Positions 1 through 40,463 of a DNA stretch of 40,463 nucleotides are shown here, piece by piece. The DNA is from Candidatus Peregrinibacteria bacterium Gr01-1014_25 (GTDB taxonomy: Bacteria; Patescibacteriota; Gracilibacteria; Peribacterales; Peribacteraceae). The stretch is from the NCBI GenBank assembly GCA_007376205.1, contig VMFU01000010.1:1-40463 (forward strand). Reading direction: 5' to 3'. The position numbers were made by a program, and so were the translations under genes. Within the stretch, counting starts at the first letter, position 1. Each line of letters opens with the position of its first letter. The notes under the pieces are model-generated. The model did not search any database and had not been told where the DNA came from. It was given only the letters and a program-made list of their open reading frames with translations.

Positions 1-45
1 CGGCGCGGTATGGAGGAGGAATTGGCGGCGGTGCACTTTCTTTGT

Positions 46-82
46 CGTCCTTTCTTTGTTGCGGGGAGACAAAGAAAGGACG
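46..82. repeat. 14-bp perfect inverted repeat (ACTTTCTTTGT family)
   Basis: Arms at 46-59 and 69-82 are perfect complements around a 9-nt loop, and a further ACTTTCTTTGT-like copy lies at 35-45. The same core recurs as an 11-bp hairpin at 40194-40221, near the other end of the window, and a related ACTTTCTTCC hairpin lies at 12637-12661. No T-run follows, so this looks like a dispersed palindromic repeat rather than a terminator. No gene is visible in 1-178. Confidence 0.7.
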
Positions 83-178
83 GGAAGATGTTGAAAAGCT
101 TGCGGAAAGCGCGAGGCGGGAACGCATCGCACTTATAGACAAAATACCAAACATAGTTTCTGGAAGCATTGTGTTCCG

Positions 179-207
179 TTGAGCAAAGCAGGGATTTCTG
201 CTACAAT
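179..207 (+). promoter_or_regulatory. Promoter of the first operon
   Basis: TTGAGC at 179-184, a 17-nt spacer, then TACAAT at 202-207. Transcription would start near 214, only a few bases before the ATG at 218, so the mRNA would be leaderless or nearly so. An in-frame TTG at 179 lies inside the -35 box, so it is unlikely to be the start codon. Confidence 0.65.
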
Positions 208-217
208 AACAGGATTT

Positions 218-2581
218 ATGCAGAGAAAAATCACTCTCACGGTTCTGTCCCTCCTCCTCTTCGGGACTCCCTTGTCCGCGCTGGCCATTACGGCTATCGC
301 CGAGGACACGATCGCCGGACTCGGCACAACGGTCACGGTGAGCGGCGCACGCGCGGGCAGCTCCATCCATGCGGCGGTCACGCCGCCGGACGGCACAACC
401 CAGGATCTCACGGTGCAGGTAGGCGCCGACGGCACGTCGAACCTGCCCGTCGCCCCGCTCTCGACGACCCGCGCCGGCACGTACCGCGTCACTGTCCAGG
501 GTGACAATGGCGATCAGGCGGAGACGAGCTTCCTCGTGGCGCCGGACAGCGTGGATGCAACAATGTCGACAGTGGAGAGCGACCGTCCACGCATCGCCGC
601 CGACGGAAGCGACAGCACCATCATCACGGTGCGACTGCGCGACCGGCACGGCAATGTCCTGCCCGACCGCCCCGTAACGTTGGTATCCAGTCGTCCGGAA
701 GACCGCATCCAGGCCCAGTCCGCTCAAACCGACACGAGCGGCGCCCAGCACTTCATCGCGACATCGGATCTGCCGGGACATGCGAGCATCCGCGCCATCG
801 ACCTCTTGAGCGGCGACGTCATCGACGGCACGGCCGAAATTGACGTCGGCTGGGGCGCCCCCGCCGGCGGCTATGACACGGGCTACGACACGGCCTTCTA
901 CAGCCCGTCCCGCGCGACGAGCGGCTACAGCCGCTACCTGGCGCAAGCCGCATCGTTCGACGTCATCGACCACTTCGTCATCACCGCCCCGCAGACGCTC
1001 CCTCGCGGCGAAGAGGCACCCAAGATCATCGTCCGCGCGGTGGATCGCGGAGAGCGCACCGTCGAAGATTACGCGGGCACGATCGTGTTCTCCTCGACCG
1101 ATCCGGACGCGGTACTGCCGAACTTCGGCGAGTACACGTTCAAACCGCGCGATCTGGGACAGAAGGAATTCCCCCTCGTCCTGACATTCCAGACGCTCGG
1201 GCAACAGATTCTGCGCATCGAAGACAAGAACGACTCCCGCATCCTGGGCGAAGTCACGATCGACGTGACGGGCAGCAACGAGGGCAGCACCGGAACGATC
1301 TCCATCGATGAACCAAAGGACGGCGCGACCGTGAGTGCGGCGACGGTGACTGTCGCCGGCAAGGGGCCTGCATTCGCGAACCTGCTGATCAGCGGCGGCG
1401 CGAAGGATGTGACGGTCGAGACGGATCGCGATGGCCGCTTCAGCGGCAACGTGCAAGTGCCTGCAGGCGTGAAGGAATTCACGGTGCACGTCCGCGACGA
1501 CAGCGGACGGAACACCTCCGACCCCGTCCGGCTTGTCATCGATGCAAACGCTCCGGACGTCGGCGCGATCACCTTCCGCCCGGAGCAACCGCGGGCGGGC
1601 GAGGAAGTCCTGGCGACGGTGGCGACGGAACCGGGAACCCCCGACGTGACGCTGACGATTGGCGAGGGGGCAGCCGCGACGTCCGTTCAGCTGCGCGAGA
1701 ACACCGCATCGCCGGGCTCGTACCAGGCATTCTTCAGCGCTCCGGACGCGGGCACGCATCCCGTGCGCGTCGCCGTGAAAGATACGGCGGGCAACACCCG
1801 CGAGATTCGCACGACGCTGCAGGTGCAGCGCAGCGGTCTGCCGGTGGTCACCGGCGTGAAGGCGCAGGGTCGCGCGAGCGCCGTCGCGCTCTCGTGGGAC
1901 GCCGCGCCTGGCACCGTGGACGGATACCGCATCTTCATCGGCGAGCAACCGGGCACCTTCTCCTACACGTTGGAGACGGGGAAGCCCACGACGAAGGCGA
2001 CGGTCGCCGGCCTCAAGGCCGGTTCCATCTACTACTTCGCGGTGAAGGCGGTGCGCGGCGACCTCGAGAGTTTGGAGTTGAGCGAGGTCGTATCGGCCCA
2101 GGTCTTGGGCCTGTCACTCGTCGTCGAGCCCGCGGACAGCGCACTCGACCTCTCGTGGACGTTCCCCGCCGACCTTCCGCTGCAATCGTTCCGTCTGGAA
2201 TACGGCGCGGAGGGAGAGTCGCTGACCGAGCAGCGCCTGATCAACGGCGAACTGCGTCTCTTCTCGATGCACGACCTGATCAACGGCATTCCCTACACCA
2301 TCCGCCTGACGCCGATCACCGTGGCGGGTGACATTCTCGAGGATCTCGCCGCGACGGGACGTGGCACGCCGAGTGGCCCCCCGGGTTTCCGTGCGGGAGC
2401 AGCGGATCCGGCTCCTGTCGATCCGGCGGCCGTGCATCTGCCAGGACAACCCGAGCACTCCAAGGAAGGACTCCCTTCCGTCATCATCCTGACCTTGCTC
2501 ATCGCCGCCGCGTGGTTCGTTCTCCGACGCACCGCGCGACAGACGCCCCACACGGCGGTACACTCTCGACACCGTTCCTGA
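218..2581 (+). CDS. Secreted multidomain Ig-like/FN3 surface protein
   Basis: 787 residues. The N-terminus (MQRKITLTVLSLLLFGTPLSALA) is a clear Sec signal peptide, which supports the ATG at 218 over the upstream TTG. Residues about 100-215 resemble a bacterial Ig-like (Big-1, invasin-type) domain: an AADGSDSTIITV region, then GNVLPDRPVTL. Further beta-sandwich segments follow, including an Ig-like stretch near 360-440 and a fibronectin type III-like stretch near 540-630 (VALSWDAAPGTVDGYRIF). The C-terminus has one membrane helix (SVIILTLLIAAAWFVL) and a basic tail, so the protein is probably anchored with most of its mass outside. First gene of an operon; the next gene starts 4 nt after its stop. 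An adhesive or envelope-structural role is inferred, and no enzyme motif is seen. Confidence 0.85.
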   Translation: MQRKITLTVLSLLLFGTPLSALAITAIAEDTIAGLGTTVTVSGARAGSSIHAAVTPPDGTTQDLTVQVGADGTSNLPVAPLSTTRAGTYRVTVQGDNGDQAETSFLVAPDSVDATMSTVESDRPRIAADGSDSTIITVRLRDRHGNVLPDRPVTLVSSRPEDRIQAQSAQTDTSGAQHFIATSDLPGHASIRAIDLLSGDVIDGTAEIDVGWGAPAGGYDTGYDTAFYSPSRATSGYSRYLAQAASFDVIDHFVITAPQTLPRGEEAPKIIVRAVDRGERTVEDYAGTIVFSSTDPDAVLPNFGEYTFKPRDLGQKEFPLVLTFQTLGQQILRIEDKNDSRILGEVTIDVTGSNEGSTGTISIDEPKDGATVSAATVTVAGKGPAFANLLISGGAKDVTVETDRDGRFSGNVQVPAGVKEFTVHVRDDSGRNTSDPVRLVIDANAPDVGAITFRPEQPRAGEEVLATVATEPGTPDVTLTIGEGAAATSVQLRENTASPGSYQAFFSAPDAGTHPVRVAVKDTAGNTREIRTTLQVQRSGLPVVTGVKAQGRASAVALSWDAAPGTVDGYRIFIGEQPGTFSYTLETGKPTTKATVAGLKAGSIYYFAVKAVRGDLESLELSEVVSAQVLGLSLVVEPADSALDLSWTFPADLPLQSFRLEYGAEGESLTEQRLINGELRLFSMHDLINGIPYTIRLTPITVAGDILEDLAATGRGTPSGPPGFRAGAADPAPVDPAAVHLPGQPEHSKEGLPSVIILTLLIAAAWFVLRRTARQTPHTAVHSRHRS

Positions 2582-2585
2582 CACA

Positions 2586-3602
2586 ATGACATCCCCGCAG
2601 GATGCGCGCCGGCGGCCACGCACCCTGTCCATCGGCGGGGCGACGTTCGATCTCTTCGTCCGCTGCGGACACCGCATTCTGCAGGAACAGGGGGGACAAC
2701 GATCGTTTCTGCTGCCGCTCGGAGCGAAAGTGCCGGTGGACGGCATCATCGGCGGATGCGGTGGCGGCGCGGCAAACACCGCGGTGGGTTTCGCGCGGCT
2801 GGGCTGCGATCCCTGCGTGAGTTCCGTGGTCGCCGACGACGAATGGGGCGGAGCGTTGCTCCACACACTGCAGAAGGAGGGCGTGCGCACGGATTGCATC
2901 ACCGTCGTCGAAGAGGAAACGACGAGCTTCTCGATCATCTTCACAACCGACGACGGCGAACGTGTCATCGTGTACGACGCCGGCACGAACCAGCACCTGC
3001 ACGACGTGACATTCGACCGCGAACGACTGAAGGACGTCGACTGGGTTTACCTCAACCACCTCCACGAACGCAGTTGCGTCATCGCCGACGACCTCGTCGC
3101 CGCACTGGGCGCCGCTGGCGCGCCTCGCATGACGTGGAATCCGGGCGGATCGCAAATCCGCGCGGGCATGAACGACGCGATGAACCGGGCGCTCCTCGGT
3201 TGCACGTCGCTCCTGCTCCTCAATAAGGAAGAGGCGCTCGCATTCACCGGAGCGAACACCATCGATGACGCGCTGCGGGCCGTGATCGCGGCCGGCGTGC
3301 GGGTCGCCTGCGTCACCGACGGCAAGCACGGGGCCGTCGCCACCGACGGAAAAACGCTCTACCGGTGCCCTATCGCTCCGGCAACTCCGGTGGATGCGAC
3401 GGGCGCGGGAGATGCGTTCGGCACCGGCTGTTCGTGGGCGTTGCTCACCGGCCACGACTTGCCAACGGCGCTGCAGGCGGGTAGCATCAATGCAGCGAGT
3501 GTCGTCGGCGTCCTCGGGGCGCAAGCGGGACTCCTCACAGACACCGAGATGCGCGCCCGACTGACCGACCTGCACTTGGCCGTCGACGCCGCACCGTTCT
3601 GA
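2586..3602 (+). CDS. PfkB-family sugar/nucleoside kinase
   Basis: 338 residues with the ribokinase-like fold signatures. An N-terminal SIGGATFDLF strand is followed by the glycine-rich substrate motif GCGGGAANTAVGFARLG (58-73). WNPGGSQ is near 184-190 and LLNKEEALAFTG near 211-222. The C-terminal signature DATGAGDAFGTG (270-281) has the anion-hole GAGD and the catalytic Asp276. It would phosphorylate a sugar, sugar alcohol or nucleoside with ATP in the cytoplasm; the family cannot be resolved to one substrate from sequence alone. Its start lies 4 nt after the surface-protein stop and the next gene follows after 17 nt, so it is co-transcribed with envelope genes. Length is normal for the family. 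Confidence 0.9.
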   Translation: MTSPQDARRRPRTLSIGGATFDLFVRCGHRILQEQGGQRSFLLPLGAKVPVDGIIGGCGGGAANTAVGFARLGCDPCVSSVVADDEWGGALLHTLQKEGVRTDCITVVEEETTSFSIIFTTDDGERVIVYDAGTNQHLHDVTFDRERLKDVDWVYLNHLHERSCVIADDLVAALGAAGAPRMTWNPGGSQIRAGMNDAMNRALLGCTSLLLLNKEEALAFTGANTIDDALRAVIAAGVRVACVTDGKHGAVATDGKTLYRCPIAPATPVDATGAGDAFGTGCSWALLTGHDLPTALQAGSINAASVVGVLGAQAGLLTDTEMRARLTDLHLAVDAAPF

Positions 3603-3619
3603 TCGGTTCCTCCTTCCTT

Positions 3620-4261
3620 ATGACGGACGACACACTGATGCACATCCAAGAATTGCTGGAGAGCGCCCAATCGTCGCTCAAGACCGCGAGCGCGCTGATG
3701 CGTGATCTCACCGGCGTCAGCGACGCCGCCCGCGAGCGCCTTACGTCCCGCGCCGGCCGCATGTCCGGTCCGGTCAGCGGTCGTGTCGTGGAGGGCGTAT
3801 TCGATGGCCAGAACATGGTCGACGCAAACGGACAGACGTATCCCGTCCCCGCGAACTACGCGAGCAAGAGCAAGCTGGTCGAAGGCGACGGCATGAAGCT
3901 GACAATCACGGACGAAGGGAAGTTCATCTACAAGCAAATCGCGCCCATCGAGCGTCGCACCGTCCGCGGCGTGCTCATCCAGGAAGACGGACAGTACAAG
4001 GTCCTGGCCGAAGGCAAGAGCTTCCGCGTCCTGCTTGCGTCGGTGACCTTCTACCGCGCCGAAGTCGGCGACCAGGTGACCATCCTGCTGCCGACGGCGG
4101 GCGAGGCGCACTGGGGCGCCGTCGAGGCCGTCATTCCCAAACACCTCCTCGATGCGAGCGCGGCCGCGGCTCCCGCCGAAACTGTCGCCGGCGATGATGG
4201 CGAGCTCTCTCCCGTCGTGGAAGAAGCGCCGCCCCGCACGAGGAAGAAAAAGGAAGCGTAG
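3620..4261 (+). CDS. Conserved hypothetical protein (CPR-type)
   Basis: 213 residues, with no signal peptide or membrane helix. Residues 1-45 look helical or coiled (IQELLESAQSSLKTASALM). A beta-rich core at 55-175 contains the strongly patterned segment GVFDGQNMVDANGQTYPVP then ANYASKSKLVEGD, followed by a repeat-like second half (RRTVRGVLIQEDGQYKVL). The tail is Ala/Pro/Glu-rich and ends with RTRKKKEA, a basic cluster that could bind nucleic acid or acidic surfaces. From memory, proteins with the YPVPANYASKSKLVEGD segment recur in candidate-phyla genomes as uncharacterised proteins; I cannot verify that here. It sits mid-operon between a PfkB kinase and a TPR protein. Function unknown. Confidence 0.8.
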   Translation: MTDDTLMHIQELLESAQSSLKTASALMRDLTGVSDAARERLTSRAGRMSGPVSGRVVEGVFDGQNMVDANGQTYPVPANYASKSKLVEGDGMKLTITDEGKFIYKQIAPIERRTVRGVLIQEDGQYKVLAEGKSFRVLLASVTFYRAEVGDQVTILLPTAGEAHWGAVEAVIPKHLLDASAAAAPAETVAGDDGELSPVVEEAPPRTRKKKEA

Positions 4262-4278
4262 CTCCTCCCCCCTCAATC

Positions 4279-5595
4279 GTGAGCGCGCGCCTCCCTCCCC
4301 TCCGCGTTCTGGCCCCCGTTCTTTTCGCCGCGCTGTGCGCGGCGGGATTGATCGCCGTGCTCCTGTGGCAGGCCATGCATGCCCGCGCGATCATCAGTCG
4401 CGCGCTGCAGCAGGCGGCATCGGAGCAGCAGGACCCCCTCGCACTCGATGAGCCCTGGGCGGAAACGGCCGATCCGCGGGACGCCGCGCTTGCAGCGATC
4501 CGCGCTGGAGACGTCGCGGCGCTCGACGGCGACTGGAAAACGGCGGAACGCCACTATCAGCGGGCCGTCGATGCGCGCGGCGGGTTGCCCGCGCTGCGCA
4601 AGCTCACGCAGGCGCAGCTCCAACGTCGCGACTACGGCGCCGTCCGCGACAACATCCGCCGGCTCTCTCTCGCTGGCGCCAAGGAGGAAGATCTTCTCCT
4701 GCTCAACGCGCTGCTCCTCCTGCGGACGGGCGAACTCCTGCAGGCGGAAACGCTGCTCCGCGACGCTCCGGCCTCGCCGCAGCGGGAATACGGCCACGCC
4801 CTCCTTGCAATCATCCAAGGCAACCACGAATCGGCCCGCCCCGCCCTCCAGCAGGCGCAGGAGGGATGGGATCCCGCCATCCGCAGCTCGTCCCGGACGC
4901 TCCTCGCCGCCTACGAAGAATTCGCGCTGTTCCCCGACAGTCCGAACATCCACTTGGTCGCCCTCCTCTCGCGCGCACTCGCGCAGGCGCAGGAATGCGA
5001 ACTAGCGCTCCCTCTGCTCTCCCAAGTCACCCAAGTGCAGGATGATTACCGCGATGCGTGGACCGTGCAGGGGTACTGCGAGTATGTCACCGGCCGCCTC
5101 GCGGAAGCGCTCGCATCACTCGAACGCGCGTATGGCCTTGATCCGGAGAAGGCCGAAATCCAGTACCTCCTCGGCAAGACGCTCGCCGCCCAGGGCGACC
5201 ACCCGCGTGCGGTCACGTTCTTTCAGTACGCGTTGAAGAACGGGTTCGAGCCGTCCGCCGATGTCCGACGCGCGCTCGGCGCAGCGGCCCTCGCCGCGGG
5301 CGACGGACCCCTGGCGCTGGAGCAGTACTCCGCGCTCGCAACGGCCGAGGGCGCGAGCATCGATGATGTCGAGCGGTTCGTCCGCGCGGCACTGCAATTG
5401 TCCCTCCCCGAGGAAGCCTACGCGCAGGCACAGAAGACCCTGACCCGCTGGCCCGACGAGCCGCGGTCTCACCTCCTCGCCGGGATCACCGCGGCGCAAA
5501 CCGGCCGCAAGGACGACGCACGCAAGGCGCTGGAAAAAGCACTGGAGTTAGACCCCGGCTTGGCGGCTGCCCGTGAAGCGCTTGGGGGCTTGTGA
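4279..5595 (+). CDS. Membrane-anchored TPR-repeat protein
   Basis: 438 residues with a GTG start at 4279, chosen because it gives an intact N-terminal anchor and lies 17 nt after the previous stop. Residues 8-32 form one membrane helix (VLAPVLFAALCAAGLIAVLLW). The rest is alpha-helical with tetratricopeptide repeats, clearest near residues 90-115, 250-300 (AWTVQGYCEYVTGRLAEALA, then EIQYLLGKTLAAQGDHPRA) and 390-435 (ARKALEKALELDPGLAAAREAL). TPR domains mediate protein-protein contacts, so it probably scaffolds an envelope-associated complex on one face of the membrane. It is the last gene of the operon and is followed by a microrepeat and a terminator. Confidence 0.85.
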   Translation: MSARLPPLRVLAPVLFAALCAAGLIAVLLWQAMHARAIISRALQQAASEQQDPLALDEPWAETADPRDAALAAIRAGDVAALDGDWKTAERHYQRAVDARGGLPALRKLTQAQLQRRDYGAVRDNIRRLSLAGAKEEDLLLLNALLLLRTGELLQAETLLRDAPASPQREYGHALLAIIQGNHESARPALQQAQEGWDPAIRSSSRTLLAAYEEFALFPDSPNIHLVALLSRALAQAQECELALPLLSQVTQVQDDYRDAWTVQGYCEYVTGRLAEALASLERAYGLDPEKAEIQYLLGKTLAAQGDHPRAVTFFQYALKNGFEPSADVRRALGAAALAAGDGPLALEQYSALATAEGASIDDVERFVRAALQLSLPEEAYAQAQKTLTRWPDEPRSHLLAGITAAQTGRKDDARKALEKALELDPGLAAAREALGGL

Positions 5596-5600
5596 GAGAG

Positions 5601-5636
5601 CAACCAAGGGAACCAAAGTAACCAAGGAAACCAAGG
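5601..5636. repeat. Intergenic microrepeat, CCAAGG family
   Basis: Four imperfect tandem units of about 8-10 nt built on AACCAAGG lie just after the TPR gene stop. Related units occur at 14324-14332 and at 39252-39281 beside the tRNA. Confidence 0.7.
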
Positions 5637-5683
5637 ATTCTCACGCTCCTCCCTCGGTTGCTTTGATTGCCTTTGTTCCATAA

Positions 5684-5720
5684 ACAAAAAGACCAGTACG
5701 GCTGGCCTTTTTGTGTTTGT
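5684..5720. terminator. Bidirectional intrinsic terminator
   Basis: ACAAAAAGACCAG (5684-5696) pairs with CTGGCCTTTTTGT (5702-5714) around a 5-nt loop, with one internal mismatch. The U-tract is present in both readings, so it can end the plus-strand operon and a minus-strand transcript from the promoter at 6037-6065. Confidence 0.7.
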
Positions 5721-6030
5721 TTGTCGGCCTCCGCGGCTATCAACACCATCGTGCGAAAGTGCTGAGCTGCTTGAATGGAGGTGACGGAGGGGAGGAGCCC
5801 TCAAATCCCTGCTGTGCTCGGGTCGCTTGTTTCTCCTCGTGACCACGCGAGGTCCCCGTACCGGTCCACCATCCGGCCGCGAGGGCGCAGAGGGAACGCT
5901 GGGGAGTGGGAGAGGAACGCGCTGCAAGCCTCCTCGGTTCTGCAGCACGGTATCTCGCAGAGCAGAGAGGAGTAAGCGCGGACCCGCCGCACTCGCTCCT
6001 CTCTGGACGTTTGACGTGTGAAAGGACAAT
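5684..6030 (-). ncRNA. Candidate ~350-nt noncoding RNA, family unknown
   Basis: A minus-strand promoter (TTGTGG, 17 nt, TACAAT; 6065 to 6037) and a terminator (5714 to 5684) frame about 346 nt without a convincing coding sequence. Near its 5' end is a strong hairpin: CAGAGAGGAG pairs with CTCCTCTCTG (about 5960-6005), with an inner GCGG/CCGC stem. The frames across it have no recognisable domains. I looked for tmRNA, RNase P RNA and SRP RNA landmarks and saw none. It could be a lineage-specific structural RNA, an unusual member of a known class, or the leader of a small gene I do not recognise. Evidence is promoter-terminator framing and secondary structure only. Confidence 0.4.
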
Positions 6031-6036
6031 CAGGAC

Positions 6037-6065
6037 ATTGTAGCGAAAATCGCATCGAACCACAA
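6037..6065 (-). promoter_or_regulatory. Minus-strand promoter for the 5.68-6.03 kb transcript
   Basis: On the minus strand TTGTGG (6065-6060) and TACAAT (6042-6037) are separated by exactly 17 nt. No gene on this strand starts downstream, which is what makes it notable. Confidence 0.6.
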
Positions 6066-6080
6066 GAGGAACATTCCATC

Positions 6081-6118
6081 GTCTATCTGCGATCTGCCAT
6101 CCGCCATCTATCATCCCC
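6081..6118. repeat. Intergenic microrepeat, ATCTGCCATCC family
   Basis: Imperfect repeats of ATCTGC/CCATCC/CCATCT precede the lipoprotein gene. The last unit contains TATCAT (6109-6114), 9 nt before the ATG at 6124, which could double as its -10 box. The ATCTTCC repeats inside valS resemble this family. Confidence 0.5.
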
Positions 6119-6123
6119 GCGTC

Positions 6124-7314
6124 ATGCACTCCCTACGATCTCCCGCGGCCCTCCTCTGCGCCACAGTGCTCGCCGCGGGCTGCGTGCGCCCCTCGGAACA
6201 GGCTTTCGATCCGGCGACCGTCCTGCCCGCGGATACGACCGTCGCGTACGTGGAATACGTAAACGGCAGCGACCGCGATCTGCTTGCACCGTGGCTGCCG
6301 GACGGACTGACGTTCCCCGCGACAGCCGATGCCGTGAGCCCGCAAGCCGCCATTCGCAGGCCCGACGGGACGCATACCTGGGTGGCGATACCGGCGGACG
6401 GCCGCTCGTGGACATTGCCGGAGGAGCTGGCAAGTTCCGGATCGTTGCGACTTGCTGCGTCGCCGTCCTTCCGCCGCGTGCGGTCGGCGAGGATAAGTCC
6501 GGCGTGGCTGTACGTCGCCGCGGCGTCGCCATCGGCCCCCGTCGGCGCGGGGCGAGCGCTGGGGATCGATTGGACCCAGGAGAGCGTCCGCGTCGCCATT
6601 GATGCCGCTTTCCCGACTATGCGCCCGGTCGCGCCGGCGCCGCTCATCCTCGGGGAAGTCGCTCATGCAATGATCGCGAGAGAGGCAGTAGCTCCTCTGG
6701 CTGCACTGCTCCGGCCGGACATCGCCACCGTATTGGAGGCGCTGGCGCGCACCGCCGCTGCTCGGCTGCTGGGCGCCGACGCGATCGACATCGGACGCGC
6801 CCACGACATCGGCGTGCAGCTCGTGGATAGGCCAACGGGCCGCCGCCTGCTCGTCACGGCGCGCTCCCCCGACGCCAGCGGCGACGCGGAGAGCCTGCAC
6901 GCTCTGCTGCGCTCGCGCCTGGTGCCCGCGAGGCACACGGTGCGGGAATTCGACGACGGAAAGTTCCTCTCCGCGATCTCCCTGGATCCACAATCCATCA
7001 CTTCTGACCGGTACACATCGAGCGGCTGGACGATCGCGACGACGCAGCAAGGCGACCGCCTGCTCGCGACCGCCGCACGCGGCGGTCTCCTGCTCGCCAG
7101 CGATGACGCCGGCCTGCTCCGTGCCGCGCTCGCCCTGCCCGCATCCGGAGTGACGTCTTTCGCTTCCGGCCGCCTGCTCCGATCGGTGCTGCCCCCCTCC
7201 CTCGCATTACTCCTCTCGCCCCTGCTGCCGCCGTCCGGCGACATCGCGTGGTCCGTGCTGGTACGCGACGGCGTGCTCATGCTCGAAGTCCTGACGGCGG
7301 GACCGTGGTACTGA
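6124..7314 (+). CDS. Lipoprotein, DUF3352-like
   Basis: 396 residues. The N-terminus has a short basic region, a hydrophobic stretch and a lipobox, LAAGC (Cys20), so it should be lipidated and membrane-anchored. The mature protein opens with a VLPADTTVAYVEY-type segment. This resembles the start of DUF3352-type proteins, in which LPADT(x)VYV is common; that assignment is from memory and tentative. The remainder is Ala/Leu/Arg-rich with no catalytic motif I recognise. It may be transcribed from a -10-like TATCAT 9 nt before the ATG. secF follows 105 nt downstream after a microrepeat and has its own candidate -10. Confidence 0.75.
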   Translation: MHSLRSPAALLCATVLAAGCVRPSEQAFDPATVLPADTTVAYVEYVNGSDRDLLAPWLPDGLTFPATADAVSPQAAIRRPDGTHTWVAIPADGRSWTLPEELASSGSLRLAASPSFRRVRSARISPAWLYVAAASPSAPVGAGRALGIDWTQESVRVAIDAAFPTMRPVAPAPLILGEVAHAMIAREAVAPLAALLRPDIATVLEALARTAAARLLGADAIDIGRAHDIGVQLVDRPTGRRLLVTARSPDASGDAESLHALLRSRLVPARHTVREFDDGKFLSAISLDPQSITSDRYTSSGWTIATTQQGDRLLATAARGGLLLASDDAGLLRAALALPASGVTSFASGRLLRSVLPPSLALLLSPLLPPSGDIAWSVLVRDGVLMLEVLTAGPWY

Positions 7315-7332
7315 AGCCCGCCAGCCACTCTC

Positions 7333-7400
7333 TACCCGAATCCTGAAGTCCTCATTCCTAATCCCTAAGTCCGAATCCCTATTCCCTTCCCCGCCCTCCC
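7333..7400. repeat. Intergenic microrepeat, CCTAATCCC family
   Basis: A run of degenerate units (AATCCT, CCTAATCCCTAA, GAATCCCTATTCCC) fills most of the gap before secF. CCTAATCCCTAA is shared exactly with the rplJ-rplL spacer at 12060-12071. Confidence 0.75.
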
Positions 7401-7404
7401 CCGC

Positions 7405-7410
7405 TACGCT
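7405..7410 (+). promoter_or_regulatory. Candidate -10 box of secF (leaderless type)
   Basis: TACGCT ends 9 nt before the secF ATG, the same hexamer and arrangement as the valS -10 box. No clear -35 box is seen because the upstream sequence is microrepeat. Confidence 0.4.
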
Positions 7411-7419
7411 CTCGGTCCG

Positions 7420-8322
7420 ATGCGCTTCTTCCGCCTCGCCAAATTCGCCATCGCCGTTTCGGGACTGCTCATGGCCGTCTCGGCCGTCCTGCTCGTCGTG
7501 CCGGGCCCGCGTTTGAGCATCGAGTTCACCGGCGGAACGCTGATGGAATTCGCACTGTCCGAAAACGCGACGCGGGACCAGCTCATGGCCGGCATCCGCA
7601 CATTCGATGCCACGCTGGGCGAGGCGACGACCGTTTCCGCAACCCGCACCGGCACGGCCCTCGTCCGGACGAGCACCTTGAGCAACGAACAGCACACCGC
7701 GCTCGTCGCGCAGCTGCAGAAAGACGTGGGCGAGCTGCGTGAACTGCAGTTCACCACGATCGGCCCGACCGTCGGGGCGTCGCTCAAGCGACGTTCCGTC
7801 ATCGCCCTGGCGTTGGCATCCGCGGCCATCGTGCTGTACCTCGCGGTGATGTTCCGCTCCATGCCCCGCGGCATCAGTTCGTGGAGCTTCGGCATTGCGG
7901 CGATCGCCGCCCTCATCCACGACATTCTCATCACCGTCGGCATCTTCTCCATTTTGAGCCACACCACGTCCTTCCAGATGGACACGCTCTTCGTCACTGC
8001 GTTGCTCTCCATCATGGGCTACTCGGTGAACGACACGATCGTCATTTTCGACCGTGTGCGCGATAACCTGCTGATCGAGGGTAAGCGCCGCGAATTCCCG
8101 TCCCTCGCCGCCGAAAGCCTCGCGCAGTCCCTCCGTCGAACATTGAGCACCGGTACGGGCGCCCTTATCATGCTCTTCGCGCTCTTCTTCCTCGCATCGG
8201 AATCCATCCGATGGTTCACGCTGACATTGATCGTCGGCACGATCATCGGAACCTACTCCTCCTTCTTCGTCGCCACTCCGCTCGTCGTCTTCTGGCAGGA
8301 ACGACGAAAGGCCGGCCGGTAG
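7420..8322 (+). CDS. secF: Protein translocase subunit SecF
   Basis: 300 residues. SecF works with SecD as a proton-driven membrane factor that helps pull exported proteins through SecYEG. Visible features are an N-terminal membrane helix (about 10-30), the conserved FTGG motif just after it (SIEFTGGTLMEF, 33-44), a periplasmic domain to about 115, and a C-terminal membrane bundle. The bundle begins GPTVGASLKRRSVIALALAS and includes GYSVNDTIVIFDRVRDN, the classic SecF signature. Length matches the family. SecD normally precedes SecF, but here the upstream gene is a lipoprotein, so secD must lie elsewhere. Trigger factor follows 22 nt downstream. Confidence 0.95.
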   Translation: MRFFRLAKFAIAVSGLLMAVSAVLLVVPGPRLSIEFTGGTLMEFALSENATRDQLMAGIRTFDATLGEATTVSATRTGTALVRTSTLSNEQHTALVAQLQKDVGELRELQFTTIGPTVGASLKRRSVIALALASAAIVLYLAVMFRSMPRGISSWSFGIAAIAALIHDILITVGIFSILSHTTSFQMDTLFVTALLSIMGYSVNDTIVIFDRVRDNLLIEGKRREFPSLAAESLAQSLRRTLSTGTGALIMLFALFFLASESIRWFTLTLIVGTIIGTYSSFFVATPLVVFWQERRKAGR

Positions 8323-8344
8323 GCCATCGTTTCCTCTCCCACAC

Positions 8345-9613
8345 ATTCCCCCGCAAGCGACCATCGAACGGCTCCCCGCCTCCCGTGTTCGCTGCACGTG
8401 GACGGTCGCGCCGGATGAGGAGCATGCCGCGCGGGAGCAGGCCCTCGCCCAATTGGGCGCGAACATCAACATCAAAGGTTTCCGCCCGGGCAAGGCCCCG
8501 CCCTCGGCTCTGCTCGAACGCATCGATCCAGAACGCCTGCTGGAAGAAACCGTGCGCATTCTGATGCGCGCCTCTCTGCCCGCGCTCTTCACGGAGCACA
8601 AGCTCCTGCCGCTCCTTCCTCCCCGCGTCGAAGCGGTGTCCCGCAATCCCCTCACCCTCGCGGTCACCGTCGTCCAGCGCCCGCCCGTCACGTGGAAGAA
8701 GCGCCATGATCTGCGCGTGGAGAAAAAAGAAATCGCCGCCGACGCCAAGGATGTCGATCGCGTCCTCACGCAGCTGCTCCGCCCGCACGAGAAGGCGACT
8801 CCTGTGGACCGTGCGGCGCAGACGGGCGACCGCGTCACGGTCGATTTTCGCGGATTGCTCGACGACGGAACGGCCATCGAGGGCATGACGGCCTCCAACT
8901 ACGCCGTCGATCTCGGCGGCAACCGCCTGATTCCGGGCTTCGAGGAGCAGATCGTGGGGCAGCGGGCCGGCGAGGAGCGCACGGTGCGCGTGACGTTCCC
9001 CACGGAGTACCACAGCGAGCCGCTCCGGGGGAAGCCGGCGAGCTTTGCGGTGCGCCTGCACCAGGTCAGCACGATCGAGCGCCCCGAGCTCACCGATGAT
9101 TTCGCGCAGAAGCACCTGGGCGCGCCGACGGCGGCGGCCGTGCGCGAACGGATCACCGCGTCACTGCGGTCACAGGAAGAGCAGTGGGATCGTATGCGGC
9201 GCGAGGCGGAACTCCTCAAGAAGATCGCCGCAGCGATCGACGTGGAGCTGGCCGACGAACTGATCGACGACGAAGCGCGCGCGCTGATCACGGACCGCGC
9301 CGAGCACCTCAAGGAGCAGGGGGTCACGCTGGAGCAGTGGCTGCAGCAGGAGAAGAAAGACTCGAAGGCGTTCATGAAGGAGATTCGCGACGAAGCGTCC
9401 GAGCGGCTGCGCGTGCGTCTCGGCATCGAAGACCTCCTCGTCTCGCGCGCCGTCGCCGTGCCGGATGCCGACGTAGACAAGGCCCTCGAGCAGCACCTGG
9501 CCCAAGTCCCCGAGGAGCGCCGCAACGAGGCGCGGGGGGATATGCGGATGCGCATCGCGCACAACATGAAGGTCGACGCGTTGATCGAGCAGTTGCTCGC
9601 GACCGAACATTAA
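8345..9613 (+). CDS. tig: Trigger factor, apparent ATT start
   Basis: Ribosome-associated chaperone and peptidyl-prolyl isomerase for nascent chains. The N-terminal ribosome-binding domain is intact: ATIERLPASRVRCTWTV, then INIKGFRPGKAP, the ribosome-contact signature. An FKBP-type PPIase domain (about 160-245: DRVTVDFRGLLDDGT and IPGFEEQIVG) and the helical C-terminal arms follow. The first canonical start codon in frame (TTG, 8453) falls just before the GFRPGKAP signature and would delete about 36 conserved residues. Between the in-frame stop at 8228-8230 and 8453 there is no ATG, GTG or TTG; ATT at 8345 gives the expected start, IPPQATIERL. With it the protein has 422 residues, normal for the family. 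It lies 22 nt after secF and is probably translated from the same message. The stop overlaps that of rel on the other strand. Confidence 0.9.
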   Translation: MPPQATIERLPASRVRCTWTVAPDEEHAAREQALAQLGANINIKGFRPGKAPPSALLERIDPERLLEETVRILMRASLPALFTEHKLLPLLPPRVEAVSRNPLTLAVTVVQRPPVTWKKRHDLRVEKKEIAADAKDVDRVLTQLLRPHEKATPVDRAAQTGDRVTVDFRGLLDDGTAIEGMTASNYAVDLGGNRLIPGFEEQIVGQRAGEERTVRVTFPTEYHSEPLRGKPASFAVRLHQVSTIERPELTDDFAQKHLGAPTAAAVRERITASLRSQEEQWDRMRREAELLKKIAAAIDVELADELIDDEARALITDRAEHLKEQGVTLEQWLQQEKKDSKAFMKEIRDEASERLRVRLGIEDLLVSRAVAVPDADVDKALEQHLAQVPEERRNEARGDMRMRIAHNMKVDALIEQLLATEH

Positions 9614-11301
9614 CGTTCCCACTCCACCTTCACCCGCCGCTCGGGATTCACGGCGCGGATGAGTTTGCAATCGGCGCGGTGGACGCGGACGACGCCGTCG
9701 CGTGCGATGACGCCGGCGAGCGTCTTGCCCGGATGCGCCTGCGGCTTGCAGCAGAGCGCGGATTTCAGCGGGAGCGGCACGTCGACGCCCGTACCGACCG
9801 CTCGGAAACCCGAGGGCGGACGTGGCGCCGTCTTCCGGGCCGCGGATTTGCGGGGGGACGCGACGGGCGCAGCAACCGCCACTGCCGGCACCGCGCTGTG
9901 CTCCGTCAGGTAACGCTTCAGGCGGGAACGGGCCGATGCAGTCCGCAGCAACTTAAGCCAGCGGGGGGACGGATGGGGCTTGGCGGCATGCAGCACTTCC
10001 ACGACATCGCCGTTCTCCAGTTGGTAGTTGAGCGGAACGATGGAACCGTTCACACGGGCGGCGCGGTACGCCAGACCGATATCGGTATGCACCTGAAAGG
10101 CGAAATCCAGCGGCGTTGCTCCCTCCGGCAATTCGACCACGTCGCCTTTGGGCGTCAGGACGAAGATGCGATCGACGTACGCCTGCACGTGCCCGTCTTC
10201 CTCGTCCTCTTGGTCATCGGCAGCCCGCAGGAGACGGACGCGCTGCATGGCTTGCTGCGCCGTGCCGCCCTGCTTGTAGTTCCAGTGCGCGGCGACGCCG
10301 AACTCCGCCTCGTCATGCATTGCCGTCGTGCGGATCTGCACCTCCGTGAAGATGCCGGTCGGGACGCCGGGCAAACCCGTCAGCGTCGTGTGCAGGCTGC
10401 GATAGCCGTTGGGCTTGGGGAAGGCGACGTAATCCTTGAAGCGGTTCGGCACGGGGTGGCCGATGCGGTGGAGCAGCCCGAGCACGACGTAGCAATCCTC
10501 GTCGCGTTCCACGATGACGCGGAGCGCGAACAGGTCGTACACGGCCGTCAGCTGCGAAACGCTCTTACGGCTCATCTTGGTGAAGATGCTGTACGGCTGT
10601 TTTTCGCGGTACTCCACGCGCGCGATGATGCCGTTCTCCCGCAGGAAGGCTTGGAGCCGGGCCGCGGTGTCCTCCAGGAAATTGCCGTACCGATCGCGGA
10701 CGCCGCGCTGCTGCTCGGCGATACGCTGGGCATCCGTGGAGTACACGATGGGGAACGCGCGTTCTTCGAGAAGATGCTTGAGGGAATACACGCCCAGACT
10801 GGCCGCAAGCGGCGCGAATACCCGAAGCCCCAGGCGGGCGAAATACCGCGCCTCCCGCGGTGTCAGCTCTTCCAGATGTTCCAAGACGACCACGCGATCG
10901 CAGAGGAAGAGCAGCATGGCGCGGACATCCTCCGAAAGGCGCACGAGCATCTGCCGCACGTGCTCAAGGGACAGGCGGCGCGACCGCGTCGCGAACTGGT
11001 GGAGGAGATACTCCCCGCCGACGATGGCACGGACGGGGGGGCCGAAGCGATCCTCGATGTCCACCAAACTCTGCCCTTTCCCGTCGATAACGTGATGGAG
11101 CAGGCAGGCAATGACCGTGTCTTCATCCGGTTTGAGCCACAGGAGCACATCGAAGACGGCCATGCAGTGCTCGAGCAGGGGCACGCCCGTCCAGTGTCGC
11201 CGCCCTTCGTAGCTCTGCCGCGCGACCTCCAGCGCCTGTCGTACGCGTGGCCGCTGCAGGAGCGGATGCTCCGCCGCCGATGCCGTTTTCACCGTCTGCA
11301 T
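9610..11301 (-). CDS. rel: RelA/SpoT-family (p)ppGpp synthetase, degenerate HD domain
   Basis: 563 residues from the ATG at 11301, chosen because a -10-like TACCAT lies 9 nt upstream and the conserved region starts soon after. It makes (p)ppGpp, the stringent-response alarmone. The synthetase domain is intact: YDLFALRVIV (255-264), RFKDYVAFPKPNGYRSLHT (287-305, RxKD type) and EVQIRTTAMHDEAEFGVAAHW (320-340). A TGS domain (about 378-440, VLTPKGDVVELPEGATPLDF) and a C-terminal Cys segment (ALCCKP) follow. The N-terminal hydrolase region keeps His45 but HD is HH (69-70), the following ED is DG, and LADRLHN is LCDRVVV. It is therefore predicted to be synthetase-only. Divergent from rplJ. Confidence 0.9.
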   Translation of the reverse strand: MQTVKTASAAEHPLLQRPRVRQALEVARQSYEGRRHWTGVPLLEHCMAVFDVLLWLKPDEDTVIACLLHHVIDGKGQSLVDIEDRFGPPVRAIVGGEYLLHQFATRSRRLSLEHVRQMLVRLSEDVRAMLLFLCDRVVVLEHLEELTPREARYFARLGLRVFAPLAASLGVYSLKHLLEERAFPIVYSTDAQRIAEQQRGVRDRYGNFLEDTAARLQAFLRENGIIARVEYREKQPYSIFTKMSRKSVSQLTAVYDLFALRVIVERDEDCYVVLGLLHRIGHPVPNRFKDYVAFPKPNGYRSLHTTLTGLPGVPTGIFTEVQIRTTAMHDEAEFGVAAHWNYKQGGTAQQAMQRVRLLRAADDQEDEEDGHVQAYVDRIFVLTPKGDVVELPEGATPLDFAFQVHTDIGLAYRAARVNGSIVPLNYQLENGDVVEVLHAAKPHPSPRWLKLLRTASARSRLKRYLTEHSAVPAVAVAAPVASPRKSAARKTAPRPPSGFRAVGTGVDVPLPLKSALCCKPQAHPGKTLAGVIARDGVVRVHRADCKLIRAVNPERRVKVEWER

Positions 11302-11310
11302 GGACGTTCC

Positions 11311-11338
11311 ATGGTAGCACTCCGGCCGTAGCGTCGAA
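11311..11338 (-). promoter_or_regulatory. Promoter of rel
   Basis: On the minus strand TTCGAC (11338-11333), a 16-nt spacer, then TACCAT (11316-11311), 9 nt before the ATG. This again implies a leaderless or nearly leaderless message. Confidence 0.45.
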
Positions 11339-11399
11339 AGCTGCAGAAGCTTCAGAAGACTCATTCTGGTGCTTTTGAGGCTCAACAGCCCAAATCGCC

Positions 11400-11427
11400 T
11401 TGACTGCGGCGGCCGCCTGTGTAGACT
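11400..11427 (+). promoter_or_regulatory. Promoter of rplJ-rplL
   Basis: TTGACT (11400-11405), a 16-nt spacer, then TAGACT (11422-11427). The predicted transcription start near 11434 falls at the 5' stem of the L10 leader, and the two predictions support each other. Confidence 0.65.
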
Positions 11428-11429
11428 GC

Positions 11430-11490
11430 ACCTCACGACCGAAGACCGAGGGCATTAGGCCGCAGGCCGAAGGTAAGCCCCTCCGAGGTA
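11430..11490 (+). promoter_or_regulatory. Ribosomal protein L10 leader RNA
   Basis: The untranslated region has the features of the L10 leader. ACCTC (from 11430) pairs with GAGGT (from about 11484). Conserved ACCGAAGAC is followed by GAGGGC pairing with GCCCCTC, and the 3' side ends CTCCGAGGT, the characteristic strand of the kink-turn that binds L10(L12)4. An inner GGCC-GCA-GGCC hairpin sits between. In other bacteria the L10-L12 complex binds this RNA and represses its own operon; the same is inferred here. It ends about 30 nt before the rplJ GTG start. Confidence 0.75.
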
Positions 11491-11519
11491 TACAGCATCG
11501 CCCACCCGGCTCCGGCTTG

Positions 11520-12041
11520 GTGATTCGTGCCGTGAAGGCCCAAGTCGCTGACCTGAAGCAGAAGTTCGAGAAGGCGGGATCCATCGTCTTCGCCCACTAC
11601 CTTGGCCTCACCGTGGCCCAGGTCAGTGATTTGCGCCGCAAACTCAAGGAGCAGAACGCGGAGATGAAGGTCGCGAAGAAGACGCTCATCCGCCTCGCCG
11701 CCAAGGAAGCGAGCAAGCCCGAGCCGACGGAGGAACAGATGCAGGGCGACATCGCATGCATCTTCAGCTTCGGCGATCCCATCGCCGGACCGCAGGCCGC
11801 GTTCACGTTCGCAAAAGAACACAAGAAAATCTCGTTTGTCGGCGGCATTTTCGACGGCAAGCTGCTGTCGCAGCAGGACGCGACGGCCTTTGCACAGCTC
11901 CCGAGCCGCCTGCAACTGCTGGCAACGTTCATGAGCATGGTCCGCTCTCCGCTCACCACCTTCAGCTCAATGTGCTCTTCCCCGCTCCGCGGCTTCGCGC
12001 TCGCCATGAGCGAGCTGGCCAAGAAGAAGGCCGCCGCCTGA
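11520..12041 (+). CDS. rplJ: 50S ribosomal protein L10
   Basis: 173 residues from GTG at 11520 (VIRAVKAQVADLKQKF). Longer upstream readings run through the L10 leader and are rejected. L10 is the stalk base protein: its N-terminal globular domain binds 23S rRNA and its C-terminal helix carries L7/L12 dimers. Family features seen are VADLKQKFEKAGSIVFAHYLGLTVAQVSDLR in two adjoining blocks, then LKEQNAEMKVAKKTLIRLAA, a typical L10 core. The C-terminal segment ends in a short Lys/Ala-rich helix. rplL follows 55 nt downstream and shares the promoter. TTG at 11517 is an alternative start and adds one residue. Confidence 0.93.
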   Translation: MIRAVKAQVADLKQKFEKAGSIVFAHYLGLTVAQVSDLRRKLKEQNAEMKVAKKTLIRLAAKEASKPEPTEEQMQGDIACIFSFGDPIAGPQAAFTFAKEHKKISFVGGIFDGKLLSQQDATAFAQLPSRLQLLATFMSMVRSPLTTFSSMCSSPLRGFALAMSELAKKKAAA

Positions 12042-12057
12042 CTCTCCTCTTCCCTCT

Positions 12058-12085
12058 GTCCTAATCCCTAATCCCTCATCCCCTT
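12058..12085. repeat. Intergenic microrepeat between rplJ and rplL
   Basis: Tandem CCTAATCC/CTAATCCCT/CATCC units fill most of the 55-nt spacer. They share CCTAATCCCTAA with the pre-secF microrepeat. Confidence 0.75.
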
Positions 12086-12096
12086 CCCCCATCCGT

Positions 12097-12501
12097 ATGT
12101 CCGATCAAGCCACCGTCACCCTCACCAAAGAGGAGCAGGCTGTCATCGACGCTCTCGAGAAGCTCAACGTCGTGCAGCTCAATAACGTCGTGAAGTTCAT
12201 GGAGCAGGCCTACGGCATCTCCGCCGCTCCCGTCGCGGTTGCCGCGGCCGCCGGTGCAGGAGCCGCAGCCGCCGCTCCCGCCGAAGAGAAGACCGCCTAC
12301 ACCGTCGAACTGACGGATAGCGGCGCGCAGAAGATCGCCGTCATCAAGGTCGTTCGCGAGATCACCGGCCTCGCCCTGGGCGATGCCAAGGCCGCCGTCG
12401 ACGGCGCGCCCAAGGTGCTCAAGGAGAACGTGCCGAAGGAAGACGCCGAGAAGATGAAGAAGAAGCTGGAGGAAGCCGGAGCGAAGGTCGCTCTCAAGTA
12501 G
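12097..12501 (+). CDS. rplL: 50S ribosomal protein L7/L12
   Basis: 134 residues. L7/L12 forms the mobile stalk that recruits and activates translation GTPases. The N-terminal dimerisation helices (about 10-45: VIDALEKLNVVQLNNVVKFM) are followed by an Ala/Gly-rich hinge (50-65) and the C-terminal factor-binding domain with KIAVIKVVREITGLALGDAK, then KVLKENVPKEDAEKMKKKLE and EAGAKVALK. Length is normal. It is the last gene of the operon and is followed at once by a strong intrinsic terminator. Confidence 0.97.
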   Translation: MSDQATVTLTKEEQAVIDALEKLNVVQLNNVVKFMEQAYGISAAPVAVAAAAGAGAAAAAPAEEKTAYTVELTDSGAQKIAVIKVVREITGLALGDAKAAVDGAPKVLKENVPKEDAEKMKKKLEEAGAKVALK

Positions 12502-12522
12502 ATCGTTTCCGCAAGCTCGAAC

Positions 12523-12553
12523 AAAGCGGCGGGCTCACGCCCGCCGCTTTTGG
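12523..12553 (+). terminator. Intrinsic terminator of rplJ-rplL
   Basis: AAAGCGGCGGGC (12523-12534) pairs perfectly with GCCCGCCGCTTT around TCAC and is followed by a short T-run (TTTT). Confidence 0.85.
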
Positions 12554-12602
12554 TGTGAGGCGACATACGGCTTTGGGCGTATCGTCAGCATTTCATGCTA
12601 AA

Positions 12603-12630
12603 TTGACACAAATAACTAAAAATGTATAAT
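12603..12630 (+). promoter_or_regulatory. Perfect sigma70-type consensus promoter
   Basis: TTGACA (12603-12608), a 16-nt spacer, then TATAAT (12625-12630), in an AT-rich stretch that stands out from the GC-rich surroundings. The predicted start near 12637 falls exactly on a 10-bp hairpin. Confidence 0.85.
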
Positions 12631-12636
12631 AACCTT

Positions 12637-12661
12637 ACTTTCTTCCGCGTAGGAAGAAAGT
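12637..12661 (+). promoter_or_regulatory. 5'-terminal hairpin in the mRNA leader
   Basis: ACTTTCTTCC (12637-12646) pairs perfectly with GGAAGAAAGT (12652-12661) around a 5-nt loop, beginning at the predicted +1. It could stabilise the message or act as a control element. Its core resembles the ACTTTCTTTGT palindromes near the window ends. Confidence 0.5.
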
Positions 12662-12699
12662 GTTGTGGACGATCATTGACTCTATCGGAGGGCAAAATC

Positions 12700-13053
12700 A
12701 TGAAAGCATGGCAAGGCACCGTGCTGGTCATCTGTGTAGTCCTTTTGCTCGTAGCACTTGCGATTTGGGGGCTGGTTTCAATCCCACCCCTCAAAGCCCC
12801 TCGCAACATTGATGATCTGCAATTGCAGACGCCCTACGTTTGCATCGGGGAGCCGCAGAATCACAACGGCACGATGCTGTACATCGTTCGTAATGAGAAT
12901 GACAAGGATGATGTCGAGCACCTCTTTCTGCTCGCCGCGAACGAGAACCTTCCTCGAAGATTCATAGTGATACAGAGGCAAAGAGCACCTGGATTTGGGC
13001 GAACGTCTCCACGCGAGGTCATGCCCTATTCCACTCCACCACCCTCTCCATAG
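12700..13053 (+). CDS. Small membrane-anchored hypothetical protein
   Basis: 117 residues from the ATG at 12700, chosen because a strong Shine-Dalgarno GGAGGG (12687-12692) lies 7 nt upstream; the frame opens earlier but without such support. Residues 5-28 are one membrane helix (GTVLVICVVLLLVALAIWGL). The remainder is a short soluble domain (NIDDLQLQTPYVCIGEP, then NGTMLYIVRNENDKDDVEHL) and a Pro/Arg-rich tail. Composition is AT-richer than its neighbours, and it has a consensus promoter, a structured leader and its own terminator. It is an autonomous unit that may be acquired. No family recognised. Confidence 0.7.
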   Translation: MKAWQGTVLVICVVLLLVALAIWGLVSIPPLKAPRNIDDLQLQTPYVCIGEPQNHNGTMLYIVRNENDKDDVEHLFLLAANENLPRRFIVIQRQRAPGFGRTSPREVMPYSTPPPSP

Positions 13054-13073
13054 GAGACAAAACGTCCACGACC

Positions 13074-13097
13074 GGCGCCCTTCGGGGCGCCTTTTTT
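13074..13097 (+). terminator. Intrinsic terminator of the small membrane protein gene
   Basis: GGCGCCC (13074-13080) pairs with GGGCGCC (13085-13091) around a TTCG tetraloop and is followed by TTTTTT. Confidence 0.9.
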
Positions 13098-13101
13098 CAC
13101 G

Positions 13102-13129
13102 TTGACATCACGCCGAAACCGCGTACACT
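13102..13129 (+). promoter_or_regulatory. Promoter of the zinc-ribbon gene
   Basis: TTGACA (13102-13107), a 16-nt spacer, then TACACT (13124-13129). The GCGTACACTT context recurs at the rpsO promoter. It gives a leader of about 90 nt, unusually long for this window. Confidence 0.7.
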
Positions 13130-13180
13130 TGCGATCAGCAGAACCCCTTCAACCAGCCAATCGTCCTATACGAGTAACTC

Positions 13181-13216
13181 GGAGAAGGATACCTGCAATT
13201 CTTTATCTCCTTCTCC
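13181..13216 (+). promoter_or_regulatory. Leader hairpin just before the zinc-ribbon start codon
   Basis: GGAGAAGGATA (13181-13191) pairs with TATCTCCTTCTCC (13204-13216), with a small bulge. The 3' arm ends 9 nt before the ATG at 13226. The 5' arm is SD-like but too far upstream to serve. It may be a translational or protein-binding control element. Confidence 0.5.
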
Positions 13217-13225
13217 CTAATAGGT

Positions 13226-13510
13226 ATGGCTGATCAGCAGCTGACCTGCCGCGACTGCGGCGCGACATTCGCGTTCACCGATGGTGAACAGCAGTTCTAT
13301 GCGTCCAAGGGCCTTCAGGCCCCCCAGCGCTGCAAAGACTGCCGTGCGAAGCGCAAGGATGACCGGATGGCCAATCGTGAAATGCACGATGCCGTCTGTG
13401 CCTCCTGCGGCGCGCAGTGCCAGGTCCCCTTCAAGCCTCGGCCGGAGTCCGAGGGCGGCAAACCCGTCCTCTGCCGAGAGTGCTTCATGGCGAAGCGCAA
13501 CGCTGCCTAA
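13226..13510 (+). CDS. Two-knuckle zinc-ribbon protein (zf-trcl / CxxC-x17-CxxC)
   Basis: 94 residues with two Cys4 zinc sites. The first is CRDCGATFAFTDGEQQFY, then GLQAPQRCKDCR, matching the probable zinc-ribbon domain often found alone in small bacterial proteins (zf-trcl type). The second is CASCGAQCQVPFKP ending LCRECF, a CxxC-x17-CxxC type knuckle. A basic linker (AKRKDDRMANRE) joins them. Such proteins are frequent in candidate phyla and in Chloroflexi, and their role is uncertain; nucleic-acid or ribosome association is plausible. It is monocistronic with its own promoter, structured leader and terminator. Confidence 0.88.
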   Translation: MADQQLTCRDCGATFAFTDGEQQFYASKGLQAPQRCKDCRAKRKDDRMANREMHDAVCASCGAQCQVPFKPRPESEGGKPVLCRECFMAKRNAA

Positions 13511-13534
13511 CACGTAGCTTTCGGACAATGCAGA

Positions 13535-13556
13535 GGCCGCCTTCGGGCGGCCTTTT
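13535..13556 (+). terminator. Intrinsic terminator of the zinc-ribbon gene
   Basis: GGCCGCC (13535-13541) pairs with GGCGGCC (13546-13552) around a TTCG loop and is followed by TTTT. Confidence 0.85.
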
Positions 13557-14322
13557 GCGATGGGAGAAATATGGCATCCTGAAGACTCTGCGTACCCGCC
13601 TCGTCAGCATCGACCTCCTTCGCTCGTTCGCGATCATATCCATGATCGTCTACCACCTCGCCTACGACTTGGAACGGCTCCACGGCGTCCCGACACTCGC
13701 GGTCATCGGGCGGACGCCCGACCTCCTGTGGGCACGCGCGACAGCGATCATGTTCCTCCTGCTCGTCGGCGTCAGCTTCCACCTGTCGAGCGAAGGCAAG
13801 GCGGCCCCGGCGATCTGGAGGCGGCAGCTGCGACGCAGCGCCGTCGTCCTTGGCTGCGCGCTGCTCGTCTCGCTCGCAACGTATCTCTTCGATCCGGCGA
13901 CGTACGTCCGCTTCGGCATCCTGCACTGCATCGGCTTGAGCCTGCTCATCCTGCCTTTCATTCGGAACCTCGGGCCGTGGAACATCCTCCTCGGCCTCAC
14001 CGTCATCGCAGCACCCAACGTACTCACGTTACCCCCCTTACCCTCCTTACCCTCCTTACCCTCTTTCCTCACCCTCCCCTTCGGCATCCTCCCGCCGAAC
14101 TTCACCACGATCGACTACTTCCCGCTGCTCCCGTGGACCGGCGTGATCATCCTCGGCCTGGGCCTGGCGCCACTGTTCATTCGGCTATGTCACTCTATCG
14201 ACGCGCTCATCGCTCATAGCCCACAGCTCAAAGCTCTTTCCCTCCCCGGCCGTCACTCCCTCCTGCTCTACATGATCCACCAGCCGGTGCTGGTGGGGGT
14301 GCTGTGGGTGATGTTTCTCTAA
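13555..14322 (+). CDS. DUF1624 / HGSNAT-like membrane acyltransferase
   Basis: About 255 residues. The family signature is MRTRLVSIDLLRSFAI-like at the N-terminus, then MIVYHLAYDLE and FLLLVGVSFHLSS, with about seven membrane helices and a final LPGRHSLLLYMIHQPVLVGV. That pattern matches DUF1624 and the catalytic region of heparan-alpha-glucosaminide N-acetyltransferase, which acylates sugars across a membrane. The start is uncertain: no ATG or GTG lies just before the conserved region. TTG at 13555 is used but overlaps the preceding terminator; CTG or ATC near 13576-13588 are alternatives. Residues near 160-175 (LPPLPSLPSLPS) are encoded by a CTTACCCTC microrepeat and look like an insertion. 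Convergent with the dehydrogenase gene. Confidence 0.78.
   Translation: MRWEKYGILKTLRTRLVSIDLLRSFAIISMIVYHLAYDLERLHGVPTLAVIGRTPDLLWARATAIMFLLLVGVSFHLSSEGKAAPAIWRRQLRRSAVVLGCALLVSLATYLFDPATYVRFGILHCIGLSLLILPFIRNLGPWNILLGLTVIAAPNVLTLPPLPSLPSLPSFLTLPFGILPPNFTTIDYFPLLPWTGVIILGLGLAPLFIRLCHSIDALIAHSPQLKALSLPGRHSLLLYMIHQPVLVGVLWVMFL
14028..14075 (+). repeat. In-frame TTACCCTCC microrepeat in the DUF1624 gene
   Basis: Tandem degenerate TTACCCTCC units encode LPPLPSLPSLPSFLTLP between two membrane segments. The pattern is like the intergenic microrepeats, but here it keeps the frame. Confidence 0.65.
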
Positions 14323-14338
14323 GAAACCAAGGCAACCC

Positions 14339-15322
14339 TCATTTCCGTACGCCCTTCATATCGCACACCACCCGTTCGGGCTTCACGGCATGCTCGGGGG
14401 TGTCGCCGCGGCGGAACTGCTCGATGGATTGGAAGGCATCCTCATACATGTTGCGCATGCTCTCGTCGGCGTAGAACGCGATGTGTGGCGTCACGACCAC
14501 GTGTGGGTGGTCGATCAACTCTTTGTTCTCCGCAAAATTCTTCTCATGTTCGAGAACGTCGAGCAGGGCGTGGCGGATTTTGCCGCTCTTGAGCGCGGAT
14601 AGCAGCGCCGCCGAGTCGATCAGCTCGCCGCGCGCGGTATTCACGAGGATCACCCCGTCCTTCATCTGCCCGATGGCCCGCGCGTCGATCATGTGCGCGG
14701 TTTCCGGCAGCGCCGGTGCGTGCAGCGTGATGATATCGCTCTGCGCGAGCATTTCATCCAGTTCGACGTACCGCACGCCGAGCAGGTCCGTCAGCTCCAG
14801 CGTCCTGCACGTGTCGACGGCGAGGATATGCATGCCGAATCCGTGGGCGATCTGCGCGACGCGGCGGCCGATCTTCCCCGTCCCCACGATGCCGAGCGTC
14901 TTGCCCCGCAGGCACATGCCGCGCAGCCCGTGGTAATCGAACTCCCCGCCCCGGACGCGCGCGCCGCCCTCGGGGATGTGCCGCAGCGTGCTCAAGAGCA
15001 GGGCGAACACGTGCTCGGCGATGACATGCGACCCGTAGTCGGGAACGTTGCAGATCGTGATACCACGCTCGTCGCAGGCCTCCTTGTCGATGTGGTTGTA
15101 ACCGACAGACCGCGTGCAGATGAGCTTCAGGAGCGGCAGTTTCTCCAGCACGGCGCGGGTGAAGCGCGTGTAGATGAAGCACGAGACAACCTCGGCATCC
15201 TTGCAGGCTCGGGCGAGCGCATCATCTGCCAACACCCCCTCTTGCATCGCTGAATCGGGGTAGCGGCCCTGCACGAGGGCGCGGTCATCGGGGTCGACTT
15301 CGAGGAAAATAAGGGAGGACAT
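14339..15322 (-). CDS. D-2-hydroxyacid dehydrogenase (D-lactate dehydrogenase-like)
   Basis: 327 residues. NAD-dependent reduction of a 2-keto acid, pyruvate to D-lactate being most likely. The Rossmann motif GTGKIGRRVAQIAHGFGM is near 146-163. The catalytic triad is visible: Arg in NTARGELIDS, Glu in DVLEHEKNF and His in TPHIAFYADES. The CTRSVGYNHID block and the AFYADES context resemble the D-LDH subgroup rather than phosphoglycerate dehydrogenase. Such an enzyme would regenerate NAD in a fermentative cell. ATG at 15322 is preceded by TACAAT only 6 nt away, within a promoter shared divergently with the LCP gene. Its 3' end faces the DUF1624 gene 16 nt away. Confidence 0.93.
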   Translation of the reverse strand: MSSLIFLEVDPDDRALVQGRYPDSAMQEGVLADDALARACKDAEVVSCFIYTRFTRAVLEKLPLLKLICTRSVGYNHIDKEACDERGITICNVPDYGSHVIAEHVFALLLSTLRHIPEGGARVRGGEFDYHGLRGMCLRGKTLGIVGTGKIGRRVAQIAHGFGMHILAVDTCRTLELTDLLGVRYVELDEMLAQSDIITLHAPALPETAHMIDARAIGQMKDGVILVNTARGELIDSAALLSALKSGKIRHALLDVLEHEKNFAENKELIDHPHVVVTPHIAFYADESMRNMYEDAFQSIEQFRRGDTPEHAVKPERVVCDMKGVRK

Positions 15323-15357
15323 GACGGGATTGTAGCGCTATACTCCCCATGATGTCC
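15317..15357. promoter_or_regulatory. Near-symmetric bidirectional leaderless promoter
   Basis: The two divergent genes share a dyad centred on TAGCGCTA (15333-15340). Rightward: -10 TATACT at 15339-15344. Leftward: -10 TACAAT at 15334-15329. GGACAT at 15317-15322 mirrors ATGTCC at 15352-15357; each is the -35-like box of one direction and overlaps the start codon (ATG TCC) of the gene read the other way. The -10 to start-codon gaps are 6 nt (left) and 4 or 7 nt (right, depending on which of two ATGs is used). Confidence 0.7.
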
Positions 15358-16875
15358 TTCTCGGTACGTCGTATTTCCGATGATTCATCGCGTCGGCGCA
15401 TTGCCTGGAAACCTCTGCTCGGGAACGTGCTCTTCTTCGCCCGTCCCCTGATGCAGCTCTACGGGGCATGGCGCCAGCAACGCGAAGCGGATGAACGGGC
15501 CGAACGCCGGCGCCACGCGCTGCGCATCGCGATGACCGTCGCCGCCGCGCTCGCGCTCGCCGCCCTCCTCTGGATGGGAACCGCGCGCGCCTGGATGTTC
15601 CTGAAGACCGTGGGCCTGCGGACGGCGTTGAACATTGCGGCGACGGAGTTGCCGCGGGACGCGCTGGGGCACACGAATCTCCTCCTCCTCGGCCAGGGCG
15701 ACAGCGCCGGGCAGGATCTGACGGACACCCTCATGATCGCAAGCTTGGACGCCCGCGGGTCCTCCGCCGTCCTCCTGTCGCTGCCGCGCGACCTGCATTT
15801 CCTCGAACGCAAAGGACTTCCCGACGGGAAGGTGAACAACTCCTACCGCGACTACAAGGTCCGCCGTCGCCGCGAAGGGTTGGAGCCGGACGCGGCCTCG
15901 CTTCAGGCGCTGCGGGACTCCGCGCAGGAAATCGGCTCCGCCCTCCAACTCGACATCCACGGCGTCGTGAAAGTCGACTTCGAGGGATTCGTGCAGGCGG
16001 TCGACGCGATCGGCGGCGTGGACGTCGCCGTCCCCGAAGACATCGTCGATACCCAGTTCCCGACGGCGGATTACGGCTACGAGACGTTCGCGATCAATGC
16101 CGGCCCGCAGCATCTCGATGGCGCTACGGCCCTGAAATACGCACGGACCCGCCACACCAGCAGCGATTTCGACCGGTCGGCCCGCCAGCAGCAGATTCTC
16201 AAGGCCATGGCCGCGCGCGTCCGCGAGCAGGGCTTACTGGGCAAGGCCCGTACCGTCGCCGCGCTGCAGAGTATCGTCGCCGAGCACGTGGAGACGACAT
16301 TGGACCTGGGCATGATTCTGGCCCTCGGCAAAATGGCGGCCGAGTCCGAAGGCGGCGACGTCCACGCGATGCAGATCAACGACCGCAACGGCCTCTATGA
16401 GGGCGTCGTGGAACCCGGCGGTTTCCTCTACACCCCTCCCCGCGAGCTCTTCGGCGGACAATCGGTGCTCCTGCCGGTGTCGATCCCCGAATTTCCGGTC
16501 ACATGGAAGCAACTGCAGATGCTGAAACGTCTCTTCATCGACATGCGCACTCCCTACGCATGGAACGCCGACATCGCCATCCTGAACGCGGGCGCGAAGT
16601 CGGGCGTCGCGCGCACCCTGGGCAATGAGTTCGTCCGCTACGGGTTCCCCGTGGGTCGCATCGCCAACGCCTCCATGCCCGATCAGGAAACATCGTTCAT
16701 CGCCGCGGGCGGCGACTCCGCCCTCGATGCGGCGAAGTTCTTCGGTGCCTTCCTCGACCTTCCCGTGCAGGACATGCCCGCGGGACTTCCGGCGGAAGAG
16801 CGCGGAGCGGTGACGATTGTCCTGGGCGAAGACTACGCGTATACACCCTTCCAGAACCTCTCCCTGCCCCAATGA
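15349..16875 (+). CDS. LytR-CpsA-Psr (LCP) family protein with LytR C-terminal domain
   Basis: 508 residues from the first of two adjacent ATGs; the second, at 15352, mirrors the divergent gene start and may be used. LCP enzymes attach glycopolymers to the cell wall or another acceptor from lipid-linked precursors. A basic cytosolic part is followed by a membrane helix (about 58-80) and the LCP domain: LLLLGQGD, TDTLMIASLD, LSLPRDLHF, then VKVDFEGFVQAVDAIGGVDV, ALKYARTRHTSSDFDRSARQQ with conserved Arg residues. Residues about 400-500 match a LytR C-terminal domain (IAILNAGAKSGVARTL). The next gene overlaps its stop in an ATGA. Suggests a cell-surface glycopolymer. Confidence 0.92.
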   Translation: MMSFSVRRISDDSSRRRIAWKPLLGNVLFFARPLMQLYGAWRQQREADERAERRRHALRIAMTVAAALALAALLWMGTARAWMFLKTVGLRTALNIAATELPRDALGHTNLLLLGQGDSAGQDLTDTLMIASLDARGSSAVLLSLPRDLHFLERKGLPDGKVNNSYRDYKVRRRREGLEPDAASLQALRDSAQEIGSALQLDIHGVVKVDFEGFVQAVDAIGGVDVAVPEDIVDTQFPTADYGYETFAINAGPQHLDGATALKYARTRHTSSDFDRSARQQQILKAMAARVREQGLLGKARTVAALQSIVAEHVETTLDLGMILALGKMAAESEGGDVHAMQINDRNGLYEGVVEPGGFLYTPPRELFGGQSVLLPVSIPEFPVTWKQLQMLKRLFIDMRTPYAWNADIAILNAGAKSGVARTLGNEFVRYGFPVGRIANASMPDQETSFIAAGGDSALDAAKFFGAFLDLPVQDMPAGLPAEERGAVTIVLGEDYAYTPFQNLSLPQ

Positions 16876-17807
16876 CCCCACGCGAGATCATCGCCCGCGC
16901 CTGGGCGATCACCGGCCACGAGACGTCGCTGCGGCGCTGGGGCTTCACGTCCTCCTTCCTGGAAACGCTCCTCAACGTGAAGCTGGTGATGTACCAGACG
17001 TACTTCTTCTACGAGTACTTCATGTCGGGGGGAACGCCGGGCTTCTTCGACGTCGAGGTCGCCCTGTACCACGTCCTCCCTTTCTGGTTCTTCCTCACGA
17101 TCGTCATCACGTTCCTCGTCATGGTCGTCATCGAATTCTTCATGCCCCACCTCTGTCTGGGCGCGATCATCGGCCTGGCGGCCAAGGCCTACCGCGGCGA
17201 GGAGGTGAAGGGCGGCCTCGTCCTAGGCGTCTACAACTTCTTTCCGATCTTCGCCGTGCGCGAGATCTTCTTCCTCGCCCGCACGACGACGACCATCACC
17301 GCGATCTCTCTCATCCTGCGCTACATCGACCATCCGCTGAAGGCGCCGTCCGTCATCACGCTCATCCTCCTGTGGGCCGTCTCAAACATCCTGCGGTTCC
17401 TCACCAGCTTCGCGGAGGAAGCCATTGTCATCCGCAAATCGCACATCTTCTCGGCGATGGGCAGGAGCTTCAAGCTCTTCTTGAGTCACTTGGGGCATCT
17501 GATGTTCCTCGTGCTCCTCATGCTCGTCATTTCCATCCGCGTCATCATCAACGCTATCATCGTCCTCCTCATTCCGGCTCTCGTGCTGGGCTTGGGCCTT
17601 CTCCTCGCCACGTTCCTATCCATGACGTTGAGCGTCGTTCTGGCGACGATCACCGGGTTCGGCCTCATCGTCGGCGCCAGCTATTTCTTCGCGTACCTCC
17701 ACGTTTTCAAGCAGACCGTCTGGACCATCACCTACCTGGAGTTGAGCAAACACAAGGACATCGATCTCATCGTGGCGGACGAAGGGGGCGGAGGAGGGCA
17801 CCACTGA
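16872..17807 (+). CDS. Polytopic membrane protein, unknown
   Basis: 311 residues. ATG overlaps the LCP stop (ATGA), so translation is coupled. At least five or six long hydrophobic segments are visible, for example FWFFLTIVITFLVMVVIEFF, LMFLVLLMLVISIRVIINAI and IVLLIPALVLGLGLLLATFL. An amphipathic N-terminus and a soluble tail ending in EGGGGGHH flank them. No catalytic motif is recognised; the layout is loosely that of DUF-type six-helix proteins. Coupling with the LCP gene suggests a cell-envelope role, possibly in precursor handling. This is inference from context. Confidence 0.75.
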   Translation: MTPREIIARAWAITGHETSLRRWGFTSSFLETLLNVKLVMYQTYFFYEYFMSGGTPGFFDVEVALYHVLPFWFFLTIVITFLVMVVIEFFMPHLCLGAIIGLAAKAYRGEEVKGGLVLGVYNFFPIFAVREIFFLARTTTTITAISLILRYIDHPLKAPSVITLILLWAVSNILRFLTSFAEEAIVIRKSHIFSAMGRSFKLFLSHLGHLMFLVLLMLVISIRVIINAIIVLLIPALVLGLGLLLATFLSMTLSVVLATITGFGLIVGASYFFAYLHVFKQTVWTITYLELSKHKDIDLIVADEGGGGGHH

Positions 17808-17837
17808 AGCCATTCCTGATCGCCACACCCAAAATTC

Positions 17838-17877
17838 TTGACAGTGTACTTTCGTCCACCTATCATGGTGTACGTTC
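17838..17877 (+). promoter_or_regulatory. lexA-dinB promoter with candidate LexA operators
   Basis: TTGACA (17838-17843), a 17-nt spacer, then TATCAT (17861-17866). Two direct copies of GTGTACNTTC, at 17845-17854 and 17868-17877, lie in the spacer and just after the -10 box. Their 23-nt offset is about two helical turns, so a repressor on both would block RNA polymerase. CACC-TATCAT-GGTG also makes a small dyad around the -10. The motif differs from the E. coli and Bacillus SOS boxes. Confidence 0.6.
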
Positions 17878-17890
17878 ATCCCCTTTCTCC

Positions 17891-18499
17891 ATGACCCTCA
17901 CACCCCACCAGCGCACCGTCCTGAATTACATCGGCGAGTTCCAGCACAAACGCGGATACTCCCCCTCCCTCGCGGATCTGGCGATCGCCTTCGGCGTGCG
18001 CAGCAAGAACGCCATCGCCAAGGTGGTGAACGTGCTCTCGCGCGACGGGTACCTGGAGAAGGACCCCAAGGGTCGCATCAAGATCCTGCACCACGAAGAG
18101 TCCCACAGCAGCGCGCGCCTCCCCATTGCCCTGCCTCTCTTCGGCCCCATCGCCGCGGGCTTCGCCGCCCCCGTCGAAGAGCAGGCCGAGGAAACCGTGA
18201 CGCTCGAGGACTATCTCGTCGGCGACCGATCGTCCACCTTCCTCCTGCGGGTGAAGGGCGACAGCATGATCGGCGCCGGCATCAACGAAGGAGATCTCGT
18301 TGTCGTCGACCGTAAGCGTCAGCCGCGCCTCAACGCCATCGTCGTCGGCGTGCTCGACGGCGAGTTCACGCTGAAGCGCTTGCGGAAAGATAAGGGAAAA
18401 TTCTACCTGCAAGCGGAGAATCCCGAGTATCCCGATCTGCATGCCCTCGAGGAGCTCAAGGTCGCGGGTGTGGTGATCGGATTGATGCGCAAATATTGA
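17891..18499 (+). CDS. lexA: LexA SOS repressor
   Basis: 202 residues from ATG at 17891; frames reading further upstream run through the promoter. LexA represses DNA-damage genes until RecA-stimulated self-cleavage. The N-terminal winged helix is typical (LTPHQRTVLNYIGEF, then RGYSPSLADLAIAFGV and NAIAKVVNVLSRDGYL). The linker has the cleavage site Ala89-Gly90 (PIAAGFAAP). The protease domain has Ser125 in VKGDSMIGAGI and Lys162 in DGEFTLKRL. All key residues are present, so it should be functional. The stop codon overlaps the dinB start (TTGATG), giving a translationally coupled SOS operon under candidate self-control. Confidence 0.95.
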   Translation: MTLTPHQRTVLNYIGEFQHKRGYSPSLADLAIAFGVRSKNAIAKVVNVLSRDGYLEKDPKGRIKILHHEESHSSARLPIALPLFGPIAAGFAAPVEEQAEETVTLEDYLVGDRSSTFLLRVKGDSMIGAGINEGDLVVVDRKRQPRLNAIVVGVLDGEFTLKRLRKDKGKFYLQAENPEYPDLHALEELKVAGVVIGLMRKY

Positions 18500-19755
18500 T
18501 GCTCGCCCACGTCGACGCAGACAGTTTCTTCGCGTCTGTCCTCCAGAGGGGCAACCCGCGCCTGAAGGGCAAACCGCTCCTCGCCGTCGGCATGGGCGGG
18601 GCCATCGTCATCGCGGCGACATACGAGGCCAAGGCGCTTGGCGTGAAGACGGGCATGCGCCTGGTCGAGGCCCGGCGCCTCTGCCCGAAGGCCATCGAGA
18701 TGACCGCGGATTTCCGCGAGACGGGCATGGCATCGGCGCAGATCGAGGAGATCATCCGCGAGCACTGCCCGGTGATCGAACAGATGTCGGTGGACGAATG
18801 GTTCCTAGATCTTGCAACGTGCATCGGCGGCGTGCCGCGCGACCTTGGAGCATGGACGCTGGCCCTTCGTCAGGACATCCTCCGGCGCACGGATCTGTCC
18901 GTCTCCATCGGCGTGGCACCCACGAAGCTTCTCGCGAAAATGGCCGGGGAATACCGAAAGCCGGGGGGCGTGACGGTGATTTCCCTCACCCCCCCTCCCC
19001 CTCCCCCCGAGGGGGAGGGGGACCGAAGGGGAGAGGGAAAGAACGGGATTACCATTGAACACCTCCTCCGCGACCGCCCTGCCGCCGCGATTCCGGGTAT
19101 CGGCAGGCGGACGGAACCGAAGGTCGCCGCGCAGGGGTGGCGCACCGCATGGGACATCGCGACGGCGGACACGGAGGCGCTCGCGGCCCTGCTCGGCAAA
19201 ACCGGACGGGACATGCAGCGGGCGCTCCTGGGAACGGCGACAGACGCGGTGGTGGCCGAGCCGGCGGCGCCGAAATCCGTTTCGCGGGCGAGGAGTTTTC
19301 GTGCATCACGCGACCGCGCGATGCTCTGGGGGTACGCGCTGCAGCACCTACAGTACCTGGTGCTCAAGATGCGTCGCGAAGGACTGCAGTGCAAAGGCAT
19401 GACTCTCTGGCTGCGCGACGGGCAGTACGCACACCGAGGCGAGAGCGTCTCGCTCCCCCGAGCCATGGACACCGAAGAACTCCTCACACCCTTCCTCCGC
19501 CGCTGCTTCGCGGCGGTCCACGCCAAAACCCAACCGTACACCCAAGTGGGCGTCGCCCTCTGGAACCTGACTCCGCACGGACCGTCCCAGGCATCGCTCT
19601 TCGAAGAACCCGATCAAGCGACCAAACGCGAACGGCTGCAGGAAACGCTCGATGTCATCCGCACCCGCTTCGGCCGCAACGCGATCCACCGCGGCAGCGC
19701 CCTCTCCATCGGCACGGGAACGAAGAAGGATTTGGGGTGGTCGGTGTACGTGTGA
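18499..19755 (+). CDS. dinB: DNA polymerase IV-type Y-family polymerase (DinB)
   Basis: 418 residues from ATG at 18499, one base overlapping the lexA stop. Y-family translesion polymerase. Catalytic acidic residues lie in HVDADSFFASV (Asp6, Asp8) and SVDEWFLDL (Asp99, Glu100); the usual DEAFLD Ala is Trp here. The thumb helix-hairpin-helix AAIPGIGRRTEPKVAAQG is near 198-215 and the little-finger domain follows. Residues about 164-182 (TPPPPPPEGEGDRRGEGKN) have no family counterpart and are encoded by a G/C palindrome, so they look like an in-frame repeat insertion between palm and thumb. Convergent with valS with no spacer. Confidence 0.92.
   Translation: MLAHVDADSFFASVLQRGNPRLKGKPLLAVGMGGAIVIAATYEAKALGVKTGMRLVEARRLCPKAIEMTADFRETGMASAQIEEIIREHCPVIEQMSVDEWFLDLATCIGGVPRDLGAWTLALRQDILRRTDLSVSIGVAPTKLLAKMAGEYRKPGGVTVISLTPPPPPPEGEGDRRGEGKNGITIEHLLRDRPAAAIPGIGRRTEPKVAAQGWRTAWDIATADTEALAALLGKTGRDMQRALLGTATDAVVAEPAAPKSVSRARSFRASRDRAMLWGYALQHLQYLVLKMRREGLQCKGMTLWLRDGQYAHRGESVSLPRAMDTEELLTPFLRRCFAAVHAKTQPYTQVGVALWNLTPHGPSQASLFEEPDQATKRERLQETLDVIRTRFGRNAIHRGSALSIGTGTKKDLGWSVYV
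18983..19040. repeat. Palindromic element inserted in frame in dinB
   Basis: A C-rich arm (CCCCCTCCCCCTCCCC type, 18989-19008) is followed by CGAG and a complementary G-rich arm, then GACCGAAGGGGAGAGGGA, whose end pairs back to TCCCTC at 18982-18987. It forms a long imperfect hairpin and encodes a low-complexity Pro-Gly-Glu segment. Confidence 0.75.
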
Positions 19756-22440
19756 TTAGCGAAGTCCCGACAGTCTCTCCCCGATCTTTCCCAGCTTCTC
19801 TCTCGCCTCCGCAAGCTTCGTTCGCATCTCCCCTACGACGCTCGCGGGCGCCTTTGCGGTGAAGCCCGCGTTGCCGAGCTTCGCCTCGAGCGAGGCGACG
19901 TACGCCTGCAGTTCCTGAAGCTCCTTCTTCATCGCGGCGGGATCGACGAGTCCGTCGAGCGGCACGTGAATCTCGACCTCCGGCAAAAACGCACTGGCCG
20001 CGTTCGCGTGGGCCGCGGGCTTTTCGTCGATTGTCAGGTCCCCGACCTTCGCCATGCGCACGATGTGGTCGCGATGCTGTTCTAGGAGCGTCGCGTGCTT
20101 CTTGCTATGGATGACGGCGTCGATCTTCTTCCCCGCCTCAATCCCCTGCTCCGCGCGGATGCGGCGGATGGCGGTGATGACGTCGATCACGGTCTGCAGT
20201 TGATCGTACGCCGCTTGATCCATCCGTTCTTTCTTCGCAGCCGGCCAGGATTCGCGCATGAGCACGCCGGCATCGGCCGGCTTCAACTGCGCCCACAACT
20301 CCTCCGTGACGAACGGACAGTACGGATGCAGCAAACGCAGAATGCGCCGGAGAACATGGACGAGAACGGCGGGATTCGCGGTGCCCTTGGACAACTCCAA
20401 GTACCAATCGCAAAAGGTATCCCACACGAATGCATAGAGCCGCTCCCCGGCGTCGCTCAAGCGGTATTCCTGGAGAGACATCGTGATGTCTTCCGTGAGC
20501 TTCTCGGCAGCATGCAGAATCGCACGATCCGCCATCGCTACCTCTTCCGTCTTCCATCTTCCATCTTCCATCACTTGCGGATCAATCTTCATCTCCTCGC
20601 ACTTCATCAGCACGAATCGCGATGCGTTCCACAGCTTGTTCACGAAGTTCCGGTATCCGGCGATTTTCTCCTCGTAGAGCTTGGTGTCGTTGCCCGGACT
20701 CTGCCCGACGATCATCGCCAGGCGCAGCGCATCGGCGCCGTACGTGGCGATCATGTCGAGCGGATCGATCATCGTCGTCGGGTCGCTCTTGCTCATCTTC
20801 TTCCCCTCGCGTGTGCGCACGAGGCCGTGCAGGTACACGGTGCGGAACGGCACCTTCTGCTCATGCGGAACCTCCGGCAACTTGCTGAAGACGTACGTCG
20901 TCATGAGGATCATGCGGGCCACCCAGAAGAAGAGGATGTCGTACCCCGTTTCCATGACACTCGTAGGGTGGAACTTCCGGACATCGGGGCTCTGGAGGAG
21001 CATGTCCCGCAGTGTCCGTTTGGGATCGGCTGCTAACGCGGGGTCGACGAGCGTGCTCCACGTCCACAGCGCCGACGAGAACCACGTATCGAGCGTGTCG
21101 GGGTCCTGTTCCCAGCCCTTTCCCGCGGGTGCCGTGCTACCGACGAACGTTTCATCGCCGCGATACCACACCGGAACGCGATGCCCCCACCAGATCTGGC
21201 GGCTGATGCACCAGTCCCGCAGATTGTCGATCCAGTGGAAGTACGTCTTGGAGAAGCTGTCGGGGACGATGGCGATGTCACCGTGGTGAATGACCTCGTG
21301 CATGATTTCCTTCAGGCTCATCGACTCACCCTTCCACGAAACGGCTTTCTTGTGCACGTCGATGAACCACTGCAGCTTGATCTGCGGTTCGATGGTGCCG
21401 CCACCGCGCTGCGCTGTCGCCTTCCGATGCACGTAGTGCCCGTCGACCGCCGCGAGCAGCCCCTTGCCTTTGAGCTTCTCGACGATCAGCGGACGCGCTG
21501 CATCGATCGCCATGCCCGCGAACTCGCCGGCGATCGGCAGGAGGCGCCCGTCGAATCCGATGATCTGTTCCTTCTCCAGACCGTGTCGCTCGGCGATCGC
21601 GAAATCGACGGCGTCATGCCACGGCGTGATCGTCATGCATCCGGTGCCGAACGTCGGGTCGACGGCCGCGTCCTTGATGACCGTCGCGCGGATCGGCCCG
21701 TTGATCCATTCCAGCTCGATCGTCTGGCCGTGCTTGTAGGCGGCGTAGCGCTTGTCATCCGGGTGCATCACGACGTACTTGTCTCCGAACTTCGTCTCCG
21801 GGCGCGATGTGGAGATGCGGAACGGTCCGTACTGGAATGTATAGAAAGGAGAGACCTCCTCGATCCAGACGATCTCGTCGTCGGACACGGTGGTCTGCAG
21901 TTTGGGATCCCAGTTCACGATCCGGTGCCCGCGGTAGATCAGGCCGTCCTCGTACATCGACGCAAACACTTCGTTCACCAGGCGGTTGAGTGCGGGCTCG
22001 AAGGTGTAGCGCTCGCGGCTCCAGTCGCAGCTGCTCCCCATCTTGCGAATCTGTCCGCGTATTGTGTCCTTGCTCTTTTCCACGTACGCGGCGATGCGCG
22101 ACAGGAGCCCCTCGCGCCCCAGTTCCGCGCGCGGATCTTTCACGCCCTCGGCACGCAGGAGCTTGAGCACGACGTTCTCGGTGGCGATCGCCGCATGGTC
22201 GGTGCCCGGCACCCATAACGCCTCGTCGCCGAGCATGCGGTGGAACCGGATGAGGATGTCCTGGAGCGCGAGCATCACGGCGTGTCCCAGGTGCAGCTGC
22301 CCCGTCGCGTTCGGCGGCGGCATGCTGATTGTGAAAGGAGGTTTGCCCGACGTGGCGTCGGCGCGAAATGCGCCGCTCTTCTCCCACATCGCGTAGATGC
22401 GGTCTTCCACCGAGCCGGGATCGTATGCTTTGGAAAGCAT
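19756..22440 (-). CDS. valS: Valyl-tRNA synthetase
   Basis: 894 residues from ATG at 22440, the first Met before the conserved region; a TACGCT -10 box lies 6 nt upstream. Class I synthetase charging tRNA-Val. HIGH-type motif PPPNATGQLHLGHA (near residues 38-51), the CP1 editing domain in the middle, KMSKSDPTT-type motif near residues 550-560, an anticodon-binding helical domain, and a C-terminal coiled coil (ELQAYVASLEAKL...AREKLGKIGERL). Near residues 623-635, MEDGRWKTEEVA is encoded by tandem GATGGAA units and resembles a microrepeat insertion at the junction with the anticodon-binding domain. Convergent with dinB, with adjacent stop codons. Confidence 0.97.
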   Translation of the reverse strand: MLSKAYDPGSVEDRIYAMWEKSGAFRADATSGKPPFTISMPPPNATGQLHLGHAVMLALQDILIRFHRMLGDEALWVPGTDHAAIATENVVLKLLRAEGVKDPRAELGREGLLSRIAAYVEKSKDTIRGQIRKMGSSCDWSRERYTFEPALNRLVNEVFASMYEDGLIYRGHRIVNWDPKLQTTVSDDEIVWIEEVSPFYTFQYGPFRISTSRPETKFGDKYVVMHPDDKRYAAYKHGQTIELEWINGPIRATVIKDAAVDPTFGTGCMTITPWHDAVDFAIAERHGLEKEQIIGFDGRLLPIAGEFAGMAIDAARPLIVEKLKGKGLLAAVDGHYVHRKATAQRGGGTIEPQIKLQWFIDVHKKAVSWKGESMSLKEIMHEVIHHGDIAIVPDSFSKTYFHWIDNLRDWCISRQIWWGHRVPVWYRGDETFVGSTAPAGKGWEQDPDTLDTWFSSALWTWSTLVDPALAADPKRTLRDMLLQSPDVRKFHPTSVMETGYDILFFWVARMILMTTYVFSKLPEVPHEQKVPFRTVYLHGLVRTREGKKMSKSDPTTMIDPLDMIATYGADALRLAMIVGQSPGNDTKLYEEKIAGYRNFVNKLWNASRFVLMKCEEMKIDPQVMEDGRWKTEEVAMADRAILHAAEKLTEDITMSLQEYRLSDAGERLYAFVWDTFCDWYLELSKGTANPAVLVHVLRRILRLLHPYCPFVTEELWAQLKPADAGVLMRESWPAAKKERMDQAAYDQLQTVIDVITAIRRIRAEQGIEAGKKIDAVIHSKKHATLLEQHRDHIVRMAKVGDLTIDEKPAAHANAASAFLPEVEIHVPLDGLVDPAAMKKELQELQAYVASLEAKLGNAGFTAKAPASVVGEMRTKLAEAREKLGKIGERLSGLR
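20536..20572 (-). repeat. In-frame ATGGAAG microrepeat inside valS
   Basis: On the minus strand GATGGAAGATGGAAGATGGA units are tandem and end AGACGGAAGAGGTA, encoding MEDGRWKTEEV. The pattern is like the intergenic microrepeats in this window. Confidence 0.65.
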
Positions 22441-22446
22441 GAGACC

Positions 22447-22475
22447 AGCGTAAGGCGAGCGGCTTGAAGCGGGAA
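22447..22475 (-). promoter_or_regulatory. Promoter of valS (leaderless type)
   Basis: Minus strand TTCCCG (22475-22470), a 17-nt spacer, then TACGCT (22452-22447), 6 nt before the ATG. The -10 matches that of secF. Confidence 0.45.
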
Positions 22476-22512
22476 GGCGATTTCCACACAGGGGTGTGGC
22501 CATCCCACGATT

Positions 22513-22537
22513 AAAAAAGACCGCCTTTGGGGCGGCC
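22513..22537 (-). terminator. Intrinsic terminator upstream of valS
   Basis: Minus strand GGCCGCC (22537-22531) pairs with GGCGGTC (22525-22519), followed by six T residues. Confidence 0.75.
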
Positions 22538-22592
22538 TTCGAAACGATAGAGAGGAAAGAGCAGACTCCGCGCTGTAACAGCGCGTAAGTGC
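22513..22592 (-). ncRNA. Candidate ~80-nt small RNA upstream of valS
   Basis: A minus-strand promoter (TTGCAT, 18 nt, TATACA; 22627 to 22598) and an intrinsic terminator (GGCCGCC...GGCGGTC then TTTTTT, 22537 to 22513) frame a short transcript without an ATG. It contains a perfect 7-bp hairpin CGCGCTG-TTA-CAGCGCG and the 16-mer GCTCTTTCCTCTCTAT, which recurs at 39959-39974. A terminator of this strength on this strand has no protein gene to serve. It lies just upstream of valS, so a leader or attenuator for valS is an alternative; a T-box would be expected to carry a specifier and antiterminator, which I do not see. Confidence 0.4.
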
Positions 22593-22597
22593 AGGAC

Positions 22598-22627
22598 TGT
22601 ATACAGCACACCGAAGTCGGAATGCAA
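22598..22627 (-). promoter_or_regulatory. Promoter of the small RNA upstream of valS
   Basis: Minus strand TTGCAT (22627-22622), an 18-nt spacer, then TATACA (22603-22598), centred on a GTATAC palindrome. Confidence 0.4.
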
Positions 22628-22720
22628 GCGTTTTTTCCGGTAATCAAGCGACACAGGCGGGCACTGCGATCCCATGATGCGAAAGAGCGTGCAGAAAATT
22701 CATACAAAATTCTGGACAAA

Positions 22721-23137
22721 ATGGCTCCGGCAAGCGACAATGCGAAGACGATGACAAGCCGGTTCGGCGCCACCATCGAGCACATCGGCAAGGACTATGC
22801 GAGTCCGCGAAACGGCAGCGACCCCGTCGGTCTCACCGCGAATGTCCTCGCCAAAACGTACGACGCTCTCTCGGGCGCGCTGCCGTCGGTCGTTGGCGCG
22901 TTGAGCACGCGCGAATTCAACGTCGTGCCCCGCGACGGCATCACCGCCAGCACCCGCGCGGCCCTGCACAACACCCTGCAGGCGCAGTGGATCAAAAGCG
23001 GCCCGGGGCGCATCCTCAACGTCATCCCGAAAGCGATCACCGCCATCCTCGAAATTCCCGACGGTCTGGTGCGCGATGGCATTCAGATGATCGGCGGCGG
23101 GCGCAGCAACGATGGATACGTGGTGAAGAGTCAGTAA
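22721..23137 (+). CDS. Hypothetical protein, possibly membrane-associated
   Basis: 138 residues from ATG at 22721 (MAPASDNAKTMTSRFGATIEH), chosen because TACAAA lies 12 nt upstream; the frame opens further upstream (22589) but that part is a palindrome-containing promoter region. No signal peptide, cofactor or catalytic motif is recognised. The C-terminal half (ILNVIPKAITAILEIPDGLVRDGIQMIGGG) is amphipathic and could lie on a membrane or pack as helices. It is flanked by minus-strand genes on both sides (valS and pnp) and is monocistronic. Unknown family. Confidence 0.55.
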   Translation: MAPASDNAKTMTSRFGATIEHIGKDYASPRNGSDPVGLTANVLAKTYDALSGALPSVVGALSTREFNVVPRDGITASTRAALHNTLQAQWIKSGPGRILNVIPKAITAILEIPDGLVRDGIQMIGGGRSNDGYVVKSQ

Positions 23138-23145
23138 AGCATCAC

Positions 23146-23172
23146 AAGCGCTGGGGCTTGCGACGCTTTTTC
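23146..23172 (+). terminator. Candidate terminator after the hypothetical gene
   Basis: AAGCG (23146-23150) can pair with CGCTT (23164-23168), with an inner imperfect stem, and TTTTT follows. It lies in the short convergent gap with pnp. Confidence 0.4.
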
Positions 23173-23189
23173 GCCATTGAAGCCGCGCA

Positions 23190-25520
23190 TTACCGCCTTG
23201 GTCCGCCACGGAACCCTCCTCTGCCTCCGCCGCCATGCCGGGGAGGTCCGCCGAATCCCGGACGCGGCTCGGGCATGCCCGCGGGGCGCTCCGTCATCTG
23301 CCGAAGCGACAGACGGGTCTTGCCCTCGACCGGATCGTATTCGACAACTTTGGCGTCGACCTCCTGACCGAGTTTCAGAACATCCTCGACCTGCTCCGTG
23401 CGCTGCCACTGCAATTCGCTGATGTGAATCATGCCGTCCTTGCCGCGGAGGAATTCCACGATCGCGCCGACGCCGGGGATGATGCGTGCAACCTTCCCGT
23501 GGTATACCTTGCCCACTTCGGGCTTGGCGACGATGCCCTCGATCCATTCCCTCGCGCGCTTCATCGCCTCGCCATTGTTGGACGTCAGGAAGATGACGCC
23601 GCTGTCCTGGATGTCGACCTCCACGCCCGTCTCCTTGACGATGGCCTGGACGGTTTCGCCGCCCTTACCGATGACGAGGCGGATGTCCGCCTGATCCACC
23701 GTGATCGTCTCGATGCGCGGCGCGTACGGACTCATCTCTGCGCGGGGGGCTGGCAGAGCTTTGAGCATGATGTCCAGAATGTGCGCGCGGCCCGTGCGGG
23801 AACGCTCCAGCGCTTCGGCGAACACCGCGTCGGGCAACCCCTTGATCTTGATGTCCATCTGGATGGCGGTTATGCCATTCTTCGTGCCGGTGACCTTGAA
23901 GTCCATGTCGCCGCCGAAGTCCTCCTCGTCCTGCAGATCGCTCAAGATGACGTACTTCCCCTTGGACTCGTCGGAGATGAGTCCCAGGGCGATGCCGCTG
24001 ACCGGTTCACTGATCGGCACGCCGGCCGCCATGAGCGCCAACGTCGACCCGCACGTTGCCGCCATCGACGAGCTGCCGTTGCTCTCGAGGATCTCCGTGA
24101 CGGTCCGGATGGTGTACGGGAACACTTCCTCCTTCGGCAGCACGGGCTCGATGCCGCGCTGCGCGAGGTTGCCGTGACCGATCTCGCGGTTGCCCACGGC
24201 CAGGCGGTTGCTCGTCTCGCCGACGGAGAACGGCGGGAAGTTGTAGTGATGCATGTAGCGCCGCTCCTCTTCCCCTTCCATGCCTTCGATGAGCTGCTTG
24301 TCTCCGGGCGCTCCGAGCGTGCACGTCGTCAGGCCCTGCGTCTCGCCGCGCTGGAAGAGCGCCGATCCGTGAACGCGGTTCGGGAGCACGTCGACTATCG
24401 CGCCGATCGGGCGGATCTCCTCGGACTTCCGACCGCTCATGCGCACGCCTTCTTCAAGGATGAGACGCCGCATTTCGTTCTTGATGATCTTGTCGACGAG
24501 GTACGCGCCGTGTGCGTACAGCGTTTCCAACGTGAGCTGAATGCCGGCTTCGATGCCGTACTTCTCACGCACACCGGCCGTCGCCTGCGCCGCGACCTCT
24601 CCCAGCACCGCCGCGCCGGGCGGCGTGCCGTTGCCGAACTTCTCCTTGAGCTTCTCCTCTGCTTCGTCCATCAGGCGATTGAAAATCGCGCGGCGCTCCA
24701 GCTTCGCCATCGGCGTTCGGATGGCCTTCGTAACCTCGGGCAGCGCCCATGTCTTGAGGTAGTCATACGCCTCGTCGTGCATGAATGCCGACGGCACCGC
24801 GAACTTGGCCTTGCCCGTCTCCTTCTGGATATCGGCGAAGAACCGCGCGATCTTCTGCGCCCACTTCTTGCCGAACTCGATGGCACGCACGATATCCGCT
24901 TCGGGAACCTGGTTCGCACCGGCCTCGATCATGACCACGCGCTCGAGCGATGCGGTCAGGAAGAGGTCCAGGTCGCTCTTGAGCCGCGCCTCGCGCGAGG
25001 GGTTGAGCACGAGCTCTCCGCCGATGAGTCCGACGCGGACCGAGGCGATCGGTCCGTCGGCCGGACAGTCGGAAATGGCGACAGCGAGACTGGCGGCGTT
25101 CGCCGCGACGACGTCGTGCTCATGTTCGAAGTCGTAGGACAGCACCGTACAGAACACCTGGATGTCGTTGTGGAGGTGCTTGGGGAACATCGGCCGCAGT
25201 CCGCGGTCGATGACGCGCGCGAGCAGGACGAAGTCGTCGGAGGGCCGGCCTTCGCGCTTGCGGAAGCGACTGCCCGCGATGCGGCCTCCCGCGTAATATT
25301 TCTCCTGGTAGACGACCTGCAACGGCAGGAAGTCGACGGCCGCGCGCGGTTTGGCGCTGACGGTGCAGTTGCCGAGGACGACCGTGTCGCCCATCTGCGC
25401 GACAACCGATGCGTTGGCCTGCGTGGCCCACGCGCCGGTACGGACAATGAGTCGCTCGGCACCGAGCTCAAGACTGAACTCTTTCTCGGCAGATCCCGAG
25501 ACAGACGTTGCTGTAGACAT
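23190..25520 (-). CDS. pnp: Polynucleotide phosphorylase
   Basis: 776 residues. A phosphorolytic 3'-5' exoribonuclease in RNA decay. Two RNase PH-like core domains are separated by an alpha-helical domain: the first core has KPRAAVDFLPLQVVYQEKYY and DRGLRPMF, the second RGETQGLTTCTLG and SNGSSSMAATCGSTLALMAAGVP. A KH domain (DQADIRLVIGKGGETVQAI) and an S1 domain (GKVARIIPGVGAIVEFLRGKDG then IHISEL) follow. The tail after the S1 domain is Gly/Arg/Pro-rich (GGGGRGGFRGGPRR), an RGG-like RNA-binding extension. rpsO lies upstream on the same strand, the classical order, with a 166-nt spacer holding its own candidate promoter. Confidence 0.97.
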   Translation of the reverse strand: MSTATSVSGSAEKEFSLELGAERLIVRTGAWATQANASVVAQMGDTVVLGNCTVSAKPRAAVDFLPLQVVYQEKYYAGGRIAGSRFRKREGRPSDDFVLLARVIDRGLRPMFPKHLHNDIQVFCTVLSYDFEHEHDVVAANAASLAVAISDCPADGPIASVRVGLIGGELVLNPSREARLKSDLDLFLTASLERVVMIEAGANQVPEADIVRAIEFGKKWAQKIARFFADIQKETGKAKFAVPSAFMHDEAYDYLKTWALPEVTKAIRTPMAKLERRAIFNRLMDEAEEKLKEKFGNGTPPGAAVLGEVAAQATAGVREKYGIEAGIQLTLETLYAHGAYLVDKIIKNEMRRLILEEGVRMSGRKSEEIRPIGAIVDVLPNRVHGSALFQRGETQGLTTCTLGAPGDKQLIEGMEGEEERRYMHHYNFPPFSVGETSNRLAVGNREIGHGNLAQRGIEPVLPKEEVFPYTIRTVTEILESNGSSSMAATCGSTLALMAAGVPISEPVSGIALGLISDESKGKYVILSDLQDEEDFGGDMDFKVTGTKNGITAIQMDIKIKGLPDAVFAEALERSRTGRAHILDIMLKALPAPRAEMSPYAPRIETITVDQADIRLVIGKGGETVQAIVKETGVEVDIQDSGVIFLTSNNGEAMKRAREWIEGIVAKPEVGKVYHGKVARIIPGVGAIVEFLRGKDGMIHISELQWQRTEQVEDVLKLGQEVDAKVVEYDPVEGKTRLSLRQMTERPAGMPEPRPGFGGPPRHGGGGRGGFRGGPRR

Positions 25521-25642
25521 ACGATGAGGGGGAAACCCCGCGCACGCACACTGGATTCACATGCAAGGAACCGGGTGGACGGCCGGTCACTTCCACGTAA
25601 ATCCAAGAACGCGCTGCGAGAAATAAGGAAAGAACTGCGGCG

Positions 25643-25672
25643 AGTGTACACCATTTTCCACAAGCTTCACAA
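25643..25672 (-). promoter_or_regulatory. Candidate internal promoter of pnp
   Basis: Minus strand TTGTGA (25672-25667), an 18-nt spacer, then TACACT (25648-25643), giving a leader of about 115 nt. A GGGG-TTT-CCCC hairpin lies a few bases before the pnp ATG and may take part in pnp control. Confidence 0.45.
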
Positions 25673-25686
25673 GCTTCAGCAGCTAT

Positions 25687-25956
25687 TCACTTCTTCAGTC
25701 CCTGCTTCTCCAGAACATCCTGGTACGCTTCCGGTTTGTTCATCCGGAGGTACGTGAGGAGCTTGCGGCGGCGGGCGACCATGCCGAGCAGGCCGCGGCG
25801 GGCGGACTGATCCTTCTTGTGATCCTGCAGGTGCTTCGTGAGCTGGTCGATCTCCTTGCTAAGAATGGCGATCTGCACCTGCGGCGAGCCGGTGTCCTTG
25901 GCATGCGTGCGGTGCTTCTCGATGAGCTTCTTCTTGGTCGTGCGCTTGATAGGCAT
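25687..25956 (-). CDS. rpsO: 30S ribosomal protein S15
   Basis: 89 residues from the ATG at 25956 (MPIKRTTKKKLIEKHRTH); frames reading further upstream pass through the leader and are rejected. S15 binds the 16S rRNA central domain early in assembly. Family landmarks are TGSPQVQIAILSKEIDQLTKHL near residues 22-43, DHKKDQSARRGLLGMVARRR and LTYLRMNKPEAYQDVLEKQGL. Length is exactly that of the family. Its leader can form a stem-loop that may be a self-regulatory S15 binding site. pnp follows 166 nt downstream. Confidence 0.97.
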   Translation of the reverse strand: MPIKRTTKKKLIEKHRTHAKDTGSPQVQIAILSKEIDQLTKHLQDHKKDQSARRGLLGMVARRRKLLTYLRMNKPEAYQDVLEKQGLKK

Positions 25957-26031
25957 AAAAATTGGGGAACGCAGGAAGAGGAACGCCGGGCCGCGAGGGC
26001 GAAATCGCCACCCGCAGCGCGGACGTGTATC
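25957..26031 (-). promoter_or_regulatory. Candidate S15-binding leader of rpsO
   Basis: The leader of about 75 nt carries a stem-loop at 26020-25990: GC-T-GCG-GGT-GGCG, loop ATTT, CGCC-CT-CGC-G-GC. Ribosomal protein S15 often represses its own mRNA through a structure mimicking its rRNA site, and the stem has a GGT/CCT internal step. The class assignment is only a guess. Confidence 0.35.
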
Positions 26032-26037
26032 TCCCAA

Positions 26038-26065
26038 AGTGTACGCAGACGGCGCGGCAGCGCAA
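26038..26065 (-). promoter_or_regulatory. Promoter of rpsO
   Basis: Minus strand TTGCGC (26065-26060), a 16-nt spacer, then TACACT (26043-26038) in the context GCGTACACTT, also seen at the zinc-ribbon promoter. Confidence 0.5.
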
Positions 26066-26135
26066 GAGGGATCGCCGATTTTTGGCTGCCGTCCGAGGAA
26101 AAAAAACCTGTTGGTGGATGGTCGTTCACCTATGG

Positions 26136-26141
26136 TAGGAT
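26136..26141 (+). promoter_or_regulatory. -10 box of rmuC (leaderless type)
   Basis: TAGGAT ends 6 nt before the rmuC ATG at 26148. A -35-like TTGGTG lies at 26111-26116 with a long 19-nt spacer. Confidence 0.4.
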
Positions 26142-26147
26142 ACGGAT

Positions 26148-27248
26148 ATGGGATACCTCCCCTTGGCCGTCGGCCTCGCCATCGGCCTCATCGGCGGAGC
26201 GGCCATCGGCTACTGGATTGCGCGGAGAGCGATGAACGATGCGGAGTCGGTTGTGGAGGCCCTTTCTGCGAAAGTCGTCACGAAGCAGACCGAGCACATC
26301 CTCCATCTCGCGGAAACAAAACTTGCAGGGAAGAAGGACGTCATCGACGAAACCCTCAAATCGATGAAGGGCATGATGGAGAGCATCGGCAAGGAAAACG
26401 CGAAGGTCGGTACGCGGCTGGAGCACGCGGCCACGGTGATCAAGGACCTCACGGAAACCACCGGCAACCTGCGCAACGCCCTCACGAGCAACAGCAACCG
26501 CGGGCAATGGGGCGAGCGCATGGCCGAGGACGTGCTGCGGCTGTCAGGCTTGGTCGAGGGCATCAACTACATCAAGCAGAAGAAGCTGGAGGCGGCGGGG
26601 TCCAAGCCGGACTTCACCTTCCTGCTGCCGCAAGGCCTCAAACTGAACATGGACGTGAAGTTCCCGTTCAACAACTACCAGCTCTACGCGGAAGCGAAGA
26701 ACGACCGCGATCGCGATATCTATAAGAAGGCGTTCGTGAAGGACGTGAAGGATCGCATCAAGGAATTACAATCGCGCGACTACATCAACCCCCAAGACAA
26801 CACCGTCGATTACGTGCTCCTGTTCATCCCCAATGAGCAGATCTTCGCGTTCATCAACGAGGTCGACCGCGCGCTCATCGACGAAGCCATGAAGAGCAAG
26901 ACGATTCTCTGCTCCCCCTTGAGCCTGTACGCGGTGCTTGCAGTCATCCGACAGTCCATCGACAACTTCAACCTGGAGAGCAAGTCCAGGGAAATGCTCA
27001 CCCTCTTCGGCTCGTTCAAGCAGCAATGGGAGAAGTTCAAGGAGCAAATGGAAACGGTGCAAAACCGCTTCGAGCAGGTGCACAAGGGATACGAGGAGCT
27101 CACCGGCGTGCGCGAACGGCAGCTCGACAAGCCGCTGGCGCGCATCGAGGAACTCCGCACGCACGAGTTGTCCGCCGCATCCGACGTCGACGACGCGACG
27201 AAAAAACTGGTCCAACGCGCCGTCGCGAAAGCGACATCTCCCGTATGA
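26148..27248 (+). CDS. rmuC: RmuC-family DNA recombination protein
   Basis: 366 residues. RmuC is a membrane-anchored, coiled-coil protein with a PD-(D/E)xK nuclease-like domain; loss in E. coli raises inversion at short inverted repeats. An N-terminal membrane helix (3-24) is followed by a coiled coil (about 25-115). The core has SNRGQWGERMAEDVLRLSGL, KPDFTFLLPQGLKLNMDVKFP (containing the Asp...D-x-K pattern) and DYVLLFIPNEQIFAFI. Length is at the short end for the family. uvrD starts 8 nt after its stop, so the two repair genes form an operon. Notable in a genome rich in inverted repeats. Confidence 0.92.
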   Translation: MGYLPLAVGLAIGLIGGAAIGYWIARRAMNDAESVVEALSAKVVTKQTEHILHLAETKLAGKKDVIDETLKSMKGMMESIGKENAKVGTRLEHAATVIKDLTETTGNLRNALTSNSNRGQWGERMAEDVLRLSGLVEGINYIKQKKLEAAGSKPDFTFLLPQGLKLNMDVKFPFNNYQLYAEAKNDRDRDIYKKAFVKDVKDRIKELQSRDYINPQDNTVDYVLLFIPNEQIFAFINEVDRALIDEAMKSKTILCSPLSLYAVLAVIRQSIDNFNLESKSREMLTLFGSFKQQWEKFKEQMETVQNRFEQVHKGYEELTGVRERQLDKPLARIEELRTHELSAASDVDDATKKLVQRAVAKATSPV

Positions 27249-27249
27249 T
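27244..27249 (+). promoter_or_regulatory. -10 box of uvrD overlapping the rmuC stop
   Basis: TATGAT ends 6 nt before the uvrD GTG and contains the rmuC TGA. It would allow an extra leaderless uvrD message besides read-through from rmuC. Confidence 0.35.
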
Positions 27250-27255
27250 GCGGCC

Positions 27256-29532
<2,277 letters not shown>

Positions 29533-29538
29533 GGCAGT

Positions 29539-30705
29539 TTATCTGCTCATGGCCGTCCCTCGCATGATCGGCTGGTCGCCGCCGACCCAAGAGAAGGACG
29601 ACGTGCCGTCGGTCCACGTGATCGCTCCCGCGCTCGACGGCGTGCCGGGGTTGTTCAAGGTCAATCGCAGGAACTGTTCACTGGTGCCGGATCCCAGTGC
29701 CACGTTGCCGTACACGCGAAGTGTCAGGGCACCGGCATCCACGGTGCCGAAGCCCGAGGTGATGCCCGAACACGTAATCGTCGACGCCCCCGCCGTGCAC
29801 GCGAAGGTATCGTTCGCGGATGCAACCCGCAGGACCGGATTGCTCACCGTGACGCCGCCGTAACTGTCGAGGGTGAAGGTCAAATCGGTCACACGCAACT
29901 GCGCGGCCGTGTCCGTTTCCTCGCCCGTGAAACGGAACGACGCCAGAAGCTGGTCCGTGCCGCCCGTCAAAATCGCCGTGGCATCGCCGGCATTCTCGAT
30001 GCGCGCGAACCGCGCCCGTGTGGCCTCGAACACGTTGAACGTTTCGCTGGACGCCTGCGAGTAGTCGGCATTGCTCCACGATCCGTTGCCGTTCACGCGG
30101 ATGGCGCTGACCTGGATGTCGTCGCCGCTCGCACCGCCGCTGGTGTGCGGCTTCAATCGTGCGCGGACGGAGAGCGAGATCTCACGACGATACGGCAGTT
30201 CCAGCGTGCCGCTGGGCAGCGTCGTGCTGTACGTCCGGTTCGTCGAATCGTCGGCATCCTGCGATGCCGTCGCGAGGAACCGTCCCGTCTGGTCGTAGAC
30301 CAGCATCTGGCTGACCGACGCAGCTTCGCTTACGAGCGTCACCACGATCTCCGTCGCCTGGACCGGCTCGGTGTTGCTGAAGACGCGCACGCCCGCGAGG
30401 AGCGGTGTGGTCTGCCCAAGGAGCAGGAGTTGGGACCGGACAGCGGTGTCCGGCAGCGTGTCGTAGGTGGGACTCGTCACACGCGATGCGGGCGTCGGCT
30501 TGGCGGGCGTGGCAACCGGCTTCTTGGCGGCGGTCCCGCGCTCCTGCTGCTGGCGATACGCGCGCAGAAGCTGGCGGCGTGAAAGACGCGCGACGGTATC
30601 GGCCGGTCGCGCTGACGTCCGTGGGGACGATGACGCTGCAACCGCACTCTCGGCGGAAGCGAAGAGCAGAACGACAAGCAGACACGCGGCGGCGGAGCGG
30701 AGCAT
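29539..30705 (-). CDS. Secreted protein, unknown
   Basis: 388 residues from ATG at 30705; a TTG at 30708 is possible but less likely. Residues 1-23 (MLRSAAACLLVVLLFASAES) are a Sec signal peptide. A basic/Pro-rich segment (RRQLLRAYRQQQERGTAAKK, 43-62) is followed by beta-rich domains of Ser/Thr/Ala/Gly composition (TTPLLAGVRVFSNTEPVQATEIVVTL in two blocks; VTDLTFTLDSYGGVTVSNPVL). Two Cys (FACTAGASTITCSG) may form a disulphide. No known family is recognised; an extracellular or surface beta-sandwich protein is likely. Convergent with uvrD, and divergent from the rsmA side with its own promoter. Confidence 0.8.
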   Translation of the reverse strand: MLRSAAACLLVVLLFASAESAVAASSSPRTSARPADTVARLSRRQLLRAYRQQQERGTAAKKPVATPAKPTPASRVTSPTYDTLPDTAVRSQLLLLGQTTPLLAGVRVFSNTEPVQATEIVVTLVSEAASVSQMLVYDQTGRFLATASQDADDSTNRTYSTTLPSGTLELPYRREISLSVRARLKPHTSGGASGDDIQVSAIRVNGNGSWSNADYSQASSETFNVFEATRARFARIENAGDATAILTGGTDQLLASFRFTGEETDTAAQLRVTDLTFTLDSYGGVTVSNPVLRVASANDTFACTAGASTITCSGITSGFGTVDAGALTLRVYGNVALGSGTSEQFLRLTLNNPGTPSSAGAITWTDGTSSFSWVGGDQPIMRGTAMSR

Positions 30706-30714
30706 CAAGGAAGG

Positions 30715-30743
30715 AGTGTAGAACGCATGGAAGACGTTGTCAT
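30715..30743 (-). promoter_or_regulatory. Promoter of the secreted-protein gene
   Basis: Minus strand ATGACA (30743-30738), a 17-nt spacer, then TACACT (30720-30715), 9 nt before the ATG. Leaderless type. Confidence 0.6.
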
Positions 30744-30750
30744 GATTATA

Positions 30751-30780
30751 TTGACGTTTTTCCGGTCAAACTCTTACAGG
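30751..30780 (+). promoter_or_regulatory. Promoter upstream of rsmA with an inverted repeat
   Basis: TTGACG (30751-30756), a 17-18-nt spacer, then a weak TTACAG/TACAGG (30774-30780). TTGAC and GTCAA (30751-30768) form a short dyad over the -35, a possible operator. A second -10-like CACGCT (30811-30816) sits 6 nt before the ATG at 30823. Confidence 0.4.
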
Positions 30781-30822
30781 GTCGCACTTCCCTCCTCTTT
30801 CGGAACATGCCACGCTGGTGCC

Positions 30823-31629
30823 ATGATCGCGCTTCGCGCGCACGTCCAGCGGCTCTGCCGCAATAACGGCATACAGCTCAACACCGATGCCGGTCAGCAT
30901 TTCCTCATCGACGAACGCGTACTGGGGGACATCGTGCGGCTCGCGGGAATCCGGTCCGAGGACCACGTGCTCGAAATCGGAGCGGGGTGCGGCATCCTGA
31001 CACGCGCGCTCCTCAAGCATGCGCGACGGGTGACCGCCATCGAGTGGGATCGGCGGTGGATTCCCGTGCTGGAGGCCGAAACCGGCGCGCGGGACCTGCC
31101 TGCAGGGACGCTGACCATCGTCAACGCCAATGCGCTGAAGGTCGAACCTCCGCCGGCGCCCTACGTCGTCGTCGCGAATATCCCCTACCACATCACCGCG
31201 CCGCTGCTGCGCCACCTCTTCCTCGACGCCCCGCATCCTCCGCGGCGTGCGACGTTGCTCGTGCAACGCGAGGTTGCCGATAAACTCGTCATCGCTCCTC
31301 CGGCGACGTTCCTCGGCGTCCTCGTCGGGCTCGTCGGCAAGGCTGCGCGGCTGCGGATCGTCCCTCCCAGCGCTTTCCTGCCACCGCCCGCCGTAGATTC
31401 GGCGGTGCTGCAAATCGACGCGCATGAACCGCCCCTCGCGAGTCGCGAGACGATCGCGGAGACTCTGCGCCTTGCGTCCGCGGCGTTCGCGGGAAGGCGG
31501 AAGATGCTCCGCAGGACCATCGGGGCGTTCCACGGCGGAATGGAACGTCTCGCAGCCGCTGCGATCGAGCCGACCCGCCGTCCCGAGACATTGTCGATCG
31601 ATGAGTGGATCGCGCTTGGACGCGCGTGA
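30823..31629 (+). CDS. rsmA: 16S rRNA dimethyladenosine transferase RsmA (KsgA)
   Basis: 268 residues from ATG at 30823, shortly before the conserved QHFLIDERVLGDIVRLAG. It dimethylates two adjacent adenosines near the 3' end of 16S rRNA, a late assembly step. SAM motif I is HVLEIGAGCGILTRALL, motif II acidic ATAIEWDRRWIPVLE-like, and the catalytic motif IV is VVANIPYHITAPLL (NIPY, as required for N6-adenine methylation). VQREVADKL follows. C-terminal helical domain is complete. comEC follows after 15 nt on the same strand. Confidence 0.96.
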   Translation: MIALRAHVQRLCRNNGIQLNTDAGQHFLIDERVLGDIVRLAGIRSEDHVLEIGAGCGILTRALLKHARRVTAIEWDRRWIPVLEAETGARDLPAGTLTIVNANALKVEPPPAPYVVVANIPYHITAPLLRHLFLDAPHPPRRATLLVQREVADKLVIAPPATFLGVLVGLVGKAARLRIVPPSAFLPPPAVDSAVLQIDAHEPPLASRETIAETLRLASAAFAGRRKMLRRTIGAFHGGMERLAAAAIEPTRRPETLSIDEWIALGRA

Positions 31630-31644
31630 GACAAAGCTCACGGC

Positions 31645-33129
31645 ATGGCCGCAACGCTTTTTTGCCTCTCGTTCATCGCGGGCATCGCCGTCCTGACCGG
31701 ACCTGTTGCGGCAGCCGGCATCACGCATGTGCTCTTCGTCGCGGGTATTGGCTGCGTAGCGGCGGTAATCCTCCGGTTGGGGAGACGCAATGCATGGTGC
31801 GCCGCCTGCGCGGCGGCGCTGGGCATGGCGCTTGCCTGCCTCGCCATCCTGCGGCCGGGAGCCATCGAGCAACCCGCTCCCGCGGTCCTGCCGCCGGGAA
31901 GCACGCAGACGATCGATGGCGTCGTCGTCGACGAGCCGAGCCGCACCGCCCTGTCGACGCGATACATTGTGATGCTGACGGCGGTGCAGCGGAGCAGCCG
32001 CTGGGCAACGGCAAGTGGCATGCTTCTGGTCATCGACCGGCGCACGTGGCCGGTCGCCCTGCATGGCGAGGGTATCGTCGCACGGGGAACGGCGGCGGCG
32101 CCACAGACCGGCGCATCGCCCCTGCCACGCCTCGACGGATCGCTCCTCGCGATCCGGCCGCAGACGCTCCGTCCTCCCCTGCGCTGGCTCCGACTCGCGC
32201 GGCGCGGAGTGGAGGATCGCATCGCCCGCGCCCTCGGTGAACCGCACGCTTCCCTGCTGACGGGTTTGCTGACGGGAGGACAGGACGGCATGCCGCGCGC
32301 GACGCGGGAGGCGTTCGCGCGGACAGGCTTGGCCCACGTCACCGCCGTCTCCGGAACGAACGTCACCATCCTGCTCTCCGCGATCGGCGCGGCGCTCTTC
32401 TGGCTGCCCCGACGATGGCGACTTTTACCGTCGATCACCGCGATCGCCGCGTACACGATCCTCGTCGGCGCGGGCGCGCCGGTCATTCGCGCGGCCGTCA
32501 TGGGCACGTTGGGTCTGCTCGTCTCGCACGCCGGACGCGTGCGCCACAGCCGACTCGCGATCTTGTGGACCGCAACGATCATGCTCGCGTGGCGTCCCCT
32601 CGCCCTGCGCGAGGACGTCGGCTTCCAGCTCTCCTTCCTCGCCGTCATCGGCTTGGCCGAAGTCGCGCCCATACTTGCGCGCCACGATGGCGTCGTACCC
32701 GAACAGTTCGGTCTGCGCGACGCTCTCCGCGCGACGATCGCGGCCCAGCTCTTTGCCGCGCCGTGGGCGGCCGCCGTGTTCGGGACGCTGCCGGTCTTCG
32801 GCCTGCTCGCCAATCTCTGCGTCGTACCGCTCATTCCCTTCACGATGCTCCTCGGCGGCATCGGCCTCGCCGCGCAATCATTGCACGACGGCCTGGGACA
32901 GCTTCTCTTTTACCCCGCGTGGCTCTCCCTCGACATCATGCTGCGCAGCGCCAACGCCTTCGCCTCCGTTCCCGGTGCCGCGCTCGAAGTTCAACTGACT
33001 ACGGCTATCCTCCTCGCGTACTACGCCGGTCTTGTGGCCTGCATTCTCCTCTTGCAACGCCGCCGAGCGTTAGCAAATGGGATCATCCCTCCGTCCGAAT
33101 CCCGCCTGCCCCTCGAAGCCTCGGCGTAG
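31645..33129 (+). CDS. comEC: ComEC/Rec2-type DNA-uptake membrane protein, no lactamase domain
   Basis: 494 residues. ComEC is the inner-membrane channel for single-stranded DNA during transformation. The N-terminal membrane helices and an OB-like soluble part (about 80-175) are followed by the Competence domain with the diagnostic LTGLLTGGQDGMPRATREAF, GLAHVTAVSGTNVTIL and GAGAPVIRAAVMGTLGLL. At least six more helices follow. The C-terminal metallo-beta-lactamase-like domain of full-length ComEC is absent: the protein ends after the last helices with a short tail, and no such gene follows. It could still conduct DNA, with the nuclease on another protein. Second gene of an operon with rsmA; convergent with the methyltransferase gene. 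Confidence 0.88.
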   Translation: MAATLFCLSFIAGIAVLTGPVAAAGITHVLFVAGIGCVAAVILRLGRRNAWCAACAAALGMALACLAILRPGAIEQPAPAVLPPGSTQTIDGVVVDEPSRTALSTRYIVMLTAVQRSSRWATASGMLLVIDRRTWPVALHGEGIVARGTAAAPQTGASPLPRLDGSLLAIRPQTLRPPLRWLRLARRGVEDRIARALGEPHASLLTGLLTGGQDGMPRATREAFARTGLAHVTAVSGTNVTILLSAIGAALFWLPRRWRLLPSITAIAAYTILVGAGAPVIRAAVMGTLGLLVSHAGRVRHSRLAILWTATIMLAWRPLALREDVGFQLSFLAVIGLAEVAPILARHDGVVPEQFGLRDALRATIAAQLFAAPWAAAVFGTLPVFGLLANLCVVPLIPFTMLLGGIGLAAQSLHDGLGQLLFYPAWLSLDIMLRSANAFASVPGAALEVQLTTAILLAYYAGLVACILLLQRRRALANGIIPPSESRLPLEASA

Positions 33130-33154
33130 TGGGGATTCCCGAATCCCGCGCATT

Positions 33155-33688
33155 TCACCACCGGTACACATGCACCGATGGCCGGCCTTCCGGCCCCAGC
33201 GCAACCGTGTGCTCCGGCGTCCGTCCCGGGAAGCGGAAAGCATGGCTGACGACACGCGTGTCCGGCCGCAGCTCCGCATCCAACTTCCGCTCGAGCCGCT
33301 CCATGACCGACGGGAGCATATAGAGGAAGATCACATCGGCATCGTGCAGGGGCTGCTTGAAGAGGTTGCGGCAACGAATATCGGCGTGGACGCCCGATGC
33401 CCACAGGCGCAACCGCGCGAGGAGCCAGATCGTCGGCACGAGCTCACAGCCGCGCGCGACGATGCCCGGGCACTTCCGCGCTGCGGCGATCAGCAGGCGG
33501 CCGTCACCGGCGCCCAAGTCATAGACGATCTCCCCATGCTGGAGATGTGCAGCGTCGACCATTGCTTCCACGACACGCCGCGGCGTGGGGACGAACGGCA
33601 CGACGAGGAAGAGATGCATGACGAACGTCACGGCGAACGCGAACACCGCCACGATCATGCCGACGAGGAAGAGGTCGTACGCCCACAT
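33155..33688 (-). CDS. FAM173-like class I SAM methyltransferase
   Basis: 177 residues. One N-terminal membrane helix (about 5-30), then VPFVPTPRRVVEAMVDAAHL and the SAM motif I VYDLGAGDGRLLIAAA (about 55-70). Later DADVIFLYMLPSVMERLERKL and VVSHAFRFPG match the FAM173 (ATPSCKMT) pattern. Mitochondrial members trimethylate a lysine of the ATP-synthase c subunit; the bacterial substrate is unknown and should not be assumed. ATG at 33688 is preceded by TACTCT 7 nt upstream, so it may have its own leaderless promoter, although the GT-C-like gene ends only 15 nt before it on the same strand. Confidence 0.8.
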   Translation of the reverse strand: MWAYDLFLVGMIVAVFAFAVTFVMHLFLVVPFVPTPRRVVEAMVDAAHLQHGEIVYDLGAGDGRLLIAAARKCPGIVARGCELVPTIWLLARLRLWASGVHADIRCRNLFKQPLHDADVIFLYMLPSVMERLERKLDAELRPDTRVVSHAFRFPGRTPEHTVALGPEGRPSVHVYRW

Positions 33689-33703
33689 GCGCTCAAGAGT
33701 ACA

Positions 33704-35650
33704 TCAGTCGCCGGCTTTCGCGCGGAACTGGGCCGCACGGCGCGTGAGGCCCGCGCGCTCGAAGACGTCCGCCAGCACGGCGTAGTTGATCTCCTCCGCG
33801 ATGGGACCGGCGAGGTCGATCACGCGCTCGTACGCCTCCGCGGCCTCGCGCCAGCGCTGCGCATGAACGTGGATCGCCGCCTGCAACTCGATCGGACGGT
33901 ACGACCCGGGCTGGGCCGCAGCCGCCGCATCGACGAGGCGCTGGGCATCGGCGAGGAAGCCCGATGCGAGGTACAGCCGCGCAAGCAGGAGTTTGGCTTT
34001 GATGCTACCGAGCTCCTGCGCGGCGCGCGTCAGCTCGCGCTCCAAAGCAGGCAGTCGCTTCGCATCAATCTGCAATGCCGTGCCCCGCTGGACACCCGCC
34101 GGCGTCAGGACGTCGTAGCGCAGGCGATCAATGGTAGGGCGATGCTCGGGCATGTTTTTCAGGTACACCGCCGTCCAGTCATCGAGATACACCAACGCCC
34201 AATCCGGACGCTGCTCCAGAATGCCGACGTACGGCAGCGGATCGGCGTCCGCGAAGGCGTCGTAGGAGAGGACGGCGTAGTCGATGCCGTAGTCCGATTC
34301 GATCGCGTTCCAGACGCCGGGTTCCTGCGCAGCACGTACCAAGCGCTCCATGAAAGCGAACCCGTAGTCGACGTTCCGCCCGTCGACGAACACCGGACGG
34401 CCGCGGAACAGGAGATATCCGCCGACGTCGTATGCGTTGAACATCCGCCCGTCGATGCGTTCGCGGTCGAGGAAATCCGCCGCGCCCGCTGCCGGCGCGA
34501 ACGCGCCATAGCCCTGCAATTGATCGCGCTGCGTGAACGACCAGTACGACCGCCAGATGAACACGCTGACCGCAAGCAGAAGGCAGAGCGCCGCCACCCA
34601 AGCACGCAGGGGTCGCCGCTCCAGCCACTGCATCACGGCAGCCCACCGTGGCTGATGACGCAGCTGCCACAGGAAAACGGACGTGGCCGCAATGACGAAG
34701 GGCATCTCGTGACGAAACGCCTGCCGCGAGAGCAATCCGACGGCCAGCAGCAGGAGCGCGGAGAAAACGGGAGCGCGGCGCGTCCACGCCACGACGCCGA
34801 CGGCGGCTATCCACAGCGGGCCCAGGTCCCGCAGGTAGGGGCCCCACGTACGCGGTTCCCATTCGCGGATGAACTGCGCCGTACGATCGGTGAGCAGATT
34901 CCAGACATACGTGACGTTGTGATACGTGCTGGGCGCGGCGAGGAGCGCGACCATCAGGAGAACGCCCACCCCGACGAGTTGGACGATCTCGCGGCGGTCC
35001 GATTTGCCGCGCAGGTGATCCGTGAGACGCTGGCACGCGAGCGCGCCGAAGACGATGAGCCCGAGAATGCAGGCCGCCCCGTGCAGGTTCACCCAGAGCA
35101 CCTGCAGGCCGACGAAACCGGCGCAGATGCGCGTCCTGTGACGACGGGAACAGTCGGCGGCGAGAGCGTCGGCATCGATATACCGCAGCGCGAGGAACAC
35201 AGAGACCGCAAACAGCAGGAACGTGAAGAGTTGCGGCCGGTCCATGAGTCCGGGGCGGATGGCGTTGACCGCAAGCGCAGCGGCTCCAGCGCCAAACCAC
35301 AGCGGCGACGCGATGACCGCCAGCACGCCGGCGATGGCGAGGGCGATCAGCGTTCGCAGGAGGATGAGCCCGGTCGGACCGGCCAGATCGTAGACGATGG
35401 AGAGAACGAGCTCCGCCAACCAGCCGTGCGATGCCAGGTAGGGCTGCCCCGCGCGGGTGTAGGCGAAGGGATCCGTGTGCGGAAGGCCCCCCGTCGAGCG
35501 CATGAGTTGCCCGGCTTTGATGTGCCACCAGACATCCAGATCCATGACCTTGAATGCCGTGAGAAAGACGACGAGCGCCGCCATCCAGAGCACGGCCGCA
35601 AGGGCGAGGAAGCGCAAGGACGAGCCGCTAGAGCGCAACGCCGGAAGCAC
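33704..35650 (-). CDS. GT-C-like polytopic membrane protein with TPR tail
   Basis: 648 residues from GTG at 35650, chosen because TATGCT lies 6 nt upstream and the first membrane helix begins soon after. Longer readings (to 35977) lie opposite the DM13 gene. About ten membrane helices in the N-terminal 420 residues. DLDVWWHIKAGQ near residues 39-50, followed by TDPFAYTRAGQPYLASHGWL, is the D-x-WWH...DPFSYT pattern of uncharacterised GT-C glycosyltransferase-like proteins. A soluble domain (FNAYDVGGYLLFRGRPVFVDGR) follows, and TPR-like helices end the protein (AKLLLARLYLASGFLADAQR). Lipid-linked sugar transfer is plausible but unproven. Divergent from the DM13 gene. Confidence 0.8.
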   Translation of the reverse strand: MLPALRSSGSSLRFLALAAVLWMAALVVFLTAFKVMDLDVWWHIKAGQLMRSTGGLPHTDPFAYTRAGQPYLASHGWLAELVLSIVYDLAGPTGLILLRTLIALAIAGVLAVIASPLWFGAGAAALAVNAIRPGLMDRPQLFTFLLFAVSVFLALRYIDADALAADCSRRHRTRICAGFVGLQVLWVNLHGAACILGLIVFGALACQRLTDHLRGKSDRREIVQLVGVGVLLMVALLAAPSTYHNVTYVWNLLTDRTAQFIREWEPRTWGPYLRDLGPLWIAAVGVVAWTRRAPVFSALLLLAVGLLSRQAFRHEMPFVIAATSVFLWQLRHQPRWAAVMQWLERRPLRAWVAALCLLLAVSVFIWRSYWSFTQRDQLQGYGAFAPAAGAADFLDRERIDGRMFNAYDVGGYLLFRGRPVFVDGRNVDYGFAFMERLVRAAQEPGVWNAIESDYGIDYAVLSYDAFADADPLPYVGILEQRPDWALVYLDDWTAVYLKNMPEHRPTIDRLRYDVLTPAGVQRGTALQIDAKRLPALERELTRAAQELGSIKAKLLLARLYLASGFLADAQRLVDAAAAAQPGSYRPIELQAAIHVHAQRWREAAEAYERVIDLAGPIAEEINYAVLADVFERAGLTRRAAQFRAKAGD

Positions 35651-35656
35651 GCCCGA

Positions 35657-35689
35657 AGCATAGCCGAGAGACGAAAACCCTGATAGGCT
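35657..35689. promoter_or_regulatory. Overlapping divergent promoters (GT-C-like / DM13)
   Basis: Rightward -10 TAGGCT (35684-35689), 7 nt before the ATG at 35697. Leftward -10 TATGCT (35662-35657), 6 nt before the GTG at 35650. The 46-nt gap between start codons leaves overlapping -35 regions, so the two genes must share control. Confidence 0.45.
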
Positions 35690-35696
35690 GCACGGG

Positions 35697-36314
35697 ATGG
35701 CTTTTTCCCCGCGACGCCTCTTCATCATCGGCGCAGCTGTGTGTTTGGCCGCAGGTTCCTGGTGGCTGCTGTCACCGCTGTGGCGCACGAACGTCGTCAA
35801 CGATGCGTTCCCGCCGGCCATGACCGAAGCGGAGCGCACGACGCTGCAGGAACTGGAGACGCTCACGACCGAGAAAGCCAAGCGCCTCTCGCCGCGCAAG
35901 CGCGAGGAGATGCGCAAAGCAATCGATACGCTCGGCGCGAAAATGCCCGACACGCCCATGGACGACGACATGCCCACCGACGGGCCGGTGTCGATCTCCT
36001 CCGGCTCTTTCCACGATGGCGATGGATTCCACCGCGGTTCCGGTATGGCGACGATCTACCGTCTAGACGACGGAGCGTACGTGCTCCGGCTGGAGAAGTT
36101 CTCCGTGACGAACGGCCCCGCGCTCCATGTGTATCTCGTGCGTGACAGCGAAGGCGACGTCGATGGCGGGTACCTCGATCTCGGCGCGCTCAAAGGCAAT
36201 AAGGGAAATCAAACGTACGATATCTCCCCGGAGGTGGATGTTTCCCAGTTCAAGAGCGTCGTCATCTGGTGTGTGCCTTTCGGTGTGCTCTTCAGCATCG
36301 CAACACTCGCGTAA
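35697..36314 (+). CDS. Membrane-anchored DM13-domain protein
   Basis: 205 residues. An N-terminal membrane anchor (FSPRRLFIIGAAVCLAAGSWWLL, no lipobox) is followed by a charged helical stretch (35-85), then a DM13 domain at about 95-205: SSGSFHDGDGFHRGSGMA, YVLRLEKFSVTNGPALHVYL, YLDLGALKGNKGNQTYDI and VVIWCVPFGVLFSIATLA. DM13 has been proposed to act in electron transfer or redox chemistry; the single Cys in IWCVPF is the conserved one. The next gene starts 2 nt after its stop, so they are co-transcribed. Confidence 0.88.
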   Translation: MAFSPRRLFIIGAAVCLAAGSWWLLSPLWRTNVVNDAFPPAMTEAERTTLQELETLTTEKAKRLSPRKREEMRKAIDTLGAKMPDTPMDDDMPTDGPVSISSGSFHDGDGFHRGSGMATIYRLDDGAYVLRLEKFSVTNGPALHVYLVRDSEGDVDGGYLDLGALKGNKGNQTYDISPEVDVSQFKSVVIWCVPFGVLFSIATLA

Positions 36315-36316
36315 TC

Positions 36317-37495
36317 ATGGGTGCACTTCCCATTCTCACGCTCAAGCCCGGCCGCGAGATCCACGTGAAGAATCGTCACCACGCGATCTTCCGCAACGCG
36401 GTCGACCGCTTCCCCGAAGTGGACGACGGAGGCATCGTTGAAGTGCGCGGCGCGGACGGCGTATTTCTCTGCTACGCCATGTTCAACGCGGGAGCCTACA
36501 TCTGCGCCCGCGCCATCGCCTTTGAGGAAGGAGATCCACTCGCACAGTTACGCCGCAACATCGAGGGCGCGCTGGAGGTGCGCCACGCGTTCCTCGCGAA
36601 GGAGGAAACGAACGCCTGCCGCCTGATCAACGCCGAGGGCGACGGGATCCCCGGGCTCATCGTGGACCGCTACGCGGACGTGCTCGTCATGCAGCTCACG
36701 ACCCTTGGCATGGACCGGTTGTGCGATTGGGTCACCGATGTCCTCTGGGACCTGTGCGAACCGCGCGGCATCTACGAGAAATCGACGGGACCCGGGCGGA
36801 AGAAGGAGGGATTGGAGCAACGCGAGGGGTGGGTGCGCGGTGGTGGAGACACGTCGTTCTCCGTCAATGAACGCGGGGTGACGTACCTCATCGACCTCGC
36901 GGGTGGACAGAAGACCGGCCTGTTTTTGGACCAGCGCGAGATGCGTTCGCTCGTCCGGAGCATCGCGGACTGCCGTACCGTGCTGGATTGCTGCAGCTAC
37001 GTCGGCGGATTCGCCCTGGCCGCCCTTGCGGGCGGGGCGTTCGCGGCCGACGCGGTGGACTACGACGGCGCTGCCCTCGCCCACGCGAAGGAGAACGCCC
37101 GGCGCAACGGCATCCCGGAGGAGCGCTTCGCGACGTACGCGGAAGACGTCTTCAATTTTCTCCGGCGCGACCCGCCGCGCGGCTACGATTTCATCATCCT
37201 CGATCCGCCCGCATTCGCGAAGCGGTCGAGCGACCTGGAATCCGCGAAGAAGGCGTACATCGACCTCAACCGCATGGCCATGCAGCGCCTGCCCGCGGGC
37301 GGTCTGCTCCTCACGTGCTCCTGTTCGTACCAGGTCGACGCCCCCCTCTTTCAGCAGATCGTCTTCCACGCCGCGCGCCAGGCCAGGCGGTCCGCGCGCA
37401 TCCTGCAACGCCACCGCCAGGCGTTCGACCATCCGGTGAACATCTACCATCCTGAAACGGACTACCTCAAGAGTCTGCTGCTGTGGGTGGAATAA
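36317..37495 (+). CDS. rlmI: RlmI-type 23S rRNA m5C methyltransferase
   Basis: 392 residues from ATG at 36317, two bases after the previous stop. It is expected to make m5C on 23S rRNA, or a related cytosine. An N-terminal PUA-like domain (LTLKPGREIHVKNRHHAIF, then EVRGADGVFLCYAMFN) is followed by a central domain with GDGIPGLIVDRYADVLVMQ. The SAM domain has QKTGLFLDQREMRSLV, VLDCCSYVGGFALAAL, DFIILDPPAFAKRSSDL and the catalytic Cys segment LLTCSCSYQVD. All family landmarks are present. The substrate base is not provable from sequence. Confidence 0.92.
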   Translation: MGALPILTLKPGREIHVKNRHHAIFRNAVDRFPEVDDGGIVEVRGADGVFLCYAMFNAGAYICARAIAFEEGDPLAQLRRNIEGALEVRHAFLAKEETNACRLINAEGDGIPGLIVDRYADVLVMQLTTLGMDRLCDWVTDVLWDLCEPRGIYEKSTGPGRKKEGLEQREGWVRGGGDTSFSVNERGVTYLIDLAGGQKTGLFLDQREMRSLVRSIADCRTVLDCCSYVGGFALAALAGGAFAADAVDYDGAALAHAKENARRNGIPEERFATYAEDVFNFLRRDPPRGYDFIILDPPAFAKRSSDLESAKKAYIDLNRMAMQRLPAGGLLLTCSCSYQVDAPLFQQIVFHAARQARRSARILQRHRQAFDHPVNIYHPETDYLKSLLLWVE

Positions 37496-37509
37496 ACGCG
37501 GACGATAAA

Positions 37510-37537
37510 AACGCCGCCGGGCGCGCCCGGCGGCGTT
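37510..37537 (-). terminator. 28-nt perfect palindrome, terminator of the protease gene
   Basis: Positions 37510-37523 and 37524-37537 are perfect complements (AACGCCGCCGGGCG and its mirror). On the minus strand a T-run (TTTTTATC) follows, so it terminates the protease gene. There is no T-run in the other direction. Confidence 0.8.
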
Positions 37538-37549
37538 GGAAGGTCTCCC

Positions 37550-38374
37550 TTATTCGTGATGTCCACGTGCCTCCTCCGTCCAGACGACGAAGGTGAACAC
37601 CTTGTGACCGTTGCCAAGGTCGCGCTCGTACAGCGCCGGCTTGCCGTGCGCGTCGCTCCTGCGCAGTTGCCCCCACGTCGAGGGATCGTCCCCGATGTCC
37701 TGCCCGTTGCCGCCCGTTCCGCCCGGCGCGCTGGCGCCGCCATCGAAGTGTCCTCCGTAAATCGCTTCCAGCTGCTCGAAGTCATGCGCGTTCGGATGTT
37801 CGTTGCTCGGCGGGCCGTCGGGATCGTTCGTGTAATCCATGCAAGACCCCACGTTCGCGTTGCTGAAGTTCTCGTCCTGATGGTCCAGCCCGAAGTCATG
37901 TGCGATTTCCTGGCACGTGACCAGGCGCCGCCATGCGGGCGTGTTGTACGTCGCCGTGGTGAAGTACGTGTCGTTGAGCTTGGTGGTGGCCTGCGTGATG
38001 TGCGTGCCGCTGACCCAGACCTGCGCGATGCCGAGCCAGCCGTTGTTGCCATAGCGGGAGTTGCACACTTCGACGCGGCCGGCCGTGGGCTTGCAGGTCT
38101 TCGGCCTGGTCGCTCCCGTCACTTCCACCAGGTTCATCACATCGGCATAGCCCCCGACGGGCGTGTTCCAATCTGCGATCGCCCCGTCGAGATAGGGATC
38201 CCACACGGACGAGACGTTGTCTCCCACGTTCAGCGTGAGAGGGTTGGCAGACCGCGGCCAGTGAAATCCGCCCCACGAATGGCTCGCGTAGGCCACCGTG
38301 GTGAAAGCCGCGAAGAGAATGCAGGCCGCAACGGCAGCCAGGACGTGCCGACGATGAACAGAGGGGAGAACCAT
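37550..38374 (-). CDS. Secreted matrixin-like metalloprotease homologue, QExxH variant
   Basis: 274 residues with a signal peptide (about 1-30, HVLAAVAACILFAAFTTVAYA). The zinc-site region is CQEIAHDFGLDHQDENF (154-170): the usual HExxHxxGLxH of M10-like proteases has Gln155 instead of the first His, while Glu156, His159, His165 and a Met-turn (SCMDY, Met179) are kept. From memory this QExxH form is a recurrent variant in a bacterial subfamily, so it may not be a dead enzyme. Downstream GPPSNEHPNAHDFEQLEAIY is conserved-looking. The C-terminal Gly-rich linker (about 210-225) joins a short beta-rich tail. A TATAGT -10 lies 8 nt before the ATG. Monocistronic. Confidence 0.82.
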   Translation of the reverse strand: MVLPSVHRRHVLAAVAACILFAAFTTVAYASHSWGGFHWPRSANPLTLNVGDNVSSVWDPYLDGAIADWNTPVGGYADVMNLVEVTGATRPKTCKPTAGRVEVCNSRYGNNGWLGIAQVWVSGTHITQATTKLNDTYFTTATYNTPAWRRLVTCQEIAHDFGLDHQDENFSNANVGSCMDYTNDPDGPPSNEHPNAHDFEQLEAIYGGHFDGGASAPGGTGGNGQDIGDDPSTWGQLRRSDAHGKPALYERDLGNGHKVFTFVVWTEEARGHHE

Positions 38375-38382
38375 ATGCGCGG

Positions 38383-38410
38383 ACTATAGCACAGAGCCGC
38401 CACGGGCAAA
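38383..38410 (-). promoter_or_regulatory. Promoter of the protease gene
   Basis: Minus strand TTTGCC (38410-38405), a 16-nt spacer, then TATAGT (38388-38383), 8 nt before the ATG. Leaderless type. Confidence 0.5.
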
Positions 38411-38451
38411 GTGGGCGGCCCGTCACAGCTGCTCGCGGAGGAAACCAAACC

Positions 38452-38796
38452 CTAGTTTTTCGACCGCATGCGCAGACGCGGGACATCGATGCGGATCTGC
38501 ATCCAGTAGTGCTGCTGCTCCGGCTTGCGCTCGAACACGCAGGCGATACTGCGAGGCTTGCATGCCCTGACCCGCACCCGGCGCTCGTCGCGCCGCAGAG
38601 CGAGAACGGTGCCCAGGCCCAGAAGGACGAGGACCATGCCCAGGAGCATCGTCACGGGAATCGCGCTGCTCATCGTAGCTGCGGCTTCCGACGTCACATC
38701 CCCCGCGAGCGAAGCCGCGGATCCCTGGGCGACGAAGACGACGCCAAGGAGGAGCACGGCGCAGCCGATGCTGCGGAGGCGGTGTGTGGTTTTCAT
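38452..38796 (-). CDS. Small secreted or membrane protein, unknown
   Basis: 114 residues. The N-terminus MKTTHRLRSIGCAVLLLGVV is signal-peptide-like (cleavage expected near AQGSAAS). A second hydrophobic helix at about 42-68 (MSSAIPVTMLLGMVLVLLGL) precedes a basic C-terminal tail (RRDERRVRVRACKPRSIACV...RLRMRSKN). If the first helix is cleaved, a single-span membrane protein with a cytosolic basic tail remains. GGGGAG, 4-9 nt before the ATG, is SD-like. TATACT lies 10 nt upstream and overlaps the -10 of the divergent Cys-rich ORF. No family recognised. Confidence 0.65.
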   Translation of the reverse strand: MKTTHRLRSIGCAVLLLGVVFVAQGSAASLAGDVTSEAAATMSSAIPVTMLLGMVLVLLGLGTVLALRRDERRVRVRACKPRSIACVFERKPEQQHYWMQIRIDVPRLRMRSKN

Positions 38797-38806
38797 GTTT
38801 CTCCCC

Positions 38807-38814
38807 AGTATACA
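38807..38814. promoter_or_regulatory. Bidirectional promoter with overlapping -10 boxes
   Basis: AGTATACA carries TATACT on the minus strand (38812-38807) and TATACA on the plus strand (38809-38814), built on the palindrome GTATAC. Leftward gene starts at 38796 (10-nt gap); rightward ATG at 38822 (7-nt gap). Confidence 0.5.
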
Positions 38815-38821
38815 AGACCCT

Positions 38822-39145
38822 ATGGAAAATCACAACATACTCATCGCGGATATCTCATAGAGAGAGTACGGTTGTTCTACGCACGCTGCGGCTCCTCCCC
38901 CTACCCACATTCAGAAGAAGCACGAAGTATGCCGCGTCAAAGAGTGCGGCAGGGCCTCCCATGGAAAACCGTACTGCGACAAGCACGAAACGGCCGTGCA
39001 GCGCAGGACGCTGACGACTGATGTGAGTTCCCGCATCCGTTCATCGTGCTGCGAGGCGAAGTGCGTTCGAGGCAAGGCGCATGACAACGGCGAGCAGTAC
39101 TGCAACGCATGCAAGCAGCCTTGCTGCTGGAAGATGCCGCGGTGA
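38822..39145 (+). pseudogene. Cys-rich zinc-knuckle ORF without a normal start (in-frame TAG)
   Basis: A frame open from 38861 to 39145 encodes a convincing small zinc-binding protein: CRVKECGRASHGKPYCDKH (C-x4-CG-x8-YC-x2-H) and, later, CCEAKC and YCNACKQPCCW. No ATG, GTG or TTG occurs in frame between a TAG (38858-38860) and the first motif. An ATG at 38822, right after a -10 box (TATACA, 7 nt), is in the same frame but stops at that TAG after 12 codons. Possibilities: amber read-through, start at ATT 38909 giving 78 residues (ATT is also used by trigger factor), or a recent pseudogene. TAG is an ordinary stop elsewhere here (secF, rplL). The motif is strongly conserved-looking, so purifying selection is likely. 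Confidence 0.55.
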
Positions 39146-39155
39146 AGGGGTGTTT

Positions 39156-39230
39156 TGGCAGGGCCACGGGGAATCGAACCCCGGTTCTCAGGCTGAAAAC
39201 CTGATGTCCTAACCGCTAGACGATGGCCCC
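39156..39230 (-). tRNA. tRNA-Glu (TTC)
   Basis: 75 nt including an encoded CCA. The acceptor stem GGGGCCA pairs with TGGCCCT, with a G-T closing pair; the discriminator is G. The anticodon stem is TCAGG/CCTGA with loop TTTTCAG, anticodon TTC. The T arm is GGGGT-TCGATTC-CCC-type. A TATACT -10 lies at 39305-39300 upstream, giving a short 5' leader rich in CCTTGG microrepeat units. Confidence 0.95.
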
Positions 39231-39251
39231 ACGAGCAAGGAGGCCGAAGAA

Positions 39252-39281
39252 TCCAAGGAGACCAAGGATTCCAAGGATCTC
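39252..39281. repeat. CCAAGGA microrepeat in the tRNA-Glu leader
   Basis: Tandem TCCAAGGA/ACCAAGGAT/TCCAAGGAT units, the same family as at 5601-5636. Confidence 0.7.
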
Positions 39282-39299
39282 CAAAAAGAGCGTGGCGGG

Positions 39300-39305
39300 A
39301 GTATA
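39300..39305 (-). promoter_or_regulatory. -10 box of tRNA-Glu
   Basis: Minus strand TATACT, about 70 nt upstream of the tRNA 5' end. The -35 is unclear. Confidence 0.4.
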
Positions 39306-39348
39306 GCGAGAAAATGATTTGGCGACATGCTCTCTGCGAAAAAACCGT

Positions 39349-39376
39349 TTGCCTTTCGCACATGAAGCTCCATACT
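39349..39376 (+). promoter_or_regulatory. Promoter of the final lipoprotein gene
   Basis: TTGCCT (39349-39354), a 16-nt spacer, then CATACT (39371-39376). The leader to the ATG at 39401 is about 17 nt. Confidence 0.4.
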
Positions 39377-39400
39377 ACCGACCACTTTTCCCCTTCTTCC

Positions 39401-39919
39401 ATGTCCGCAACCCCCATCAAGGCACTCGCCGTTTTTTCAGCCCTCGCGCTCCTCGCCGGATGCTCCGGCGCAATGCAGCAGAAGGCCGCTGAAGAGATGA
39501 TGGAGAACGCGATCGAGAAGGAGGCCGGCGGCGACGCGGACGTGGACATCGATGCCGCGGGCAAGATGCGCGTGACGACCAAGGAGGGAACGTTCACGAC
39601 CGGGAACCAGCTGCCCGCCGACTGGCCGAAGGACGCGCCGTCGTATGCCGGGGCGGAGGTGCAGTACGCCATGTCGACAAACCCCGCGACAGGCAAGCCG
39701 GGCGCGGCGGTCGTGCTGATGACCGACGACGGCATGCAGGAAGTCGCCAATTTCTACACCGATGCCCTCAAGGCAAACGGCTGGAGCATCGAATCGACGA
39801 TGAACGGCGCCGACACGACGATCATGGCCGCGACGAAGGACGGCCGGACGTTCTCGCTGGCGATCGTCAGCGCGGATGGCCAGACGACGATCACGGTCGG
39901 GATCGAGAACGCGGAGTGA
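39401..39919 (+). CDS. Lipoprotein, unknown
   Basis: 172 residues from ATG at 39401, the Met that gives a clean lipoprotein signal: MSATPIKALAVFSALALLAGC, with lipobox LAGC (Cys21). Readings that start upstream put residues before the signal. After the Cys, an acidic Ala/Glu helix (QQKAAEEMMENAIEKEAGG) precedes a compact alpha/beta domain (FTTGNQLPADWPKDAPSYAG, then EVANFYTDALKANGWSIES and TFSLAIVSADGQTTITVGI). The layout resembles small bacterial lipoproteins of unknown role. Monocistronic, followed by a bidirectional terminator that also serves the micro-ORF. Confidence 0.82.
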   Translation: MSATPIKALAVFSALALLAGCSGAMQQKAAEEMMENAIEKEAGGDADVDIDAAGKMRVTTKEGTFTTGNQLPADWPKDAPSYAGAEVQYAMSTNPATGKPGAAVVLMTDDGMQEVANFYTDALKANGWSIESTMNGADTTIMAATKDGRTFSLAIVSADGQTTITVGIENAE

Positions 39920-39943
39920 GGCACGCGAACGGGATAAAGAAAA

Positions 39944-39961
39944 AGCGGCCGGGAGGCCGCT
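39944..39961. terminator. Bidirectional terminator between lipoprotein gene and micro-ORF
   Basis: AGCGGCC (39944-39950) pairs with GGCCGCT (39955-39961) around GGGA. The minus-strand reading is followed by TTTTTCTTT, a strong U-tract; the plus reading by CTTTCCT, a weaker one. Confidence 0.75.
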
Positions 39962-39984
39962 CTTTCCTCTCTATGGGCTTCTGC

Positions 39985-40059
39985 TCAATGGCAGGTGCCG
40001 CATCCATCACCACCAAACATGGAAGAAGTGGGAAAGAAGTAGGATCCGCATCCTAGCAT
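39985..40059 (-). CDS. Cys/Gly micro-ORF (24 codons) ending in a CGTCH motif
   Basis: A minus-strand ORF of 24 residues that begins MLGCGSYFF and ends MFGGDGCGTCH, followed by TGA, then by a strong terminator. An internal ATG at 40020 would give just the last 11 residues. The last five, CGTCH, have the CxxCH form of heme-c attachment sites, although a 24-mer is unlikely to be a cytochrome. Two candidate promoters fit: TTGGCA-18 nt-TAGACA (40102 to 40073), giving an ATG nearly at the transcript end, in line with the leaderless rule here, or TAGACA-17 nt-TAGGAT (40078 to 40050) for the shorter form. Compact promoter-ORF-terminator framing and a Cys/Gly pattern argue for a real peptide. Metal-, heme- or modification-related roles are guesses. 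No family recognised. Confidence 0.45.
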   Translation of the reverse strand: MLGCGSYFFPTSSMFGGDGCGTCH

Positions 40060-40102
40060 GCAGGGCGGTGCGTGTCTAGCACTCGGAGCACTTGAGTGCC
40101 AA
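40050..40102 (-). promoter_or_regulatory. Promoter region of the micro-ORF
   Basis: Minus strand TTGGCA (40102-40097), 18 nt, TAGACA (40078-40073); also TAGACA as a -35, 17 nt, TAGGAT (40055-40050). The same TAGGAT hexamer is the rmuC -10. The second option would lie inside the 24-codon reading and so would favour the 11-residue form. Confidence 0.4.
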
Positions 40103-40193
40103 TTTCTGCTTGACTGCCTTGCGTCATTCTTTGTCACTTTCTTCTGCGGATATTTCAACATCTTTTTGTCCTTATAGAGGCAGTGGCCTTGCC

Positions 40194-40221
40194 ACTTTCT
40201 TTGTCACCACACAAAGAAAGT
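40194..40221. repeat. 11-bp perfect hairpin, ACTTTCTTTGT family
   Basis: ACTTTCTTTGT (40194-40204) and ACAAAGAAAGT (40211-40221) around CACCAC; GCCAAAGAAAAG follows. The same core as at 46-82. From memory this ACTTTCTTT...AAAGAAAGT palindrome is widespread in bacterial genomes. Confidence 0.7.
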
Positions 40222-40463
40222 AGCCAAAGAAAAGTCTCCGCCGTCTGACGTTCCAGCCGGGCATGGGGAAGAAGGAAAGGACGTGGACCGATCATTTCGG
40301 CTGCAGAGCACGCTGGTCCCTTCGGGACCCCTAAAGGGGCCGCGCGACGGCGGGAAAGCTACGTGGAGGGGTCCGCCGCCACGGGGGGTGAAGGGGTAGC
40401 GCCGCTTCATCCGTCGAGGAGCCGGACGGGAAGCCTTGGACCGTCCGGCGACGAGACACGGCG
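40222..40463. other. Non-coding tail of the window
   Basis: No convincing gene is seen. Two small hairpins, GGTCCC-TTC-GGGACC (40315-40329) and CCCC-TAAA-GGGG (40328-40339), lie within it and share three bases. Frames across the region are short and without recognisable motifs. It may belong to the same repeat block as 40194-40221. Confidence 0.4.

Follow-up and report, generated by a model that had tools for sequence, protein, structure and literature searches.

The minus strand of contig VMFU01000010.1 from Candidatus Peregrinibacteria bacterium Gr01-1014_25 carries, within the 40,463-nucleotide stretch analysed here (the window), a very short Gly/Cys-rich reading frame lying between a promoter and a terminator. 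Three questions arise: whether a frame of this size is a gene, when it would be expressed, and what its product could do.

Organization of the micro-gene

The gene is compact, running from position 40102 down to 39938 on the minus strand, and comprises a CIRCE operator, a promoter, a leader, a micro-ORF and a terminator. The HrcA-type operator (40076..40102) reads TTGGCACTC-N9-GAGTGCTAG, with AAGTGCTCC as the nine-nucleotide spacer between the arms; it matches the consensus and is kept in relatives. Its right arm shares bases with the -35 hexamer TAGACA (40073..40078), which was located by a promoter scan and by the relatives' alignment, and which is invariant across the 23 sequences of the alignment of operator-promoter relatives (A3). 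The minus-strand promoter postulated in the initial annotation was recovered as a sigma-70-like element (40078-40050, score 9/12), consisting of TAGACA, a 17-nt spacer and TAGGAT with a TG extension (extended -10 TGcTAGGAT, 40050..40058). The strong terminator proposed with it is likewise present, as an intrinsic hairpin (39938..39966) with a 12-bp stem, a U tract and a predicted energy of -21 kcal/mol (z -5.4); the hairpin also faces a convergent lipoprotein-like gene.

Judged from the position of the -10 element, transcription is expected to start near 40043, which would leave a C/T-rich 5' leader (40021..40043) that contains TTCTTTCCC and lacks a Shine-Dalgarno sequence. The frame is open upstream to an ATG at 40161 (58 residues), and a second ATG at 40059-40057 (24 residues) overlaps the extended -10 element. 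Given the expected start near 40043, both of these initiation codons would precede the 5' end of the RNA, and the two longer readings were rejected. The 24 genes that have the same arrangement of promoter elements share an ATG 49-57 nt past TAGACA; here it is the ATG at 40020, which yields the peptide MFGGDGCGTCH with its stop codon TGA at 39987-39985 (micro-ORF 39985..40020, minus strand). The 24-residue ORF first reported is therefore retained at its end, GGDGCGTCH followed by TGA at 39985, but not in its length, and the peptide most likely comprises 11 residues.

The composition of this frame is rare in the genome. Among 2638 ATG-started ORFs of 9-30 residues in 320 kb of the organism's own genome, only three reach at least 50% Gly+Cys with at least two cysteines, and of these only MFGGDGCGTCH follows a C/T-rich leader. 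The leader itself is of a more common kind. Ahead of the long ORFs in the same 320 kb, runs of eight pyrimidines occur upstream of the first ATG in 21% of cases vs 5-7% in controls, TTCCC is found around -14 and -10-like hexamers lie near the ATG (starts being taken as the first ATG, uncurated), while Shine-Dalgarno sequences show no enrichment. This pattern suggests that the genome uses non-Shine-Dalgarno initiation and short leaders. As C/T-rich leaders are enriched in this sample of the genome and Shine-Dalgarno sequences are not, the start region of the micro-ORF is of the local type; leaders of this type also precede other genes of the genome, and groES in relatives.

Downstream of the micro-gene and outside it lie the convergent lipoprotein-like ORF (39401-39919; LLAGCSG motif, no Pfam match) and, beyond that, tRNA-Glu(TTC) (39156..39230, minus strand; tRNA scan), a syntenic neighbour. 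In 27 micro-gene loci scanned, tRNA-Glu(TTC) is nearby in 12, in 10 of them downstream and on the same strand as here, and no other tRNA was found near any of them; five loci of the second layout described below have no tRNA-Glu. Just upstream of the micro-gene, at 40195-40223, is a palindromic repeat, CTTTCTTTGTCACCACACAAAGAAAGTAG, that occurs at 13 places in the genome. Several copies lie no more than about 150 bases from the end of a contig, and the element may be a dispersed repeat at which the assembly breaks. The genome measures 1.12 Mb. A search for bacterial ribosomal protein L30 (TIGR01308) gave matches in 10 of 14 controls and none in this genome or in 39 relatives; the small size and the lack of L30 are in keeping with an assignment to the Patescibacteria.

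The operator and the HrcA regulon

CIRCE is the operator of the HrcA repressor, with the consensus TTAGCACTC-N9-GAGTGCTAA (PMC3842655). The site ahead of the micro-gene agrees with this consensus and sits over the promoter, overlapping the -35 hexamer. The initial annotation did not mention it, and it is the best clue to function. A genome-wide scan with a degenerate CIRCE pattern, in which no more than one mismatch was allowed, gave six places: one ahead of the micro-gene itself and the others ahead of hrcA, dnaK, clpB, groES and the gene of a ClpC-like ATPase. HrcA is encoded in the genome, with a profile match of 181.7 bits that is below the NCBIfam curated cut-off of 197.2. The genome thus holds hrcA together with CIRCE sites ahead of chaperone genes, and since the same-genome sites precede class I heat-shock genes, the micro-gene has its operator in common with them. 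By analogy to these genes, the micro-gene is presumably repressed by HrcA and induced by heat.

The layout CIRCE-TAGACA-17-TATAAT was also seen in another family of the class, f28 (loci L054-L066). There it precedes dnaJ-like ORFs, and these matches were not counted as micro-genes.

Relatives and distribution

An initial protein search returned one convincing relative, the peptide MIGGDGCCGGCC of genome G035. A second route, in which the operator and promoter pattern was searched and the downstream sequence then read, gave 24 genes of the same layout (layout 1). A sequence model spanning operator to ATG (R1), applied to 353 genomes from the class, added one further layout-1 copy, in G076, and led to a second arrangement (layout 2), whose -35 hexamer (TTGAGA or TTGCGA) lies within the CIRCE spacer and right arm. 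A further model, R2, brought the number of genes to 40, spread over 38 of 74 family genomes and, by our own count, 21 of 40 genera. In the members, the operator and leader are followed by a Gly/Cys ORF and a recognisable hairpin with its T run. Operator and leader formed the search key, so that part of their conservation follows from how the members were collected; the key did not include the Gly/Cys ORF, the bias in codon positions or the terminators (judged by eye in the relatives). This recurrence of the anatomy agrees with the initial view of a self-contained Cys/Gly micro-gene below ordinary annotation size, and the recurrence of the whole unit in 38 of the 74 genomes, together with the three comparable frames among 2638, bears out the claim that such a Cys/Gly content exceeds chance.

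Two copies each are present in G096 and G026, and single copies elsewhere. In G026 (C13:503-800, L180) two micro-genes, MIGGNDGQSCGC and MIGGDEGGCCDGCK, lie in tandem, the second without a clear CIRCE. An ORF in G001 (C98:8028-8200, L181) follows the same kind of leader, with no CIRCE, and encodes 36 residues with GGDEKKPH repeats and no cysteine (MFGNDKKQPLLGGDEKKPHFGGDEKKPHLSGEQKKA); it is possibly a diverged relative and was left out of the 40 as uncertain.

No micro-gene was seen in about half of the family's genomes, several of which retain CIRCE ahead of chaperone genes. Beyond the family, none of the matches read was recognised as a micro-gene. Up to E 1e-6, R1 in 380 genomes of the phylum gave just two sites beyond the family, both f28 sites of the dnaJ-like kind, and R2 across the class at E 1e-6 matched the same family only; of the weaker R1 matches in other families of the class (353 genomes), a minority were read. 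Several other candidates were set aside. For a Hymenobacter tblastn match to the 58-residue query (L021), the stretch that was read holds neither CIRCE nor a comparable anatomy; this match was taken as chance, as were tblastn matches on plasmids with E values of 2 or worse. Matches to the pattern ATGNTNGGNGGNGAYGGNTGY in G016 and G012 (L023, L024) fall in Cys-rich repeat regions; both genomes carry true micro-gene copies elsewhere.

Composition and coding selection of the peptides

The 40 peptides are 9-29 residues long and 69% Gly+Cys (44% Gly, 25% Cys), with two to seven cysteines each; MSRGGDGCGSCC, MFTDGDGCGCGH, MSGGEKGGCCGCC and MISGPGCGSCGFGPGCGSCSFGPGCGSCS are examples. Cysteine is shifted toward the C-terminus, being within three residues of it in 38 of the 40, and none of 2000 shuffles of the set was as extreme. 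Gly+Cys amounts to 66% in the translated frame of the 24 layout-1 genes vs 1-6% in the other five frames. In three very close pairs, the changes at codon positions 1, 2 and 3 number [1,0,10], affecting nine codons synonymously and one not (P 1.3e-4 against equal positions), and in seven disjoint pairs they number [15,5,49]. That 10 of the 11 changes in the close pairs fall at third positions indicates that the peptide sequence is under selection. The check suggested at the outset, a search of relatives for a small conserved peptide with third-position variation, was thus passed.

Searches of Pfam and NCBIfam up to E 10 with the 58- and 24-residue readings gave no match, these being short queries with little power, and the peptides appear to belong to no described family in the libraries searched. 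Heme binding through the CxxCH ending, also put forward initially, does not hold as a family feature, since the motif occurs in one of the 40 peptides and in this species only.

Possible function of the peptide

Sequence comparison supports a promoter with an operator common to the chaperone genes, a conserved start, coding selection and a terminator, and the locus is very probably a regulated and translated micro-gene. In unstressed cells, HrcA bound to CIRCE over the -35 hexamer would block transcription. Proteotoxic stress would release HrcA and allow synthesis of a monocistronic mRNA of about 100 nt, whose C/T-rich leader would direct initiation at the ATG at 40020, and the peptide would build up alongside DnaK, GroES, ClpB and ClpC. 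As the most likely action, its cysteines, carried on a flexible glycine backbone, may then bind soft metal ions freed from damaged proteins and/or act as an expendable thiol. A chemical rather than a shape-specific role is suggested by the retention of a Cys-rich, Gly-flexible composition while sequence and length drift. The ligands of MFGGDGCGTCH, two cysteines and one histidine, are few for tight metal binding by one molecule. The metal or thiol mechanism is offered tentatively, and the statement as a whole, a stand-alone class I heat-shock gene for an 11-residue Gly/Cys peptide with metal or thiol action, is plausible but somewhat short of probable.

The main rival explanation, which we consider unlikely, is that the peptide acts as a small heat-shock effector: by binding HrcA, GroEL or a different chaperone, it would adjust repression or the handling of clients. 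The operator is common to exactly those heat-shock genes, and in other bacteria the activity of HrcA is dependent on GroELS (PMC3842655), a loop into which the peptide could feed. However, length (9-29 residues) and residue order drift widely, a pattern more in keeping with chemistry based on composition than with a specific binding surface, and roughly half of the family lacks the gene but keeps the regulon.

Small Cys-rich peptides often act outside cells, and a secreted or surface peptide serving under stress as a signal, toxin or cross-linking glue might be envisaged. The 40 sequences, however, have no hydrophobic stretch or signal peptide apparent by eye, and no dedicated exporter was seen beside the gene within the window, which makes this reading improbable. 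A precursor of a ribosomally made, modified peptide (RiPP) is quite improbable. Gly/Cys-rich cores and GG motifs do occur in RiPPs, but 9-29 residues are too short for leader plus core, the gene is free-standing behind its own terminator, and no maturation enzyme is found in the flanks as far as these were read. The toxin, signal and modified-peptide readings of the initial annotation found no positive support in the peptides, as inspected by eye, or in the part of the flanks that was read.

The small size and the short transcript with its promoter and terminator would also suit a small heat-shock RNA, or a role for the act of translating Gly/Cys codons, with the peptide incidental. Against this stand the third-position bias and the frame-specific composition. 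Moreover, the transcript bodies of four members fold like shuffles (z -0.71, -0.55, -0.44 and -0.06), and a structured RNA was rejected on that ground; the peptide being incidental is very improbable. A chance ORF between two genes, for which the very short length and the lack of a Pfam or NCBIfam match might speak, is refuted by conservation, as 21 genera hold 40 related genes of like anatomy, with coding selection and a shared tRNA-Glu neighbourhood, and has a negligible probability.

Relation to known systems and significance

The preferred reading, a heat-shock gene for a metal- or thiol-active peptide, can be compared with several known systems. Class I heat-shock genes (groESL, hrcA, dnaK, clpB) have the same type of operator overlapping the promoter; in contrast to them, the micro-gene is monocistronic and tiny, and its product is an 11-residue peptide and not a chaperone, protease or repressor. 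Escherichia coli has very small stress-induced proteins missed by annotation, which are alike in size and in having escaped annotation but differ in composition and control, and we know of no sequence relation between them and the micro-gene peptides. Bacterial metallothioneins, with about 50 residues or more, many cysteines and metal-sensing control, resemble the peptides in their high Cys content and possible soft-metal ligands, whereas here there are 9-29 residues, two to seven cysteines, a heat-shock operator and no family match. Glutathione and phytochelatins are short Cys/Gly peptides made by enzymes; as the micro-gene peptide is gene-encoded, they are analogous in the proposed action only. 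The C(P)XCG zinc-finger micro-proteins of Haloferax, most of which bound metal when measured, are also very small and Cys/Gly-rich, but they are archaeal, mostly 40-60 residues long and built on paired CxxC knuckles, with no homology shown (PMC11241148). Nothing relevant on CIRCE or HrcA in connection with Patescibacteria, small ORFs, metallothionein or Cys-rich small proteins was found in the open-licence literature. Both CIRCE control and small proteins induced by stress are of known kinds; the peptide family had no match in the libraries searched.

The micro-genes provide a selection-backed case of genes of fewer than 30 codons. They came to light by way of operator, leader and composition, and such genes can be searched for elsewhere in the same manner. 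The peptides can be synthesized chemically, so that their function can be tested directly, with no need for a culture of the host. As generally understood, the HrcA/CIRCE regulon consists of chaperones, proteases and their repressor. If the proposal is true, a conserved 11-residue peptide gene, transcribed on its own, within this regulon would be a heat-shock output overlooked in these bacteria. It is conceivable, though we lean toward doubt, that Gly/Cys peptides of 9-29 residues are a new class of heat-shock products, produced upon release of HrcA and unannotated because they are below the size limits of gene finders, and that they may serve minimal-genome bacteria as a dedicated thiol or metal buffer.
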